Source of the DNA: Bacteroidia bacterium
GTDB taxonomy: Bacteria; Bacteroidota; Bacteroidia; J057
Assembly: GCA_033391075.1 (NCBI GenBank)
Contig: JAWPMV010000001.1
Span: 5,704,001 to 5,768,000 of the forward strand
Length of the DNA stretch: 64,000 nt
Direction: 5' to 3'
Shown in pieces: positions 1-64,000 of the stretch. Below the pieces are notes generated by a model. It was not told the DNA's origin, made no database searches, and saw only the letters and a program-made list of their open reading frames with translations. Within the stretch, counting starts at the first letter, position 1, and every line of letters begins with the position of its first letter. The position numbers and the translations under genes were made by a program.

Positions 1-157
1 TAAGATCAATAAAAGCCCGATTGATGAAATTCATGACCGTCAGTTCATGGACCCCCGAATAAGGCGGAGGAGTATTATCAGGCACAAAGACCATTTCTCC
101 CGTTTCCTGGCAGGCCCCAAAAAGAAAGCACAATAATATAATTGAATATCTGTTCAA
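1..157 (-). CDS. N-terminal fragment of a putative lipoprotein, cut by the window edge
   Basis: The reverse strand has an open frame running off the left edge. It begins with a short hydrophobic leader (NRYSIILLCFLFGAC) ending in a lipobox-like FGAC followed by QETGE, which is the usual look of a Bacteroidota lipoprotein signal. No ATG precedes the leader in frame; a TTG at 155-157 gives a sensible 16-residue leader, so I chose it, but the frame stays open further upstream. The visible mature part is proline-rich (DNTPPPY) and then more polar. The function cannot be told from about 50 residues. Confidence 0.4.
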   Translation of the reverse strand, partial: MNRYSIILLCFLFGACQETGEMVFVPDNTPPPYSGVHELTVMNFINRAFIDL

Positions 158-335
158 TTTCTTTCGGTTTTTCGAACAATCCAATTTGTAAAAAAGACAG
201 GAACCCACAAGGCCTATAGTTCCATACTCATTACAGAAAAGTCATACTACGAAAAATCGTATAAATTGAAAGGGCGTTCAAGAAATGCCCCTGAAAGAAA
301 AAAGGAAAGGAAAAATTAAAATCTCAAAAGAGCGA

Positions 336-878
336 TTAGTCTTTGAGGGTGAGGATTTCCAGGTTATGGTTGGTATAAATACAAATATCTGCTGCGATAG
401 TAAGGGCTTGCTTTACAATCTCTTCGGCACTCAGATGAGGAGCATGTCGTTTCAGGGCTAAAGCCGCAGAACGGGCATAATTTGATCCAGAACCAATAGA
501 AAGGATATCTTCATCTGGAGAAAGGACATCGCCGGTTCCGCTTATGATTAGGCCGGACCCTTTATCCATTACCACCAGCATAGCTTCCAATTTCCGGAGA
601 TAGCGATCCGTTCTCCAGTCTTTGGCCATCTCAATCGCTGCACGGGTGAGGTTGCTCCGATACATGTTGAGTTTTTCCTCAAATCGTTCGACTAAAGTAA
701 AAGCATCAGAAGTAGATCCGGCAAAACCGATCATGATCTTACCTTCACCAATCAGGCGAACCTTCTTCACATTGCTTTTGGCAACGGTATCTCCCATGGT
801 AGCCTGACCGTCTGCGCCAAGGGCTACCTCTCCATTATGCAAGACCCCCAAAACGGTGGTTGCGTGAATTTTCTGCAT
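336..878 (-). CDS. hslV: ATP-dependent protease subunit HslV
   Basis: This is the peptidase half of the HslUV (ClpQY) two-component protease, a dodecamer of Ntn-type threonine proteases capped by the HslU AAA+ unfoldase in the cytoplasm. The protein is 180 residues, the normal length. The mature N-terminal threonine is in HATTVLGV (Thr7/Thr8), and the family signatures GADGQATMG, KKVR, GFAGSTSDAFTL and GTGDVL are all present. The gene lies 10 bases downstream of nuoI on the same strand and is probably cotranscribed with it. The usual partner hslU is not in the window. Confidence 0.96.
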   Translation of the reverse strand: MQKIHATTVLGVLHNGEVALGADGQATMGDTVAKSNVKKVRLIGEGKIMIGFAGSTSDAFTLVERFEEKLNMYRSNLTRAAIEMAKDWRTDRYLRKLEAMLVVMDKGSGLIISGTGDVLSPDEDILSIGSGSNYARSAALALKRHAPHLSAEEIVKQALTIAADICIYTNHNLEILTLKD

Positions 879-888
879 TTTTTATGAC

Positions 889-1473
889 TTATTCGCGATT
901 GCGAAGGGTGTGGATGTTATTACCTTTCTCAAAGTTATACACCTCACCAAAGTTTTTGTTGCGACGCTCCTCCAAAAAGTCCAGTCTGGGCTTAAGTTGA
1001 TCTTTATCAACTACCAGACGATCCTTTCCAAATACTGCATCTTCACGAGATTGGAAATTGAGGTCATACTCGGGGCTCATAACGATGGCCTCTTCCGGGC
1101 AAACTTCCTCACAGAATCCACAATAGATACAGCGAAGCATGTCGATTTCGAAGCGCTCCGGGAATCTTTCCTTTTGATCTTCTTCCATTTCGGCAGCTTG
1201 CATGCTGATCGCAAGAGGTGGGCAGGCACGAGCACAGAGTCCACAAGCTACACATCTTTCTTTTCCCTGTTCAGCAACCAATACAGGACGGCCTCTGAAT
1301 TCAGGACCTAGTACCGGTTTTTTCTCAGGATATTGAATAGTAACAGTTGGACGGAACATATGCTTGAAAGAGAACCACATGCCTTTAAATACTTCTGGGA
1401 AATAGAGTTTCCCACTCAGGCTGAGTCTGCGCTCTTTCTTACTTCCTTTTATGATGCCTTTTTGCGTGCCCAT
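889..1473 (-). CDS. nuoI: NADH-quinone oxidoreductase subunit I (2x 4Fe-4S ferredoxin type)
   Basis: This is the peripheral-arm subunit of respiratory complex I that carries clusters N6a and N6b and passes electrons towards the quinone site. Two classical motifs are visible: C74-x2-C77-x2-C80-x3-C84 and C115-x2-C118-x2-C121-x3-C125. They are preceded by a region that typically packs against the membrane (GMWFSFKHMFRPTVTIQYPE). At 194 residues the length is normal for the family. No other nuo gene is visible, so the operon is split here, or the rest of it is elsewhere. It is divergent from the UbiA gene at 1621 and probably cotranscribed with hslV. Confidence 0.93.
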   Translation of the reverse strand: MGTQKGIIKGSKKERRLSLSGKLYFPEVFKGMWFSFKHMFRPTVTIQYPEKKPVLGPEFRGRPVLVAEQGKERCVACGLCARACPPLAISMQAAEMEEDQKERFPERFEIDMLRCIYCGFCEEVCPEEAIVMSPEYDLNFQSREDAVFGKDRLVVDKDQLKPRLDFLEERRNKNFGEVYNFEKGNNIHTLRNRE

Positions 1474-1587
1474 GTTTTATCTATAGTAGATTTAAGTACT
1501 CAATTTATTGGTCTTTTCTTTTGTAAGCAAACATTTGGGGCAATTGTTTCGATCTACCGGACCGAAAGCTTTATTTCTGCTAAAGGC

Positions 1588-1616
1588 TTGAAGAGATTTA
1601 AAAATTTGTACTTTTG
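1588..1616 (+). promoter_or_regulatory. Bacteroidota-type promoter abutting the UbiA start codon
   Basis: TTG at 1588-1590, an 18-base spacer, then TACTTTTG at 1609-1616, an exact match to the TAnnTTTG -7 element. Only four bases (TGTC) separate it from the ATG at 1621, so transcription would start at or beside the start codon. The spacing is the same as at purD and murI. Confidence 0.65.
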
Positions 1617-1620
1617 TGTC

Positions 1621-2502
1621 ATGCTGCGTGACGCCCTCAACTTTTTGCGAATTTCGCGGCCCGTGAATGTATTCATATCCTTTCTTGCTTTCGGGGTTGC
1701 GGCTTTCATATCTCAGGATAAATCCTGGGCTTTTCTCACAGATTCGGTTTTCTGGGCTACTGCCATTTGCATCATTGTCATTGCATCAGCAGGATATTGG
1801 GTAAATGATGTGTATGACTTTCGCATCGACCGAATAAACAAACCGGGCAAGACCATTGTAAATGCTTTTCTCTCAGTAAAAAAGGTATTGACGGTTTACT
1901 TTTTTGTAAATGGAGGAATCCTCATTTTTTCTTTTATCTACCTGGGCTATATGAATCAGATGTATCACATCTTTGTGATCAATTTGATTTCTGTTGGGCT
2001 TCTTTTCCTCTATGCAAGTTATTTAAAGCGTATAGGGATACCCGGAAATTTGAGTATCGCTTTTCTTATTGCCCTGGTCATTCTATTAGCAGGATATCTC
2101 TATGAGGTAAACTCTCCCCTGGTTTGGACGATGGTATTTGCTTTCGAAATTACCCTCATTCGCGAGATCACAAAGGATGTAGAAGATATTAGAGGTGATC
2201 TTCAATTTGAGCTTAGGACTTTACCTATTCAAATTGGAATCAGAAGAACCAAATACATCCTGCAGGTTTTCTATGTGTTTTTCCTCTTATCCTGCTACAT
2301 TCCCTTCATTTATGGATATTTCAGGGTAAATACCCTTATATGGAATTATCTCCTGGTCTCTGTGCTCCTGGTACAAATTCCTACTATCTATATGATGTAC
2401 CTCCTTGCCCGATCCGTAAGACCGGAAGATTTCGGCAAGCAAAGCACCTACCTCAAGTATATCATGTTAGGCGGAATTGCCAGCCTCTTTTTCTTATACT
2501 AA
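1621..2502 (+). CDS. UbiA-family prenyltransferase
   Basis: A polytopic integral-membrane enzyme that transfers a prenyl chain from a prenyl diphosphate to an acceptor. The first Asp-rich motif is N62-D-V-Y-D-F-R-I-D70; the second is KDVEDIRGD (Asp186, Asp189, Asp193). Both are the Mg-diphosphate binding sites of the superfamily. About eight or nine hydrophobic segments are visible in 293 residues. I start it at the ATG at 1621, not at an earlier in-frame ATG inside nuoI, because MLRDALNFLRISRPVNV is the normal UbiA beginning and an exact promoter -7 box sits four bases upstream. The acceptor is uncertain: geranylgeranylglycerol-phosphate-type and quinone-type members look alike at this level. 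It ends in a 4-base convergent overlap with pfkA. Confidence 0.85.
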   Translation: MLRDALNFLRISRPVNVFISFLAFGVAAFISQDKSWAFLTDSVFWATAICIIVIASAGYWVNDVYDFRIDRINKPGKTIVNAFLSVKKVLTVYFFVNGGILIFSFIYLGYMNQMYHIFVINLISVGLLFLYASYLKRIGIPGNLSIAFLIALVILLAGYLYEVNSPLVWTMVFAFEITLIREITKDVEDIRGDLQFELRTLPIQIGIRRTKYILQVFYVFFLLSCYIPFIYGYFRVNTLIWNYLLVSVLLVQIPTIYMMYLLARSVRPEDFGKQSTYLKYIMLGGIASLFFLY

Positions 2503-3470
2503 ACAGAAAGGATATTTAGCAGGTCGAACAGGCTTTTATTGATCTGCTGTTCGTGTTTACAGGCCTTATCGAAAGAGGTATATTTTATCTCATCATTGAC
2601 CATACCGACCATCACATTGGAGAGTCCTTCTCTTAGGGCTTCAACCGCAGCCATCCCCATCCTGGAAGCCAGCACTCGATCAAAGCAAGAGGGAGAGCCG
2701 CCTCTTTGAATATGTCCCAGTACAACTACCCGTGTCTGGTAATCATAATTTTCTTCTACCTTCTTGGCTACCTCAAAAGCACCTCCGGCATCATCTCCTT
2801 CCGCTACAACAATAATATTGGAGTCTTTCTTCCGTCCTTGCTCAAGCTTTTTGATGATATCTTCAATGATGGTTTCCTCCTCCGGAATCAAAACGGCTTC
2901 TGCCGCAGCAGCTATCCCTGAATTAAGCGCAAGAAAACCGGCATCTCTTCCCATTACCTCCACAAAAAAGATTCTACTATGAGATTCTGCAGTATCCCGG
3001 ATTTTATCTATGCCCTCCATGGCTGTATTCAGGGCCGTATCATATCCAATGGTAAAGTCTGTCCCATACAGATCATTATCTATGGTACCCGGAGCTCCCA
3101 CGATAGGAATGGGATGTTCACTGGAAAAAGCACGTGCGCCTGCAAAAGTTCCATCCCCTCCAATTGCTACCATGCCTTCAATCCCGGCTTTCTTTAAATT
3201 TTTGAAGGCTTTTCTCCGGCCTTCGGGAGTACGAAATCTCTCGCTTCGGGAGGATTTCAGAATCGTTCCCCCTCTCTGAATAATATTACTTACCGAGCGC
3301 GCATCCATCTCCACAAAATCCGATTCGATCATTCCTTCATAGCCCCGGCGGATACCGATGACTTTGATTCCATGATAAATACAGGTTCTCACTACAGCTC
3401 GCACACAAGCATTCATTCCGGGTGCATCACCGCCAGAAGTATATACGCCTATGCAATTCATAATTTTCAA
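2499..3470 (-). CDS. pfkA: ATP-dependent 6-phosphofructokinase
   Basis: Catalyses fructose-6-phosphate to fructose-1,6-bisphosphate, the committed step of glycolysis. The ATP and substrate motifs are in order: TSGGDAPGMN (11-20), GGDGT (104-108), the catalytic TIDND loop (Thr129 to Asp133, base Asp131), GRDAGF and HIQRGGSPS. The length of 323 is typical of the bacterial allosteric enzyme. The protein could equally begin at Met4 (MNCIGVYTSGG), which matches the usual distance from the start to the glycine loop better. A promoter candidate lies at 3558-3587. Its 3' end overlaps the UbiA gene convergently by four bases. Confidence 0.95.
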   Translation of the reverse strand: MKIMNCIGVYTSGGDAPGMNACVRAVVRTCIYHGIKVIGIRRGYEGMIESDFVEMDARSVSNIIQRGGTILKSSRSERFRTPEGRRKAFKNLKKAGIEGMVAIGGDGTFAGARAFSSEHPIPIVGAPGTIDNDLYGTDFTIGYDTALNTAMEGIDKIRDTAESHSRIFFVEVMGRDAGFLALNSGIAAAAEAVLIPEEETIIEDIIKKLEQGRKKDSNIIVVAEGDDAGGAFEVAKKVEENYDYQTRVVVLGHIQRGGSPSCFDRVLASRMGMAAVEALREGLSNVMVGMVNDEIKYTSFDKACKHEQQINKSLFDLLNILSV

Positions 3471-3557
3471 ATTTTAGTTCAACAAATTTCCGAAGCAAAA
3501 GCTTCTGAAAACGCTTGCAGTATGTCTTTGGGCTTGTTTGTTTTCTGGAAAGGCGCA

Positions 3558-3587
3558 CAAATATAAACACTTATAAGAAAAGTCAAA
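3558..3587 (-). promoter_or_regulatory. Predicted pfkA promoter (TTTG-N18-TATATTTG)
   Basis: Read leftwards, TTTG (complement of 3584-3587), an 18-base spacer and TATATTTG (complement of 3558-3565) match the Bacteroidota -33/-7 pattern. This implies a leader of about 80 bases before pfkA, in contrast to the leaderless arrangement at ubiA, murI and purD. Confidence 0.55.
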
Positions 3588-3616
3588 TATTCGATTCATT
3601 TAAGCCTGTAGAGCCT

Positions 3617-3645
3617 TGCTGAGAGGAAAGCTCTTAGTATCTTCG
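3617..3645 (+). promoter_or_regulatory. Predicted murI promoter abutting the start codon
   Basis: TTG at 3617-3619, 18 bases, then TATCTTCG at 3638-3645 (one mismatch to TAnnTTTG), and again four bases before the ATG at 3650. The geometry is the same as at 1588-1616 and 7056-7086. Confidence 0.45.
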
Positions 3646-3649
3646 TTCC

Positions 3650-4456
3650 ATGAATGAAGCTCCTATAGGTATCTTTGATTCGGGTTTCGGAGGGCTATCT
3701 GTCTGGAAGGAATGCAAAGCTCTTCTCCCCAATGAGCAGTTCATTTATATTGCTGATCAAGCCTATTGTCCCTATGGCCCCAAATCTCAGGATGCCATTC
3801 TCCAGCGAGCGAGAGAGCTGAGTCAATATTTCCTGAAAAAGGGAGCAAAACTCATTATCATCGCCTGCAATACGGCCACAGCAGCTGCAATCAAATACCT
3901 AAGAGAAGAATTTGACATCCCCTTTGTAGGAATGGAACCGGCCATCAAGCCTGCAGCTCTGGATAGCCAAACAGGACATATAGGTATACTGGCTACACAG
4001 GGAACTTTTGCCGGACAGCATTTCCAAAATACCCGGGAGAAATTTGCACAGGGAGTTGAACTGCATATCCAGGTAGGAGAAGGCCTGGTGGAACTGGTGG
4101 AATCCGGAAAAATCGATGGGCCGGAATGTCTGGCTGTTCTGGCACCTTATCTCCTCCCAATGAAAGCCAAAGGTATAGATCAATTGGTACTGGGCTGTAC
4201 TCACTATCCATTTCTCAGCAAAGCGATTTCAGCCATACTTGGAGAAGGGGTCAAATTGATCGATCCGGCTCCGGCAGTCGCTCGTCAATTGCATAATGTA
4301 TTGGAAGGAGGAAACATCCTGAGCAAAAGACAGATAAGAGCCGTAGATATATTCTACACGAGCGGATCCTTGATATCCGGTCAGAAAAGCCTGAACAAAC
4401 TGGAAGTTATTTTAGGAATGAGCATCAATTTATCTCATCTATCCCTAGAAGATTGA
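3650..4456 (+). CDS. murI: Glutamate racemase
   Basis: Interconverts L- and D-glutamate for peptidoglycan synthesis by a cofactor-independent two-base mechanism in the cytoplasm. Both catalytic cysteines are visible: Cys73 in ACNTATA and Cys183 in GCTHYP. The N-terminal GIFDSGFGGLSV and the YCPYG loop are also typical. The length of 268 is normal. The start is the ATG at 3650, which sits directly behind a promoter-like box. An exported amidohydrolase gene follows 20 bases downstream and is likely in the same transcript. Confidence 0.96.
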   Translation: MNEAPIGIFDSGFGGLSVWKECKALLPNEQFIYIADQAYCPYGPKSQDAILQRARELSQYFLKKGAKLIIIACNTATAAAIKYLREEFDIPFVGMEPAIKPAALDSQTGHIGILATQGTFAGQHFQNTREKFAQGVELHIQVGEGLVELVESGKIDGPECLAVLAPYLLPMKAKGIDQLVLGCTHYPFLSKAISAILGEGVKLIDPAPAVARQLHNVLEGGNILSKRQIRAVDIFYTSGSLISGQKSLNKLEVILGMSINLSHLSLED

Positions 4457-4476
4457 AAAATTTGTATGTTAGCAAG

Positions 4477-6069
4477 ATGAGAACTATTAGCTACCTACTT
4501 AGCATACTGCTTGTCATTGCTACAAGCCTAGCTTTATGGGCACAAATGCCAGATGCTCCGGAAAGAGCTGAAGGAGATGGCCCTTATTCCCAACTCATTA
4601 TTCGGGGGGCAACCCTGATCAATGGCAATGGTGCCCCTCCTTTAGGTCCGGTAGATGTGGTTATTGAAAATGATCGCATAAAATCTGTGCGTCCTGTGGG
4701 AGCTCCGGGAGTGCCAATCAATGAACGCAGAAGACCTAAAGCTGAAGAAGGAGCAAAAGAAATTGATGCTACTGGGATGTATTTGTTGCCTGGTTTCGTG
4801 GATATGCATGGACATATCGGAGGAAGCCAACAAGGTACCCTTCCCGAGTATGTATTTAAGTTGTGGCTAGCTCATGGAGTTACAACTGTGCGAGATCCAG
4901 GATCAGGAAATGGACTGGATTGGACCTTGAAACATAGAGAAAAAAGTAATAAAAATACGATTACAGCTCCCCGTTTATACTCCTATGCATTTTTTGGGAT
5001 GGGGGCAAAAGAGGAAATTTCCACCCCCGAACAAGCCCGTGCATGGGTAAGAAAAATCGCAGCAGATGGTGCTGATGGGATCAAGTTCTTTGGTTTACGT
5101 CCAGACATCATGGCAGCGGCTTTGGATGAGGCAAAAAAACATGAGCTTCGCTCTGCTTGTCACCATGCACAGCTCAATGTAGCCTGGCTCAATGTTCTGC
5201 ATACTGCCAAGATGGGACTCACGTCTATGGAGCACTGGTATGGTCTGCCTGAAGCCCTTTTCAAAGACAAAACCATCCAGCATTATCCGGCAGATTATAA
5301 CTATCAAAACGAACAGGATAGATTTAGTGAAGCCGGTAGATTGTGGAAACAAGCCGCAAAGCCTTATAGCGATCATTGGAATGCCGTTATGGACAGCCTG
5401 ATCGCCCTGGACTTCACCCTGGATCCTACCTTCAATATATATGAAGCCAGTAGAGACCTGATGCGGGCAAGGAGAGCTGAATGGCATGATATCTATACCC
5501 TTCCTTCTCTCTGGCGTTTCTACCAACCCAGCAAAATTTCGCATGGTTCTTACTGGCACTTCTGGGGAACGGAAGAGGAAGTGGATTGGAAAGAAAATTA
5601 CCGGCTTTGGATGACCTTTGTCAATGAGTATAAAAACCGCGGAGGCCGCGTCACAACCGGCTCTGATTCAGGTTTCATCTTTCAGCTGTATGGTTTTGCC
5701 TACATCAGAGAACTCGAATTATTGAGAGAAGCGGGTTTTCACCCCCTCGAAGTTATCCGTGCTGCTACTCTCAAAGGAGCAGAAGCTCTAGGCGCCAATG
5801 ATGAAATTGGTTCTATAGAAGTAGGTAAGAAAGCAGATATGTTTTTAGTGGAAGAAAATCCTCTGGCCAATCTGAAAGTTCTCTATGGAACAGGTGCTAT
5901 CAAGCTCAACGATAAAAACGAAGTAACCCGCGTAGGGGGGGTAAAATATACCATCAAAGATGGCATCGTCTATGATGCAAAACAATTGCTCAAAGACGTT
6001 GAAGAAATGGTAAAAGAAGCCAAAGAAAAAGAAGGCTTCGAGATCAAGCAGCCGGGGATGAAAGAATAA
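4477..6069 (+). CDS. Exported metal-dependent amidohydrolase (imidazolonepropionase-like)
   Basis: A TIM-barrel amidohydrolase with an N-terminal signal peptide (MRTISYLLSILLVIATSLALWAQ). The metal-binding HxH is His111/His113 in DMHGH, and further expected elements are a lysine in GIKFF, histidines in ACHHAQ and SMEHW, and the Asp of the SDSG motif. The C-terminal half ends with the characteristic phrase LKGAEALG...IGSIEVGKKADMFLVEENP. I start at ATG 4477 because the signal peptide begins there; a TTG at 4453 would overlap murI. The mature product probably acts in the periplasm on an amide, cyclic dipeptide or similar bond. The substrate cannot be read from sequence. A second, more distant family member is at 37588-38886. 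Confidence 0.85.
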   Translation: MRTISYLLSILLVIATSLALWAQMPDAPERAEGDGPYSQLIIRGATLINGNGAPPLGPVDVVIENDRIKSVRPVGAPGVPINERRRPKAEEGAKEIDATGMYLLPGFVDMHGHIGGSQQGTLPEYVFKLWLAHGVTTVRDPGSGNGLDWTLKHREKSNKNTITAPRLYSYAFFGMGAKEEISTPEQARAWVRKIAADGADGIKFFGLRPDIMAAALDEAKKHELRSACHHAQLNVAWLNVLHTAKMGLTSMEHWYGLPEALFKDKTIQHYPADYNYQNEQDRFSEAGRLWKQAAKPYSDHWNAVMDSLIALDFTLDPTFNIYEASRDLMRARRAEWHDIYTLPSLWRFYQPSKISHGSYWHFWGTEEEVDWKENYRLWMTFVNEYKNRGGRVTTGSDSGFIFQLYGFAYIRELELLREAGFHPLEVIRAATLKGAEALGANDEIGSIEVGKKADMFLVEENPLANLKVLYGTGAIKLNDKNEVTRVGGVKYTIKDGIVYDAKQLLKDVEEMVKEAKEKEGFEIKQPGMKE

Positions 6070-6079
6070 ACGTCTTGAT

Positions 6080-6153
6080 GTGTTGGAGTATTAGCGTGTT
6101 AGAGGGGAGTAATTTTACAACTCCAACACACTAATACACTAAAACTCCAACAC
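6080..6153. repeat. GTGTT-type palindromic intergenic element, copy 1
   Basis: The left arm (6080-6104) begins GTGTTGGAGTATTAG and the right arm (6130-6153) is nearly its reverse complement (ACTAATACACTAAAACTC, then CAACAC), about 20 of 24 positions pairing. A third CTCCAACAC word sits inside the loop at 6121-6129. Related elements are at 33101-33178 and 58071-58144. It follows the amidohydrolase stop codon and could act as a terminator in RNA. Confidence 0.65.
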
Positions 6154-6215
6154 GTCCAGCCTCCTCTTGGCTCATTTTTTGCTCTTTACTAAAACCGAAC
6201 CCTTTATCAAGCAGC

Positions 6216-7007
6216 ATGAATCTCTCCTCAATTATTGATTGGATGGATTTGCTCATTTTTGTTCTTGCAATCCTTGGAAGCATAGGTGTCGTCTATGCAG
6301 GATATCAGTTGTATAACGAATCTCAGGTTGAAGAAGCCAGCCTGAAGAAACCCGAGAACAAAGTTCAGCAAAGCCCTCCTAAAGCCGAAAACCCCAAAAC
6401 CAAAGTCGAGAAAAAAGCCCCGCCAAGAAAAATGGCCGCGGACGATTTTGCTGATCAGGTACTGGAAAAGGCCCTGAATGAGGAATTGAATAAGAAAAAA
6501 GCAAAGGCAAAAAAGATCGGCTATGCCAATCCTTCTCCTGAAAAGAAGAAAAAGTCACCCTTTTCATTTTTCAAAAAAGAGAGAAGTAGCATCGCAGAAG
6601 ATTTAGGGAAGATTATGCCCCCTAAACCGGTAGCCAAAGCGGTGAGTTCTGAACAAATTATTGCTCCGGAATTGATCCCTGAGCAGCTCACCCTCAAATC
6701 TCCCGAGTCTATCAATCTCCGGCTAAAAGTAAAAGGCAATAAGCTCATCTATCGAAAACTCCGCCAGGGAGACTATAATGAGCTAAAGATCAATTACCAG
6801 AGTTCTCCTGTCCTTAGTGCCGCGAGCAAAAATGAATATCCTACCGGGAATTCTCTGACCTTTAGTATAAACGGAGATCAGGTAACCAGTAAAACCTATC
6901 AATTTACCGTCTTCTTTGATGACGATCATGGCAATGTTTATAGCCAACAGATCGCAGGACTTGGCAGAGAATACCCTATTGTAGAAAAACCACAAAAAGT
7001 TAAGTAG
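6216..7007 (+). CDS. Uncharacterised single-pass membrane protein with a lysine-rich linker
   Basis: I do not recognise a family. It is 263 residues. Residues about 11-32 (DLLIFVLAILGSIGVVYAGYQL) form one membrane segment. They are followed by about 120 residues of Lys/Pro/Glu-rich low-complexity linker (KPENKVQQSPPKAENPK, KKKAKAKK, PEKKKKSPFSFFKKE) and then a compact C-terminal domain with beta-strand character (SINLRLKVKGNKLIYRK to the end). The architecture resembles an anchored protein with a domain on a flexible tether. The positive charge after the membrane segment suggests the tail is cytoplasmic. It lies 84 bases before purD; no functional link is evident. Confidence 0.7.
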   Translation: MNLSSIIDWMDLLIFVLAILGSIGVVYAGYQLYNESQVEEASLKKPENKVQQSPPKAENPKTKVEKKAPPRKMAADDFADQVLEKALNEELNKKKAKAKKIGYANPSPEKKKKSPFSFFKKERSSIAEDLGKIMPPKPVAKAVSSEQIIAPELIPEQLTLKSPESINLRLKVKGNKLIYRKLRQGDYNELKINYQSSPVLSAASKNEYPTGNSLTFSINGDQVTSKTYQFTVFFDDDHGNVYSQQIAGLGREYPIVEKPQKVK

Positions 7008-7055
7008 AAAAATCCCCGACATTTTTCTGAATTATAAGAAAGCCTTCTTATTGAA

Positions 7056-7086
7056 TTGAGATTCGAGAGGCGATTTCCTACATTTG
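7056..7086 (+). promoter_or_regulatory. Bacteroidota-type promoter abutting the purD start codon
   Basis: TTG at 7056-7058, a 20-base spacer, TACATTTG at 7079-7086 (exact TAnnTTTG), then CCGG and the purD ATG at 7091. The predicted transcription start falls on or next to the ATG, implying a leaderless mRNA. Confidence 0.65.
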
Positions 7087-7090
7087 CCGG

Positions 7091-8356
7091 ATGAAAATCT
7101 TAATTTTGGGTTCCGGAGGAAGGGAACATGCATTTGCCTGGAAAATTGCGCAATCTCCCCGCTGCGAAAAACTTTATATCGCAGCAGGAAATGCCGGTAC
7201 CGCTCAATTAGGTACTAATGTCGCGATCAATCCCACAGATTTCCCTGCAGTGGAAACTTTCGCCAGAGAACATGCGATTGATATGATTCTGGTAGGGCCG
7301 GAATTACCTCTGGTTGAAGGAGTCGCGGATTACTTTGAAGATAAAGGAATCCCGGTAATCGGTCCCAAGACTGATGGGGCTCAGTTAGAAGGCTCAAAAG
7401 CCTTTTCCAAAACTTTCATGCAGAAATACGGCATCCCAACGGCCGCCTATGCTTCTTTTGACAGTGAACAGAAAGAAGAAGCACTTGCCTATCTGGAATC
7501 CCATGCTTTGCCCATCGTAGTGAAAGCTAGTGGACTGGCAGCAGGCAAGGGGGTTTTGATTTGTGAAAGCCGGGAACATGCCCGTGAAGTCGTAGAGGAA
7601 ATGCTTTCAGGTAAAGCTTTTGGGGAAGCAGGCCAAACCGTAGTTATCGAGGAATTTTTAACAGGAATAGAGATCTCTATTTTCGTCCTTACAGATGGGA
7701 AATCTTATAAATTGCTTCCTTCTGCCAAAGATTATAAACGTATAGGCGAAGGGGACACGGGCTTGAATACCGGAGGCATGGGAGCTGTTTCTCCCGTACC
7801 TTTTGCAGATGAGGCTTTTGTAAAAAAAGTCGAAGAGGAAATCGTCAAAGCCACAATGGATGGATTGCAAGCAGAAGGTATCGACTATAAAGGATTTATT
7901 TTCATTGGGCTAATGGTTAAGGAAGGTATTCCATATGTGCTGGAATACAATGTCCGAATGGGTGATCCCGAGACAGAAGTAGTCCTTCCACGCCTACAAG
8001 CAGACCTCATTGATCTCTTCGAAGGAGTTGCTGAGGGTAACCTGGCCGACAAAGCCTTTGAAATTGATCCCAGAACTTGCGCAACCGTCATGCTTGTAAG
8101 TGGGGGATATCCCGGAGCTTATGAAAAAGGAAAGCTGATGGAAGGCTTTGACCAAACGGAAGATTCGATCCTTTTTCATGCTGGAACGAAAGAAGAAGCG
8201 GGAAAGGTTCTAACCAATGGAGGTAGAGTGCTGGCCATAAGTTCCTTTGGAGAGACAATAGAAGAAGCAGTCGGGAAATCCTTAAAAAATGCAGAAAAGA
8301 TCCGTTTTGAGGGGAAAAATTATAGAAAAGATATCGGCAAGGATCTCACGAAATAA
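7091..8356 (+). CDS. purD: Phosphoribosylamine-glycine ligase
   Basis: Second step of de novo purine synthesis: ATP-dependent joining of glycine to 5-phosphoribosylamine. The N-terminal MKILILGSGGREHA loop, the GPE(L)PLV motif, the ATP-grasp core (VVKASGLAAGKGV; GEGDTGLNTGGMGAVSP) and EYNVRMGDPETE are all present in the correct order. The length of 421 is standard and the enzyme is monofunctional (no PurM or PurN fusion). It has its own promoter four bases upstream of the ATG. Other pur genes are not nearby. Confidence 0.97.
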   Translation: MKILILGSGGREHAFAWKIAQSPRCEKLYIAAGNAGTAQLGTNVAINPTDFPAVETFAREHAIDMILVGPELPLVEGVADYFEDKGIPVIGPKTDGAQLEGSKAFSKTFMQKYGIPTAAYASFDSEQKEEALAYLESHALPIVVKASGLAAGKGVLICESREHAREVVEEMLSGKAFGEAGQTVVIEEFLTGIEISIFVLTDGKSYKLLPSAKDYKRIGEGDTGLNTGGMGAVSPVPFADEAFVKKVEEEIVKATMDGLQAEGIDYKGFIFIGLMVKEGIPYVLEYNVRMGDPETEVVLPRLQADLIDLFEGVAEGNLADKAFEIDPRTCATVMLVSGGYPGAYEKGKLMEGFDQTEDSILFHAGTKEEAGKVLTNGGRVLAISSFGETIEEAVGKSLKNAEKIRFEGKNYRKDIGKDLTK

Positions 8357-8401
8357 AAAAAAGCCTTCGTCCCTAATTCTATTTGGCTTTAGCAACATAA
8401 G

Positions 8402-9643
8402 ATGAAAAAGATACACTTGTTCCCAGTCGTTCTGGCGGCATGGCTACTTTGCCTGTCATCCTGCCAGTCTCCCTCTTCTACTCCTATCACTTTACAAAAT
8501 GGTAATTGGGTCGGCACGCTCCATTTGAGAGAGGCTGCAGATTTGCCTTTCCAGTTTAGCCTGAATCAAGCGGGCGAGAACTATAAAATGGTGGTTTTCA
8601 ATGCAGAAGAGCGGATAGAAGTAGATGAAATTGTGCAAAAAGGCGATTCTCTCATCATCAAAATGCCTGTATTTGATAGTGAATTTAAATTAAAAATTCA
8701 CTCTGCTACTGAACTCAGCGGAAACTGGTATGACTATACCCGAGGAGTAGATTATCATACCCCCTTTAAAGCTGAATTTGGAGAAGAAGGCCGGTTTCCC
8801 ATACAATATGAGGCAGCTGAACTTGCTCCTCTTTACAGTTTACAATTTCTGGATGGTACTGGGCCTGCAATAGGTCAATTCTCTCAAAACGGGAATAAAG
8901 TAACGGGCAATTTCCAAACAGAGACTGGAGATTATCGATTTCTGGAGGGAATTATGGATGGAAATACCCTCAAACTTTCCGCTTTCGATGGCTCGCATGC
9001 ATTTCTCTTTCATGCAGATATAAAGGGAGACTCTATAGCAGGGAAATTCTGGTCTGGTAGTCATTGGGAGGAAAGTTGGATCGGAATAGTTGATCCGGGG
9101 GCTTCTATTCGAAAGCCAGAAGACCTGACTTTTCTTAAAGAAGGATTTGAAGAGTTTAGTTTTAAATTCCCCAATCTTGAAGGTGACAGCATATCATTTA
9201 AGGATGATCGATTCAAGAACAAAGTCACCATAGTACAACTTATGGGATCCTGGTGTCCTAACTGCATGGATGAGACCCGCTTATTCACCCAATGGTATGA
9301 TAAATACCATAAAGAAGGTCTGGAAATCGTTGGGGTAGCATTCGAAAGAACCAGCAAAGGGATGCCACAAGCGCAAAAGAATATTGTACGTATGGCAAAA
9401 CGACTGGAAGCCAATTACCCATTCCTCCTCGCAGCCACCAATAATGACAAATCTCTGGCTTCTGAGAAATTTCCTATGCTCAATAATATCATTTCCTTTC
9501 CGACTAGCATTTTCCTTGATAAAAAAGGCAGGGTAAGAAAAGTGCATACAGGATTTAATGGGCCGGGAACCGGAAATGTATATACTCGCTATGTGGAAGA
9601 GTATGAAGCTTTTTTGGAGAAAATGCTGGCAGAGGAAATTTAG
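8402..9643 (+). CDS. TlpA-like thioredoxin-fold lipoprotein
   Basis: An exported thiol-disulfide protein. Residues 1-20 form a signal with the lipobox LSSC, giving a lipidated Cys21. Residues 25-240 form two similar beta-rich segments of unknown role (each with a pattern like NGNWVGTLHL / GNKVTGNF). Residues about 250-410 are a TlpA/AhpC-like thioredoxin fold with the redox motif W284-C285-P-N-C288. The long N-terminal region before the Trx fold is common in Bacteroidota members. It probably acts as a periplasmic reductase, anchored to a membrane. The phosphatase gene ends three bases beyond its stop codon, on the other strand. Confidence 0.85.
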   Translation: MKKIHLFPVVLAAWLLCLSSCQSPSSTPITLQNGNWVGTLHLREAADLPFQFSLNQAGENYKMVVFNAEERIEVDEIVQKGDSLIIKMPVFDSEFKLKIHSATELSGNWYDYTRGVDYHTPFKAEFGEEGRFPIQYEAAELAPLYSLQFLDGTGPAIGQFSQNGNKVTGNFQTETGDYRFLEGIMDGNTLKLSAFDGSHAFLFHADIKGDSIAGKFWSGSHWEESWIGIVDPGASIRKPEDLTFLKEGFEEFSFKFPNLEGDSISFKDDRFKNKVTIVQLMGSWCPNCMDETRLFTQWYDKYHKEGLEIVGVAFERTSKGMPQAQKNIVRMAKRLEANYPFLLAATNNDKSLASEKFPMLNNIISFPTSIFLDKKGRVRKVHTGFNGPGTGNVYTRYVEEYEAFLEKMLAEEI

Positions 9644-9646
9644 CCC

Positions 9647-10126
9647 CTAGAGATCGTGTTGCTCCCGAATAAAAGTAAGGAGTTTGGCGCAGGAGCGATC
9701 CAGCATTTCATAGACATCTTCAAAACCCTGGTTTCCCCCATAATAGGGATCAGGAACATCAGCATTTACCGCTTCCTCATCAAAATAGCGCATTTTGATG
9801 ATGGCTGATTTGATGTCTGAAACATGGGTAGCCAAACGCTGCAGATTGATCAGATTGCTAGCATCCATCGGGATGATATAATCAAACTCCAGAAAATCCT
9901 CTTTCTGCACTTTGCGTGCTCGGGAAAGCAGTTCAATCCCGTGTTTAGTGGCAGTCCTTCTCATGCGCTCATCTGCTCTTTCTCCCACATGCCAGGCGCC
10001 TGTACCACAGGAATCTACCTGTATCATATCAGATAAAGAAGCATCAGCTACGTGCTTCAGAAAGAGGCCTTCAGCCATGGGGGAACGGCAGATATTTCCG
10101 AGACAGACGAAAAGTACTTTTACCAT
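9647..10126 (-). CDS. Low-molecular-weight protein-tyrosine-phosphatase
   Basis: A cytoplasmic phosphatase of the LMW-PTP family. The P-loop is at the extreme N-terminus: Cys8 (nucleophile) in C-L-G-N-I-C-R-S (8-15). The general-acid loop is DPYYGG. The length of 159 is normal. The role in this organism (tyrosine kinase or capsule regulation, or arsenate reduction) cannot be told, because no kinase or ars gene is adjacent. A TACATTTG -7 element lies about 30 bases upstream of the ATG. Confidence 0.93.
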   Translation of the reverse strand: MVKVLFVCLGNICRSPMAEGLFLKHVADASLSDMIQVDSCGTGAWHVGERADERMRRTATKHGIELLSRARKVQKEDFLEFDYIIPMDASNLINLQRLATHVSDIKSAIIKMRYFDEEAVNADVPDPYYGGNQGFEDVYEMLDRSCAKLLTFIREQHDL

Positions 10127-10155
10127 GTGTACTGAGATGATGCGCTAAATTCGCT

Positions 10156-10163
10156 CAAATGTA
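10156..10163 (-). promoter_or_regulatory. Possible -7 element for the phosphatase gene
   Basis: CAAATGTA on the plus strand reads TACATTTG leftwards, an exact TAnnTTTG. No good TTG was found at 18-20 bases upstream, so only the -7 part is supported. Confidence 0.35.
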
Positions 10164-10258
10164 GCTGTCTTGCAAATGTGTTTCAGCCTTATTTGGAAAG
10201 CCATAGATTAAATCCCATTTTAAAAAGAAAAATACAATAGCCGAAAATTATACAGGCA

Positions 10259-10771
10259 ATGGGAATTTTTAACTTTTTCGGAAATCTTACAGAAAGAATC
10301 TTCACAGTTATACTTGCGGTCATATTTGCACAGGCTCCCGTTTATATGAATCAATATACCCATGTACTGGCGGGTGCCCATAAAGAATCTGAAACAACCT
10401 ATCTGGATTTGGAAAGCAGGGCAGCCGGCTATGATCAGACAGTAGAAGCATTTCTTCATGAATTGATGAATAATGAGGATCCCCGGGTAAAGGACAATGC
10501 AGAAGTATCCTGGAATACGGTCAAAAGATACCTGGATTATGACAAAGCCCTGAAGAGTCTTCGAAATAGCAATGCATTCACACGCCCTTTCAATTTCCTC
10601 AGACATCTGGATGGAAGAATCCGTTCTGCCGTAAAATTCAGCCCCAGTCTCCCGCTCAATTTTGAAGGCCTGGCTTATGCTATTCTGGGCGTGTTAGCAG
10701 CAATGGGGATATCCGGGCTTTTTAGTAAGTGGACGAGTAAGAAGAAAAAAGAGCCTGTTATTCAGGCCTAG
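10259..10771 (+). CDS. DUF2937-family membrane protein
   Basis: 170 residues with an N-terminal hydrophobic segment (about 9-28), a soluble helical middle containing the family pattern MNQYTHVLAGAHKE and regularly spaced charged residues, and a second membrane segment (about 140-160) followed by a Lys-rich tail. This hairpin arrangement and the QY-x6-GA-x-KE phrase fit DUF2937, whose function is unknown. It is followed 51 bases later by a VanZ gene. Confidence 0.6.
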   Translation: MGIFNFFGNLTERIFTVILAVIFAQAPVYMNQYTHVLAGAHKESETTYLDLESRAAGYDQTVEAFLHELMNNEDPRVKDNAEVSWNTVKRYLDYDKALKSLRNSNAFTRPFNFLRHLDGRIRSAVKFSPSLPLNFEGLAYAILGVLAAMGISGLFSKWTSKKKKEPVIQA

Positions 10772-10822
10772 GATTTGCTTGGATAATGTTTCAAGGTTTT
10801 CCCTAATTGTGTCGCATATTGG

Positions 10823-11317
10823 ATGCCCCTTTACACCATCCCCAACTCCTTGAATAGAAAATACTTTTTTACGCATTGGCTCCCGCTTATCCTTTGGCTC
10901 TCAATCATCTTTTTCCTTTCCAGTCAGGTGAAAGATGATACGGAGGATACGAGTGGGCTGATTTTAGGTATTCTCCAGTTTTTAGGGATGAAAATAGAAT
11001 TCATAGAGCAATACCATGTGCATTTCTATGTGAGAAAGCTGGCGCATTTCACCGAATATTTCGTTCTATGCATTCTGAGTTTTCGACTCTTCTCTCTCAA
11101 TTTTCCTATGAAAAAAAGCCTGTTTTTAGGATGGCTCTTTTCAGTGCTCTATGCCTGTTCAGATGAGTTCCACCAAACTTTTGTAGCGGGTCGGGGAGCT
11201 TCAGTAAAAGATGTTTTGATTGATGCTTCGGGAGCAGCAATTGCAGCCCTTTGTATCGCCGCCTTTCTGACAATTTATCCCAAATTTTCTCGTAACTTGC
11301 AGGCCGAAACAAAGTAA
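10823..11317 (+). CDS. VanZ-like family membrane protein
   Basis: A 164-residue polytopic membrane protein with four hydrophobic segments. The VanZ signatures are present: RKLAHFTEYFVL in the middle and SDEFHQTFVAGRGASVKDVLIDASGA near the end. VanZ itself gives low-level teicoplanin resistance, but most chromosomal homologues have no assigned role, and resistance should not be assumed here. The start ATG at 10823 gives a reasonable amphipathic N-terminus before the first membrane segment. Confidence 0.85.
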   Translation: MPLYTIPNSLNRKYFFTHWLPLILWLSIIFFLSSQVKDDTEDTSGLILGILQFLGMKIEFIEQYHVHFYVRKLAHFTEYFVLCILSFRLFSLNFPMKKSLFLGWLFSVLYACSDEFHQTFVAGRGASVKDVLIDASGAAIAALCIAAFLTIYPKFSRNLQAETK

Positions 11318-11369
11318 TATACTTAGTAGTTTTTAATTAATACCAATATTCAATTTCCAATAAATCCTC

Positions 11370-12614
11370 ATGATTGTAGAAATCAAAGTTCCCAGCCCAG
11401 GTGAGTCCATTACCGAAGTGGAAATCGAAAGCTGGTTGGTCGAAAGCGGCGCCTATGTCGACATGGACGATGAACTTGCTGAGATCAATTCTGACAAGGC
11501 TACCCTCACGGTAAATGCCGAACAAGGAGGAACCATAGAAATACTTGCTGCCGAAGGAGATACAGTAGCAGTCGGTCAGGTGATTGCCAAGATCGATACA
11601 GAAGGCGCAGCAGCGGCAAAAACAGCAGCCCCCGCAAAAGAAGAAACATCTGAGAAAAAAGAAGCCCCTGTCGCTCCTCCCGTAGCAGATAGTTCGGCGA
11701 AAGGACATCCTTCCGTTTCTGCAGCAAAGATGATGAAGGAAAAAGGCATTGATCCTGCCAGTGTACAGGGCAATGGTCGAGGCGGACGCATCACCAAAAC
11801 AGATGTAGTCAACCATAAAGATACAGCTGCCAAAGAGACTCCTGCTCCTGAGAAAAAAGAGAAGAAAGAAGAAAGACCTTTACCAGGTCTGCCTGTATTG
11901 AGTGTAGGAGGAGAAAGAACGGAGCGAAGAGAAAAGATGAGTAGCCTGCGTCGTAAGATTGCAGAGCGCCTTGTTTCTGTAAAAAATGAGACTGCGATGC
12001 TGACTACCTTCAATGAGGTAGACCTGCAAGCGGTTATGGATATCCGTAAGAAGTATAAGGAGAAGTTCAAAGAAACGCATGGCGTAGGACTTGGATATAT
12101 GTCCTTCTTTACCAAAGCGGTTACGATGGCTTTGAAAGAATTTCCAGGAGTCAATGCACAGATTGATGGAAAGGAGATTATTTATTACGATTATGCTGAT
12201 ATAAGCATTGCCGTGAGTTCTCCCAAAGGACTGGTTGTGCCTGTGATTCGCAATGCACACCTGATGAGCCTGGCTGAACTGGAACAATCAGTTTTGCACT
12301 ACGCACTTAAAGCTCGTGCCGGAAAACTGACAATTGATGAGATGACGGGTGGAACATTCTCCATTACAAATGGAGGAATTTTTGGTTCTATGCTTTCGAC
12401 TCCTATCATCAACCCTCCACAGTCTGCTATTTTAGGTATGCATAATATCGTGCAAAGACCTGTAGCAATAAATGGAGAGGTAAAGATCAGGCCAATCATG
12501 TATTTGGCACTTTCTTATGACCACAGAATTGTCGATGGAAAGGGAGCAGTAAGTTTCCTCTATCGGATAAAAGAAAGATTGGAAGATCCTTCTCGTTTAC
12601 TGCTTGAAGTATAG
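11370..12614 (+). CDS. odhB: Dihydrolipoamide succinyltransferase, E2 of 2-oxoglutarate dehydrogenase
   Basis: E2 core enzyme of the 2-oxoglutarate dehydrogenase complex (TCA cycle). The order is lipoyl domain (1-77, lipoyl Lys43 in [10 protein letters not shown]), an Ala/Pro/Glu/Lys linker (about 78-108), a peripheral-subunit-binding domain (about 108-145, [29 protein letters not shown]), a second linker, and the catalytic domain (about 185-414) with the active-site His385-Arg-Ile-Val-Asp389-Gly. The GxGGRITKxD and SYDHRIVDG phrases fit OdhB/SucB better than pyruvate E2, but a branched-chain E2 is not strictly excluded. The E1 gene (odhA) is not adjacent. A strong hairpin terminator follows. 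Confidence 0.88.
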
Positions 12615-12631
12615 GAGAAAAGAAATGATAT

Positions 12632-12664
12632 AAAAAAAGCTGTGCAAATTGCACAGCTTTTTTT
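12632..12664. terminator. Bidirectional intrinsic terminator after odhB
   Basis: An A7 tract, then GCTGTGC, loop AAATT, GCACAGC and a T-rich run. The stem is perfect and flanked by A on one side and T on the other, so it can stop transcription from both odhB and the small leftward ORF at 12663-12806. Confidence 0.85.
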
Positions 12665-12806
12665 ATTCTTTGATCTCAGGACACTGATCTAGGATCTTTT
12701 GCGTGTGACTGATACGGGATTGGTTTCTTGCCTTCTGCTGGTTGTGCTGGCTTCTTTGTCTCGTTGTTCTGATGCGAGACCTGGTGGGTGTCATTCTACG
12801 AGGCAT
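12663..12806 (-). CDS. Putative 47-residue arginine-rich protein
   Basis: An ATG at 12804-12806 (reverse strand) opens a 47-codon frame ending in TAA at 12663-12665. The product begins MPRRMTPTRSRIRTTRQRSQ and continues through HNQQKARNQS and RISHTQKILD to QCPEIKE. There are 10 Arg and 3 Lys against 3 Glu/Asp, all acidic residues being near the end, so it is strongly basic. It resembles a nucleic-acid-binding or ribosome-associated small protein only in composition; I recognise no family. Support: the stop codon falls exactly at a bidirectional terminator, and 277 bases of AT-rich DNA upstream leave room for a promoter. Against: it is short and unverified. Confidence 0.45.
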   Translation of the reverse strand: MPRRMTPTRSRIRTTRQRSQHNQQKARNQSRISHTQKILDQCPEIKE

Positions 12807-12928
12807 AATCTAAGTTTAGGTATGGATATCAATTGATACTTTTCAATAATCGAATTCTAAATTTACATAATTTTTAACCAAATGTCAATATTTTATGGAT
12901 TTGTTAACAAATACCTATGGCCGATTAA

Positions 12929-12936
12929 TATTTTTG
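12929..12936 (+). promoter_or_regulatory. Possible -7 element upstream of the GMC oxidoreductase
   Basis: TATTTTTG is an exact TAnnTTTG in the AT-rich stretch 12807-13083. The nearest TTG (12901-12903) is 25 bases away, longer than usual, so this is weak. The implied leader is about 145 bases. Nothing else clear was found in this gap. Confidence 0.3.
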
Positions 12937-13083
12937 TAAATTTTACAATTCTTCAATATATCGACTGAGAGGCGGGATCACTTATATATACGGAAATCAT
13001 CATAATTTGTTGTATATCAATTAATTACACCCAAGCCCTCTCATTAACAAATTTGTAATTACCTATAATTCTCTGTCTTAGGA

Positions 13084-14508
13084 ATGTCTGATTATGACCT
13101 GATACTCATTGGTAGTGGCTTTGCCAGTAGTTTTTTTCTCAAAAAAATTAAAGAGAAGAAAGCTGCTTTACGGATTCTATTGTTAGAAAAAGGGCAAAAA
13201 TTCACCCATCAGGAAGAATTAGGATATGCAGCAGCAGCTAAACAAGCACCCGGTTATCAATTGGCAGAAACAAGCCTGATTCAGCAAAATTCGGATAATC
13301 ACTATTTTCAATTCAATCAATCCTTTGGAGGTGGCTCAAATTGTTGGCTTGGATGTACGCCTCGCTTCCTCCCTGCTGATTTTCGCTTGAACTCCACTTA
13401 CGGAATTGGCAAAGATTGGCCAATAAGCTATGAAGACTTAGCGCCTTATTATGATGAAGCGGAAAGCCTGATGCAGATATCTGGTCCAGAGAATACCCCC
13501 TGGCCGAAGTCCGGAAAATATCCATTGCCTCCACATGGACTTACTCCTTTTGATCGACAATTGCAGGAAAAATATCCCGATTCGGTATACGCTCAAGCTA
13601 CTGCCAGGGCCAGTATGCCTACTGCTCAAAGAGCTAAGTGTTGCGGAAGTTCAGTCTGTTCTCTTTGCCCGCTAGATGCAAAATTTACAATTGGCAATGG
13701 TATGGGAGAAGTTTTTGAAGGAATTGATATCATGTATGGAGCGGAGGTCTATGCCCTGGAATTGAATAATGACCGGGTACGTAAAGTTTTCTACCGAAAA
13801 AATGGGCAGGAGAAAGAAGCGAGCGCTGATCTTTTTGCCCTGGGGACCAATCCCATTTTCAATTCGCATATTCTCCTTAATTCCGGAGACAGTCATCCGC
13901 TTTTGGGGAAAGGGATTGGAGAGCAAAGATCCGTCATGGTCAATATCGATCTGGGTTTTGACAATTCGGGCGGCAGTAGTATCAATTCGGCCAATATGTG
14001 GATGCTGTATAAGGGGGAACAAAGAAAAGCAGCTGCAGCCTGTCTTATCGAAAGTCAGAATTCGGCCCAGATGATCAGACTGGAAAAGGGAAAGCTCAGG
14101 CATCTGGCATTGTTTAAATGTATTTTCGAGGACGTGTATCAGGAAGAAAATCATGTCAGAAAAAGTGATAATCCTTTCAAAGCCATAGTCAATTATCAGG
14201 GTCCCTCCGAGTATTTGAGGAAAGGGGTTGAAAGGCTAAAATCTAAACTGGACAAGATTTTCGAAGGCTTAGCTGTTGAAAAATATCAGATTTCTCCTGG
14301 CCTTGCTTCCACGGAGGCCCATATCATTGGAGGGCATATCATGGGGAATGATCCGGAAAATTCGGTCCTGGATGAAATGCAACTTCACCATCAATATCGA
14401 AACCTCTTTGTGTTGGGGGCAGGTAGTTTTAGCAGCATGAGCCCTGCAAATCCAACTTTGACTTTGGCAGCCTTATCTTTGCGATCTGCAGATAAAATGA
14501 AATTCTGA
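13084..14508 (+). CDS. GMC-type FAD-dependent oxidoreductase, large subunit
   Basis: An FAD alcohol/sugar dehydrogenase of the GMC superfamily. Residues 4-35 form the ADP-binding fold (DLILIGSGFASS ... ILLLEKG). FGGGSNCWLGCTPRFLP (about 81-97) is the second FAD signature region, and the C-terminus has GAGSFSSMSPANPTLTLAALSLRSAD, matching the GMC C-terminal domain. A cysteine cluster C186-C187-x4-C192-x2-C195 sits in the middle and resembles the iron-sulfur region of membrane-linked FAD glucose/fructose/gluconate dehydrogenases. It has no signal peptide. The next gene begins two bases after its stop and carries a Tat-like signal, so I infer co-export as a complex. The substrate is unknown. Confidence 0.8.
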   Translation: MSDYDLILIGSGFASSFFLKKIKEKKAALRILLLEKGQKFTHQEELGYAAAAKQAPGYQLAETSLIQQNSDNHYFQFNQSFGGGSNCWLGCTPRFLPADFRLNSTYGIGKDWPISYEDLAPYYDEAESLMQISGPENTPWPKSGKYPLPPHGLTPFDRQLQEKYPDSVYAQATARASMPTAQRAKCCGSSVCSLCPLDAKFTIGNGMGEVFEGIDIMYGAEVYALELNNDRVRKVFYRKNGQEKEASADLFALGTNPIFNSHILLNSGDSHPLLGKGIGEQRSVMVNIDLGFDNSGGSSINSANMWMLYKGEQRKAAAACLIESQNSAQMIRLEKGKLRHLALFKCIFEDVYQEENHVRKSDNPFKAIVNYQGPSEYLRKGVERLKSKLDKIFEGLAVEKYQISPGLASTEAHIIGGHIMGNDPENSVLDEMQLHHQYRNLFVLGAGSFSSMSPANPTLTLAALSLRSADKMKF

Positions 14509-14510
14509 TC

Positions 14511-14891
14511 ATGGCAGGAAAAAACATATCCCGCAGGAGGTTCATAGTAGGCTTTCTCATGCTATTATTGGGAGTACTTGCCTATGTTCGTTTTTTCTCT
14601 ACTCCTGCTTCCCGCCTGAAAAAGAGATTGTCAAGGTTGGGATTTGAAGTGGAGAAAGAAGAATTGCAAAAATTTTGGGAGGCCTGGTTTATGCAAATGG
14701 AGAATCAGCTTGATGCGTATAGTTTTCGCTATCCTATTCATTATCTGCGAGAGCCTTTAGAGGATCGGGTGAAATTGTTTCTATATTCTTCCAATGCACT
14801 GACGAAAAATGGGGATGAGCCCATCCGTTTTATCAAGCTCTACACTCCCTATGAACGGCCTTGTTTTCATCCTTTTCTGGCAGCAGAATAA
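14511..14891 (+). CDS. Tat-signal small subunit partner of the GMC dehydrogenase
   Basis: A 126-residue protein starting two bases after the GMC gene, so almost certainly translationally coupled. The N-terminus SRRRFIVGFLMLLLGVLAYV is a twin-arginine motif followed by a hydrophobic core. The remainder is helical (EKEELQKFWEAWFMQMENQLDAYS) and lacks cofactor motifs. Size, position and signal all fit the small (gamma, gluconate-2-dehydrogenase subunit 3 type) chaperone/escort subunit of FAD dehydrogenases, although sequence similarity is not obvious to me. I infer that it carries the folded FAD subunit through Tat. Confidence 0.6.
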   Translation: MAGKNISRRRFIVGFLMLLLGVLAYVRFFSTPASRLKKRLSRLGFEVEKEELQKFWEAWFMQMENQLDAYSFRYPIHYLREPLEDRVKLFLYSSNALTKNGDEPIRFIKLYTPYERPCFHPFLAAE

Positions 14892-14933
14892 ATAAGTAAT
14901 TCTTGCTATCCTGCCCCTCCCTTTCTACATAAA

Positions 14934-15055
14934 GTCATCTCGAAGCTTGGCAGCGCGAAGGCCTGCGTGCTGAGAGATCCTGTATTTTTAATCGACCGAG
15001 TATACAAGATCCTTCGGCCCGCGATAGCCCACTCACAAACCAGCCTCAGGATAAC
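14934..15055. repeat. GTCATC-type imperfect palindromic element, copy 1
   Basis: A 122-base element with ends GTCATCTCGA and (reverse complement of the right end) GTTATCCTGA. Inside, GATCCTGTAT at about 14978 pairs with ATACAAGATC at about 15003 (9 of 10). A second member with better-preserved ends is at 33188-33304. No coding potential is evident. It looks like a decayed non-autonomous element or a REP-like hairpin. Confidence 0.6.
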
Positions 15056-15073
15056 CCATGAGCCTAAAAAGCG

Positions 15074-15100
15074 AAAAGCTGCCACAAGAGGACAGCTTTT
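15074..15100. terminator. Bidirectional terminator between the GMC unit and fadA
   Basis: AAAAGCTG ... CAGCTTTT with additional CC/GG pairing and a short loop. The A- and T-rich flanks allow it to serve both converging transcripts. Confidence 0.7.
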
Positions 15101-15125
15101 CTATTCACGTTGTTAGGAGTTCAAT

Positions 15126-16298
15126 TTATAACAATTCATAAATGCCGGCCACGCCCTGACCTCCACCTACACAGGCAGTAACCATCCCATACTTGTCTTT
15201 GCGTTTTTCCATTTCATTTATCAATTGAACGGTAAGCTTGGCACCTGTACATCCCAGAGGGTGTCCCAGGGCAATCGCACCACCATTTACATTCACAATC
15301 TCAGGATTGATGTCCAATTCACGAATCACGCCTAGCGACTGAGCCGCAAAGGCTTCATTCAATTCAATTTGATCAATATCATTCAATTTGAGACCGCTTT
15401 GCTTGAGCACTTTGGGGACAGCAACGATGGGTCCCATTCCCATAATGCGAGGATCGATTCCTTCCGTAGCATAACCGACCATTCTTGCACGAGGCTCGAT
15501 GCCCAGTTCTTTCACCATTCTCTCTGACATGATCATCACAAAAGCAGATCCATCATTGATAGGGGAAGAATTACCTGCAGTAACCTTTCCATTCGCTCTG
15601 AATACAGGCCTCAGTCCGCCCAATACTTCTACTGTGGTTCCTTTTCGAGGCCCCTCATCTGTATCTACTACATATTTCTTGCTTTGTCTTCTGCCATCTG
15701 CATCTACAAAGATGTCTTCGACTTCAATAGGAACGATCTGCCCATCAAATTTCCCATCTGCCTGTGCTTGCAAGGCTTTCATATGAGAATTGTAGGCGAA
15801 TACATCCATATCCTCACGGCTGATATTATAATCGCTGGCAACCTCTTCAGCAGTCAATCCCATACTGAGGTACCAATCCGGATGCTCAGTTGCGATCTTC
15901 ATATTCAAAGAAGGCTTATGCCCCATCATGGGCAGCATGGACATACTTTCAGTCCCTCCTGCGATGATACAATCTGCCATACCGGCTTTGATCTTTGCTG
16001 CTCCCAAAGCAATGGTTTCCAAACCGGAACCACAATAGCGGTTCACTGTAACTCCGGAAACATTCATGGGCAAAGACATCAGGGCTACCATACGCCCAAT
16101 TTGCATCCCTTGCTCAGCCTCTGGAATCGCACAACCTACGATAAGGTCATCGACTCTTGACGGATCGAGTTGAGGAACCTGAGCTACCAGGTGCTTCACA
16201 ACTTCTGCTGCCAAGTCATCAGAGCGGGTAGCCTTAAAGCCCCCTTTTCTTCCTCTGGCGATAGCGGTTCTATATCCGGTTACTATATAAGCTTCCAT
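15126..16298 (-). CDS. fadA: Acetyl-CoA acyltransferase (3-ketoacyl-CoA thiolase)
   Basis: Thiolytic cleavage of 3-ketoacyl-CoA, the last step of beta-oxidation. The acyl-accepting nucleophile is Cys89 in NRYCGSGLE. His346 in GHPLGCTGA and Cys376 in ACVGGGQG complete the active site, and the NEAFAAQ motif is present. The length of 390 is typical. It is the last gene of a marR-fadN-fadA operon, 26 bases downstream of fadN. Its start, [16 protein letters not shown], fits the family well. Confidence 0.95.
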
Positions 16299-16324
16299 TA
16301 TATTCTGTTGGTTATAGGCTAATA

Positions 16325-18778
16325 TTAATTTCTCAAAGGCTTATTGTTCTGCAACATATACTGCATGCGCTCTTGCGTCTTTTTGGTACCTGCAAGACTT
16401 AAGAAAGCCTCACGCTCAAGATCAAGCAGATATTGTTCAGAAACCTTATTGTTGGTTCCGCTAAGATCTCCTCCACAAAGCACGAAAGCGACTTTTTTAG
16501 CGATCAATGCATCATGTGCAGAAGCATAGTGCCCATACTGCATTCCAGAGATTCCTGCATAAAGGGTACCCAGTACATTTTGTCCCTGAACAGGAATATC
16601 CATTCTCATAGAAGGAGCTGTATATCCATCCGCAACCATAGCCAGAACAGCCTCTTTGGCTTCGGCTATTCTGCGTGCCTTATTTATTACGATTTGATCC
16701 GTTTCTCTGAGGATATTCAATCCGCGAGCTTCTTCTCCTGAAGTAGAAACCTTAGCCGTAGCTATGGACATGAGGTATTGCTGAATAACGTCTACCGGAA
16801 CTGCACCCGCTTTCGAATAATCATCCGCAGCTCTCAAGGCAAACTCTTTCGTTCCCCCACCACCAGGAATCAATCCTACGCCTACTTCTACCAAACCGAT
16901 ATAGGTTTCTGCATCAACAACTGCCTTATTTGAATGCAACGTAAATTCACATCCTCCGCCTAAGGTCATTCCATGAGGGGCAACTACTACTGGAATAGCA
17001 GAAGTACGAATACGCATGGAAGTATCCTGGAAGGCTTTTACCCCTTCATCCAGCTTATCCCATTGGCCTTGCGAAGCCATCATGAGCATCAGCATGATGT
17101 TGGCACCGACTGAGAAGTTGGGAGCTTCATTTGCCAGTACTACTCCATTGTAGTTTTGCTCTTCAGCCAGATCAATCGCCTTATGAATCGCAAGCAAAAT
17201 TCCCTCTCCGATAGAATTCATTTTAGAATGAAATTCTACATTCAATACTCCCTCTCCCAAATCAATCACTGAGGCATCGCTATTGGACCAGACGACCTTA
17301 TCTTCTCTTAAGGTATCCAACAGAATGAGAGATTCTGTTCCGGGAATCGTCTTATAAGATTTAGAAGGTATGTGATAGTATTTTTTGACTCCATTTTCCG
17401 ATTTGTAGAAGGAATCATGACCGGCATCCAGCATTTCCTGAACCCAGGCAGCCGTTTTAAGTCCTTCTGCTTCGAAAAGCTCCATGGTTTTAGCCACTCC
17501 CACCATATCCCAGCTTTCGAAAGCTCCTTTATCCCAACCAAATCCAGCTACAATCGCATCATCTATTTGGTATAGATCATCGGCAATTTCAGGAATACGG
17601 TTTGAAACATAGGCCCATACTCCCAGACTAGATCTGCGAGTAAATTCCCCTCCTTTATCATCAGCCTCAAAGAAAATACGCAGGCGCTTTCCAAGGTCAG
17701 AGCTATTTCTCACAGCCTTCAAACTTGGGATTTCAACCTTCGCTTTCTCTCTATATTCAAGGGTATTTAAATCCAGAGAAAGAATCTTTCTCTTTCCATT
17801 TTCATCTTTGGTCTTTTTATAGAATCCCTGACGGGTTTTATCACCCAGCCATTTTTTCTCCACCATTTTCTGCACATAATCCGGCGCATTAAAGCGAGCA
17901 TTCTCCTCATCGTCAGGACAATTCTCTCGGATTCCATTCAATACATGAAAAGTAGTATCCAAACCTACCAGATCACTCAAACGGAAAGTACCTGTTTTTG
18001 GCTTACCTGTAGCTGGTCCAGTCAGTTTATCAACTTCTTCAATCGTAAGCCCCATCTCTCCCACCAATTGGAAGATTTTGGCCATTGCATAAATACCTAC
18101 ACGATTTGCGATAAAAGCCGGAGTGTCTTTACAAAGTACCGTTTTCTTCCCCAGAAAAAGATCTCCATAATGCATCATGAAGTCAATGATACCGGCATCT
18201 GTATCCGGGCCAGGAATGACCTCCAGCAATCTCAGATAGCGGGGAGGGTTGAAAAAGTGAGTGCCGAAGAAATGTTTGCGAAAATCTTCAGAGCGACCTT
18301 CTGCAATCATATGAATCGGAATACCGGAAGTATTTGAGGTTACCAGGGTTCCCGGCTTCCTCAACTCGTCTACACGCGCAAAAACTTTTTGCTTGATATC
18401 CAGACGTTCGACTATGGCCTCCAGGACCCAGTCGCAGTCAGCGATTTTTTCAAAATCATCATCAAAGTTTCCGGTCTTGATCAGGCCGGCAGAAGCTTTG
18501 TCGTAAAGAGAGGCAGGACGACCTTTGATCGCACCCATTAAAGAGGAATTCACAATTCGGTTTCGAACTGCTGGATGTTCCAAAGTCAGGCCTTTAGCGG
18601 CTTCCTTAGGATCAAGTTCTCGAGGGACAATATCCAGCAAAAGTACTTCAACTCCGATATTGGCGAAGTGGCAGGCAATACGCGAGCCCATTACTCCAGA
18701 TCCCAATACGGCTACTTTTTTGATACTGCGATGTTGGTTGTTTTGATTGGAAACAGCTGCTTGTTCAGCTACTGGCAT
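16325..18778 (-). CDS. fadN: 3-hydroxyacyl-CoA dehydrogenase / enoyl-CoA hydratase (FadN type)
   Basis: A bifunctional beta-oxidation enzyme. Residues about 22-330 are the NAD-binding 3-hydroxyacyl-CoA dehydrogenase (KKVAVLGSGVMGSRIACHFANIGVEVLLLD; SNTSGIPIHMIAEG; GTHFFNPPRYLRLLEVIPG). A second helical dehydrogenase segment follows (to about 480), and residues about 500-700 are an enoyl-CoA hydratase/crotonase fold with GGGCEFTLHS and EVGVGLIPGGGGTKEF. Dehydrogenase first and hydratase last is the FadN order (as in Bacillus), the reverse of enterobacterial FadB. The length of 817 fits. It overlaps the marR stop by 14 bases and is followed by fadA. Confidence 0.93.
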   Translation of the reverse strand: MPVAEQAAVSNQNNQHRSIKKVAVLGSGVMGSRIACHFANIGVEVLLLDIVPRELDPKEAAKGLTLEHPAVRNRIVNSSLMGAIKGRPASLYDKASAGLIKTGNFDDDFEKIADCDWVLEAIVERLDIKQKVFARVDELRKPGTLVTSNTSGIPIHMIAEGRSEDFRKHFFGTHFFNPPRYLRLLEVIPGPDTDAGIIDFMMHYGDLFLGKKTVLCKDTPAFIANRVGIYAMAKIFQLVGEMGLTIEEVDKLTGPATGKPKTGTFRLSDLVGLDTTFHVLNGIRENCPDDEENARFNAPDYVQKMVEKKWLGDKTRQGFYKKTKDENGKRKILSLDLNTLEYREKAKVEIPSLKAVRNSSDLGKRLRIFFEADDKGGEFTRRSSLGVWAYVSNRIPEIADDLYQIDDAIVAGFGWDKGAFESWDMVGVAKTMELFEAEGLKTAAWVQEMLDAGHDSFYKSENGVKKYYHIPSKSYKTIPGTESLILLDTLREDKVVWSNSDASVIDLGEGVLNVEFHSKMNSIGEGILLAIHKAIDLAEEQNYNGVVLANEAPNFSVGANIMLMLMMASQGQWDKLDEGVKAFQDTSMRIRTSAIPVVVAPHGMTLGGGCEFTLHSNKAVVDAETYIGLVEVGVGLIPGGGGTKEFALRAADDYSKAGAVPVDVIQQYLMSIATAKVSTSGEEARGLNILRETDQIVINKARRIAEAKEAVLAMVADGYTAPSMRMDIPVQGQNVLGTLYAGISGMQYGHYASAHDALIAKKVAFVLCGGDLSGTNNKVSEQYLLDLEREAFLSLAGTKKTQERMQYMLQNNKPLRN

Positions 18779-19220
18779 GATCGTAGGTATTTAATATTTT
18801 ATGAATAGAGTCTAATACGTGAAAGAAAATATCGAGATCTTCATCTGAGAAGTCGTTGTAAAGCTTTTTGTTAAATCCAATAACAACTTCCTTGGCCCTG
18901 TTTTTCTTTTTCAAACCTAGGGGAGTCAGAAAGATCTGAACTTTTCGTTTGTCAAATTTGTCTGGTTCGCGATAGATGTAGTTTCTTTCTTCAAGTTTGG
19001 CCAACATCCGCGTCAGGCTTCGGGGTTCCATCCCCATCATAGGAGCAATCTTGGTAGCAGGTGTACCGATTTTGTCGTCGATGTGCAAAAGAACGAAGCC
19101 AATATTTGTGGTAATTCCCTCAAGCTGAGAGGGCACATTGTACATGCGAGAAATGGCGAGCCAGGTAGTTTTAATGTCGAAGCAGATCGCCCTCTTCTTC
19201 TCTTTAATCTTTACTTCCAA
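18765..19220 (-). CDS. MarR-family transcriptional regulator
   Basis: A 151-residue winged-helix regulator: LEGITTNIGFVLLHIDDKIGTPATKIAPMMGMEPRSLTRMLAKLEERNYIYREPDKFDKRKVQIFLTPLG is the full MarR helix-turn-helix plus wing, flanked by dimerisation helices. It is the first gene of the marR-fadN-fadA operon (14-base overlap with fadN), so it very likely controls fatty-acid oxidation in response to an acyl-CoA or fatty acid. A perfect 14-bp inverted repeat 40 bases upstream of its ATG is a good operator candidate. Confidence 0.9.
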   Translation of the reverse strand: MEVKIKEKKRAICFDIKTTWLAISRMYNVPSQLEGITTNIGFVLLHIDDKIGTPATKIAPMMGMEPRSLTRMLAKLEERNYIYREPDKFDKRKVQIFLTPLGLKKKNRAKEVVIGFNKKLYNDFSDEDLDIFFHVLDSIHKILNTYDHASS

Positions 19221-19259
19221 AATTGTGTGCTAAATAAGGGGAACAGAAACCTAAAAATA

Positions 19260-19273
19260 GTATGCAAGCATAC
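19260..19273. promoter_or_regulatory. Putative operator of the marR-fadN-fadA operon
   Basis: GTATGC-AA-GCATAC is a perfect inverted repeat with a 2-base spacer, located 40 bases upstream of the marR start codon. Position and symmetry fit autoregulation by the dimeric MarR product. The assignment is inferred from context only. Confidence 0.55.
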
Positions 19274-19347
19274 AATTTTAGAAAAAGCAACTTAGAAAAG
19301 CAAGACAATTTCAGCCCTGGACACACAGAATTAAGAGACAACAGCAG

Positions 19348-19773
19348 TTAGGGAGTAGGGATTAAAAGTTCGGTCGAAAGGAATTCGGCATCTTCAAAGA
19401 ATACAAATACCTGATAGCTACCGGGAGAAAGGGCCTCCACATCCAAGAGCGTTTCTTTTTCCGCCAAAAGGGTCAACTCTTTTTCGCCATAGATCAGGCT
19501 ATTTTCATCATTGTAAATCCTGACTTTTACGATCTCGTCAGTCTTTCCCTGATAAAAGAGATTGACTTTCATGTCTGTCAACTTTGCAGCCAGTTTCCCA
19601 GACAGTTGAGAGGTGGAAATAATGGAGAGAGAGTCCGGATTGTAAATAACATGGGATTGCTCAGCGGGTTTCTGTTCGCTTTGGCATGAGGGAAAGGAGA
19701 GCAAAAAGAACAGAATTGCTGCTAAAATGAGGGAAGAAAGTAGTAATTGATATTTTGCTGCGAAGCCGCGCAT
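19348..19773 (-). CDS. Small lipoprotein of unknown function
   Basis: 141 residues. A strongly hydrophobic leader (LLLSSLILAAILFFLLSF) ends in PSC, with Cys30 as the likely lipidation site. The mature part of about 110 residues looks like a single beta-sandwich (VKVRIYNDENSLIYGEKELTLLAEKETLLDVEALSPGSYQVFVFFEDAEF), reminiscent of small Ig-like or T9SS-type modules, without a family I can name. It stands alone between the marR operon and dnaG. Confidence 0.65.
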   Translation of the reverse strand: MRGFAAKYQLLLSSLILAAILFFLLSFPSCQSEQKPAEQSHVIYNPDSLSIISTSQLSGKLAAKLTDMKVNLFYQGKTDEIVKVRIYNDENSLIYGEKELTLLAEKETLLDVEALSPGSYQVFVFFEDAEFLSTELLIPTP

Positions 19774-19966
19774 ATTCGAAAGGTGGTTAAAGTGAAAAGC
19801 AAAGGAAGCCCCAATTACAGCGAAAGTATCTGACTAAATAACGCAGATACCTCAGAAAATTGTATAATTCCTAAAGCCCAACAGAAAATTATTAGTTCGG
19901 ATAATCGTATTTAACATAAGTCCAAGGACTGGAATACTTGATAAGCTTTTCCTACATATTTTTCCA

Positions 19967-19974
19967 TATCTTTG
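19967..19974 (+). promoter_or_regulatory. Possible dnaG promoter -7 element
   Basis: TATCTTTG is an exact TAnnTTTG about 97 bases upstream of the dnaG ATG. The nearest TTG (19938-19940) is 26 bases away, longer than the usual spacing, so only the -7 box is supported. The leader would include an AAGGGC ... GCCCTT inverted repeat close to the start codon. Confidence 0.35.
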
Positions 19975-20070
19975 TTTTAGGATATTTTCTGATAATTTTG
20001 ATTATCAAAAACAAAACCAAGGGCTGAGTGGCATGGCAAAAATTCGCTAAATGTCTGCCCTTTTACGGAA

Positions 20071-22068
20071 ATGGCACGAATTCCCGAGCATATAGTTGAT
20101 CAGATATACAATAGCGTTGACATCGTCGAGGTGGTAGGCGACTATCTGCCCTTAAAAAAGAAAGGTGCCAATTTCTGGGGACTCTCTCCCTGGTCAAATG
20201 AGAAGACTCCTTCCTTTTCCGTTCACCCCGGAAAAGGCATCTATAAAGACTTTAGTTCGGGAAAAGGCGGAAACTCTGTCAATTTCGTTATGGAGATGGA
20301 AGGCCTTACTTATGTAGAAGCCCTTCGGCATCTGGCCAAGAAATACAGCATTGAGTTACAGGAAGAAGAAGATAGTCCCGAAGAAAGAGAACAAAAAAAC
20401 AAGCGCCAAAGCCTTTTCATCGTAAATGAGTTTGCTGCTGAGTTTTTTCATAAAAAACTGCTGGAAGATGATAGGGGAAAAAAGATAGGCCTGAGCTACT
20501 TCAAAGAAAGGGGTATACTGGCAGCTACTGTAGAAACCTTTCAATTGGGATATGCGCTGGATGAATGGGAAGACTTTGCACAGGCAGCTATAAAGAATAA
20601 ATACAAGGAAGAATACCTGACCGAATTGAGCCTGGTCAGCAAATCCGAAAAGACAGGTAAACTGATTGACCGATTTCGGGGACGTGTAATGTTCCCTATT
20701 GCTAATCCCAGTGGAAAAGTAGTAGGATTTGGGGGAAGAATACTTGGCAATCGAAAAGATATAGCCAAGTATATCAATTCTTCGGAATCAGAAATCTACC
20801 ATAAAAGCCAGGTTCTGTATGGCTTATATCAGGCGAAAAAGCATATACGGGATGAAGACCTCTGTATCCTTACCGAAGGATATATGGATACCATCGTTCT
20901 GCATCAGAACGGAGTCCAGAATGTAGTCGCCTCAAGTGGAACCGCCCTGACAAAAGAGCAAATCCGTTTGATCCGTCGCTTTAGTCGAAATGTCCTCATG
21001 ATATACGATGGGGATAAGGCAGGGATTAAAGCTGCATTACGCGGGATTGATATTTTGATTCGTGAGGGGATGGAGGCGAAAGTATTGATCCTGCCGGATG
21101 GACATGATCCTGATTCCTATGTCAGGGAAAAAGGTGCCAGTGCTTTTGCGGAGATTCAGAAAACCGCCCTGAACTTTGTCGACTTCAAATTGCAGGTACT
21201 TTCAGAGGGAAAAGATATTCATGATCCCCGAATTCAATCTGAATTGATCAAAGCACTCGCAGAATCAGTTGCCAATATTCCGGATCGTGTAGATCGTGAG
21301 ATGTACGTGCGCCACGTAGCCCAAAAAGTGGACATCACGGAGTCCCTGATGGCCCATGCAGTGCTGGAAGCCAGAGGAGAACAACAAAAACTGGTCAGAA
21401 GGGAACAGAAAAGAGAAGACGCCAGACAATCTATCTCAGCTCCTGCAGAGGTAAAAGAACTCAAAAGTTTTGAGCAACTCGAACTCGCCAATCAGGAAAA
21501 AGAATTGCTGCGTGTGATGATTTGCCATTTCGACAAAGGGGTATTAGAAGATCCCACTCTTCCCTTAGAAGATAAAGAAGGAAATCCTATTCAGTATGAG
21601 GAGTTTCCTGTGATGGAGTACATGATCGATGAATTGGAAAATCTGGTATTTGAAAACCAAACCTATGAGCAGCTCAAAAATGAGATGTTTAAAGAATATC
21701 TGAGCAAACAAAAGATCGACCTCAACAAATACCTCAGCCATCAGGATTCTGTGATCCGCAACCTGGTCTCAGATCTTTTGACAGCGCCCGAAACCAGTCC
21801 ACTTTGGAAGAAAATCAGGCCAGATATTGATTATGATAGCAACCTTACCCTCGTAGCTGATGGAGCTATTTTCCACTATAAAAGTAGAAAAGTAGATAAA
21901 ATGCTGAGAGAATGCCGAGCAAAGATCAAAGATGCCGAACAGGCAGGGAAAGAGGAGGAAGTAGAAAGATTGTGCGAAATCTATCTGGAACTGCAGGAAA
22001 TGGATAAAGAAATTAATAAGAAGCTGGGCCTGGAAGGAGCCAGGAAAGGACTGGATGCTCAGTTGTAG
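20071..22068 (+). CDS. dnaG: DNA primase, with a zinc-finger domain lacking its ligands
   Basis: Synthesises RNA primers at the replication fork. The N-terminal CHC2 fold is recognisable (residues 33-75: NFWGLSPWSNEKTPSFSV ... GIYKDFSSGKGGN), but the four zinc ligands of the canonical CPFH...CFGCG pattern are replaced: Ser39, Ser42, Asp60 and Ser63. The TOPRIM catalytic core is intact (EGYMDTIVLHQNGVQNVVASSGTALT; the acidic YDGDKAG; LPDGHDPDSY). The C-terminal helicase-interaction region extends to residue 665. I recall similar Cys-less primases in other Bacteroidota, so this is probably a lineage trait and not gene decay. The start ATG at 20071 is the only sensible one. Confidence 0.93.
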   Translation: MARIPEHIVDQIYNSVDIVEVVGDYLPLKKKGANFWGLSPWSNEKTPSFSVHPGKGIYKDFSSGKGGNSVNFVMEMEGLTYVEALRHLAKKYSIELQEEEDSPEEREQKNKRQSLFIVNEFAAEFFHKKLLEDDRGKKIGLSYFKERGILAATVETFQLGYALDEWEDFAQAAIKNKYKEEYLTELSLVSKSEKTGKLIDRFRGRVMFPIANPSGKVVGFGGRILGNRKDIAKYINSSESEIYHKSQVLYGLYQAKKHIRDEDLCILTEGYMDTIVLHQNGVQNVVASSGTALTKEQIRLIRRFSRNVLMIYDGDKAGIKAALRGIDILIREGMEAKVLILPDGHDPDSYVREKGASAFAEIQKTALNFVDFKLQVLSEGKDIHDPRIQSELIKALAESVANIPDRVDREMYVRHVAQKVDITESLMAHAVLEARGEQQKLVRREQKREDARQSISAPAEVKELKSFEQLELANQEKELLRVMICHFDKGVLEDPTLPLEDKEGNPIQYEEFPVMEYMIDELENLVFENQTYEQLKNEMFKEYLSKQKIDLNKYLSHQDSVIRNLVSDLLTAPETSPLWKKIRPDIDYDSNLTLVADGAIFHYKSRKVDKMLRECRAKIKDAEQAGKEEEVERLCEIYLELQEMDKEINKKLGLEGARKGLDAQL

Positions 22069-22149
22069 CTTGCCATTTTACCGAGCTCCTACATTTTTTA
22101 TAAGCCTTAGGGTATGGGAAATTGCCTTTTTTGCGCTATCCACAAAAAA

Positions 22150-22157
22150 TACCTTTG
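22150..22157 (+). promoter_or_regulatory. Possible promoter -7 element of the peroxidase gene pair
   Basis: TACCTTTG, an exact TAnnTTTG. TTTG at 22130-22133 lies 16 bases upstream, slightly short for the usual spacer. The leader to the ATG at 22342 would be about 180 bases and would contain both CCCATTGGG palindromes. Confidence 0.35.
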
Positions 22158-22208
22158 CACTTACGACCATTTAGCATAAATCCGTAAATTATCTGAATAT
22201 CGTGCAGC

Positions 22209-22223
22209 GTTCCCATTGGGAAC
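22209..22223. promoter_or_regulatory. Perfect palindrome with CCCATTGGG core, site 1
   Basis: GTTCCCA-T-TGGGAAC is a perfect 15-bp inverted repeat 119 bases upstream of the first peroxidase ATG. Its core recurs in site 2 at 22314-22326. It could be an operator for a dimeric regulator or a short RNA hairpin. Confidence 0.5.
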
Positions 22224-22313
22224 TTCGTCTAATAATTATTTACTTGAGGACACAATTGATTAAGGCTGTTACTTGATCTATCCTCACCACCACCTAAAGT
22301 CTTTGTTTAACCT

Positions 22314-22326
22314 TACCCATTGGGTA
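22314..22326. promoter_or_regulatory. Perfect palindrome with CCCATTGGG core, site 2
   Basis: TACCCA-T-TGGGTA, a perfect 13-bp inverted repeat ending 15 bases before the ATG at 22342. It shares its central nine bases with site 1, 103 bases upstream. A protein bound here would block transcription or translation initiation. Confidence 0.5.
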
Positions 22327-22341
22327 TAAACCATTCGGACT

Positions 22342-23508
22342 ATGAAAACTAACGTTTCTCTACTGATTCCCTTTCTGGCTCTACTCTTCCTGGTTTCCTG
22401 TGTAGATGATGCCGTTAAATTTGAAGAATTTAATTACAGACCTGAGGATTATCAGGTATTGATTCAGTCACTTGATCTTCCGGAAGAGCCTTTTGAATAT
22501 ACCGTAGAGCTCCCCAATTACATGACACGTACAGGCCTGGTCGCCAGGACAGTTTCTGACAACCGCGCCACTTTAGGAAGGGTTTTGTTTTATGACAAAA
22601 ACCTATCTGCAAATGGTACCGTTTCCTGTGCTTCCTGCCATAAGCAAGAATTAGCATTCTCTGATAACAAAGCTTTCAGTGCGGGTTTTAAAGGAGAAGA
22701 CACAGATAGAAATTCTATTGCCCTGGGTTCTGTAGTAAGCTTTGCCGCTTATTATGGAGGAACTTCTCGCGCAGGACTTCCTTTCTTCTGGGACGAAAGA
22801 GCAGCTTCTGCTTCCGAGCAAAGTCAGGCTTCTTTGACCAGTGCAATTGAAATGGGAATGACTCATGATGAGTTAATCAGTAGAGTATCTTCTAAAGATT
22901 ATTATAAAATTCTCTTCGAAGCAGCTTTCCGCGATGCTGAAATCACAGAAGAACGTGTTCTACTAGCTATAGAAAGCTTTGTAGATGGAATAGGTTCTTA
23001 TGAGTCTAAGCTAGATGAAGCGCTTGATGCAAATCCATACCTTAGCATAGAAGAAGATCTTCCTCAACTGACAGCTTCAGAAAACAGAGGAAAAAGTCTC
23101 TTTGTTCAAAATTGTGGAAGCTGCCACGGCCGCGAACTGGCTCGTCCTGGTATGCCTAGTGCAAACAATGGATTGGACATGGTTTACAGTGATAAGGGAG
23201 TGGGTGCCGTTTATGGAGCCAGTTACCTAAATGGTGTATTCAAAGTTCCTGCATTGAGAAATGTAGCGGTTACAGCTCCTTATATGCATGATGGGAGATT
23301 CTCTACCCTTGATGATGTATTGGACTTCTACAGTGGAAATGTTCAGAATCATAAAAACCTGAGTGATTTTTTGAAGGAGCCAGGTACAGATACTGCCAAG
23401 AAATTCAATTTCAGCAATCAGAATAAAAAGGATATCATCGCTTTCCTCAATACGCTCACAGACCACAAAATGATGAGCTATGAGAAGTATTCAAATCCTT
23501 TCAAATAA
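22342..23508 (+). CDS. MauG/CcpA-like dihaem cytochrome c peroxidase lipoprotein (copy 1)
   Basis: A periplasmic dihaem enzyme anchored as a lipoprotein: leader ending LVSC with lipidated Cys20. Two c-type haem sites: C96-A-S-C99-H100 (low-potential end) and C258-G-S-C261-H262. Conserved surroundings include LGRVLFYDKNLS, FWDERA, VPALRNVAVTAPYMHDGRF and LDDVLDFYSGN. Family members reduce H2O2 with electrons from a c-type cytochrome or act as MauG-like oxidases. The length of 388 is normal. It is the first of two tandem paralogues, separated by a terminator-like hairpin, so the second may have its own promoter. Confidence 0.9.
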   Translation: MKTNVSLLIPFLALLFLVSCVDDAVKFEEFNYRPEDYQVLIQSLDLPEEPFEYTVELPNYMTRTGLVARTVSDNRATLGRVLFYDKNLSANGTVSCASCHKQELAFSDNKAFSAGFKGEDTDRNSIALGSVVSFAAYYGGTSRAGLPFFWDERAASASEQSQASLTSAIEMGMTHDELISRVSSKDYYKILFEAAFRDAEITEERVLLAIESFVDGIGSYESKLDEALDANPYLSIEEDLPQLTASENRGKSLFVQNCGSCHGRELARPGMPSANNGLDMVYSDKGVGAVYGASYLNGVFKVPALRNVAVTAPYMHDGRFSTLDDVLDFYSGNVQNHKNLSDFLKEPGTDTAKKFNFSNQNKKDIIAFLNTLTDHKMMSYEKYSNPFK

Positions 23509-23533
23509 TAGAATATCGTATCGTTAACATACT

Positions 23534-23567
23534 GAGGGTAGGGATTTCGATTCCTGCCCTCTTTTTT
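23534..23567 (+). terminator. Terminator between the two peroxidase genes
   Basis: GAGGGTAGG, loop, CCTGCCCTC (one G-U pair), then T6. It is a classical intrinsic terminator 25 bases after the first peroxidase stop codon. Confidence 0.8.
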
Positions 23568-23640
23568 AAACCTGAATTACAACAAATTTGTATGGGCTCG
23601 TCCCAGGCATTTTTTTATTTCCCCCCCTAATTCAGAAACG

Positions 23641-24828
23641 ATGAAAACTCAACTCCTTCTCTTTTGTGTCTTGCTTTCCTTCTTCATTAGTGCTTGTGTT
23701 GATGATAACATTCGCTTTGACGAGAGCACCTATTCCTATGAAGATTATTACCAGCTCAGGCAAGAACTGAATTTACCCGAACAGCCTTTCGACTACAATC
23801 TCAATCTCCCCCCTCATATCAGGAAACATGTAAAGGCCAGGCCTATTTCCAATAATATGGCTAGCCTGGGAAGGGTACTTTTTTATGATACCAATCTTTC
23901 CCAGAATGGCCGCGTTTCCTGTGCTTCTTGTCATAAGCAGGAATTAGCCTTTGCAGACAATCGCCCGTTTAGTCTGGGGTTTAATGGAGATCAAACGGCT
24001 CGCAATTCCATCGCTCTGGGTTCAGTACTTGGTTTTGCAGCTACTTATGGATCGAACAATTCGTCTCCAAGTCTGGAATTTGGGACAGCCTTCTTTTGGG
24101 ATGAAAGGGCCCATAGTGCTTCAGAGCAAAGTTTACTTTCCATAACCGATAATGTGGAAATGGGCATGACGCATCAAAGCCTTGTCGAAGCTGTGAAAGC
24201 ACGGGAAATCTACCAGATATTGTTTAAGACGGCTTTTCCTGCTAATGATTATGAGATTACTTCCACAAAGATCAGCCTGGCTCTTGAGGCCTTTATAGAG
24301 TCCATCGGGAGCTTCAATTCAAAGCTGGATCAAGCCATGGAAGATGCCGGAGCAGGCGCAACTTTTGAGAACGTACTTACAGGCCTTAGTTTTGATGAAA
24401 ACAGGGGAAAAGCCTTGTATATAAATAACTGCCAATCCTGCCATGGTAATCAGTTTGAAGCTGCCAGAATACGTGTAGCCAATAATGGTCTTGATCTTGA
24501 GTATGAAGATAGAGGCGTAGGAGCAATTGTACGTGATGTAAATATGGATGGAGTATTCAAAGTACCCACTTTGCGCAATATCGCCCTAACTGCTCCATAT
24601 ATGCATGACGGGAGATTCGGGAGCTTGCAGGAAGTCCTGGATTTTTACAGTACAGATATCAAGGATCACCGCAATCTGGATGTTCGCTTGAAGAACCTGA
24701 ATACCTCAAAGCCCCATAGATTTAATTTCACAGAAACTGAAAAAAGAGACATAATCCTCTTTCTCCTCACCCTTACGGATCAAAACTTTCTTTCAGAAGA
24801 AAAATACTCGGATCCTTTTAAGCGCTAA
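23641..24828 (+). CDS. MauG/CcpA-like dihaem cytochrome c peroxidase lipoprotein (copy 2)
   Basis: A tandem paralogue of the preceding gene: lipobox ISAC (Cys19) and haem sites C94-A-S-C97-H98 and C264-Q-S-C267-H268. Long stretches are shared with copy 1 (GRVLFYD, VSCASCHKQELAF, FFWDERA, VEMGMTH, LRNIALTAPYMHDGRF, FNF). It has a small insertion near residues 138-150 (SNNSSPSLEF) relative to copy 1. The duplication probably arose locally. Divergence across most of the chain suggests that both copies have been kept under selection and may have different partners or substrates. Confidence 0.9.
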   Translation: MKTQLLLFCVLLSFFISACVDDNIRFDESTYSYEDYYQLRQELNLPEQPFDYNLNLPPHIRKHVKARPISNNMASLGRVLFYDTNLSQNGRVSCASCHKQELAFADNRPFSLGFNGDQTARNSIALGSVLGFAATYGSNNSSPSLEFGTAFFWDERAHSASEQSLLSITDNVEMGMTHQSLVEAVKAREIYQILFKTAFPANDYEITSTKISLALEAFIESIGSFNSKLDQAMEDAGAGATFENVLTGLSFDENRGKALYINNCQSCHGNQFEAARIRVANNGLDLEYEDRGVGAIVRDVNMDGVFKVPTLRNIALTAPYMHDGRFGSLQEVLDFYSTDIKDHRNLDVRLKNLNTSKPHRFNFTETEKRDIILFLLTLTDQNFLSEEKYSDPFKR

Positions 24829-24848
24829 TCAAAAAAGACAAAAACAAG

Positions 24849-24872
24849 AGGGGCAGCTTAAAAGCTGCCCCT
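24849..24872. terminator. Strong hairpin between converging genes
   Basis: AGGGGCAGCTT-AA-AAGCTGCCCCT, a perfect 11-bp stem. Read leftwards it is followed by CTTGTTTTTG, so it works best as the terminator of the SPFH gene. On the plus strand no T-tract follows. Confidence 0.75.
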
Positions 24873-24896
24873 AATCACAAATACATGCTAATGGCT

Positions 24897-26099
24897 TTAT
24901 TTATTGACTTTCATGTCTAGTGAAAGGTCTTTGGCTGACTTTATCATCAACATTTGCATCCAGGTATCCGCGGTACTATTACTTCCTGCTGATCCATTGC
25001 CTCCCATGATTACAGAAGGTACGAAGGGCTGGTTGCTGGTAGAGAATGCATTGGCCCAGTTTTTCTGAACTTCGATGTAAGCCTCAAGCTTCTGCTCAAG
25101 AGATCCGTTGGCCTGGGCAGCAAGTCGCTTCCGCGCTGCATCCCCTTCTCCAATAAGAATCTGCTCTTTCTTGTAGAACTCTGCTGTTTCCAGGGCGAGT
25201 CTGGCTACATCACGCTTCTTTTCTGCTTCAGTTACCTCTCTTACCTTCTCCACTTCCATATTTGCACGAGCAGTTGCAGCTTCTGCTTTACCCTGAGCTT
25301 CTGCCTTGATGGCTTGCTGCTCAGCTTCACGAGCCTCTGCGATAGAGGTTTGTACGCGCATGATCGCATTCTGCTGCTCGGCGATCTGATTCTCAATGGT
25401 CTCGTCATAAGAAATATTATTCAGAGACAGGTTATAAAGATCAATTCCAAATTTGGATAAAGGAGACTCATCCTGACGCAATACCAATCCATCTTCTCCC
25501 ACTACCAATTCTGTAATCGCAACAGTTTTTTCTTTACCAGAAAGTGGGTCAATTTCTTTTCGCTCAATTACGCGGGTCTTATAAACTCCCACTTTTGCCT
25601 GGTCTTCGATAAAAGAAAGCAAATCATTTCGCTTCTCTGCAGAAGATTGTTTAGAGGACATCAAGGGACCGGTCATGTATACCGCTTTTTCAATAACAGT
25701 ACGTACCAACTCCTGATCCACTGCTTCCATAGAACCATACTTAAAATGGATATCGCGCATTTCCCTTTCAGACTGTGGCAACTCGTATCGGAATGTACCA
25801 GAAATACGTGCTTTACCACCATCATTGAAACGAATACCGATACTTTGGTCCTTCATACTTCCCTGATCACGGGCTCCTGAGAAAGAATATTCTTTCTCCT
25901 TATCATAGGTTGTTACTTTCCCAAAGCCCTGATACTTAAGGCCTTGATCAAAGTGAACGGTCAATTCCCCACTAATCGGCGCCTGAATCACACAGATCTT
26001 TCTGGCATCTACGTTTTCAAACAGACTTCCCGATATAGAGAAAACTGCAAATAATGAGAGTCCTAACAAGCCTAAAAAGACTTTTTTACGTAGTGTCAT
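24897..26099 (-). CDS. SPFH/Band 7 domain membrane protein
   Basis: A 400-residue membrane-anchored scaffold protein. Residues 6-28 form one N-terminal membrane segment, then an SPFH/prohibitin-homology domain (about 30-250), then a long alanine/glutamate-rich coiled coil (about 255-350, with phrases such as AEAREAEQQAIKAEAQGKAEAATARANMEVEKV), and a Gly/Ser/Asn-rich C-terminus. This order is that of flotillin- and HflK/prohibitin-like proteins, which form large ring assemblies and organise membrane proteases or microdomains. No NfeD or FtsH gene is adjacent. The precise subfamily is unclear. Confidence 0.85.
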   Translation of the reverse strand: MTLRKKVFLGLLGLSLFAVFSISGSLFENVDARKICVIQAPISGELTVHFDQGLKYQGFGKVTTYDKEKEYSFSGARDQGSMKDQSIGIRFNDGGKARISGTFRYELPQSEREMRDIHFKYGSMEAVDQELVRTVIEKAVYMTGPLMSSKQSSAEKRNDLLSFIEDQAKVGVYKTRVIERKEIDPLSGKEKTVAITELVVGEDGLVLRQDESPLSKFGIDLYNLSLNNISYDETIENQIAEQQNAIMRVQTSIAEAREAEQQAIKAEAQGKAEAATARANMEVEKVREVTEAEKKRDVARLALETAEFYKKEQILIGEGDAARKRLAAQANGSLEQKLEAYIEVQKNWANAFSTSNQPFVPSVIMGGNGSAGSNSTADTWMQMLMIKSAKDLSLDMKVNK

Positions 26100-26472
26100 C
26101 GTAATAAAAATTAAGGGTGAATTTTAATAATTGTGTTGTGCTGTAGGCTGTTGTGCTTAGTTAAAAAATACGCTTGAAAATATTGTGTTTTGTGAACTTA
26201 ATCATGTAGCAAGGGGAAATCATTTTCCTATCTTACCAAGCCTTGTTCTTTGAAGGCCCAAAGGAGTGCATATGCTTTTTCGCAATGCTTTGGGACGATA
26301 TATTTTCGAGTGTGTTTCAAATGAATTTGATTTTTGATTGTTTACCCTAAGGAGAGGCTTTTGTATAATGAAGTTGGAATTTTTTCAAAAAATTTCAGCA
26401 ATTTTCGGCCTTCAGAAGCATAATATGCTGATTTTAAGCTTCTTGTCATATTGACCAGATAAATAGATTTTC
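26100..26472. other. Gene-free AT-rich gap between divergent genes
   Basis: 373 bases holding the divergent upstream regions of the SPFH and DUF92 genes. I found no exact TAnnTTTG box. Two very short ORFs follow purine-rich stretches: 26272-26337 (21 codons, after AAGGAG) and 26368-26454 (28 codons, downstream of another AAGGAG). Neither has enough length or recognisable features to be called a gene. Confidence 0.5.
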
Positions 26473-27261
26473 ATGGCCAAAAGCCTTCTATATCCTTTTT
26501 TTGGACTTCTGCTCGCACTTTTGCTTGTGCTCTATCCTTTACTTGCACATCTCGCTTTTCTTCCTCCTAATATGGGCCTGGGATTTATAGGAATCAGCCT
26601 CTTTGTGATCCTGGCTGAGCTTAGTGGAAAGATCGATCGCCTCGGTGCTATAACAGGAGGCTTTATTGCTTTGTATATTTTTCTGGGAGCAGGCTTTCCA
26701 GGCTTGATTTTACTCCTGCTATTTTTTGCGCTGGGCTCCTTCGCTTCGCACTGGAAGCGCGCGGAAAAGGCCCAGGAAGGTTTGGAGCAAGAGAATAAAG
26801 GCAAACGTACCTATACAAATGCTTTGGCGAATGGAGGCGTAGCTGCCATTTGTGGCTACCTGGGATGGTTGATCCCCGAACAGGAACTGCTCTTTCAATA
26901 TATGCTGGCTGCCAGTTTTGCTGCAGCCATGGCAGATACCCTTTCATCCGAACTGGGCAATATTTATGGGAGTCGTTATTGGAATATCTTGACCTGGAAG
27001 CCTGAAGAGAAAGGCAAAGATGGGGTCATCAGTTGGGAAGGCAGTCTGGCAGGAGTCGTGGGCGGCTTTATCGTCGCGATCATCTTTGCATTATTGACTG
27101 ATTGGTCATTAGCTATTCTCTGGATAGGATTAGCCGGTATCCTGGGAGGGATATTTGATTCGGTCCTTGGCGCCACGGTAGAACGCAAAGGGTATATAGG
27201 AAATGGAATGGTAAATTTTTTGAATACAGCTTTCGCTGCTCTCCTGCTACTCTTCTTCTGA
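26473..27261 (+). CDS. DUF92-family polytopic membrane protein
   Basis: 262 residues with about six to seven membrane segments. The DUF92 signatures are visible: GSFASHWKR followed by a cytoplasmic loop (KRTYTNALANGGVAA), then AASFAAAMADTLSSELGNIYG, GKDGVISWEGSLAGVVGG and GGIFDSVLGATVERKG. The plant member of this family (VTE6) is a phytyl-phosphate kinase, so a prenol or prenyl-phosphate kinase activity is possible, but prokaryotic members are mostly untested. Its 3' end overlaps the CHAT protease gene convergently by 15 bases. Confidence 0.75.
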   Translation: MAKSLLYPFFGLLLALLLVLYPLLAHLAFLPPNMGLGFIGISLFVILAELSGKIDRLGAITGGFIALYIFLGAGFPGLILLLLFFALGSFASHWKRAEKAQEGLEQENKGKRTYTNALANGGVAAICGYLGWLIPEQELLFQYMLAASFAAAMADTLSSELGNIYGSRYWNILTWKPEEKGKDGVISWEGSLAGVVGGFIVAIIFALLTDWSLAILWIGLAGILGGIFDSVLGATVERKGYIGNGMVNFLNTAFAALLLLFF

Positions 27262-28200
27262 TTCCTTTTTCCGGATCACAGGAATATCCGCTCCCGGCAT
27301 TCCTTCCAGAGCAATTCTGTTTTTGGCCAGCTTAAAAGCAAACTCTATATCTCTACCAGCCCCAAGCGCATCATAAAAGCCTGTAGCAAAGGTAATGGCT
27401 GTTTCATCGGGCACAGCGGTATTCATCCCTATTACATAAGGAACATGCTTGATGATCTCATTGGCCTGTGCATCGGAATAACAAGCATTGAGGAATACAC
27501 ATTCTATATTTTCTCCGAACAACTCAAACAAGCCTCCCAGAGCAGTAGCTGCTACGATTTTGGCTTTGCCTTCATTATCCTCCAGCGCAATTCCCCCACT
27601 GTAACCTTCAAGCTTATCCTCGTCTTCATCTTCTTCCCAGGTCAAACTCCTGGTCCCACTTTCTGCTTCTGAAGACTCCTTTAGCAAAACCCCATGACCA
27701 GAAAAATGAATGATCTGGGGTTCTTCCTCCAACATGGCTCTGCTCAAATCCTTGGCCCGAACCGCAAAACGAGACTCCAATTCAAAACTGTCTCTATGTT
27801 CTGCCAGTTTTAAGCCTTCTTCTATATCTCTGAGTTCAGCGCCCAATCGAAGTTTACCGGTATCCGTGGGATTGGAAGCCAGAAAGAGGATCTTTCTGAT
27901 CGGTGCAGCTTTCTCTTCTTCGTTCTCCTCCTCTTCTCCAAAATCTTTTTCCTTCCCAAAGTTTGAAACGATATCAAAAATCCCATGATCAATCCGGACC
28001 AATTCTGATCGGGCATCCGAACTGTCAGTAAAGCCTGAACTTACTTCTTCGTTTATCCTGTTAAAACGAGATTCTAAAACACTAATTGATCTCTGTTCTG
28101 CCTCCGAAAAAGCATCAATATTCTTTTCAAACACTTTAAAGGCTCTATTTGTGCGGCCTTTCTTCATGTGCTGCAAGATTTCGTCTAAGAAGGTTTCCAT
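27247..28200 (-). CDS. EAD11-CHAT caspase-like protease
   Basis: A 317-residue, soluble predicted effector. Residues about 5-80 (DEILQHMKKGRTNRAFKVFE ... RSISVLESRFNRINEEV ... ELVRIDHGIFDIVSN) match effector-associated domain 11, a small death-like adaptor. A linker very rich in Glu (81-98) follows. Residues 99-310 are a CHAT (caspase-HetF-associated with TPR) domain with the catalytic dyad His169 in IIHFSGHG and Cys240 in CVFLNACYS. A highly acidic loop (about 176-200) is inserted between them. The same adaptor domain occurs in the SIR2-like protein encoded divergently at 28667, so I infer that the two interact through it. The CHAT domain is likely a cysteine endopeptidase; its substrate is unknown. 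Confidence 0.82.
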   Translation of the reverse strand: METFLDEILQHMKKGRTNRAFKVFEKNIDAFSEAEQRSISVLESRFNRINEEVSSGFTDSSDARSELVRIDHGIFDIVSNFGKEKDFGEEEENEEEKAAPIRKILFLASNPTDTGKLRLGAELRDIEEGLKLAEHRDSFELESRFAVRAKDLSRAMLEEEPQIIHFSGHGVLLKESSEAESGTRSLTWEEDEDEDKLEGYSGGIALEDNEGKAKIVAATALGGLFELFGENIECVFLNACYSDAQANEIIKHVPYVIGMNTAVPDETAITFATGFYDALGAGRDIEFAFKLAKNRIALEGMPGADIPVIRKKESEEE

Positions 28201-28412
28201 AAGGGTGAAAAATACACATTCTGCGGAATTATTCTATAAATGGAAGCAGTCTTTTCTTGTAAAAATCCTTTAAAGTAAGAATTAGCAAAGTGTTTTCTCT
28301 TCGGAGTTTTTCTTCTTTTTACATGCTTCCTTCTTTTCCTTAGATGAGATCCTTGATAAATTAATCAGGAAAGGAATCCAAAAACCACCCAACCCAATAC
28401 CCAAGTGCGATG

Positions 28413-28469
28413 GCCCTGCAGAGCCCATCGGGAGCCGGGGCGGTATGCAGGGCTGGCTTTGGGCTCTGC
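28413..28469. promoter_or_regulatory. GC-rich, mutually exclusive inverted repeats in the divergent region
   Basis: GCCCTGCA (28413-28420) pairs with TGCAGGGC (28446-28453), and GCAGAGCCCA (28418-28427) pairs with TGGGCTCTGC (28460-28469). The left arms share bases 28418-28420, so the full stems cannot both form. The block is clearly more GC-rich than its surroundings. It lies between the CHAT and SIR2 genes and could be a regulatory RNA switch, a terminator or a small insertion. Confidence 0.5.
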
Positions 28470-28476
28470 GATTTTT

Positions 28477-28527
28477 GTTTCCATCTTTTTTAAAAAAGAT
28501 GGAAACAACTCCTAAAAAAGATGGAAA
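28477..28527. promoter_or_regulatory. 30-bp perfect palindrome plus a third half-site
   Basis: GTTTCCATCTTTTTT (28477-28491) is followed immediately by its exact reverse complement (28492-28506), and the half-site AAAAAAGATGGAAA recurs in direct orientation at 28514-28527, 22 bases after the previous one. Three copies of one 14-base word, two of them spaced by about two helical turns, look like an operator cluster for the SIR2-STAND operon. The palindrome could also serve as a bidirectional terminator. Confidence 0.6.
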
Positions 28528-28605
28528 ACACCCCCAAACAATCGTATATTTTATAAGTCAGGTATGTAGAAGCTTCGTATCTTTTAAAATTTGCTATATT
28601 GGGAT

Positions 28606-28652
28606 GATACGGAAACCCTAAAGCAATACGTTTAAGAAACTAAGTCCGTATC
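28606..28652 (+). promoter_or_regulatory. Leader inverted repeat before the SIR2-like gene
   Basis: GATACGGA (28606-28613) and TCCGTATC (28645-28652) are perfect complements with a 31-base loop, and the second arm ends 14 bases before the ATG at 28667. A -7-like box TATATTGG (one mismatch) lies just upstream near 28595, so the repeat would be in the 5' leader and could limit translation. Confidence 0.4.
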
Positions 28653-28666
28653 GCACACATACCACT

Positions 28667-29785
28667 ATGTCTAAGGCCAAGAAATCGTCCGCGAAAGGGA
28701 TGCAAGATGGGGATTGGAATGAAATCATAGGTTCCATCGAACGGGAAGAGTGTATACTCGTCCTCGGACCGGGTGCTATTGTAGATAAAAATGGCAAATG
28801 CCTGCAAGATCACCTCTGTGAACTCATTGCCGATAAGCTCGGAGAAAAAATTCCCGAAAGTCCTGATCGCCTTTTTCAACTTGCTGATCACCTGAGTAAA
28901 GAGAGGGGTTGGAGAAAATTGCTTTCGGATATGACAACCGAAGCGTATAATGTGGATGAGTATCATCCCATGTATCCACAATTGGCCCAAATTCCTTTCC
29001 ACCTGATTATATCTACCTCTCCCGATCATTTGCTTACCAATACCTACAATGAATTTGGACTGTCCTATAATCTGGAGTATTTCAATTATAAAGAAAGACA
29101 AGAGCTACAAAACGAAGCCAGCGCTGCAGAACCGCTGATTTATAATCTTTTTGGGGAAACAGCAGATGATGATTCCCTGGTGCTTACTTTCGATAGTCTT
29201 TTTGACTTCATTTTTAGTATCCTCAGTCCTAAAGGTTTCCCTCTGAAACTTAAGGAGAAGGTTTTGGCCGCATCCAATTTCCTTTATTTAGGCTTTGACT
29301 TCGAAAGTTGGCCGCTGAAGATCCTGATGCGTTTGTTTGAGTCTCACAAAAAAGAGATTTCCTACGCCTACGCATGGAAAGAAAATACCCTCCGGCCAAC
29401 GACCAAATCATTCTTTGAAAATAATTTCAAAATTGACTTTGTCAGCGATGAGGTTCCAGCTTTTATAGACGAACTCTACCAACGCTGCCAGGCAGAAAAA
29501 CTGATCAAAGATCCTGCTGAGAGCGAAGCTCCTGTATCTGACTTCAAAAAAGTCGCAGAGCTACTCAAAAAGGGAGAGATTGTAGAAAGTATTGATTTCC
29601 TGGAAACCCATGCGGATGAAAATGATGATACAGATATGCTACGTTCTGTGATCAGTTTTTCCCGGCGATTCAATACCCTGGAAAGAGATAAGCAAAAAGG
29701 CATTCTGGATAAAGACGATGCAGATCTTGAAATGAATCGAATCGTTGATGGATTATTGGGACTGGCAGAAACTCTAAATACCTAA
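28667..29785 (+). CDS. SIR2-like protein with C-terminal EAD11 adaptor domain
   Basis: 372 residues. Residues about 15-250 form a SIR2-like Rossmann domain: the glycine loop in ECILVLGPGA (28-37), ISTSPDHLLTNTYNE (115-129) and PLIYNLFG (156-163), followed by SLVLTFDSLFDF. The His of the usual (H/K)LHG motif is replaced by Asn160-Leu-Phe-Gly. Residues about 293-370 (VAELLKKGEIVESIDFLE ... SFSRRFNTLERDKQKGI ... DADLEMNRIVDGLLGLAETL) match effector-associated domain 11 and align with the N-terminus of the CHAT protease. Defence SIR2 domains bind or destroy NAD; activity here is unproven given the altered motif. The STAND gene follows after six bases. Confidence 0.78.
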   Translation: MSKAKKSSAKGMQDGDWNEIIGSIEREECILVLGPGAIVDKNGKCLQDHLCELIADKLGEKIPESPDRLFQLADHLSKERGWRKLLSDMTTEAYNVDEYHPMYPQLAQIPFHLIISTSPDHLLTNTYNEFGLSYNLEYFNYKERQELQNEASAAEPLIYNLFGETADDDSLVLTFDSLFDFIFSILSPKGFPLKLKEKVLAASNFLYLGFDFESWPLKILMRLFESHKKEISYAYAWKENTLRPTTKSFFENNFKIDFVSDEVPAFIDELYQRCQAEKLIKDPAESEAPVSDFKKVAELLKKGEIVESIDFLETHADENDDTDMLRSVISFSRRFNTLERDKQKGILDKDDADLEMNRIVDGLLGLAETLNT

Positions 29786-29791
29786 TCTTTC

Positions 29792-31924
29792 ATGGGAAAA
29801 GCATATAGATATCCGGGAGTAAAACCCTTTACGGAAAAAGAGGCTCACTTATTCTTTGGAAGAAAAGGAGACATCAGTCAATTGTCGCGATTTATCCGCA
29901 CGGAAGATCTGGTTGTCCTGCATGGAAAATCAGGTTTGGGGAAAAGTTCGCTGATCAATGCAGGGATCTTACCCCTGGTTGAGCAACAGAAAAGCAATAG
30001 ATACATTCCTTTACAAATCAGGCTTAGAAGTTACAATCCCAAAGTACCTCAGGATCTCTTTGAGATTTTTAACCAGGGCCTTGAACGAGAACAGAATTTC
30101 ATAGACGATATTCCCACAAAAACCACCAGTGTGTGGCATGCCATGAAGAGCCGGGAATATTGCGACCTCGGAGATAAGCCTCCCAAATATTTATTGATCC
30201 TGGATCAGTTTGAAGAACTCTTCACCTATCCCCAGAAACAGTATATGGAGTTCGGGAAAGAATTGGCCAGTCTGTTCAATCGTCGTATGCCCAAGGAGTT
30301 TCGCAAACTCCTGAGACATGAGAAAATCGGAAATCCAGACTTTGAACAAAAACTCAAGGATGAAAAACTGGAAGACTGGATAGACCAACCCGTCGAGTTA
30401 AAAATACTCATCGCTATACGGACAGATAAATTCAATCTTCTGGATAAGTTTTCAGCCTTCCTCCCGGAAGTTTTGGTAAATGCTCAATTATTAGAGCCTT
30501 TCACCAAAAATCAGGCGAAAATGGCTATCCAGAATCCGGCAAAAATAGAGGGCAAATTTGACTCTCCGGCATTTAGCTTTGAAAAAACTGCCATCGACAA
30601 GGTTGTAGACTTTCTTGCCTCCGAAAGCAATGGGCAAGTAGAAGGATTTCAGCTTCAGATCATTTGCCGAAATATTGAGGAAAACATCATCAAATTTGAT
30701 GAGGGCAAGGAGAATAAAGAGGCGCGGATGAGCATCAAAAAGCTCAAGGCAAAAAAAGGATCTCCTCAATATAATATAGAAAACGTCGAGGCTGACTTTG
30801 GAGATATTCTTCGAAGGTATTATGATGAACAGATTGCCACCCTTGAGAGCAAAGAACAAAAGCAGGCTCGAGAACTGATAGAAGATCAATTGATCGCTGA
30901 TGACCGACGCGTGAGTTTGGACCAGGCCATCATTCAGAATTTTGTGAGTGAAGAGCTATTGGTAAAATTGGTGGATACCCGCCTGATTCGAAGAGAGCCC
31001 AACAATTTGGGAGGGTTTAGCTACGAAATCAGCCATGACACTTTATTGGCTCCAGTCTTGGAAGCCCGGGGAGAAAGGAGAAAAAAAGAACAACAAAAAG
31101 AAAGAAGGCAGAAAGCATTGGAAGCTGCCAGAAAACGGGAAGAAGAACTGGAAAGAGAGAAGGAAGAGCAGGAAAAAGAATTGGCGCAGGTGCGGGCTGA
31201 GCAGGCTGTAAAAGAAAAGGAAAGGGCTATCAAGGATAAGAAGACAGAGCGGCGTTTTAAATATATGCTGGGAGGTATTCTGCTTGTACTTGGCTTGTAT
31301 AGTGTAGTCCTGTATTTACAAAACAGGACCATTTCGAACAGTGAAGCCCAGGTTGTTTTACAATCAAAAGTACTACAAGAAGAGTTTGGAGTTACTGCTG
31401 ACCAACTCGATTCTTTGCAAAACTTTATCCAGAATCTGCCTGAAGATCAGATAGATGCCGCAACGGATAAAAGCAGACTGCAAGAGTTAAAATCCAGCAT
31501 TGAGGCGAATCTGCCTGAAGATACCATTCAAACCCGCTATAAACTTTATATCAAATTCAATCGCCTCTTTGTGCAGAGTCATATCTTCCCAAGAAATGCG
31601 AATAAAATCCCCCCACAAAATGTTGAATTCCTGAGAAGAATCATCAATGTTTCGAATAAGTATCCTAAGATGGGAATCAACATTGAAGTGCATACCGATG
31701 ATCGGGGAGATGCCAATAATAATGTAAAGATCAGTGCTTATCGGGCCAGCCATGTCGCAGATATTCTGATAGATAGCCTGCATGTAGATGCTGTGAAGAT
31801 CAGTTTTACGAGTAAAGGGGAATCTGATCCCATTGTTCCCATTGCTCCAACTATGGGTTCCATGGAGCGAAACGAAGCCAGAAAAGAAAATCGGAGGGTA
31901 AATCTGGTATTTTTCCCGGAATAG
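29792..31924 (+). CDS. Membrane-anchored STAND NTPase with C-terminal OmpA-like domain
   Basis: 710 residues. Residues 1-60 have the nSTAND opening (YPGVKPFTEKEAHLFFGRKGDI) and a Walker A, G45-K-S-G-L-G-K-S52. Walker B is LLILDQFEELF with Asp138. The NTPase region extends to about 435 with the STAND-type YEISHDTLLAPVLEAR (421-436). Residues about 432-490 form a highly charged coiled coil, 491-510 a single membrane segment, and about 600-710 an OmpA-like domain (IEVHTDDRGDANNNVKISAYRAS; NEARKENRRVNLVF) of the type that binds peptidoglycan. The NTPase would be cytoplasmic and the OmpA domain periplasmic. It is operonic with the SIR2-EAD11 gene six bases upstream. I infer a sensor/transducer that couples envelope state to the effectors. 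Confidence 0.82.
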   Translation: MGKAYRYPGVKPFTEKEAHLFFGRKGDISQLSRFIRTEDLVVLHGKSGLGKSSLINAGILPLVEQQKSNRYIPLQIRLRSYNPKVPQDLFEIFNQGLEREQNFIDDIPTKTTSVWHAMKSREYCDLGDKPPKYLLILDQFEELFTYPQKQYMEFGKELASLFNRRMPKEFRKLLRHEKIGNPDFEQKLKDEKLEDWIDQPVELKILIAIRTDKFNLLDKFSAFLPEVLVNAQLLEPFTKNQAKMAIQNPAKIEGKFDSPAFSFEKTAIDKVVDFLASESNGQVEGFQLQIICRNIEENIIKFDEGKENKEARMSIKKLKAKKGSPQYNIENVEADFGDILRRYYDEQIATLESKEQKQARELIEDQLIADDRRVSLDQAIIQNFVSEELLVKLVDTRLIRREPNNLGGFSYEISHDTLLAPVLEARGERRKKEQQKERRQKALEAARKREEELEREKEEQEKELAQVRAEQAVKEKERAIKDKKTERRFKYMLGGILLVLGLYSVVLYLQNRTISNSEAQVVLQSKVLQEEFGVTADQLDSLQNFIQNLPEDQIDAATDKSRLQELKSSIEANLPEDTIQTRYKLYIKFNRLFVQSHIFPRNANKIPPQNVEFLRRIINVSNKYPKMGINIEVHTDDRGDANNNVKISAYRASHVADILIDSLHVDAVKISFTSKGESDPIVPIAPTMGSMERNEARKENRRVNLVFFPE

Positions 31925-31967
31925 AGAAAAAATGACTTCCTTGTATGCAGATTCGTTTAGCATACAT

Positions 31968-33083
31968 ATGAATAGCTTAAAAAATACCGGTATAGCATGC
32001 CTATGCTGTCTTCTGTTTTTCCCTTTGGACGGTCTTGGCCAAATTCTGGGTTCAGCTCCTAATGACCTGCCACGCTTCAGACCTCTTCATTATATCTGTT
32101 ATAAAAGTAAAGCTCCACTTAAGATTGACGGCAAATTGGACGAAGCTTCCTGGCAGGAAGCTCAGTTCAGTCAGAAGTTTCTGGACATAGAAGGAACGAA
32201 AAAGCCTCAACCCCTTCAGGAAACCCGTGTAAAAATGCTCTGGGATGAAAATTATCTCTATTTCGGAGTGGAATTAAAAGAAACGGATCTTTGGGCGACC
32301 ATCAAAAAAAGGGATTCTGTTATCTTCTATGACAATGATTTTGAGATTTTCATTGATCCGGATGGAGACACGCATAACTATTATGAATTTGAGGTCAATG
32401 CTTTTGGAACCGAATGGGATCTGCTTTTACCAAAACCATATAGAGATGGCGGTCCTGCTATAGATGCCTGGGACATTGTAGGAATGAAAGTAGGCATTCA
32501 ACTCAATGGCAGTATTAATAACAATAGCGATCGCGATAGCAGTTGGGTGCTTGAGATCGCCATGCCCTGGAATATTTTGGAAGAATGTGCACCTGAAGGA
32601 AAACCTCCCTTTCACAAAGATCAATGGCGGATCAACTTCTCACGAGTTGAGTATTTATTGGATAAAGAAGGAGCAAGCTATAAAAAACGCATAGACCCAG
32701 CTAGCGAAAAGAGCTTCCCGGAATTCAATTGGGTTTGGTCCCCTCAAGGCAAGATCAATATGCATATGCCGGAGATGTGGGGCTTTGTTCAGTTTTCGAG
32801 GGAGAAAGTAGGCGAAGGTTTTGATCAGTTTCAATGGAATCGAGATGAAGACATCAAGTGGGCCTTGAGACAGGTATATTACAAACAAAAAGCCTTTAAA
32901 GAAGCGACCCAAAACTACAGTTCCAGCCTCGAGCAACTGGGATTGAGCAATATGACACTCAATGGGAAAAAGTTGACACCTTATATCGAAACTACCTCGG
33001 CTTCTTTTGTAGCGAGTCTGGGGAGTTCGGATGGAAACGGGATTTGGTACATCCGAGCCGATGGTAAAACCTGGAAGAAGTAG
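31968..33083 (+). CDS. Secreted carbohydrate-binding (CBM9-like) protein
   Basis: 371 residues with signal peptide MNSLKNTGIACLCCLLFFPLDGLGQ; I use the ATG at 31968 because the signal begins there, not an in-frame ATG at 31932. Residues about 40-260 match the family-9 carbohydrate-binding-like fold common in Bacteroidota (APLKIDGKLDEASWQEAQFSQKFLDI; LWDENYLYFGVELKE; DNDFEIFIDPDGDTHNYYEFEVNAFGTEWDLLL; WRINFSRVEY). Proteins of this type are often attached to hydrolase or outer-membrane protein families; here it stands alone. It starts 43 bases after the STAND gene but shows no functional link with it. Confidence 0.75.
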   Translation: MNSLKNTGIACLCCLLFFPLDGLGQILGSAPNDLPRFRPLHYICYKSKAPLKIDGKLDEASWQEAQFSQKFLDIEGTKKPQPLQETRVKMLWDENYLYFGVELKETDLWATIKKRDSVIFYDNDFEIFIDPDGDTHNYYEFEVNAFGTEWDLLLPKPYRDGGPAIDAWDIVGMKVGIQLNGSINNNSDRDSSWVLEIAMPWNILEECAPEGKPPFHKDQWRINFSRVEYLLDKEGASYKKRIDPASEKSFPEFNWVWSPQGKINMHMPEMWGFVQFSREKVGEGFDQFQWNRDEDIKWALRQVYYKQKAFKEATQNYSSSLEQLGLSNMTLNGKKLTPYIETTSASFVASLGSSDGNGIWYIRADGKTWKK

Positions 33084-33100
33084 GGAGGAAAAAGCAGAAC

Positions 33101-33178
33101 TAAAACACTCCAACACCAAAACGCTAATTTCATATGCGAGGGAAGTGTTGTAGTGTTATAGTGCGACAGTAAAACACC
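33101..33178. repeat. GTGTT-type palindromic intergenic element, copy 2
   Basis: AACACTCCAACAC (33104-33116) is opposed by GTGTTGTAGTGTT (33145-33157), 12 of 13 positions pairing, with extra TAAAACAC words at both ends. It has the same vocabulary as the elements at 6080-6153 and 58071-58144. Confidence 0.6.
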
Positions 33179-33187
33179 AATAACTGT

Positions 33188-33304
33188 GTCATCCCGAGCC
33201 CCGTAGAGGGACCTCAATTTTCCGCCACCTCTTCTCCATTGTAACAAAAAAAATATGGGAAAGGCAGAGGGAAAAACCTTAGGCAATCCTAAAATCAGGG
33301 TGAC
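33188..33304. repeat. GTCATC-type palindromic element, copy 2, overlapping a gene end
   Basis: The left end GTCATCCCGA and the right end TCAGGGTGAC are inverted (8 of 10). The element is 117 bases, close to the 122 bases of copy 1 at 14934-15055. Its right end supplies the last three sense codons and the stop of the leftward membrane-protein gene. Confidence 0.6.
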
Positions 33305-34938
33305 AGCTTTGCTTCAAATGTATACTCCGGGTAAAATTCCCTGAGCTTCTCCATCAGCTTCTCCCGATAGGGAGAATCCTTCTTCACAGCCAGCCCAAAA
33401 TCCAGCAAGTCTGGATACCAGTCATAGTTCTGCTCGAAATAGGCTGCTTTCACCAGATAATAATTCAAAGCCGGATAATCATAATGAGGCATCCAGATCA
33501 AATCAGGCTCGTATTCTTTGAGCGAAAGTTCCATTTCCTCTGCATTCAATGCTTTACCATTCAGCGAACGGCTATTGTGTAGCCCAACTAAGCAAAGAAT
33601 ACGTTTATCGCTATGTTGTGATGAAAGAAAGCCATGCTCGCTAGCTGCAAAAACAAAATCTTTGTCCCCCGCCTCTTCCACCAATTCATTCATCAATTCT
33701 ACCGCATACCATGCAAGAGAATCATTATCTGTTCGGGGAGGAAGTTCCAAATCAAAAGCTTCGGCCTGAGAAAGGGCTAGTTCTTTTTTCTGTTGAAAAT
33801 AGGCCTTTCCCCCCCTATGCAAAAGAGCTATACTAAAGACTAAGCCCAGGAGGATCAAAACCACTCTGGTTGAATCTTTCTTTCCCCAGCCCCCTCCTTC
33901 TTTCATCCATCCATTTATCCCTACTCCTACAAAAGCGACTACAAAGGGCAAAGAGGGCAACAAGAGACGAGATTCAAATCCCATCACAGGAACTGTCCTC
34001 AGAAAATAGAGTTGGGTAAGGATAAAAGGCAAGATAAAGGCCCATCCTTTTGAGAAAATATTTGCCCGAAAATAGAACACCGAAGCCAAAAAGAAGGGAA
34101 GCGCATAGAGCATAAAATCTGCCAGGTACTGCCAGGTGTTCCAAAGGTCTATGCCCAGATAAGCCTCATAGAAAGCTCCATTTTTTACATAAAAGGGAAT
34201 GGGAAGAACAGCTCCGAAATAGACATATTTGATGAGCATGTCTCCGATCATCAGGAAGGCAAAGAATCCACAGAAAAGGAAGAGGTCTTTCCACTTATTC
34301 CCATACATAAAGAGGAGCGGAAATAAAGCAGCATAGAGTCCATTATCTGGTCGTACGAAAAAAGTGAAGTAAGCTGCAATTGCGAGTATGAGGATATTTT
34401 TTAGGTCTTTTTTCCGGTCATAGAGATATGCGGCATAAATCAATAATGCATTGCTCATCAGGGACATCATGGTATCCATGCCCGTCAGATTTCTACGCAT
34501 CAGAGGATTTAATAAAATCAATAGTAGAATTCCCAGACTAATCTCCCATCTGAAGGGATTTCCTTTGTCCAGAATAAGAAAATTACTTTTATGGATGAAA
34601 AGCAGGGCAAGCAGAAAATAGATTACCGACTGCAAGACGAGGAGATTTTCCTGGCTAAAGAAAGTCGCTAACCCTGTTTTGATCAGGAGGTAATTGGAAA
34701 AAACATAGCCCGTACTGGTACAACCATAAGCGGCTTCATCTGCATTCCATCCAAAAACGCCATGCTCTGCAAGATTATAGGCATAGCGGATGAACATGAA
34801 AGCATCATCAAAAAAGATATCTCGACTGAGGTAGAGAAAAGAAATAAATAGGCTCAGTCCTACTACAGAAATTCCCAGCAAATAGCGCACAACCTTCTGT
34901 ATTGGCAATCCAGCTATTTCCCGGGAAGTCTTTTGCAT
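33295..34938 (-). CDS. Polytopic membrane protein, probable GT-C-type glycosyltransferase
   Basis: 547 residues with about 10-11 membrane segments in the first 375 residues and a soluble periplasmic C-terminal part. The first extracytoplasmic loop has F-F-D-D-A-F-M-F-I-R-Y-A-Y-N-L (residues 42-56), the acidic DDA-x3-RY loop typical of GT-C glycosyltransferases that use polyprenyl-phosphate sugars (as in AftB-like and ArnT-like enzymes). Donor and acceptor are unknown. Its stop codon lies within a repeat element. A GGCTAATT ... AATTAGCC inverted repeat (34940-34981) is just upstream of the start codon. Confidence 0.7.
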   Translation of the reverse strand: MQKTSREIAGLPIQKVVRYLLGISVVGLSLFISFLYLSRDIFFDDAFMFIRYAYNLAEHGVFGWNADEAAYGCTSTGYVFSNYLLIKTGLATFFSQENLLVLQSVIYFLLALLFIHKSNFLILDKGNPFRWEISLGILLLILLNPLMRRNLTGMDTMMSLMSNALLIYAAYLYDRKKDLKNILILAIAAYFTFFVRPDNGLYAALFPLLFMYGNKWKDLFLFCGFFAFLMIGDMLIKYVYFGAVLPIPFYVKNGAFYEAYLGIDLWNTWQYLADFMLYALPFFLASVFYFRANIFSKGWAFILPFILTQLYFLRTVPVMGFESRLLLPSLPFVVAFVGVGINGWMKEGGGWGKKDSTRVVLILLGLVFSIALLHRGGKAYFQQKKELALSQAEAFDLELPPRTDNDSLAWYAVELMNELVEEAGDKDFVFAASEHGFLSSQHSDKRILCLVGLHNSRSLNGKALNAEEMELSLKEYEPDLIWMPHYDYPALNYYLVKAAYFEQNYDWYPDLLDFGLAVKKDSPYREKLMEKLREFYPEYTFEAKLSP

Positions 34939-35019
34939 GGGCTAATTCTTGGGCTTTGTTTCTGAGCGGATCAAATTAGCCAATCCTCTTTTGAATTCCC
35001 TCTTTATTTAGGCGAAATC

Positions 35020-36192
35020 TTATTTCTCCATGGCCGCCCGAATTTTATCTCTGGCCTCTATTAAAGAAGGCTCTTCGGGATTGAGTTCGATGGCCTTTGT
35101 GATTTCTCGCTCAGCGGCATCCAGTTGTTTTTGCATAAAGAGGGACTTGGCCAGCATCGCACGTAACCTCCAGGATTGAGGGATCAGTTCTTTGGCATAA
35201 TTGATAAGGGCAATCGCCATTTCATGCTTTTCCTCATTTTGTAGCTTATCTGCTGCTTCAAATAATTGCTGGTTCCAAAGCATGGCCTGCGGCAGAGACT
35301 CCAGTTCTTTGAGGGCTTCTCTTAGCTCATCCTGGGATTTATAGTCTGCGAGTGCATGGCAAATCTCTTTGCTTCTCTCATAGGCATGTGCATATTCCTC
35401 GTATTCAGCGGTCTCTGTAAAGAGACTTTTCAATTGTACCTTATCCCCTTTTTTCAAGAGATCATCCAGGGAAAGTTCGAGCCGTTCTTTGTAATTGTGA
35501 AAGAGATAGAGGTAAACTTTCTTTTCCTCCAGATCATAAATATTGGAATACTGAGTTCCTCCCCAAATTCCTTCCTGATGCATGGCTTCCAGGACTGATT
35601 CTCCATATTCAATCGAATACTCCAGGCCTTCACTCATGATCTTATCTCCTGCTGCATATCGATGGCAAACTTTATGGAAGTCCGATTTGGCAGTTGAAGA
35701 TTGATAAAAATTGGTAGTGATGTGGTAATCGCCTGTAGCGTGCACATAATCATCTCCCTCTACGACCAAAGATGCACCCGTTCTATCGACAAACATCAAT
35801 TGTGCGTTCTCCATGAAACTCAAATCGTATTGTTTCATGATCTCCTCCACTTCAGCTACTGTCGTACAGCTGCCCATAATCTTGCGGATAAGCTTTGCTG
35901 GATTTGTCGATTTTTTCCCATCAACATCATTTACTTTTCTAGCTTCCATGGCAAAACCATCGAAGACCAGTCCCGCTTCATTCATTCCTCCCTGGGCAAA
36001 GAAGTTTCCAAAACCAAAAAACACACTGCCGTATTTCCCGCTTTTATCCGTCCACATCCAGGTATCGGGATCAAAATAATCTTCATTATTTCCGACCAGG
36101 GTCTTGCCATCCACCTGAAAGCTAAACATGCTACAAGCCAGGCTTTGTCCACAAAGCGCACAAATTAGAATAAGGCTGATTATGTATTTCAT
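35020..36192 (-). CDS. Exported Ntn-type linear amide hydrolase (C45-like) with C-terminal helical repeats
   Basis: 390 residues. The signal peptide is MKYIISLILICALCGQSLA; the residue after it is Cys20, which in this fold (acyltransferase/penicillin-V-acylase type, C45/C59) becomes the N-terminal nucleophile. NNEDY and GMNEAGLVFDGF follow, as expected. From about residue 280 the chain is helical with TPR-like periodicity (AMALINYAKELIPQSWRLRAMLAKSLFMQKQLDAAEREITKAIELNPEE). I start at 36192, because the longer frame would overlap the upstream gene and bury the signal peptide. It is the last gene of a leftward run of exported hydrolases. The substrate is unknown; peptides, N-acyl amides and beta-lactam-like amides are all used in this family. 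Confidence 0.75.
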   Translation of the reverse strand: MKYIISLILICALCGQSLACSMFSFQVDGKTLVGNNEDYFDPDTWMWTDKSGKYGSVFFGFGNFFAQGGMNEAGLVFDGFAMEARKVNDVDGKKSTNPAKLIRKIMGSCTTVAEVEEIMKQYDLSFMENAQLMFVDRTGASLVVEGDDYVHATGDYHITTNFYQSSTAKSDFHKVCHRYAAGDKIMSEGLEYSIEYGESVLEAMHQEGIWGGTQYSNIYDLEEKKVYLYLFHNYKERLELSLDDLLKKGDKVQLKSLFTETAEYEEYAHAYERSKEICHALADYKSQDELREALKELESLPQAMLWNQQLFEAADKLQNEEKHEMAIALINYAKELIPQSWRLRAMLAKSLFMQKQLDAAEREITKAIELNPEEPSLIEARDKIRAAMEK

Positions 36193-36226
36193 ATCAAAGA
36201 GGTGATTATTTGTTAGAGAAGGTTTT

Positions 36227-37558
36227 CTAAAGCAAGACCGAATGAGTGGTTTGATCAAAATAAATCAGATAATCATAATAGCTTGTAAGAGGGGTATTGA
36301 GGTAGAATTGATTTGTCGGGCTTTCGTAAAATGAACCCAGTTGAAGGAATCTCTTTTCAAGGAGAAACCAGCTCTGCAAATTGGAATCCTCAATACGAGT
36401 CATATCGATCATAAAGTTCGGATGCGTAGAATTATGGAAGATAAAATTATAGGTATCCCGAGGGGGATCTTCTGAAATACGTTTGCTTCCCAAACTCCCA
36501 TTTCCATAAGCTGTGAAGCTACCGGAAGTAAAACCGAAAGCGATGACCTGATAATCTTTCCTAAGTGAATTTCTTAGATGTCCTCCCTGAGAAGGGGAAG
36601 TTCCATAAAACTGATTTTTAGCCATATGAGCATTGTGTGCCCACAGGACAAATTTTGCATCTGCTCCCAATAAGTCAGAATACCAACTGCTGTTTTCCGC
36701 CATGAACTTATCCCTGAGTTTAAAATCACTGAGGAAATAATATTCATAGAGATATGTACTCACCTGCTCCATGTGTCGGGCCAGGCGATTGATCCAGAGG
36801 AAATTTTCATCTGTGGTTTGAGATTGGATATTATCTTTCTCTCTTTCCAAAAGGGAAAGCGTGCTGGCTATCCCTTCATTGATATTTGCCAGGGCAGTAT
36901 TGTCCTTATTCTTGTATAGATCGTGGATTTGTTTGAGGCTGGAGTTGAAAATTCGAACACTATCTGCCAGTGTAGGATTCACCTGATTTAGCCTGCTTAC
37001 CAAAGCATCCAGACTATAGCGCGTGTATTGATTATCGACCCCATATAAATGAATTCTGTCTTCTTCAGCTTTGCCTTCATTATAGTCTTTCATCCAGCTG
37101 AATAAAGCTGCTACTTCTTCTGTTCTCCAGGTCCAGAAGATCATTTTGTTGCGCATGAGTTGATTCAGATCTCCGGTAATTTCTCCCTGTATCCAGTTTT
37201 CAAAGAAAAGGGCTTCCGCCAAATCCATCTCAAAAAGGAAGGCTTTGAAACCGTGATTCTCTACCAGATACTGGAAGATGCGGTGCTTCATTTGAAAGAA
37301 TTCTTTGGTTCCATGCGTAGCTTCCCCCAGACCGACCATTTTGGTATCAGCAAGGCGGTCCAGAATCCTCAAGTCCGCATCTTTCAGCCTAAGCGGAGAA
37401 TTGGAAATGGGGCTCACTTCATTGTCTAATAGATCAATATAGGCCTGCTCTTTTTCTGTGAGTTGAATCCCGGGTTCTGGTTCTACCATCCCTTCTTCAC
37501 AAGCGAAAAAGACAAGTGAGATGAGACCAAGAAGTAGTAAACGAGCGTGTAGTTTCAT
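36227..37558 (-). CDS. Erythromycin-esterase-family lipoprotein
   Basis: 443 residues with lipobox VFFAC (Cys20). The family motif is MVGLGEATHGTKEFFQMKHRIFQYL (Glu79, His82), and a second catalytic region is LWAHNAHMAKNQF. Ere enzymes hydrolyse the macrolide lactone, but most family members in Bacteroidota have no proven antibiotic activity. The lipid anchor implies an envelope location. It lies 34 bases upstream of the Ntn hydrolase gene and 29 bases downstream of an amidohydrolase gene, in one leftward unit. Confidence 0.85.
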   Translation of the reverse strand: MKLHARLLLLGLISLVFFACEEGMVEPEPGIQLTEKEQAYIDLLDNEVSPISNSPLRLKDADLRILDRLADTKMVGLGEATHGTKEFFQMKHRIFQYLVENHGFKAFLFEMDLAEALFFENWIQGEITGDLNQLMRNKMIFWTWRTEEVAALFSWMKDYNEGKAEEDRIHLYGVDNQYTRYSLDALVSRLNQVNPTLADSVRIFNSSLKQIHDLYKNKDNTALANINEGIASTLSLLEREKDNIQSQTTDENFLWINRLARHMEQVSTYLYEYYFLSDFKLRDKFMAENSSWYSDLLGADAKFVLWAHNAHMAKNQFYGTSPSQGGHLRNSLRKDYQVIAFGFTSGSFTAYGNGSLGSKRISEDPPRDTYNFIFHNSTHPNFMIDMTRIEDSNLQSWFLLEKRFLQLGSFYESPTNQFYLNTPLTSYYDYLIYFDQTTHSVLL

Positions 37559-37587
37559 GATATTAGGGCTTTACAGGTTTATCGTGT

Positions 37588-38886
37588 TTAGGGAAATGTA
37601 TGAAAAAGCGAACTCATTCGATTCCCATCTCTATAAACCATATCGATATTTCTGATGTTTTGGATGTCTTTCAGGGGATTTTCGGACAAAAGGAGGAAAT
37701 CAGCTTTTTTCCCTACCTCCAGTTTTCCATACTCCTCTTGTAGTCCCAAGAATTCGATGGGATGCTGACAAGCGATTTTCAAAACTTCTTTATCCGAAAG
37801 ACCGATTTCCTTCAACAGATCCAATTCCTCCCACAGTCCAAGGCCCGGATAGACATAAGGCATACCTGCAAAATCACTTCCGGCCAATAGTTTTACGCCC
37901 ATTTTATGTAATTGATAGACCCAGGCTTTTTGCTCTTCAAACAAGGCTTTAGCAGCGGCCCAATCTTCAGGCGATTTATCCTTTAGCCTTCTTTTCTTGC
38001 TGCCTTCCCATTCGGCTTTCAAAACAGGGGGAATAAAATCATGATAAACCTCATTTTCCAATCCAGGATCATCCATAAAAGCCTTCTTTTGATATATAAC
38101 CAATGTTGGACAAAGCCAGCTTTCTTCTTTAGCCATCAATTCCCCAATCTCCTCAAATCTTTCCTGATCATTTGCTGCTATCTCTTCCAGACGGTTGAGA
38201 TGCTCAACACTTTTCTGGCCCAAAGAAATGGAAATTTCCGGATCGACATATTCAGATAGGTGCCCCTGAAAACTCAGTTGGGATTGATCGGAAAATGAAG
38301 AAATTTCTCTAAGTGCATCTTCTTTCAGCAGGGAATAGACTTTGAAAAAATCAGCTCCTCCATTTTTCAGGCTATCCAGGATATAAGGAAAATCAGCATC
38401 CTCATCCAGGGGCAAACTAACATCCATCATGATAGGAGGATTTCCATCCAGTATAGGCCCAGCACCAAAAATTTGGGGGCCAAAGCTCGGATTTTTCGCA
38501 ACTTTCTCCTTAAAGCTTTTCAATATCCCCAAATCACCTCCCATATCTCTTAGCCCAAGTATGCCATGAAAAAACAAAAAGGGAAAGAGCAAAGAATCAT
38601 TGGCGGCATCCCAGGCAAGATGGCTATGCATATCCCAAAGGGGCGGGAGCAGGTATTTTCCGGGCAAAGAATCCTCTCCGATGATCTTGTAGGAATCCCA
38701 ATCCTTCCTTTCGCCCACATAATGTATCCGCCCATCCTTGAGGGCCATCTGCTCAAATCGCTGCACTTCTCCTTCCTCAGGATCGATAATCTGCACATCA
38801 TGCAATAAATGAATTTCTTCTTTTGGCTGCGTAGTACAGGAAAAGAAGATCAGTAGCAACAGGAAATAGGTGCATCTACTCATCAT
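37588..38886 (-). CDS. Amidohydrolase-family lipoprotein
   Basis: 432 residues. The leader MMSRCTYFLLLLIFFSC gives a lipidated Cys17. The metal-binding motif is DMHSH (His87/His89), and further barrel histidines are in QGHLSEY and KSVEHLNR; the metal-binding Asp is in LAGSDFAGMPYV. It ends with YGKLEVGKKADFLLLSENPL as in imidazolonepropionase-like hydrolases. It is a distant relative of the enzyme at 4477-6069. The preceding PLP-enzyme gene ends only four bases upstream, so the two are cotranscribed. The substrate is unknown. Confidence 0.8.
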   Translation of the reverse strand: MMSRCTYFLLLLIFFSCTTQPKEEIHLLHDVQIIDPEEGEVQRFEQMALKDGRIHYVGERKDWDSYKIIGEDSLPGKYLLPPLWDMHSHLAWDAANDSLLFPFLFFHGILGLRDMGGDLGILKSFKEKVAKNPSFGPQIFGAGPILDGNPPIMMDVSLPLDEDADFPYILDSLKNGGADFFKVYSLLKEDALREISSFSDQSQLSFQGHLSEYVDPEISISLGQKSVEHLNRLEEIAANDQERFEEIGELMAKEESWLCPTLVIYQKKAFMDDPGLENEVYHDFIPPVLKAEWEGSKKRRLKDKSPEDWAAAKALFEEQKAWVYQLHKMGVKLLAGSDFAGMPYVYPGLGLWEELDLLKEIGLSDKEVLKIACQHPIEFLGLQEEYGKLEVGKKADFLLLSENPLKDIQNIRNIDMVYRDGNRMSSLFHTFP

Positions 38887-38890
38887 ATAT

Positions 38891-40009
38891 TTATGCTAAA
38901 GCTTGTTCAAGATCTGCTTTTAAATCATCCAAATGTTCCAGCCCAATCGAAAGTCGAAGCAGATTTCGCGGGGTTTTACTTCCTTCTGCTTCTACGGATG
39001 CACGATGTTCGATGAGGCTATGTGTTCCCCCAAAACTTGTGGCGCGGGTAAAGACCTTTACATTAGCAGCTACTCCTATGGCAGCCTCTTCTCCTCCTTT
39101 TACCAAAATAGAAATCAATCCTCCATAAGCATCCATTTGTTTTTGTGCCAAGGCATGCTGCGGATGGCTGGGAAGACCGGGATAAAGAACTTGCTCAATT
39201 CTGGGGTGTGTTTCCAGAAAGTTTGCCAGTTCCAAAGCATGTGCAGACATGGCCTTTACTCTATAAGAAAGGGTTTGCATTCCTCGACTTGTAAGCCAGC
39301 ATTCGAAAGGGGAAGGAACGGCTCCTCCAATCTTTTGGATGTGTTTGATCCTTTGCCAGAAGTCAGTGTCAGATGCGGTGATCAGTGCACCTCCCAGCAC
39401 ATCACTATGTCCTCCTATATATTTGGTTGTCGCATGGACCACCAGGTCAACGCCCCATTCGATAGGTCTTTGGAGGATGGGAGTGGGAATGGTATTGTCA
39501 CAAATCAGGTATGCCCCCTGCTTATGAGCTATTTCTGAAAGACCTTGCAAGTCGGCAACACTCAATTGCGGATTGGAGGGACTTTCGACGATAAGCAAGC
39601 GGGTATTGGATTGCATGGCTTCGGCTACTTTCCCCAAATCATTCATATCTACAAAACTCACCTCCAGTCCCCAGGGAGCAAAGATGTCCTGTAGCATAAC
39701 CCTAACGCCAAAGTAGATCTCTTCTGGTGCAATGACATGGTCTCCGGCCTTAAGGGCCTGCAGAACGCTCATCATGGCCACAGAGCCTGAAGAGAAGGCC
39801 ATAGCATCCACTCCTTTTTCCAATGCCGCTAAATTAGCTTCCAGGGCATTGCGGTTGGGATTACCTCCCCGTGAATATTCAAAGCCCAGCGGATAGCTTC
39901 CATCTGCTTGTCTTTCAAAAGTAGTGGAAAGGTGAATGGGAGCGGTAACTGATCCGGTTGAGGGATCTATCTGTTGTCCTTCGTGTATGAGTTTGGTTTC
40001 TACTTTCAT
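38891..40009 (-). CDS. PLP-dependent transsulfuration-family enzyme (cystathionine gamma-synthase/lyase type)
   Basis: 372 residues, cytoplasmic, without a signal peptide. Cys/Met-metabolism PLP fold: YSRGGNPNRNALEANLAALE (substrate and phosphate region), Lys196 in HATTKYIGGHSDVLGG forms the PLP aldimine, and FGGTHSLIEHRAS is in the C-terminal domain. The members (gamma-synthase, gamma-lyase, methionine gamma-lyase, O-acetylhomoserine sulfhydrylase) are not separable by eye. It is odd that this cytosolic enzyme lies within a run of exported hydrolases, which hints at use of their liberated amino acids. Confidence 0.85.
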   Translation of the reverse strand: MKVETKLIHEGQQIDPSTGSVTAPIHLSTTFERQADGSYPLGFEYSRGGNPNRNALEANLAALEKGVDAMAFSSGSVAMMSVLQALKAGDHVIAPEEIYFGVRVMLQDIFAPWGLEVSFVDMNDLGKVAEAMQSNTRLLIVESPSNPQLSVADLQGLSEIAHKQGAYLICDNTIPTPILQRPIEWGVDLVVHATTKYIGGHSDVLGGALITASDTDFWQRIKHIQKIGGAVPSPFECWLTSRGMQTLSYRVKAMSAHALELANFLETHPRIEQVLYPGLPSHPQHALAQKQMDAYGGLISILVKGGEEAAIGVAANVKVFTRATSFGGTHSLIEHRASVEAEGSKTPRNLLRLSIGLEHLDDLKADLEQALA

Positions 40010-40057
40010 ATATTCATTAATAAAGCGGGCCAGAGAAACCCCCGGCCCGATCTTATT

Positions 40058-41506
40058 TTAGTATCCCTGATCCGCATCGACCGGCGGAGGTCCGGGAGGT
40101 ACAATTCCTTTGTATTCGTAATCGCCTTTGCGCTCAATAAATTCGGCGCGAATGGCTTTTCTCAGTTCTTCGTCTTCAAAAAAGTCAACCATGGTCATCG
40201 CCATGGCTTTGGAAGCATAGTGCATGCCTTTATGTCCAATCGACATTCCTCCACATGCTACTACTGCCCAACTATGCCAGGGCGTTCCATTAGGAGCAGT
40301 TGTAGCGGCCAGTCTCACGGTAGGCACCACGAAGCTCACATCTCCTACATCTGTAGATCCACCCATCGGATGCTCCAGGGTTACTTCCATCGGATGGATA
40401 TCGGCTTCGATTCCGATTTGTGGTTTGCCGGTAGCTTCCTGAATTTTCTTGGCAAAGTTTTGTTCGTCTTCTGTATAGGTGATTGGGCCGAGGTATTCGA
40501 GATTTTCCTGCAAGCGGGCTCCTCCGGCTCTATTCACCAAAACCTCATGCACTCCCGAGATCAGGCTGATTTTATAATCCACATTGGCCATCATAGCAGC
40601 ACCCTCAGCAATTTTTTCGATCTGTTTCCAAACTACTTCCATTCCTTCTCGGCGGGTATCTCTTACCCGCGTCCAGATTTTGGAATAATCGGGAACTACA
40701 TTTACTACTTTCCCGGCATCCATGATATGATAGTGAATACGTACCGTCGGTTTCACATGCTCGCGATAGTAGTTGATGCCGGTAGTGTAAAGTTCGAGGG
40801 CATCCGAAGCACTTCGTCCATTCCATGGATCACCGGAAGCATGGGCAGCCTGGCCTGTATATTCGACCATAAAATCCACCAATGCCAAAGAACTCTGAAC
40901 CGCAGACTTGGTTTCTGCACTTGGATGCCAGTCCATGACGATATCTACATCATCAAATAGACCTGATCTGATCATCCAGAGTTTTCCGAAGAATTTCTCC
41001 TCAGCAGGAGTTCCATAAAAACGTATGGTTCCTTTGAGTTTCTTTTTCTCGATGAGTTCCTTTACGGCAACTGCTGCTCCTAAAGAAGCTACTCCAAAAA
41101 GATTGTGGCCACAACCATGACCTGCACCTCCATGATTGCGAGGATCTTTGTGGGGTACTGTATTTTGGGAAAGGCCGGGCAAGGCATCAAATTCTCCCAA
41201 AATCCCAATAATGGGTTTCCCGGAGCCATATTCTGCCACTAATGCGGTAGGAATATCCGCAACTCCTCTTTTAACTGAGAATCCCTGAGACTCGGCATAT
41301 TTGGCCAGGGCTTCTGCAGATTGAGTTTCTCTAAATGCGATTTCTTCAAATCCCCAGATGCGATCACTCAAGTCCTTGAGTTCTTCAAACTTTCCATCCA
41401 GAGAAGTGATAACTGCTTTCTTGTTTTTATTGATTTTCGGCTTTTCCTGGGCATAGATGCTCAGACAGAAAAAGCACAACATAATAGATAGGAATTTAGA
41501 CTTCAT
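40058..41506 (-). CDS. Exported M20-family amidohydrolase (AbgB-like)
   Basis: 482 residues with a signal peptide (MKSKFLSIMLCFFCLSIYAQ). The M20D-type core includes GEFDALPGLSQN and the metal-binding GAGHGCGHNLFG, then the catalytic Glu pair in TPAEEKFFGK and a dimerisation domain. The C-terminal half has GGSTDVGDVSFVVPTVRL. The nearest characterised type is the p-aminobenzoyl-glutamate hydrolase subunit B/aminoacylase group, which removes an acyl or aryl amide from an amino acid. Export suggests scavenging of extracellular amides. It is 48 bases upstream of the PLP enzyme gene. Confidence 0.85.
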   Translation of the reverse strand: MKSKFLSIMLCFFCLSIYAQEKPKINKNKKAVITSLDGKFEELKDLSDRIWGFEEIAFRETQSAEALAKYAESQGFSVKRGVADIPTALVAEYGSGKPIIGILGEFDALPGLSQNTVPHKDPRNHGGAGHGCGHNLFGVASLGAAVAVKELIEKKKLKGTIRFYGTPAEEKFFGKLWMIRSGLFDDVDIVMDWHPSAETKSAVQSSLALVDFMVEYTGQAAHASGDPWNGRSASDALELYTTGINYYREHVKPTVRIHYHIMDAGKVVNVVPDYSKIWTRVRDTRREGMEVVWKQIEKIAEGAAMMANVDYKISLISGVHEVLVNRAGGARLQENLEYLGPITYTEDEQNFAKKIQEATGKPQIGIEADIHPMEVTLEHPMGGSTDVGDVSFVVPTVRLAATTAPNGTPWHSWAVVACGGMSIGHKGMHYASKAMAMTMVDFFEDEELRKAIRAEFIERKGDYEYKGIVPPGPPPVDADQGY

Positions 41507-41597
41507 AGTAATTAGCTAATAGATATAAAGCTAAGATAGAGAAAACAAAAAGAGGCCTCAAATAGATGAAGCCTCTTTCTGCTTATTTATTTTTATC

Positions 41598-42902
41598 TCA
41601 ATCTTCTATAGAACCATAAATTATCGCGTACATTCTATCCCAAAAATCTGGCCGAGTAAAAGGAAGGACTTGCGTCATCCCTACAAAGGTGAGATCCTCA
41701 GCAGGATCAATGAAGAATTTTGTATTAAAAACACCTCCCCATTCATAGGTACCGGGAGATTTATGTCCCAAAGCACTTCCGTCTTTTATTTTAAGTTGGA
41801 ATCCCAATCCATAGGTAAGGCCAACTTGTTTAGAATAACGCTCTCCGCTAGCTTTCAGGTCAAGCAATTGATCCGAAGTCATGACTTCTATGGTCTTTCT
41901 GCTTAGGATTCTCGCTTCCTTATAGTTCCCTCCATTCACCAAAGCCTGAATAAATATCGCATAATCATTAGCCGTTCCTGAAAGTCCTCCGCCTCCAGCA
42001 TAGTGATTGGGATCTTCCATATTGGGATAATCGAGATTGGGATCCGGATTTACAAATAGTTTCTTTTCCTGATTATTGTAGGCATAAACCGGAACCAGTC
42101 GATCGTGATTTTCTTTGGGCTGGTAAAACCAGGTATCCTTCATACCCAGGGGATCAAAGATGTGGTTCTTGAAATATTGTGCGAGCGTTTCACCTGATGC
42201 TACTTCTACGATGCGTCCCAGCAACTCCATATTGAGGCCGTACATGTATTTTTCTCCGGGATGAAATACCAGAGGAACTTTGGCGATCTGGGCTGCCATT
42301 TGTTTCGTACTCATTTCCTTGTGAGAAAGACCAAATGCATTGGCGCCTGCTTTGGCGTAGATGGCCTGGATCTTTCCGGGATTAAACGCTCCATAGGTGA
42401 TTCCGGAAGTATGGGTAAGTAAGTGTCGAATCGTTATCGGTTTATTCGCAGGAACGCTGGTATAGCTTGTGTCCGCTTCATTGTAGGATTCCATCACAAC
42501 AGGTCTGGCAAATTCAGGGATGTAATAAAAAATAGGATCATCCAATCCCAATTTCCCTTGCTCATACAACTGCATAATGGAAACCGTTGTTACTGCTTTG
42601 GTCATAGAAGCCAAACGGAAAATATCGTCTTTTTTATAGGGATCATTGCCATCCATAGATCTTTGGCCGAAAGCTTTATTGTAAACCACATTTCCTTTCC
42701 GCATCACCATAAAAACTCCTCCGGGCAAGCTGCCATTATCTATGTATTTCTGGATATGTGCATCCAGGAGACTCAAGCGCTCTTCAGAGATACCTACGAC
42801 CTCAGCATTGCTGTTTGTAACCAGCCGATCATAGTGGCCCTGGCCAAAGGAAAACGAAAGTGAAAGGAGGAAAAGGCTCGTAAATAGCAGTAACTTTTTC
42901 AT
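41598..42902 (-). CDS. Exported serine hydrolase of the beta-lactamase (class C-like) family
   Basis: 434 residues with signal peptide MKKLLLFTSLFLLSLSFSFGQ. The SxxK nucleophile is Ser99-Met-Thr-Lys102 in RLASMTKAVTT; the second-motif tyrosine is Tyr221 in KYMYGLNMELLG; HTSGITYG is typical of the esterase/DD-peptidase-like branch. This family covers esterases, D-aminopeptidases and penicillin-binding-protein-like enzymes as well as AmpC; the sequence alone does not predict beta-lactam resistance. It follows the same strand as the neighbouring hydrolases with a 91-base gap downstream to the M20 gene. Confidence 0.85.
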   Translation of the reverse strand: MKKLLLFTSLFLLSLSFSFGQGHYDRLVTNSNAEVVGISEERLSLLDAHIQKYIDNGSLPGGVFMVMRKGNVVYNKAFGQRSMDGNDPYKKDDIFRLASMTKAVTTVSIMQLYEQGKLGLDDPIFYYIPEFARPVVMESYNEADTSYTSVPANKPITIRHLLTHTSGITYGAFNPGKIQAIYAKAGANAFGLSHKEMSTKQMAAQIAKVPLVFHPGEKYMYGLNMELLGRIVEVASGETLAQYFKNHIFDPLGMKDTWFYQPKENHDRLVPVYAYNNQEKKLFVNPDPNLDYPNMEDPNHYAGGGGLSGTANDYAIFIQALVNGGNYKEARILSRKTIEVMTSDQLLDLKASGERYSKQVGLTYGLGFQLKIKDGSALGHKSPGTYEWGGVFNTKFFIDPAEDLTFVGMTQVLPFTRPDFWDRMYAIIYGSIED

Positions 42903-42999
42903 AAACAGATATAGATTTTCAGGATAGTAATTGTGTTCAGAATAAAGATAATCCTTAATCTGTTCATTTTGCTATAAGCGGTTTAATAAGAAGCTCTGT

Positions 43000-43584
43000 T
43001 TATCGTTCGGCTTTTCTTTTTGTGCAGGATATCTTCCAGGTCGGAAAAGAGAAGGTTTCTCCTACATTTACCCATTCTCCCAACCATTTAAATCCTTCTT
43101 CCGAAATATCATAAAAGCTAATCTTGTACGATCCATCCATTCCATTTGGGGCCTTTTGTTCCATATAAAGGATGATCTTATCATCGACCTTGCCTCCTTC
43201 CCAGGCTGGAAGGCGAGCGGCTGCCGAAGCCTTTGAATAGTAATGGACATACCATTTTGAGCTATCAGCATTAAATTGACGAATACTCCCGGAATAGGTA
43301 CCATCTTCCTTGACCGTCTCATCCTGTACCGCCTGACCATTCATAATATATTTGAACTTCCAGGTCATCTGCACCGGTTCGGCCCAGGTCTGGTCCTGCT
43401 TTCGACTTTCTGAAACACAATCACAGATTCCAATCAGCGGGGCATAATCAGCCACTTCTTTTGGAGCGTCCGGATTGAGCAGGCCAAAGGGATTTTCAGC
43501 AGATACCTCATATGCTTTATACTCCTGTGCAATAAGAGAGAGGGAAAAAATTGAGAGATAAGAGATCAATAGTAGTTTTTTCAT
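43000..43584 (-). CDS. Secreted protein of unknown function (DUF1579-like)
   Basis: 194 residues with a signal peptide (MKKLLLISYLSIFSLSLIAQ). The mature part reads as a beta-barrel or lipocalin-like fold: LIGICDCVSESR, TWKFKYIMNGQAVQDETVKEDGTYSGSIRQFNADSSKWYVHYYS and the final WLGEWVN. Phrases of this type occur in DUF1579-like proteins, but I am not sure of the match. It is the most upstream of the leftward exported genes and the last gene before the repeat array. Confidence 0.6.
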   Translation of the reverse strand: MKKLLLISYLSIFSLSLIAQEYKAYEVSAENPFGLLNPDAPKEVADYAPLIGICDCVSESRKQDQTWAEPVQMTWKFKYIMNGQAVQDETVKEDGTYSGSIRQFNADSSKWYVHYYSKASAAARLPAWEGGKVDDKIILYMEQKAPNGMDGSYKISFYDISEEGFKWLGEWVNVGETFSFPTWKISCTKRKAER

Positions 43585-43683
43585 GTGAAGTAATGGGTTA
43601 AGTGAATAAAAATCTCTCCTTCTTTAGTCTATAACGCCAGGATAGGATAAGGGGTACGCTGAGACTCCTCTTGCTGATGGTAA

Positions 43684-44332
43684 TCTCGATTCTCATTAGG
43701 CAGATTGTAAGTTGCCCCTACAATTCGTGATTTGAATAAATTGGCCTTGCGCGCACTCCTTAATCCTATCAGGAGAAGGGAGTGTGGGCTTGAGGCGGTG
43801 GGTATAGAATTCTTCCGCCACAGGCTCCTTTCCCTTATAGAAGAAACGATCCGTACAAGGTATTCTGAATTCTCATTGGGCTACAATTCGTGATTTGAAT
43901 AAATTGGCCTTGCGCGCACTCCTTAATCCTATCAGGAGAAGGGAGTGTGGGCTTGAGGCGGTGGGTATAGAATTCTTCCGCCACAGGCTCCTTTCCCTTA
44001 AAGAAGAATCGACCCGTACAAGGTATTTTGGATTCTCATGGGGCAGATTATAATCTGCCCCTACAATTGACAATTCTTTACTGGATATGCGCGCACTCCT
44101 TGATCCTATCAGGAGAAGGGAGTGTGGGCTTGAGGCGGTGGGTATAGAATTCTTCCGCCGCAGGCTCCTTTCCCTTATAGAAGAATCGATCCGTACAAGG
44201 TATTTTGGATTCTAATGGGGCAGATTGTAAGCTGCTCCTACAATTCGTGATTTGAATAAATTGGCCTTGCGCGCACTCCTTGATCCTATCAGGAGAAGGG
44301 AGTGTGGGCTTGAGGCGGTGGGTTCTGTAGGG
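43684..44332. repeat. Tandem array of four structured repeats (periods about 163, 177 and 180 bases)
   Basis: Four copies of GCGCGCACTCCTT begin at 43749, 43912, 44089 and 44269. Each unit has a hairpin-forming ACTCCTT ... AGGGAGT segment, a GGCGG ... CCGCC segment, and a palindrome before it; the palindrome is perfect in copy 3 (GGGGCAGATTA then its reverse complement, 44040-44061), imperfect at 43698-43719 and 44217-44238, and deleted in copy 2, which explains the short first period. The last unit is truncated two bases before the ribH stop. Short open frames inside are by-products of the repeat. 43585-43683 holds a possible decayed unit and the upstream region of the DUF1579-like gene. Confidence 0.85.
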
Positions 44333-44334
44333 TT

Positions 44335-44820
44335 TTACAGACTCTTCTGCAAATCAATCATCTCAAGTAGAGCCACAGCAGCTTCTTCACCTTTGTTGCC
44401 GTACTTGCCTCCGGCTCTAGCTTCTGCCTGTTCCTGGGTATCAGGAGTCAGGACGCCAAAAATCACGGGACGATTATGTTTGATACTTACCTGGGTGATG
44501 CCCTGAGCAACCGCATCGCAGATGAAATCAAAATGACGGGTTTCTCCCTGAATCACACAGCCCAGGCATATAACTCCGTCCAGCTTTTCAGCTTCCAGCA
44601 GCATATTGGCGCCTGAGGAGAGTTCATAGGAACCTGGAACGAAGTGAACCTTGACATTGTCTTCTTTCAGATTCGCATCAAGCAAAGTTGCTTTAGCTCC
44701 TTCCAGAAGGGCGCCGGTTATTTTATCGTTCCATTTACTGACGAGGATAGCTACGCGATCATTGCTATGATCACCGCTACCTTCATATTTGATGTGGGAA
44801 AGGTCGTGTCCGCCCGCCAT
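44335..44820 (-). CDS. ribH: 6,7-dimethyl-8-ribityllumazine synthase
   Basis: Penultimate step of riboflavin synthesis: condenses 5-amino-6-ribitylaminouracil with 3,4-dihydroxybutanone phosphate, usually as an icosahedral or pentameric shell. The signatures are RVAILVSKWND, VPGSYELSSGA, CLGCVIQGETRHFDFI (catalytic His96) and FGVLTPDTQEQAEARAG. 161 residues is standard. The stop of the upstream TPR gene and this ATG overlap as TAATG, so translation is coupled. The 3' end directly abuts the structured repeat array. Confidence 0.96.
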   Translation of the reverse strand: MAGGHDLSHIKYEGSGDHSNDRVAILVSKWNDKITGALLEGAKATLLDANLKEDNVKVHFVPGSYELSSGANMLLEAEKLDGVICLGCVIQGETRHFDFICDAVAQGITQVSIKHNRPVIFGVLTPDTQEQAEARAGGKYGNKGEEAAVALLEMIDLQKSL

Positions 44821-45527
44821 TATTGAGAAACTCTACCGATGTATTTATCGATTCTTAGTCCTTCAGTACTCAGCGGGTATTCGTCCTTGATGGTTTGGTA
44901 CAGACGTAAGGCCTTATCAGCTTGTCCTGCTGCTTCATAATTACGTCCTGCCTGCAAGAGCATGGTAGGAGTCGTTTGATCATTTTCAGCGGGAGTATAT
45001 GCAGCATCCTCAAAAAGCTCGGCGGCTTTCAAAGGCTCATTTTGCTCTTCATAAGCAAAAGCCAGCGCAACATTTCTGGACATCCCCATCATGGTGTTAG
45101 ATGCAGATACTTTTTCCAGATGTTCAATTCCACGATCAACCTGAGGGGTACCTGAATTTAGGTAAATCAGTCCGATATAGTAATTGGCCATTTCAGCAGC
45201 ACTGGTTCCGGGATAGTCCTCAGTAATCGCGAGGAAACCTGGATACTGACCATCTCCATTCAAAGCCTGATTGAAGGAATCTGCCTCGAAATAGTAAACG
45301 GCCTGGAACATATCTCTGTTGGCCTCAACATTTTGTTGATCCTGGTACCAGTTATAGCCAAAGAATCCTCCCACAATCAAGAGAAGACCAATGCCAATAC
45401 CCATTACGAGTTTTTGGTTCTTTTCAACAAAATCACCAAAGGGTGCTTCGGAACCTTCTTCCTCCAAATTCTCTACGTCTTCGTAGATCACTTCGTCTTC
45501 CAACTCTGCCTGCTTTTTCTTTGCCAT
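44820..45527 (-). CDS. Membrane-anchored tetratricopeptide-repeat protein
   Basis: 235 residues. An acidic cytoplasmic N-terminus (MAKKKQAELEDEVIYEDVENLEEEGSE), one membrane segment (about 42-58, LVMGIGIGLLLIVGGFFGY), then a periplasmic TPR-like domain (PGTSAAEMANYYIGLIYLNSG; NVALAFAYEEQNEPLKAAELFEDAAY; LLQAGRNYEAAGQADKALRLYQTI). The topology is that of YfgM-type proteins, but no BamB-like gene follows. I start at ATG 45527; the frame extends 10 codons further upstream with weaker support. It is coupled to ribH by TAATG. Confidence 0.8.
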   Translation of the reverse strand: MAKKKQAELEDEVIYEDVENLEEEGSEAPFGDFVEKNQKLVMGIGIGLLLIVGGFFGYNWYQDQQNVEANRDMFQAVYYFEADSFNQALNGDGQYPGFLAITEDYPGTSAAEMANYYIGLIYLNSGTPQVDRGIEHLEKVSASNTMMGMSRNVALAFAYEEQNEPLKAAELFEDAAYTPAENDQTTPTMLLQAGRNYEAAGQADKALRLYQTIKDEYPLSTEGLRIDKYIGRVSQ

Positions 45528-45559
45528 AGTATAAGCTATTTTTCTTTCAGTTTGCAAAA

Positions 45560-45615
45560 AAACTAAATCCCCCCCTAAACTGCAAGCTTTTTCTTGCTTA
45601 GGGGGGGATTAGTTT
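45560..45615 (-). terminator. Large C7/G7 hairpin terminator
   Basis: The arms AAACTAAATCCCCCCCTAA and TTAGGGGGGGATTAGTTT pair almost completely (one bulged base). Read leftwards, the second arm ends in AGTTTTTTT, giving a strong intrinsic terminator for the giant gene. A second, smaller hairpin (GGTC ... GACC) lies at 45617-45632. Confidence 0.8.
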
Positions 45616-45632
45616 AGGTCTTTTTACAGACC

Positions 45633-48600
45633 TTATTCTTTCATAATACGTTTATACGCAGTTCGTTCACCGTCGGAAATCCTCACGAGGTACACTCCTT
45701 CGGCATGCCTGGTCAAGTCAACGCGCTGACGATAGAGGCCAAAAATGTTTTCTTCTACATGTTGGAAAACTTTTCTTCCTCTTGTGTCAGTTACTTCTAT
45801 GGTCAGTTTATCCGCCTGGAAGTCGAAGCCATTCAACTCAACGTAGAAGTCTTCGGTAGTCGGGTTAGGATAAACGCTGATCATAGCGTTGAACTCTTCA
45901 TCTATCGCTACACCTGCCAGAACTTGCTTGGTTGTATCCGTACCACAATCGTTGTAAACGATCAGGGTAACTTCGAAAGCACCAGCCAATCCGTAAGTAT
46001 AGCTTGGATTAAGATCCGTAGAAGTACCGGCTCCATCTCCAAAGTCCCAGAGAACTGAATCAACACCTCCTGTGGAAGAATTGGTAAAGTCATAGGTGAA
46101 GAGATAGTTTGGAGCATTGAAGGTAAAGTCTGCCGTCGGTATGGTATTTACTGTAACATCAACTGTATCAGTTGCACTACAACCATTCGCTTCGGCAACA
46201 ATTACCGTAATACTTCCACTCTGCCTGATAGTTTCTGTTTGAGCGGTTCCTCCACTAGACCACAAAAAGGTGGCTCCAGCGTTTCCTGCATCAAGCACTA
46301 CACTATCACAAGCTACCTGATCCATTCCCAGATCAACGACAGGCTCTGTTCCTCCTGTAATGATGATCTGACCACTATCATCACATCCATTAGCCGTAGT
46401 TACTGTGACACTGATCGTATCAGAAGTACCTGTCGGAGGAGGCATTACCATAATTGTCTGACTGCTTTCACCGGTAGACCACAGGAAGGTAGAACCTACA
46501 TTTCCTGCATCAAGGGTGATCGGATCACAAGCTTCGCGATCGGCTCCCAGATCCACTACGGGTCCTGGCAGGATCGTTACATTCACTGAATCTGTAGTTT
46601 CACAACCCAGTTGGTTAACTGTTACGGAATAAGTTCCGCTCTGATCCACATCCAGGGTTTGAGCAAACTGACCAGCAACTGACCAGATATAGCTAGCTCC
46701 AGGATTTCCTGCATCAAGGGTAACCATATTACACTCCGTACGATCCGGACCAAGGTCTACATCTGGAGCATCATTGATAATGAGTACAGCCGTATCTGAT
46801 GCAGTACATCCAAAGATGTCAACGATGTTGACAACATAAGAACCTGTGGTATCCGCACGTAGAGTTGGAGTAGTGATATTGTTGCCCCAGTCGTAGGATA
46901 CAAAAGTTGGATTAGATGCATCCAAGAGGAATCCTTCACACTCAATTCCATCCGGACCAAGATCTACAGGAGGTACTGGAAGAATTGTACCTGATACAGG
47001 TGTTCTATCACTGGAACAACCGAGGTTTTGATAATACACCCGACCACTAAATGAGCGGTTGGTCAATACCTGGTTATTACTTGCCCCACCAAATGGATAG
47101 GCTACTGAAATACCTGCACTCAGATTAAGACCCGGTCCACCGTAGTTGGAAGTACCAAAGTCATGTGTAAGTCCTGAGATACCTGTTGCGGTAAGGTAGA
47201 TACCGTAAGTAGAGCCTTCTGGGATCGCCAGACCACCTACCGGTACTCTGGTAGCATTACCTTCCCCGGCCGAAACAACACTTGTAGTTCCAAGTAGGGT
47301 CCAGTCATTAGGATTGGTAATCGAGACACCATCGTAAGAAGTGGTGTAAGACGAATCCAGATAGTATACCTCAACATTAATTGTTGGGCCAGGGGCACCA
47401 TCAATGTTTATATCAAAGCTATCTACCTCAATCGGACCTCCAATTGCAGTCAGGTCAAACATACTACCATCCTGCGCATTGAAGAGTTCGTTAAGAGAAG
47501 TCTCCAGTTGCTGAGGTCTAAAGCTTCTGGCTTCTACATAATAATTGATAGAAGAAGTAAGCATCGGAGTCTGGTAGCTGGTTCCGGTAGCAATCAGGTT
47601 ACCACCTGTGATTGAGTCGTACCAGTAGAACTCATCTGCAATACCCGTTACAGCCAGGTCAAACATAGCCGTATCAGTGAAACATACAGAATCATTGACT
47701 GCTAGTGGTGCCTCTGGAGAAACTGCGAATACTGCAACTCCTACAGCTGTGTTGTTTCCAAAGAACTGATCAGAGCCCAGACCTGTAAAGGCAGAGATGG
47801 TCATAACACCTCCAGTATTAGAGTTGAATCCTCCAATAACCATAGTAGCAGTATCTCCGGCATCCAGGGTACCATTAAAGTTACCATTCACTGTTGCAAC
47901 TGTACCACCACTAATATTAGCAGAAACCGGGAAGTTGCTTTGAGCATTGGTTCCGTAGTTTACAATCTCAACTTCTATGATCGTAGAATCATTGCCACAA
48001 TCTTCACCCGTAGGTGCAAGGATATTGGTTACCCCAACATCATTAGCCAGCAATTCACGGATTTCAATATTATCAAGTGCAATATCACCACGGAAGGTAG
48101 TACCTGTTGGGTCCGCAGTAATCTGACCTGTGAAGGTAATATTGATGGTTTGTCCAATGAATGGGGCAAGATCAATGGTATCAGTGATCCATGGATCATT
48201 AGAATCAAATTGTTGCTCTCCAATCAACAGACCAAGGTTGGTTTGTCCGGCAGCAGTCTCTCCATCAATACTCAGGAACCCAATAGAAGATCCATACATA
48301 TGGTAAGAGTAAAAGAGCTTAGGATTGGTAGCAGTTGTCAAATCCAGACATCCGGTAGACAATCTTGCCTGGTCGCTATCAGCAGAACCTGATGCTTCCA
48401 TATAGATGTATCCACCTCCACCAGTAACGTCATCACTTGGACCTGTGTTAGTAGAACCTGTTCCATTGAAATTCACTTCCCATGGCAGATCAGCAAACTG
48501 ATCATTTACCAGGTCAGCAAAAATCTCTTCACCATCAGGATAGTTATTGAAGTTATCTGAGATAGGTAGAGGTCCGCCAGGACTACTTTCGATAGTTACC

Positions 48601-51600
48601 GATAGTGTATCATTGAAATTGTTTGCATCTCCGTTGATACCGCTTGGCCAGGCCTTAAGGGTATAAGGTCCGGGAGGAGAAAGGTCAACATTGCTGATAA
48701 CAACCGGAATTCCTCTGTTAGGAAGAATCTGATCATTGATAGTTATGCTCTGTTGAGTTCCACCATTCAGGATATAGTTGAAAGTAAAGGGTCCATTCAA
48801 GGTATCTCTACCCAGGTTGGATACACCTACTACTATACTGTCATTGGCAGTCAACCCACATTCTCCTAATGGATAAAGGAGGGTAGTTGCACCAGCATCC
48901 TGATCAATCAGACCTGTGATTTTGATGTTATCAAAGGCAACACCATCATCCTGAACAGAACCATCAGAACCGAAGGCAATTCGCATCAGTACTTTAGGTT
49001 GTCCACCCAATCCGAACAATCTGTTTTGGGCAGTTACCCAACCACCAGAACCATTTCCAGAGATATCGCGTCCGGACCATCCTTGCGGCTGGCCACCAGG
49101 ACTACCGTTGATCGTATTGTCTGTATACCAGTTGTCTGGATCGCCGACATTACCAATAGTTTGCCAGCTGGCTCCATCATCAATAGAGGTCTGCAGAGCA
49201 GCACCATCCCAGCTGAATTCGGCATTCCACCATACATCCAGGAATACGGTTGGGGAATCAAGGGTCGAGAAGTCGAAACAAGGTCCTAATAGGAAGGAAT
49301 TTTCACTTGCGTTATAAGATCCTGTACCTAATCCACCTGTTACCCAAGCATTGACACCGGAAGAGGCTCCAACGATGGTGTTTTTAGCAGGTGTACCAAA
49401 GGCCCATGAATTATTGGTACCATCGGAAGACCAACCCCCGTTTCCGGATTCGAAGTCTTCAACATATGGGTAAGAAGAAACAACCGGACGGCTGTCAATC
49501 ACATAGCTAACTGTATCATTAAACTTATTGATATCATTAGCTGCATTTGTAACTACCCCAATGTCATAAGTACCAGCAGCACTCAAGTCAGCTCTTGTCG
49601 CAAAGGTGTGCGTAATAGTAGCACCTGGTGCAATCGTATCACCAACAGTTTCTGTGATATAAGTACCGCCATTGATGTTATAAGATAGATCTACTCCAAT
49701 GATCGTATCAGGACCCACATTCGAGTAACTGATTTCTACAATAGAAGTATCTGCTAATCCACAATCACTTGTTGGCTGAATCAAGGCAGTAGGCTCAACA
49801 TCTTCTGGAGAGAAGAGGATGATTTTCACATCATCTATCGCCATATCACCCGTAAATCCATTTCCTCTGACACCTACAAACTCAATCTGAATAGTCTCTG
49901 TTCCTACAAAGTTCAGATCAACGGTATCGGTTTCCCACGGATCTGTATCTGCCGTTTGGAAAGGTCCAGAACGAGTAAATACGATCGTATCAAGCGTAGG
50001 CGTGATGATGTGCACTTCAAGCGTACCCATATCGGCACCAAACATATGCCAACCAAAAGCAAGCTTTGGATCAGGGTTCACACTAAGGTCTACACATGGC
50101 GAAAGGAAACTATAAGTATCTCCCTGTCCACCACCAGAGGTTTCTGTGTAGAAGTAGGTACCAGCAGCAGTTCCTAAGGTAAGGTCAACTGCAGGACCTG
50201 TACCTGAAGAACCTGTACCGGCCTGATCAGGTCTCCATCCAACAAAAGGAGTTGGGTTAGTTATTACCCAACCATTGTTAGTTACAGGATCGAAGTTTTC
50301 AAAATCTTCGGTCAGGGTACCCAATTGCAAAGGAATAGATTGCAGCGTAACAGAAGCTGTCGTATCATTTCCACTCAAGGTATCTCCAGGAGCTGCCACA
50401 TAAGCAGTAAGTGTATAAATACCCGGAGTTGTTAAATCAGCAGGTACAGTAATTGTATAATCCAATGTATCATCAGGATTCAAACTACCAGCACTTATCA
50501 CAGAACTCAGGCTCTGAGGGTTAGGTCCGGAAATATTTACACCTACTGTGGTATTATCTGTACTAAAGTCAAGCGTAAGGCTTCCTTTATTGATCAACTG
50601 AACAATCACATCTTCGGTTCCACTGAAACAAGAAGAACCAAGAGGAGAAAGAATCGCTTCCGCTCTCATATCTACTGGAGGACCCTGGAAGATATTTACA
50701 TTATCGAAAGCCATACCATCGGTTTGAGAGAAAGCTCCTGAACCGAAGGCCATTCTAAGAATTACCTGAGATTCACCAGCCAAACCATCAAGGTTGTGGC
50801 GAGCTGTTACCCACTGACCAGGACCTCCACCAAATCCGGTAGTACCTGACCAACCTTCAGAAGATCCACCTGGCTGGGCGTCGATAGTATTGTCGCTGAA
50901 CCAGTTATTGGGATCCCCAAAGGCACCCACATTTTGCCAGCTTTGGCCGCCATCTATAGAAGACTGTAATACAGCACCATCTGTACTGAAGAAAATCTCC
51001 CACCAGATATCAAGGCTTATAGAAGCTGAAGATAAACCAGAGAAGTCGAAACATGGAGAAACTACCCATGATTGCTCATTGGCATTGTAATCACCAGTCG
51101 CCAAACCACCCGTTACCCAGGCATTTACTCCCGAAGAAGCACCTTGAATAACAGACTTGGCAGGTGTACCAAATGTCCAACTATTATTTACTCCACCAGC
51201 AAGCCATCCACCTTCACCATTTTCAAAGTCTTCAGAATATGGGAAAGTTGCTACCTGTGGATAGGTAATCAGGCTCAATCTTACGGTATCATTCTGGTTG
51301 AGGGTATCAGCAGGCGTAACAGAAGTAGTAACGATTGTGATATCGTGGAAACCAGGAGCAGAAAGATCTGCTGTAGCGGTGAATGTATAAGCAAGCGTAT
51401 CACCAGGAGCGATCGTAGTTGGGATCGTTTCTGGAGTTGTGAATGCACCACCATCAACTGAGAAGGAAGCAACTGTATTTGCCAATGGAGAAGATCCAAA
51501 GTTCACAACAGAAACACTTACAGCCTCATTTGCAGTCAATGCACAACCAGATAATGGAGCCAATACTTCATCAGCCAGGGCATCGATAGGTGCAGGCTCT

Positions 51601-53975
51601 TTGATAGAAATGTCATCTATCGCCATATCACCCGTAAATCCATTTCCTCTGGTTCCTACGAAACGAAGCTGAATAGTCTCACCTGCGAAAGAAGTCAAAT
51701 CCGCAATCGCTTCCAGATAGGGATCACTTTGAATTTGCTGCTGTTGTCCAGTGGCCAGGAATACAGAAGTTTCTGTTCCATCAGCCTGTACAACTTTTGC
51801 TTCCAAAGATCCCATATCAGCACCATGCATATGGTACCAGAAAGAGAGCTTAGGCAAGCTGGCTCCAGAAAGATCAATACAATTGGTCGTCAGTGTATAG
51901 GTATCACCCTGTACACCACCAGAAGTTTCCGTATAGAAATATAGACCTGCACCTGTCATCAGGGTATGGTCCGTATTAGGTCCTGTTCCGGATGATCCTG
52001 TACCTCCCTGATCTACCAACCAACCTACTCCATTAGAAGCGCTGGTAGTAGTTACATCCCATCCTGTGGGAAGAGGTGCTCCAGGAATAAAGCTTTGGAG
52101 ATCCTCAAAGTATGGAAGGACATCAGGCGTAAAGTGTTCAACAGAAAAGCTGATCGTATCATTGAAACCATCCGTATCACCAGGAATGGTGAACCAGGCT
52201 CTTATATCATAAACAGCTGGTGTACTCAAATCAGCACCTGTAGTAAATGAATAGGTAGCAGTATCTCCAGCATTCAGGGTATTGCTGAATTGCTCGGATA
52301 CAGGCGTTCCTCCATTTACACTATAAGAAATAGGGAAATTGCTGATTGCAGTAGTACCCACATTTGTAAAACTAAGAGTCACAGTCTCTGCAGCTGAAAG
52401 GCCACAACCACTGTTTGGAGCACTGCTGCTAAGCATAGATCCATTGATCGGAGGAAGTTCAAGGATGTTGATGTTGTCAAAAGCAAATCCATCATCCTGT
52501 ACAGATCCATCTGATCCAAAGGCGATTCTCAATAGAACACTTGGCTGACCGCCTAGACCATCCAACAGATGCTCAGCGCGTACCCAGCCACCAGAACCAT
52601 TATTGGTGCTCACACGGCCAGACCAACCTTCTTGCTGTCCACCGGGATTACCATTGATTGTGTTGTCGGTATACCAATTATTTGGATCTCCAACAGCTCC
52701 TACATTCTGCCAGGTCTGTCCTGCATCTAAAGAAGATTGAAGGACAGCTCCATCCCAGCTAAATTCCGAGTTCCACCAAACGTCCATTCTTATCAATGGG
52801 TTTGTCAGGCTAGAGAAATCGAAACAGGGTCCATTGACCGCAGAGTTTTCATTGGCATTATAGGAACCAGAAAGGCCTCCATTTACCCAGGCATTCAAGC
52901 CGGAAGAAGCTCCCTGAATGGTTGACTTTTGGGGAGTGCCAAATGCCCAGGTACTATTCTGAGAATTCAGTACATCTGGTGTCCATCCTCCAAAACCTGC
53001 TTCAAAATCTTCGAAATAAGGGAAGGAGTTTACCAAAGGAATAGAAATGATGGTTGCTGAAACCGTATCATTCATATTCAGGGTATCCTGCGGACTAGTG
53101 GCAACTACCACCAGCGTATGCGAACCAGATACAGAAAGGTCCGCAGTAGCAGTAAAGGTGAAGTCAACGGTATCGCCAGGTGCGATCGGACCAGGGATGG
53201 CTTCCGGAGCACCGAAAGGACTGCCATCGAGTGAGAATGAAGCAACTGCGTTATTTAGCGCCAGAGCTCCCTGGTTGATTACCTGTACAGTTACTGCCTC
53301 TGAAGCAGTAAGTCCACAATCAGATTGTGGAGAAAGAAGAGAATTGGCAAGGACGTCTACATCCGGTGCCTGAAATAAAGCTACATCATCTATAGCCATA
53401 TCTCCTGTAAAGTCGCCTCCATGAATACTCACAAAGGAAACCTGTACATTCATCCCAACATAAGCAGTCAAGTCTATAATGGCCTGTCTGTAAGGCTCTG
53501 AGTCAGACTGCTGTTGTTGGCCACTCAAGGACCATACTGTAGAATCTGTAGTCCCGTCAAGAATATGTACCTCAAGGGTACCCATTCCAGCACCAAACAT
53601 ATGATACCAGAATGTAAGACGGGGTGCAGTAGTTCCTACCAGGTCTATACACGGAGAAGTGAGTGCGAACGTATCACCCAAAGCTGTAGGGGATGAAGTT
53701 TCCGTGTACATGTAAATACCGGCACTGGTTCCGGTTGTGTGGTCAGTAGCAGGGCCGGTACCACCAGATCCTGTACCTCCATTATCAACAAACCAGCCCA
53801 AAGAGCCAGTGTTGTTTGAAGTACGTGTCCAGTTTTGACCTACCGTTCCCGGGCTACCTGTTGTAAACGTTTCAAAGTCTTCCAAATAAGGGACAGTACT
53901 GTTGGGAGCACAAGGCTGCGCCATCAGTACAGAACCCAGAAGACATGACGCTAAAAAGGTAAGTAATTGCTTCAT
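45633..53975 (-). CDS. Giant modular cell-surface protein with T9SS sorting domain
   Basis: 2780 residues. Signal peptide MKQLLTFLASCLLGSVLMAQ. Then, to about residue 2080, seven alternating pairs: a MAM-like/choice-of-anchor J jelly-roll (opening PYFEDFE-like, closing D[DN][IV]) and a CARDB-like Ig module (opening S-x2-CGL, closing D-x-F-NDT). The jelly-rolls come in two subtypes, odd (GDMAIDDV) and even (DGxAFDNI). After that come an Ig-like module (about 2080-2165), a beta-rich module (to about 2325), four DLGPD-x-C-x-LDAGN-type repeats (about 2330-2600), a PKD domain (about 2605-2690, WDFGDG) and the C-terminal type A T9SS sorting domain (YPNPTTEDFYVEL ... GVYLVRISDG). It is exported by T9SS and attached to or released from the surface; an adhesin or gliding-related role is likely. 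Confidence 0.88.
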   Translation of the reverse strand: MKQLLTFLASCLLGSVLMAQPCAPNSTVPYLEDFETFTTGSPGTVGQNWTRTSNNTGSLGWFVDNGGTGSGGTGPATDHTTGTSAGIYMYTETSSPTALGDTFALTSPCIDLVGTTAPRLTFWYHMFGAGMGTLEVHILDGTTDSTVWSLSGQQQQSDSEPYRQAIIDLTAYVGMNVQVSFVSIHGGDFTGDMAIDDVALFQAPDVDVLANSLLSPQSDCGLTASEAVTVQVINQGALALNNAVASFSLDGSPFGAPEAIPGPIAPGDTVDFTFTATADLSVSGSHTLVVVATSPQDTLNMNDTVSATIISIPLVNSFPYFEDFEAGFGGWTPDVLNSQNSTWAFGTPQKSTIQGASSGLNAWVNGGLSGSYNANENSAVNGPCFDFSSLTNPLIRMDVWWNSEFSWDGAVLQSSLDAGQTWQNVGAVGDPNNWYTDNTINGNPGGQQEGWSGRVSTNNGSGGWVRAEHLLDGLGGQPSVLLRIAFGSDGSVQDDGFAFDNINILELPPINGSMLSSSAPNSGCGLSAAETVTLSFTNVGTTAISNFPISYSVNGGTPVSEQFSNTLNAGDTATYSFTTGADLSTPAVYDIRAWFTIPGDTDGFNDTISFSVEHFTPDVLPYFEDLQSFIPGAPLPTGWDVTTTSASNGVGWLVDQGGTGSSGTGPNTDHTLMTGAGLYFYTETSGGVQGDTYTLTTNCIDLSGASLPKLSFWYHMHGADMGSLEAKVVQADGTETSVFLATGQQQQIQSDPYLEAIADLTSFAGETIQLRFVGTRGNGFTGDMAIDDISIKEPAPIDALADEVLAPLSGCALTANEAVSVSVVNFGSSPLANTVASFSVDGGAFTTPETIPTTIAPGDTLAYTFTATADLSAPGFHDITIVTTSVTPADTLNQNDTVRLSLITYPQVATFPYSEDFENGEGGWLAGGVNNSWTFGTPAKSVIQGASSGVNAWVTGGLATGDYNANEQSWVVSPCFDFSGLSSASISLDIWWEIFFSTDGAVLQSSIDGGQSWQNVGAFGDPNNWFSDNTIDAQPGGSSEGWSGTTGFGGGPGQWVTARHNLDGLAGESQVILRMAFGSGAFSQTDGMAFDNVNIFQGPPVDMRAEAILSPLGSSCFSGTEDVIVQLINKGSLTLDFSTDNTTVGVNISGPNPQSLSSVISAGSLNPDDTLDYTITVPADLTTPGIYTLTAYVAAPGDTLSGNDTTASVTLQSIPLQLGTLTEDFENFDPVTNNGWVITNPTPFVGWRPDQAGTGSSGTGPAVDLTLGTAAGTYFYTETSGGGQGDTYSFLSPCVDLSVNPDPKLAFGWHMFGADMGTLEVHIITPTLDTIVFTRSGPFQTADTDPWETDTVDLNFVGTETIQIEFVGVRGNGFTGDMAIDDVKIILFSPEDVEPTALIQPTSDCGLADTSIVEISYSNVGPDTIIGVDLSYNINGGTYITETVGDTIAPGATITHTFATRADLSAAGTYDIGVVTNAANDINKFNDTVSYVIDSRPVVSSYPYVEDFESGNGGWSSDGTNNSWAFGTPAKNTIVGASSGVNAWVTGGLGTGSYNASENSFLLGPCFDFSTLDSPTVFLDVWWNAEFSWDGAALQTSIDDGASWQTIGNVGDPDNWYTDNTINGSPGGQPQGWSGRDISGNGSGGWVTAQNRLFGLGGQPKVLMRIAFGSDGSVQDDGVAFDNIKITGLIDQDAGATTLLYPLGECGLTANDSIVVGVSNLGRDTLNGPFTFNYILNGGTQQSITINDQILPNRGIPVVISNVDLSPPGPYTLKAWPSGINGDANNFNDTLSVTIESSPGGPLPISDNFNNYPDGEEIFADLVNDQFADLPWEVNFNGTGSTNTGPSDDVTGGGGYIYMEASGSADSDQARLSTGCLDLTTATNPKLFYSYHMYGSSIGFLSIDGETAAGQTNLGLLIGEQQFDSNDPWITDTIDLAPFIGQTINITFTGQITADPTGTTFRGDIALDNIEIRELLANDVGVTNILAPTGEDCGNDSTIIEVEIVNYGTNAQSNFPVSANISGGTVATVNGNFNGTLDAGDTATMVIGGFNSNTGGVMTISAFTGLGSDQFFGNNTAVGVAVFAVSPEAPLAVNDSVCFTDTAMFDLAVTGIADEFYWYDSITGGNLIATGTSYQTPMLTSSINYYVEARSFRPQQLETSLNELFNAQDGSMFDLTAIGGPIEVDSFDINIDGAPGPTINVEVYYLDSSYTTSYDGVSITNPNDWTLLGTTSVVSAGEGNATRVPVGGLAIPEGSTYGIYLTATGISGLTHDFGTSNYGGPGLNLSAGISVAYPFGGASNNQVLTNRSFSGRVYYQNLGCSSDRTPVSGTILPVPPVDLGPDGIECEGFLLDASNPTFVSYDWGNNITTPTLRADTTGSYVVNIVDIFGCTASDTAVLIINDAPDVDLGPDRTECNMVTLDAGNPGASYIWSVAGQFAQTLDVDQSGTYSVTVNQLGCETTDSVNVTILPGPVVDLGADREACDPITLDAGNVGSTFLWSTGESSQTIMVMPPPTGTSDTISVTVTTANGCDDSGQIIITGGTEPVVDLGMDQVACDSVVLDAGNAGATFLWSSGGTAQTETIRQSGSITVIVAEANGCSATDTVDVTVNTIPTADFTFNAPNYLFTYDFTNSSTGGVDSVLWDFGDGAGTSTDLNPSYTYGLAGAFEVTLIVYNDCGTDTTKQVLAGVAIDEEFNAMISVYPNPTTEDFYVELNGFDFQADKLTIEVTDTRGRKVFQHVEENIFGLYRQRVDLTRHAEGVYLVRISDGERTAYKRIMKE

Positions 53976-54291
53976 GTTAGGTTCTTATTAAAGTAAGCAG
54001 ATCAACTAAAATACAACTACCCCTTCTAAAATCAAATTTTTGGAAAGGCACGAATCCGGCACATTAGGGCATTTTTTTCTTACGCCAATCGTCAAAAGCC
54101 CAATTTTTGGACTCATTTAAGCGGGTAAGAAATTTGGAAAAAATGTCGACTTTTCGATTTAGCCGGACTTAAACACTTGTTAATGAAGGAATTCCCCTTT
54201 CGAATCGAGGTGAGCTTCTAAGAAGACAGCAAGTAGGAAGATAGCTCTGTGTATAGGGAAAAATGCGAGAAAGGATTGTGGAAATCTTTTC
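53976..54291. other. Gap upstream of the giant gene, with no clear signal
   Basis: 316 bases between the histidine kinase stop and the start of the giant gene. It is AT-rich and should contain the giant gene's promoter, but no exact TAnnTTTG was found on the reverse strand. I see no ORF, terminator or repeat worth naming. Confidence 0.5.
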
Positions 54292-55239
54292 TTAATGATC
54301 TGAAGTCATTTTAAGGGAGAAGCTAAAAACGGTTCCTGTTCCGGGACTGCTTTCAACTGTAATTTGCTCTCCGTGGAGTTTGAGTAAGTGCTTGCAGATA
54401 GCCAGCCCAAGGCCCGTTCCCCCCTTATCTCTTGAGCGACTTTTGTCCACTCGATAAAACCTGCGGAAGATCTTGTCCAGGTGTTCCTGATCTATCCCTT
54501 TTCCTTCATCAGCCACACTTACATACATCTTATTTTCTTCCGAGGTAAGGGCTACCTGGATCTCTCCTTCTGAATCACCATATTTGATGGCATTGTCAAC
54601 CAGATTTGTGAGTACCTGGAGAATTCTCTCACGATCTGCCAAAACATATGTGTCTTCATGCCCATTGCTCACAAGTCGAAAAGATATATTTCTATTTTTC
54701 TTGGTGAATTTATATTCTAAAGATTCGATGACATCGATGATCAACTCATAGATTCTGAACTTTCGAATCCTCATTTCCATCTCCCCCGACTCTGCCTGTG
54801 TAATGATCAACAAATCCTCCACAAGACTGGAAAGCCGATCCGCATTTCGCATGGCTTTCTTCAGGAATTTCATCTTCACTTTCTCATCATCAATCGCTCC
54901 ATCCATCAGGGTATGGATAAATCCCTGAACTGCAAAAATAGGGGTCTTTAACTCATGCGACACTTCTCCCAAAAACTCGCGCCTATAGGTTTCCAGGTCT
55001 TTAAGCTTCTTTATTTCCCGCTGATTGACCAGCTGCAATGACTTCAGTCGGCGGTATACCAACCACTCGAGGGTCATCACCAGACTCAGAAAAGTAACAA
55101 ATAAGAATAGCAGTATCTCTCCGAAAGAATCTGCAAAATTCCAATCGCTGGCAGCGGACCTGATAAATACGTAAAATATGGTGAGCCCAATGCTCAAATA
55201 GAGGGAGACGAGTATAGAGGAAGGGAGTTTAGATTTCAT
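54292..55239 (-). CDS. Two-component sensor histidine kinase (PhoR-like)
   Basis: 315 residues. Two membrane segments (about 8-28 and 40-62) enclose a short periplasmic loop, so the input is probably membrane-derived or small. The H-box is F-L-G-E-V-S-H95-E-L-K-T-P, followed by HisKA and HATPase_c with the N-box LTNLVDNAIKYG, the G1 box VADEGKGI and the G2 box GGTGLGLAICKHL. The start overlaps the response-regulator stop by four bases, so the pair is cotranscribed. The short periplasmic loop and this pairing resemble PhoR, but the signal is unproven. Confidence 0.92.
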   Translation of the reverse strand: MKSKLPSSILVSLYLSIGLTIFYVFIRSAASDWNFADSFGEILLFLFVTFLSLVMTLEWLVYRRLKSLQLVNQREIKKLKDLETYRREFLGEVSHELKTPIFAVQGFIHTLMDGAIDDEKVKMKFLKKAMRNADRLSSLVEDLLIITQAESGEMEMRIRKFRIYELIIDVIESLEYKFTKKNRNISFRLVSNGHEDTYVLADRERILQVLTNLVDNAIKYGDSEGEIQVALTSEENKMYVSVADEGKGIDQEHLDKIFRRFYRVDKSRSRDKGGTGLGLAICKHLLKLHGEQITVESSPGTGTVFSFSLKMTSDH

Positions 55240-55916
55240 TTCTCTTTGGCGAATTTATACCCAACACCTTTAACCGTTTGAATATAGCCTTCACCTATTT
55301 TTTCTCTCAGCTTGCGTATGTGAACATCAATGGTGCGATCTACCACATATACATCCCCCCAAATCTTTTCCAGCAATTTCTCCCGGCGAAAAACTTTGCC
55401 GGGTTTGGAAGCGAGAAAATACAGCAATTCAAATTCCTTTCGGGGTAAATTGAAAATCTCATTTCCACGCCTCACGATATATTCATCTCTTATGATCTCC
55501 AAATCCTTTACATTCAACAAATCCTGCTCATCCGTAAAAGTCTGATCCCTTCTGAGAATAGCTTTGATCCGTGAAAGTAAAACACGTGGTTTGATCGGCT
55601 TGGCTATATAATCATCTGCCCCTGCATCAAAACCCGCAAGCTCTGAATACTCTTCAGCTCTTGCAGTTAGGAATACAATAAACGTTCCTTTCAACTCAGG
55701 AAGCTCTCGCAGTCTTCGACATGTTTCGATCCCATCCATCTGAGGCATCATGATGTCAAGTAAAACCATATTGGGTTTTTCAGTCTTTGCCATTGAGATA
55801 GCTTCTTCACCATCCATCGCAGACAAGACTTCATATCCCTCTTTTTCAAGGTTATACTCTAAAAGATCTAAAATGTCCTTTTCGTCATCGACGATTAGCA
55901 CTTTGTTACGTGCCAT
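55236..55916 (-). CDS. OmpR/PhoB-family response regulator
   Basis: 226 residues. Receiver domain 1-120 with phospho-acceptor Asp54 in LLDIMMPQMDG, acidic pocket Asp10/Asp11 and Lys106 in AKPIK. The C-terminal winged helix (about 130-225) has the recognition region RREKLLEKIWGDVYVVDRTIDVHIRKLREKI and the trans-activation pattern GYIQTVKGVGYKF. It is the partner of the overlapping histidine kinase gene. The 560-base region upstream should contain the promoter and possibly its own binding sites. Confidence 0.94.
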   Translation of the reverse strand: MARNKVLIVDDEKDILDLLEYNLEKEGYEVLSAMDGEEAISMAKTEKPNMVLLDIMMPQMDGIETCRRLRELPELKGTFIVFLTARAEEYSELAGFDAGADDYIAKPIKPRVLLSRIKAILRRDQTFTDEQDLLNVKDLEIIRDEYIVRRGNEIFNLPRKEFELLYFLASKPGKVFRREKLLEKIWGDVYVVDRTIDVHIRKLREKIGEGYIQTVKGVGYKFAKEK

Positions 55917-56476
55917 AAATATTCAATTACCTTTCGAATGAGTGGCAATATAAAGAATCCTGAGGGTATTCTGATTTTTTTACCAAAAATCTTTAACAAG
56001 ACTAAATTTCTGTACAAGTAGGGAGAAAACAGACTCCTGTAAGCTTGTCCTAACTCCAATAGGAATAAAGCAGGACTACATGAATGGCTTTTACAGACTT
56101 GCCAAATTAATGTGAGGAATCTTTAGCCTTCTTTTATCTCCAAAATTTTACATGCTTTCATCAGAGATATCTCCCTCCATTCTATCACTTTTCGAAGAAG
56201 GATATGTTATAAATTGAACTCAAGTCTAAAGTCTGCAGCTTTTTTTTCGCTTTAATGAGGGTAAGATTTTCTTATCCTAAGGAAAATTTATCCCACAAAT
56301 CTATTTTCAGCGCACAGGAATGAAAGCTCTCCTTAAAAATTAGGCGTTAAGATTAGTTCATTTTATGAATTTTTTTGCCCGTAAATATATTTTAGCTTGA
56401 AATTCGATAAACTAACAGAGCTGAAATATATTGGGATATTACAGATCGTTCTTACAGAATATCACTTACCTCATCC
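55917..56476. other. 560-base divergent regulatory gap between two signalling units
   Basis: It separates the leftward response regulator from the rightward PAS kinase. It contains a short hairpin (GGGTAAGA-TTT-TCTTATCC, 56259-56277) and a -7-like TATATTTT near 56388. A 27-codon ORF on the plus strand from about 55939 has no distinguishing features. I see no gene, repeat or tRNA. Confidence 0.5.
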
Positions 56477-58066
56477 ATGGATAAACATCAAGAACATGCT
56501 TTACTCGCTCCAACATCCGTAGAAAGGAGATCTGATTTTAACAGCAAAAAAAATGTGAAAGCAATCTCTGAATATTCTAAAACGGCCCTTTACCAGGAAT
56601 ACAGAGAAAGTAGGATAAAAGAAAGCAGGCTGGGATTTATCCTTGATCAATGCGAGGAAATGATTCTAGCCCTGGATTCCCAAAACCAGATCATCTTCCT
56701 CAACAGAGGTTTTAAAGAACATTTTCAAAGTCGTTTTTCCATTTCCCTACTAGAAGGAAGTCATTTCCCTGATGCCTTAAAAGGCAAGCTAAAGTCCTAT
56801 TGGGAGGATTTATTGAAACGAGCAAAAAACGGGATAAATTTTGAAGATCAGATCAAGCTGGAAGTCAAAGAAGTTGGTTTCCAATATCGATCCCGTTTTG
56901 TAGCTGAAAAGGACAATGAAGGTAAGCTAAAGGAATCATGGTTTTTCCTTAAAGATATCACCGCAGAGGCTGAAGAACTGGAACAGGTATATAAGAAGCA
57001 ATCGATGTTTGAGTCGATAAGCAATAGCGTACAGGAAGGGATTTTCAGAAGCAGCCGGGATGAGGGGATTATTTATGTAAATCTGGCATTTGCCCGGATG
57101 TTTGGCTACGATACGGTAGAGGAAATATTGACGATAAATCCCTCAAAACTTTATATGAATCCGGATCGCCGCAATGATTTTGTGAGGATCGTTCAGGAGC
57201 ATGGTTCCTTTTTTAATGAGGAAGTAGAATTTAGACGTAAAGATGGAACTTCTTTCTGGGGGTTGATTTCCTCAGTCCCTTCTTATGATCAATATGGGAA
57301 AAGATATCATGACGGAGCTATCAGAGATGTAACTCAGTTAAAAGAAGTTGAAAGAAGCCTGAAAGAGAATTTCGAAGAGTTGCAGAAGGTGAATCGGGAG
57401 TTGGATCGCTTTGTATATAGTACGTCCCATGATTTACGGGCTCCCCTGGTTTCCATTGCAGGACTCATCAATATCACCCGCATCGAAACCGATGAAAATC
57501 TCAGGCAAAAATACCTGGGCTTGATGGATAACAGCATCCAAAAACTGGATGACTTTATCAAAGACATCATTGGATACAGCCGCAATTCTCGCCTGGAACT
57601 CAAGTTTGAAGAAGTAAATTTCCAGGAATTACTGGAAGATACTTTTGAATCCCTTAGTCCCAAAGGCAGTAGCCGACCTATCAGGACGGCATTGAATATT
57701 GAAGGGAAGGCGGATTTTGTAACTGATCTCACACGCCTGAATACCATTTTCAACAATCTCCTATCTAATGCTTTCAGGTATCATGACCCAGAGAAAGAGG
57801 AATCATTTATTGAAGTGAATATCAAACTGGAAAGAGATGAAGTTCTCATTCAGGTGAAAGACAATGGAATAGGGATCGAAGAAAAATACCAGGATAAAAT
57901 TTTCCAGATGTTCTACCGAGCTACTCAGAAAAGTCAGGGTTCGGGTATCGGACTCTACATCGTAAAAGAAGCGGTAGAAAAACTGGGCGGGGAGATCTCC
58001 GTGGAGTCAGAAGCTGGCCTCGGAACCACCTTTAATCTAAGAATACCGAAGGGAGAGAAGGAGTAA
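56477..58066 (+). CDS. Cytoplasmic PAS-domain sensor histidine kinase
   Basis: 529 residues with no signal or membrane segment. Two PAS domains (about 52-165 and 175-300, the second with YVNLAFARMFGYDTVEEIL and the PAC segment GAIRDVTQLKEVE), a coiled-coil linker (about 300-312), then HisKA with the phospho-accepting His318 in YSTSHDLRAPLVSIAG and HATPase_c (NLLSNAFRYHD, VKDNGIGIEE, GSGIGLYIVKEA). No response regulator is adjacent on this strand, so its partner is elsewhere or is the divergent OmpR-type regulator. A cytoplasmic redox, small-molecule or oxygen signal is possible. Confidence 0.9.
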   Translation: MDKHQEHALLAPTSVERRSDFNSKKNVKAISEYSKTALYQEYRESRIKESRLGFILDQCEEMILALDSQNQIIFLNRGFKEHFQSRFSISLLEGSHFPDALKGKLKSYWEDLLKRAKNGINFEDQIKLEVKEVGFQYRSRFVAEKDNEGKLKESWFFLKDITAEAEELEQVYKKQSMFESISNSVQEGIFRSSRDEGIIYVNLAFARMFGYDTVEEILTINPSKLYMNPDRRNDFVRIVQEHGSFFNEEVEFRRKDGTSFWGLISSVPSYDQYGKRYHDGAIRDVTQLKEVERSLKENFEELQKVNRELDRFVYSTSHDLRAPLVSIAGLINITRIETDENLRQKYLGLMDNSIQKLDDFIKDIIGYSRNSRLELKFEEVNFQELLEDTFESLSPKGSSRPIRTALNIEGKADFVTDLTRLNTIFNNLLSNAFRYHDPEKEESFIEVNIKLERDEVLIQVKDNGIGIEEKYQDKIFQMFYRATQKSQGSGIGLYIVKEAVEKLGGEISVESEAGLGTTFNLRIPKGEKE

Positions 58067-58070
58067 GGAA

Positions 58071-58144
58071 GTGTTTTAGTGTTGTGGTGTTATCGTTTAT
58101 GTTTTTAAAGATTCAGGAACTAACGCACTACAACACTTCAAAAC
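58071..58144. repeat. GTGTT-type palindromic intergenic element, copy 3
   Basis: GTTTTAGTGTTGTGGTGTTA (from 58073) is opposed by TAACGCACTACAACACTTCA and AAAC (58121-58144). It lies exactly between the converging PAS kinase and pyrF genes, so it may also be a bidirectional transcription terminator. Confidence 0.6.
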
Positions 58145-58145
58145 C

Positions 58146-58955
58146 CTAGAGGTATCCCCGCATCGTCTTTTGAAGATGTCGGGCCTGATTAGCTGCTTCT
58201 TCAGCAAAATTATTGCCAGAACCCGCATAAATTATTCCACGACTGGAGTTAATCAACATCCCCTCACCGCTCTGATTTTTCCCATGACCACAGACAGCAT
58301 CCAGATCACCTCCCTGTGCTCCTACACCGGGTATGAGCAAATAACTATCAGGAATAATGCTACGGATATGGGCCAATGAATTTGCCTGGGTAGCTCCCAC
58401 AACGAAGCCCAGATGGCCTTCAGATTCTTCTCCCCATGTTTTGCCTTTTTTCAGGACTTTTTCGTAAAGGGCTTCTCCCTCTTCTTTATGATGTTGAAAA
58501 TCATGCGAACTGGGATTGGAAGTCAAAGCGAGCAGAAAAACCCATTTATCCTTAAATGAAAGAAAAGGACTCACAGAATCCTTGCCCATATAAGGAGCGA
58601 CCGTTACTCCATCAAAATCATAGGTTTCAAAAAAAGTTTTGGCGTACATACGAGAAGTATTGCCAATATCTCCCCGCTTGGCATCAGCCAGGGTAAAAAT
58701 ATCCTTTGGGATAATTTCCATCGTTTTGGCTAAACTGTCCCATCCTTTTGGCCCTAAAGATTCATAAAAGGCGATATTCGGCTTATAGGCAACCGCATAT
58801 TCATGGGTAGCTTCTATGATGGCTCGATTAAAAGCAAAAATTGGATCTGCTTCCTTTTTCAGGTGCTCTGGAATGCGATCCATATCTGTATCCAGTCCCA
58901 CACAAAGGAAAGAACCTTTCTTTCGTATCTGTTTGCTTAATTCTTCTGGGGTCAT
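58146..58955 (-). CDS. pyrF: Orotidine-5'-phosphate decarboxylase
   Basis: Final step of UMP synthesis. 269 residues from the ATG at 58955. The active-site motif is D91-A-K93-R-G-D96-I-G, and the further family features VGLDTD, AYKPNIAFYE and GVGAQGGD belong to the longer PyrF subfamily (type 2, related to the eukaryotic domain). A TTG seven codons upstream (58976) could extend it to 276 residues, but the ATG is preferred because MTPEELSKQIRKKGSFLCVGLD begins normally. It is divergent from the membrane-protein gene at 59021. Confidence 0.95.
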   Translation of the reverse strand: MTPEELSKQIRKKGSFLCVGLDTDMDRIPEHLKKEADPIFAFNRAIIEATHEYAVAYKPNIAFYESLGPKGWDSLAKTMEIIPKDIFTLADAKRGDIGNTSRMYAKTFFETYDFDGVTVAPYMGKDSVSPFLSFKDKWVFLLALTSNPSSHDFQHHKEEGEALYEKVLKKGKTWGEESEGHLGFVVGATQANSLAHIRSIIPDSYLLIPGVGAQGGDLDAVCGHGKNQSGEGMLINSSRGIIYAGSGNNFAEEAANQARHLQKTMRGYL

Positions 58956-59020
58956 TGTTGTACGCTTTGACTTCAACTGTTAACTTGCTCGGAACGAAAT
59001 CGCTGGGCAAATTACGCAAA

Positions 59021-60571
59021 TTGATTCGATTCCTGATAAATATTCCACCGCCAGTTCACCTCTTATTGCTGGTATTGATCCCAATCCTTCGATTGCCGGG
59101 ATTTGATGGTAATTTCCTGCTGGAAGAGGAATCTTTTTATTTGTTGCTAGGACAAAGTATAGCAGGGGATGCACAGCTTTATGCCGATGCCTGGTTTACC
59201 GGCCCTCCTATCATGATATGGATTTATGCCTTTTTCTACCAGCTTTTTGGAGATGGAGCTCTGCTGGCGATTCGGATATTTGCCTGTTTTTATATTTACC
59301 TGACAGCTGCCTACTTCAATGGAATTCTGGCGGATTATAAACTATTCAGGAAAAACGTAAACCTAACCTCTATTACCTTCGTTTTTCTCGTCTCCGTTCC
59401 CTGGCATGGGCAGCAATTCAGTGCTTCTCTATTTGTGCTTTTGCCTATTATATTTTCCTTTGCCTCTTTGCTGGAATTAGGAGATAATCGTCAAAAAAAT
59501 TACCGCATCATGTTCCGGGTAGGATGCTGGATGATGATTGCGATTCTGGCTTCTTATAAAGTTATATTCATTCTGATAGGAATTGCTTTCGCCTATATCT
59601 TCCTGAAAAAAGCCCGACTGGATGAACTGGTTTCTCTCCTGGGAGGTATGTTGAGTGTATTGGGGGGAATGCTTCTGATCTTATATCTCTCTGGAATCCT
59701 GGGAGACTGGTGGGACATCGGACTGATTTCTTATCTAGATCGGGTAGTTTTGAGGAATATTGAGAACCCAGAACTTGCTAGTACGACCGTAATGCAAATC
59801 TGGCTTAGCTACTTATCCACTATCCTCTTGTTGAGCGCGCTAGGTTTTATGCACTTCCGTTTGCGTTTTTATTCCTATGTAACCAAAGTGCGATCCATAG
59901 AAATGATTATGGCCGTTTGGTTGGTGGGAATTCTTTTCGCGCTTGCCTTTAAATTCAAAAGACTGGACCTGACAGATTTTATTTTACTCGTTCCTCCTGT
60001 TGTTTTTTATACTGCCAAGACTTTTGATTTCAAATGGGTGTATAAACTCAGGTATGTGCTCCTTATTGCAGGACTGATTATTCCCGTTTATAGCTATATG
60101 ACTTATTTGGGAATCCGATTTCCTCAAACGTTTGCCCTCTTTCATCCTGCAGAAGATGCACTCCTGTTGCATGGGGGACAATTGGGTATTCTAAATAGAG
60201 AAGCACCTATTTACAGCCTTCAAAACAGAAATGAGGGAGAGGAATTGTGGGTGATGGAATTTAACCCCAAACTATATGTCGCGCTGGGCTATCACTGCGC
60301 GAATCGATATACAGATTATCGCATTGCCTACTACAAAATCCCGGCTCTCCCAGGCGCTTCAGATCGGATTTTTTCCAAAAGAGAGACAGATCGGGAAGTC
60401 TATGAGCAATTTCGGAAAAATCCTCCGGACATTGTCCTCGACAGAAATGAGAATTTTCCTTTGCTCCAGGCCAGATATCCCCAACTGCTAGGCAATTACC
60501 AAAAGCGAATCCTTGAAGGTTTTACTATCTATGAATTAAGGAAGACACAAACCTCCGCCAGCCTCCCATAA
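59021..60571 (+). CDS. Polytopic membrane protein, possible GT-C-like glycosyltransferase
   Basis: About 516 residues with about 10 membrane segments and a soluble C-terminal tail (from about 400). After the first segment comes FDGNFLLEEESFYLLLGQSIAGDAQLYADAWFTGPPIMIW, which is reminiscent of the acidic first loop of GT-C enzymes, but without a clear DD motif. I start at TTG 59021 (IRFLINIPPPVHLLLLVLIPIL), because a longer frame reaches back into pyrF. The start codon is therefore uncertain. It has features in common with the other membrane protein at 33295-34938 (size, soluble tail) but little obvious sequence identity. Confidence 0.55.
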   Translation: MIRFLINIPPPVHLLLLVLIPILRLPGFDGNFLLEEESFYLLLGQSIAGDAQLYADAWFTGPPIMIWIYAFFYQLFGDGALLAIRIFACFYIYLTAAYFNGILADYKLFRKNVNLTSITFVFLVSVPWHGQQFSASLFVLLPIIFSFASLLELGDNRQKNYRIMFRVGCWMMIAILASYKVIFILIGIAFAYIFLKKARLDELVSLLGGMLSVLGGMLLILYLSGILGDWWDIGLISYLDRVVLRNIENPELASTTVMQIWLSYLSTILLLSALGFMHFRLRFYSYVTKVRSIEMIMAVWLVGILFALAFKFKRLDLTDFILLVPPVVFYTAKTFDFKWVYKLRYVLLIAGLIIPVYSYMTYLGIRFPQTFALFHPAEDALLLHGGQLGILNREAPIYSLQNRNEGEELWVMEFNPKLYVALGYHCANRYTDYRIAYYKIPALPGASDRIFSKRETDREVYEQFRKNPPDIVLDRNENFPLLQARYPQLLGNYQKRILEGFTIYELRKTQTSASLP

Positions 60572-60744
60572 AATAAGCGATCCAAGAGCATCTCACGAAA
60601 TGATCTATAAGCTGGATGGCAAGCTGATCCTCAAATCCCTTTTATAGTTTAAGCATGTTTTTTTTGGTAATTTATAGACCCTTTACCTGCTTAAAGGTCT
60701 TTATGACAGGGTGTATCTGCACCTGGATACTCCATTTAACTGCT

Positions 60745-63258
60745 ATGAGATTAAGGCTCCTTTTTATATTTGGGTTTTCCCTCTTTTACTTTCTTCCCTC
60801 TTTGCAGGCGCAGGATAGACAAAACTATGACCGAATGATTGATTCGGTGATCCAGATCATAGATACGACTCAAACAGATTCCACAAAATATAAGGCCATC
60901 AATAACTGGGCGCTCTATGGAAGAGAAAAGGCAGCTGGGATGAAGGAATGGGTAGCTACAGTGAGTGCGGAGCAATTGCAAGCTCTTGATTCTGCGGCTG
61001 CATATTTCCGAAATATAAAAGATACGGTAAATCTCCTCCGGAGTCTTGCACATATTGCTACCTACAACATTCAAGTTGAAGATAGTATTGAAAACCATGT
61101 CCTCCTGGACTACAATCGTATCAGAGGGTATTATGGATACAATATTAGGAATTCACATTTAAGGCCTGATTCTACGGGCGAATATCTCTATTATACCATC
61201 AGATCCGAATTCCTCGTTTTAGAGGACAGTTCCAAAGAAATGGACTTCGATGCCGTAAGACAGGCCATGTCTGAGGGGAAATTTTCGGGCACTCCCACAA
61301 ACCCCTATGTCTTTAAGAAAAGTCCAAAAGGGAGAGTTTTCTGGCTAAGGGTAAGATGTCGATCCACCAATTTCAGAGATGATGACTACCACTTTGAGAT
61401 AGGAGATGATGCGACCTCCTGGCGAAAAATAGATATTTATATAGAAGATAGTCTGAGCAATTTTTCCCATTTCAAATCCGGAAGTGATCTTGATCCTGAG
61501 GAGAAAATGATCCGGGATTGGAGAAATAAATTCAAGGTTTATGTACCCAAAAAGGGAGAAAGAGTCGTTTACCTTCGTCTGGAGAATCCCGCGAGAGTAC
61601 AAACTCCTCTACGCTTGATCATTGCCCAGATCAATCCCCGGAAGATCATGGAAGAAGAGATGAGAACCTGGCAGGTAAATGGCGTTTTTTTTGGGATTGT
61701 ATTGATCCAGGCCATCTTTTTCATCTTTCTCTTTTTTAGTACCCGAATCAGGTACTATTTGTATTACATCATATTTCTGATTGGTCTCGCCCTTATTATG
61801 GTCGTGACAAATTATATGACTTTCATATTTCCTGCCTGGCTAGAATTCATGTTTATTTCCAATACCATTTTGTCAGTAATCGTAGCCCAGGGTTTACTCT
61901 ATTTTGCCTTCTATTTCCTCGAAATAAACAAGCTATCTCCCCACTGGAAGACCTTTACCAGGCTCTTAAGTCTGGCTTTGATTATCAGTGCCAGCTTCTT
62001 CTTGTATAAATTAGCCACCAGCTCTGAGTACTATTATGCAGGCGGTACGGAGAATCCCGTAGAAAACAATATCAGTTTTACCCTGGGCTTTGGAATCATC
62101 CAACTTATCTGCATGGTCTATTGGGGAGTAAAGGCACATCTAACTGGCCATAAAACAGCAAAGTATTTACTTATAGGATTGGCAGTTATGCTCTTTGGAA
62201 TAGGTTTTCCTCTCCTCAGCCCTATTTTGAAAACAAACTGGGTGAGTTTTGACAATGCCATCCTTTCCAGCCAGGTAAGCATCATAGCCCTCCTCGCTTT
62301 CTTTGGATTAGCCATTGGACAGCAAAGACGAGAACTGGAAGAAGAAAAAAGAGCTGCTTTGGAGGAAAAGCTGGATCTCCAGGAAAAAATCAATGCCGCA
62401 TCTGCCAAATTTGTTCCCTTCGATTTTATCCGCTCTTTGGGAAAGGAAAATATCCTGGATGTGCAGCTGGGTGATGCCACTGAAAAAGAAGTAACCGTCT
62501 TTTTCTCTGATATTAGGAATTATACTACGATGGTTGAAGAGTTGAGTCCAGAGGAAAATTTCCGTTTTATCAATGACTTTCACCGAACCATAGGCCCAAG
62601 CATCACAGAGCATAAGGGTTTCGTAAATCAATACCTGGGAGATGGGATCATGGCGATCTTTCTCCAGTCTCAGGATCACGCCCTTCAGGCTGCGATAGAC
62701 ATTCAAACACGTATCCGTACATATAAACCTTTGCTGCCCGGAGAAAATGGTAACCTGATCCGTATGGGAATGGGTCTCCATGCAGGAAGTCTGATGATGG
62801 GGATTATTGGGGACGATAAACGCACAGATGCAGCTACCGTTTCAGATACTGTAAATACAGCCTCTCGCATGGAAGGGCTTACCAAGTATTATGGAGCTTC
62901 TATCCTGCTTTCCGGGGAAGTAAAAACAAAACTTTCAGAAGAAGATAGTTATGCCCTCAGGTATTTGGGGAAAGTTCAGGTAAAAGGGAAGCAGAATTTG
63001 GTTGAAGTATTTGAATGTTTGAATGGAAGGAAGCCGGAAGAAGGGGAAAAATTGATGGAAAGCCTTGCAGAATTTCAGGAAGCGGTTAACAGTTATTTTG
63101 CCAAAGATTTTAAAGCTGCCATTGACTTATTTGAAAGTGTTCTCAGTAAAAATCCACAGGATACAGCAAGCCGTATTTATCTGGAAAAAGCCCAACAAAA
63201 TTTACAAAGCGGAATCGCTGATGATTGGGATGGTGTGCTGACAATGAAAGAAAAATAG
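60745..63258 (+). CDS. Receptor-type class III adenylate/guanylate cyclase (7TMR-DISM)
   Basis: 837 residues. Signal peptide MRLRLLFIFGFSLFYFLPSLQAQ; start at 60745 (an earlier ATG at 60655 only adds a second hydrophobic stretch). Residues about 100-290 include a periplasmic 7TMR-DISMED2-like jelly-roll (RVFWLRVRCRSTNFRDDDYHFEIG), about 300-535 a 7TM bundle, about 540-575 a coiled coil, about 580-765 a class III cyclase, and the end is TPR-like. Metal-binding Asp589 (FFSDIRNYT) and Asp633 (LGDGIMAIF) and the VNTASRMEG helix are present. The position that is Lys in adenylyl cyclases is Gln629 (VNQYLGD), so base specificity is ambiguous. The ligand is probably a carbohydrate or other periplasmic signal. 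Confidence 0.85.
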   Translation: MRLRLLFIFGFSLFYFLPSLQAQDRQNYDRMIDSVIQIIDTTQTDSTKYKAINNWALYGREKAAGMKEWVATVSAEQLQALDSAAAYFRNIKDTVNLLRSLAHIATYNIQVEDSIENHVLLDYNRIRGYYGYNIRNSHLRPDSTGEYLYYTIRSEFLVLEDSSKEMDFDAVRQAMSEGKFSGTPTNPYVFKKSPKGRVFWLRVRCRSTNFRDDDYHFEIGDDATSWRKIDIYIEDSLSNFSHFKSGSDLDPEEKMIRDWRNKFKVYVPKKGERVVYLRLENPARVQTPLRLIIAQINPRKIMEEEMRTWQVNGVFFGIVLIQAIFFIFLFFSTRIRYYLYYIIFLIGLALIMVVTNYMTFIFPAWLEFMFISNTILSVIVAQGLLYFAFYFLEINKLSPHWKTFTRLLSLALIISASFFLYKLATSSEYYYAGGTENPVENNISFTLGFGIIQLICMVYWGVKAHLTGHKTAKYLLIGLAVMLFGIGFPLLSPILKTNWVSFDNAILSSQVSIIALLAFFGLAIGQQRRELEEEKRAALEEKLDLQEKINAASAKFVPFDFIRSLGKENILDVQLGDATEKEVTVFFSDIRNYTTMVEELSPEENFRFINDFHRTIGPSITEHKGFVNQYLGDGIMAIFLQSQDHALQAAIDIQTRIRTYKPLLPGENGNLIRMGMGLHAGSLMMGIIGDDKRTDAATVSDTVNTASRMEGLTKYYGASILLSGEVKTKLSEEDSYALRYLGKVQVKGKQNLVEVFECLNGRKPEEGEKLMESLAEFQEAVNSYFAKDFKAAIDLFESVLSKNPQDTASRIYLEKAQQNLQSGIADDWDGVLTMKEK

Positions 63259-63284
63259 GCCTTTCCCCAAAAGAAGAAAGGCCT
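63257..63284. terminator. Hairpin at the cyclase stop codon
   Basis: AGGCCTTTC and GAAAGGCCT form a perfect 9-bp stem that begins inside the cyclase TAG stop. It lies between converging genes. The following sequence is T-rich only some distance on (TTATTTTTT near 63297), so termination may be partly Rho-independent. Confidence 0.65.
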
Positions 63285-63304
63285 GTAAATATGAGTTATT
63301 TTTT

Positions 63305-64000
63305 CTACTCTTCTTTCGGAGAAGTCGTGCTATAAATAAAGGTGTCTCCCTTAGAACCTTGTATAAGCTTGAGCTCGGTTTCTGAAATTCCGACCACATG
63401 CCACACTTTACTTTCTCCATTTGCTGTATATATCAGTTTAGAGCTTTCCTCATCAAAGGTCCATGTGCCCTCTTCATCCATAATCATCAAGTGCATAGAA
63501 TAGGTACCATCTTCCTTAAAATCAATGTAGGTTCCCGCCATAAGCGCTAGTGCTGTTTCGGATATGGTTTCCCCATTGGCTTTAATTCGGCTTACCATGT
63601 ACCACTTCTTCGAAAGCTCTTTGACTGTCGTCTTGACAACTTCTGGAGGACCGGGAGCTGCTGAAACCGAGATTTCGGATGATTCTTCCGGACGCATCAA
63701 ACGCATGGCAGCCCCTGAAGATCCTACCGTAGTATGAAGCATACCGTTCTCATCGAATTTAAATTCAATATTGTTTTCCTGGCCTTTGTCATTCAGAAAC
63801 TTGATGTGTGTACCGGGTTCTTCAATGCTCCAGTTCCCTTCTTCTTTCTTCCCAAAACCATCCATCAAATAACGACCATCCTCCTGATAGAACATACTGA
63901 CGTTTTTCATGATGTTATTCATCATCTCCAACTTGGACTTCTCTTCCTCTGAAGCTTCTTCTGTGAGAACCATCGTATCAAAGACCCACTCTCCTACAAG
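63305..64000 (-). CDS. C-terminal part of a lipocalin-like protein, cut by the window edge
   Basis: At least 231 residues are visible, and the frame stays open to base 64000, where it reads LVGEWVFDTMVLTEE, so the first ATG in the window (63973) is internal. The pattern L-x-G-x-W ... GNWSIEE ... EFKFDENGML occurs twice (second copy: LSKKWYMVSRIKANGE ... EEGTWTFDEES ... LIYTANGE), i.e. two lipocalin-like beta-barrel domains joined by a Pro/Glu linker. The N-terminus, and hence any signal peptide, lies outside the window. The function is unknown. Confidence 0.6.
   Translation of the reverse strand, partial: LVGEWVFDTMVLTEEASEEEKSKLEMMNNIMKNVSMFYQEDGRYLMDGFGKKEEGNWSIEEPGTHIKFLNDKGQENNIEFKFDENGMLHTTVGSSGAAMRLMRPEESSEISVSAAPGPPEVVKTTVKELSKKWYMVSRIKANGETISETALALMAGTYIDFKEDGTYSMHLMIMDEEGTWTFDEESSKLIYTANGESKVWHVVGISETELKLIQGSKGDTFIYSTTSPKEE

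Follow-up and report, generated by a model that had tools for sequence, protein, structure and literature searches.

The tandem array which adjoins the vitamin B2 gene ribH of this Bacteroidia genome probably arose when one member of a dispersed, non-autonomous, REPIN/MITE-like family of non-coding repeats was amplified locally, head to tail. Complete elements are inverted doublets in which two similar hairpin units carry conserved tags on the outside, and copies lie outside called genes, many of them abutting stop codons. On the best reading, the family is a new one of REPIN/MITE-like repeats, tagged neither with GTAG nor with CGTC and holding other REPs in its spacer. It is presumably mobile, and any role of its elements at the RNA level is putative.

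The array behind ribH

The window, i.e. the whole stretch of 64,000 nucleotides that was analysed, corresponds to C1:5704001-5768000 of a 9.49 Mb genome in five contigs. It contains four direct copies with start-to-start spacings of 163, 177 and 180 bases, so that the four-copy array described in the earlier note was recovered when the spacings were recomputed. Tandem Repeats Finder placed the array at 43718-44323 with a score of 800, a second row with a score of 686 representing the same array, and the sole other tandem array it found within the window scored 52. The elements of the array and the two genes beside it lie on the minus strand. The array is flanked by the ribH stop, 11 bases from its end, and by the start of a 194-aa open reading frame (ORF). 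The upstream gene on its strand, ribH (44335..44820; Pfam DMRL_synthase, TIGR00114), encodes 6,7-dimethyl-8-ribityllumazine synthase, and the downstream ORF (43000..43584) is without Pfam or NCBIfam match.

Read on the strand of ribH, the repeating entity is an element of 159-176 bases with inverted ends. Its left half, termed A, consists of the tag ACCCACCGCCTCARGCCC and a hairpin; its right half, termed C, consists of a related hairpin followed by the tag in inverted orientation. The conserved outer tags read ACCC.YCCGC..CAAGCCC at one end and GGGCTTG..GCGG..GGGT at the other, and the A and C halves whose tags were inspected have no terminal unpaired GTAG or CGTC. The units delimited earlier combine the tail of an element with the head of its successor. 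The ACTCC/GGAGT stem proposed for them is real; the arms of the GGCGG/CCGCC stem straddle the element junction and, within a single element, these motifs are the two opposite ends. Three models were used in the searches: R1, built from 26 copies of a 62-base core of A; R2, for the right half; and R3, a broader right-half model derived from 55 C matches of three genomes.

Element 1, the first behind the ribH stop, is complete (44148..44323; R1 and R3 matches, alignment) and comprises an A half, a spacer with a GTAG-tagged REP, and a C half. The A half (44261..44323) starts with the tag ACCCACCGCCTCAAGCCC, followed by the hairpin CACTCC..GGAGTG, and is defined by an R1 match and by pair counts over 26 copies, whereas the C half (44148..44202), a hairpin followed by the tag GCCTGCGGCGGAAGAATT, is defined by an R3 match and pair counts over 53 distinct copies. 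The palindrome in between (44217..44241) matches the GTAG pattern with two mismatches. Element 2 (43971..44143) is also complete, as supported by R1 at 44081-44143, R3 at 43971-44025 and sequence identities, and has an exact pattern match at 44040..44064 in a spacer unlike that of the others. Element 3 (43808..43966; R1 43904-43966, R3 43808-43862) has complete ends and lacks 17 bases of the GTAG-REP palindrome at approximately 43876..43886. Both the sequence and the 17-base alignment gap thus bear out the earlier observation that the palindrome GGGGCAGATTA is present in the array and missing from its second unit in window order. Element 4 (about 43690..43803; R1 43741-43803) is truncated: it retains the A half, the spacer and a REP without a C half, R3 finding no C match between 42585 and 43807, and its degenerate REP palindrome (43697..43721) was recognised by eye and is absent from the pattern matches.

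Elements 1, 3 and 4 share a common spacer, whereas the spacer of element 2 has 74 to 80 percent identity to theirs; given this divergence, the array is a mosaic and not a set of four fresh copies. Slippage or unequal recombination between tandem copies may have produced the array, and slippage would also account for the palindrome lost from element 3. Elsewhere in the window, a 15-base tandem repeat of 2.7 copies (42005-42044) lies within the ORF at 41598-42902, and a 2780-aa ORF at 45633-53975 is rich in repeats, its C-terminal end presumably resembling a type IX secretion sorting domain.

Dispersal, relatives and presumed mobility

A search for further copies, as proposed in the earlier note, returned 37 matches in the genome when the whole array was used as query, the array included, which excludes the case in which no other copies exist. 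R1 detected at least 52 A matches (E<=0.01) in 37 loci and R2 at least 39 C matches, these copy numbers being lower bounds as no more than 150 candidates per genome were scored with R1 and R2; the broader R3 detected 60. Half of the A matches (26/52) are accompanied by a C, read on the same strand and no more than 320 bases away; 25 of the 39 C matches take part, one of them serving two A. The other 26 have no C match, and some of them show other right ends by eye.

The relation between the halves emerges from loci where a single model recognises both. R3 alone matches the two halves, inverted and with tags outside, at L111, L080, L175, L176, L177 and L178, with weaker double matches at L114, L115 and L116 (E 0.0009, 0.0015 and 0.07). 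At L080, L175, L176, L177, L115 and L116, hits of R1 coincide with hits of R3 in position and strand. A and C are therefore taken to be two diverged versions of a single unit, although a direct comparison of their profiles gives weak similarity (best E 0.024). Two inverted units and a spacer, the arrangement by which REPINs are recognised, are found both in the 26 of 52 A with an inverted C and in the doublets detected by one model. The family also fits the description of a MITE, being short, non-coding, dispersed and bounded by terminal inverted repeats.

Outside the genome studied, R1 matched A in none of 30 relatives, none of them of the same genus, 21 of which were covered again. R3, applied to 13 genomes of the family, gave 60 matches in the genome itself, 14 in G009, 11 in G010 and two weak ones in G004, while the remaining nine gave no match, so that dispersed C units occur in a further two genera of this family (G009 and G010). 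At the inspected places in G009, no inverted partner of C is visible by eye. In G010, the right halves at L183, L184, L185, L187 and L188 appear nearly identical by eye; in front of them stands an inverted AACCCC end, which in single cases reads AACCCCC or GACTCCC, a partner seen by eye only, as R3 matches the right half alone there. This near-identity suggests recent spread. At L183, L185, L187 and L188, the outer flanks are similar as well.

Neither A nor C was found near ribH in 11 relatives, among which there is no genome of the same genus. Over a sample of 395 genomes of the phylum, R3 matched only the genome itself; since the strict filters recovered only 14 of its 60 matches, absence from this sample is weak evidence. 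A search of a contig collection with the exact A pattern, from which near records of the genome itself were possibly excluded, gave one Leucobacter locus, judged to be a chance match and rejected. Searches for carriage on phages, plasmids or viral contigs gave no match.

The elements would spread as non-autonomous REPIN/MITE-like DNA, their single-stranded hairpins possibly being handled by a nuclease encoded elsewhere. The linked RAYT transposase for which the earlier note suggested a search was sought among Y1_Tnp genes, and this candidate was rejected. The genome encodes one Y1_Tnp protein (154 aa), which scores above the Pfam cut-off and below the NCBIfam IS200 and RAYT cut-offs; within 1.5 kb of its gene there is no A match and C reaches chance level only (best E 0.52). 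Likewise, none of the 23 Y1_Tnp loci of family members has a unit in flanks of up to 1.5 kb. The gene itself (L029:1465-1929; G000 C1 about 1090629-1091093) is an orphan between ORFs named, by reading, as ComEC-like and crotonase-like, and its motifs (DHVH, late RRQEKIH) recall subclass 1.2 in the available part of the HuH survey (PMC6006769).

A wider reading, tentative and rather unlikely as a whole, would make of these repeats a third REP-type class. It would comprise inverted doublets of asymmetric build that share a long tag and occur in several genera of one family. GTAG and other REPs would use the spacer as a landing site, and the doublets would be moved by an unlinked nuclease that is not a standard RAYT.

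Hairpins and neighbouring genes

Paired changes were counted in both hairpins against shuffled and slid controls. In the A hairpin (26 copies), 18 cells are changed on both sides compared to 7.3 in shuffles, with none of 500 reaching 18, and in the C hairpin (53 distinct copies) 14 cells are changed compared to 3.6, again with 0 of 500. Other measures gave 246/500 for both-side-changed pairs and 500/500 for pair types in A, A3 being fitted to its model, and 14/500 and 199/500, respectively, in C; by these measures C is not clearly distinguished from the controls, and A is not distinguished at all. An earlier test of pairing at the A hairpin tip (0/10000 permutations) is ranked below these counts because 9 of the 52 copies were unparsed, two were mis-parsed and kinship was ignored. 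The inverted ends show no covariation: in 20 rows from 25 elements, two rows being from one array, ends of the same element do not pair better than ends exchanged between elements (p 0.62). A conserved RNA stem closing the element was rejected on this basis, and an outer stem without covariation fits sequence-conserved terminal repeats of the MITE type better than an RNA stem.

No called gene overlaps any A match, the gene calls at these loci being codon-score calls which leave 5 of the 37 loci unclassified. The 32 classified loci lie in 16 convergent, 14 co-directional and 2 divergent gaps; those of the window of at least 120 bases, that of the array included, comprise 2 convergent, 9 co-directional and 7 divergent ones. 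Among the 14 co-directional loci, the A end is directed towards the stop codon in 8 and the C end in 6. Where genes converge or A faces the stop codon of a co-directional gene, 19 of 24 loci have the tag at -15 to +25 bases relative to that codon. Some loci show a distance of -1, and there the stop codon ends with the first A of the tag.

The position behind stop codons, together with the paired changes in both hairpins, would suit a functional 3'-end RNA, transcribed from the gene and selected by the host, whose multi-arm fold protects or ends the mRNA. We regard this as unlikely. Many whole elements do fold into a closed multi-arm shape: the element at C1:6306884 reaches -113 kcal/mol, a value given without shuffled control, and the insert-free element at C1:4618130 folds better than 200 of 200 shuffles (z -3.03). 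However, element 1, which has a degenerate C half, has only a slight advantage over its shuffles in folding (z -1.94; 5/200 as good), and the closing stem lacks covariation. The six loci oriented oppositely to co-directional genes and the two divergent ones are also at odds with a 3'-end role, as is the lack of A matches among the 30 relatives, and proximity to gene 3' ends is reported for REPs generally in the available text of PMC3733652.

The alternative raised in the earlier note, that of repeated structured RNAs, fared no better, and a known structured RNA was rejected as a candidate: Rfam gave no match in the window at gathering score and, at a relaxed threshold over six loci, one chance-level snoRNA hit below the cut-off (E 0.19). 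Its comparison with REP/BIME-like elements held, in view of the dispersed palindromic copies outside called genes and of the inverted doublets. No terminator-like site (GC-rich hairpin and T run) occurs at 43500-44500, where 1.2 are expected from shuffles, and the same scan gave 2 promoter-like sites against 1.4 expected. A REPIN/MITE-like family would not require a host function; if transcription of a gene ran on into a copy, the mRNA would gain hairpins at its 3' end, and for the cell the family is probably ordinary.

Other arrays, spacer repeats and known systems

At 9 of the 37 A loci, between two and four copies lie on the same strand within 1 kb, spaced by 121 to 330 bases at eight of these loci and by 461 at the ninth. 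These loci, and the whole elements joined head to tail by a short, like junction in the window, could indicate that transposition itself, e.g. insertion of head-to-tail circles, makes the arrays without later recombination, an explanation to which we give a small chance. Against it, other arrays repeat DNA beyond one element, with periods of 293 at L020 and 330 at L012, which segment duplication fits better. L012 (G000 C1:6174300-6176400) has four copies of a unit formed by a full A-REP-C element and part of a second. L020 (G000 C1:4267300-4269000) has three copies and includes a further repeat around GCAGAGCCCAT..GGGCTCTGCGATTTTTGCCC, which is present also at C1:5848823.

Spacers contain either a GTAG-tagged REP or a repeat whose ends are GTCATCTCGAG and CTTCGAGATGAC, and some contain neither. 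When at most 3 mismatches are allowed, the GTAG pattern has 40 strand matches at 27 places in the genome and its reversed control has 0. The palindrome which the earlier note called REP-like is indeed tagged like known REPs; it is only a passenger of the spacer. That the GTAG palindrome is the only mobile REP, with A and C as an old, passive palindrome on which it lands, is a very unlikely explanation: GTAG palindromes occur apart from A too and GTAG-REPs are known within longer palindromes (PMC3733652, in the text available), yet A-C pairs exist with other inserts or with no GTAG insert (C1:4618130, C1:7820104, C1:6331938) and dispersed C units are found in two further genera. The spacers of L114 and L115 (G000 C1:488755, 6651813) have a GTCATTGCGAG..CTCGCAATGAC doublet, which we take to resemble CGTC-type repeats.

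BOX elements of pneumococcus are intergenic repeats of modular build, in which the end modules are fixed and the middle varies, a layout which the present elements would share. As in REPINs (PMC3116915), two inverted hairpin units enclose a less conserved spacer and copies are extragenic, and tandem REP arrays are described in the same paper. In contrast to what its available text gives for REPINs, the A/C halves are unequal and have no GTAG-type tag, the conserved tag is about 18 bases long, copies are fewer and no linked RAYT was found.

The GTAG- and CGTC-tagged REP superfamilies (PMC3733652) are likewise short tagged palindromes, intergenic and close to gene 3' ends, whose ends supply stop codons; they occur nested in longer palindromes and in clusters repeated in tandem with flanking DNA. 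The spacer palindrome carries GTAG, whereas the A and C halves carry neither tag. In the available part of that paper, Di Nocera et al. name Bacteroidetes only under CGTC repeats. The atypical hairpins that accompany Y1 transposases of subclass 2.6 in Bacteroidetes (PMC6006769, in part) are also REP-like structures that depart from the GT[AG]G rule and have further copies in the genome of the host. Those hairpins flank the transposase gene, whereas A/C units were found beside no Y1_Tnp gene; the distinction is by description only, and the two may be identical in sequence.

The MITE BrickBuilt of Porphyromonas gingivalis, as far as the available text of PMC4596501 describes it, is similarly short, non-coding and intergenic with inverted ends, and in both cases a tandem array is associated with a miniature element. 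The repeated unit of BrickBuilt measures 23 bases and lies within a single element, whereas here whole elements of 159-176 bases are repeated; no significant target duplication was found for the A/C elements (mean best match 3.43 versus 2.85 permuted, p 0.079; 14 of 26 elements, arrays left out).

No report of the tag was found in the literature available in part, where sequences cannot be searched. The kind of repeat is known and does not look like a new machine; the tag and the nesting of REP in REP appear new. If true, REP/REPIN-type repeats would be extended with a new tag, and one REP family nested inside another would preserve successive layers of repeat activity. Palindromes GTAGGGACAGATTATAATCTGTCCCTAC, in which GTAG is read inwards at either end, occur at G000 C1:701799, 3750653, 781743 and other places, and two of the three inspected adjoin apparent 5S rRNA genes, recognised by eye.
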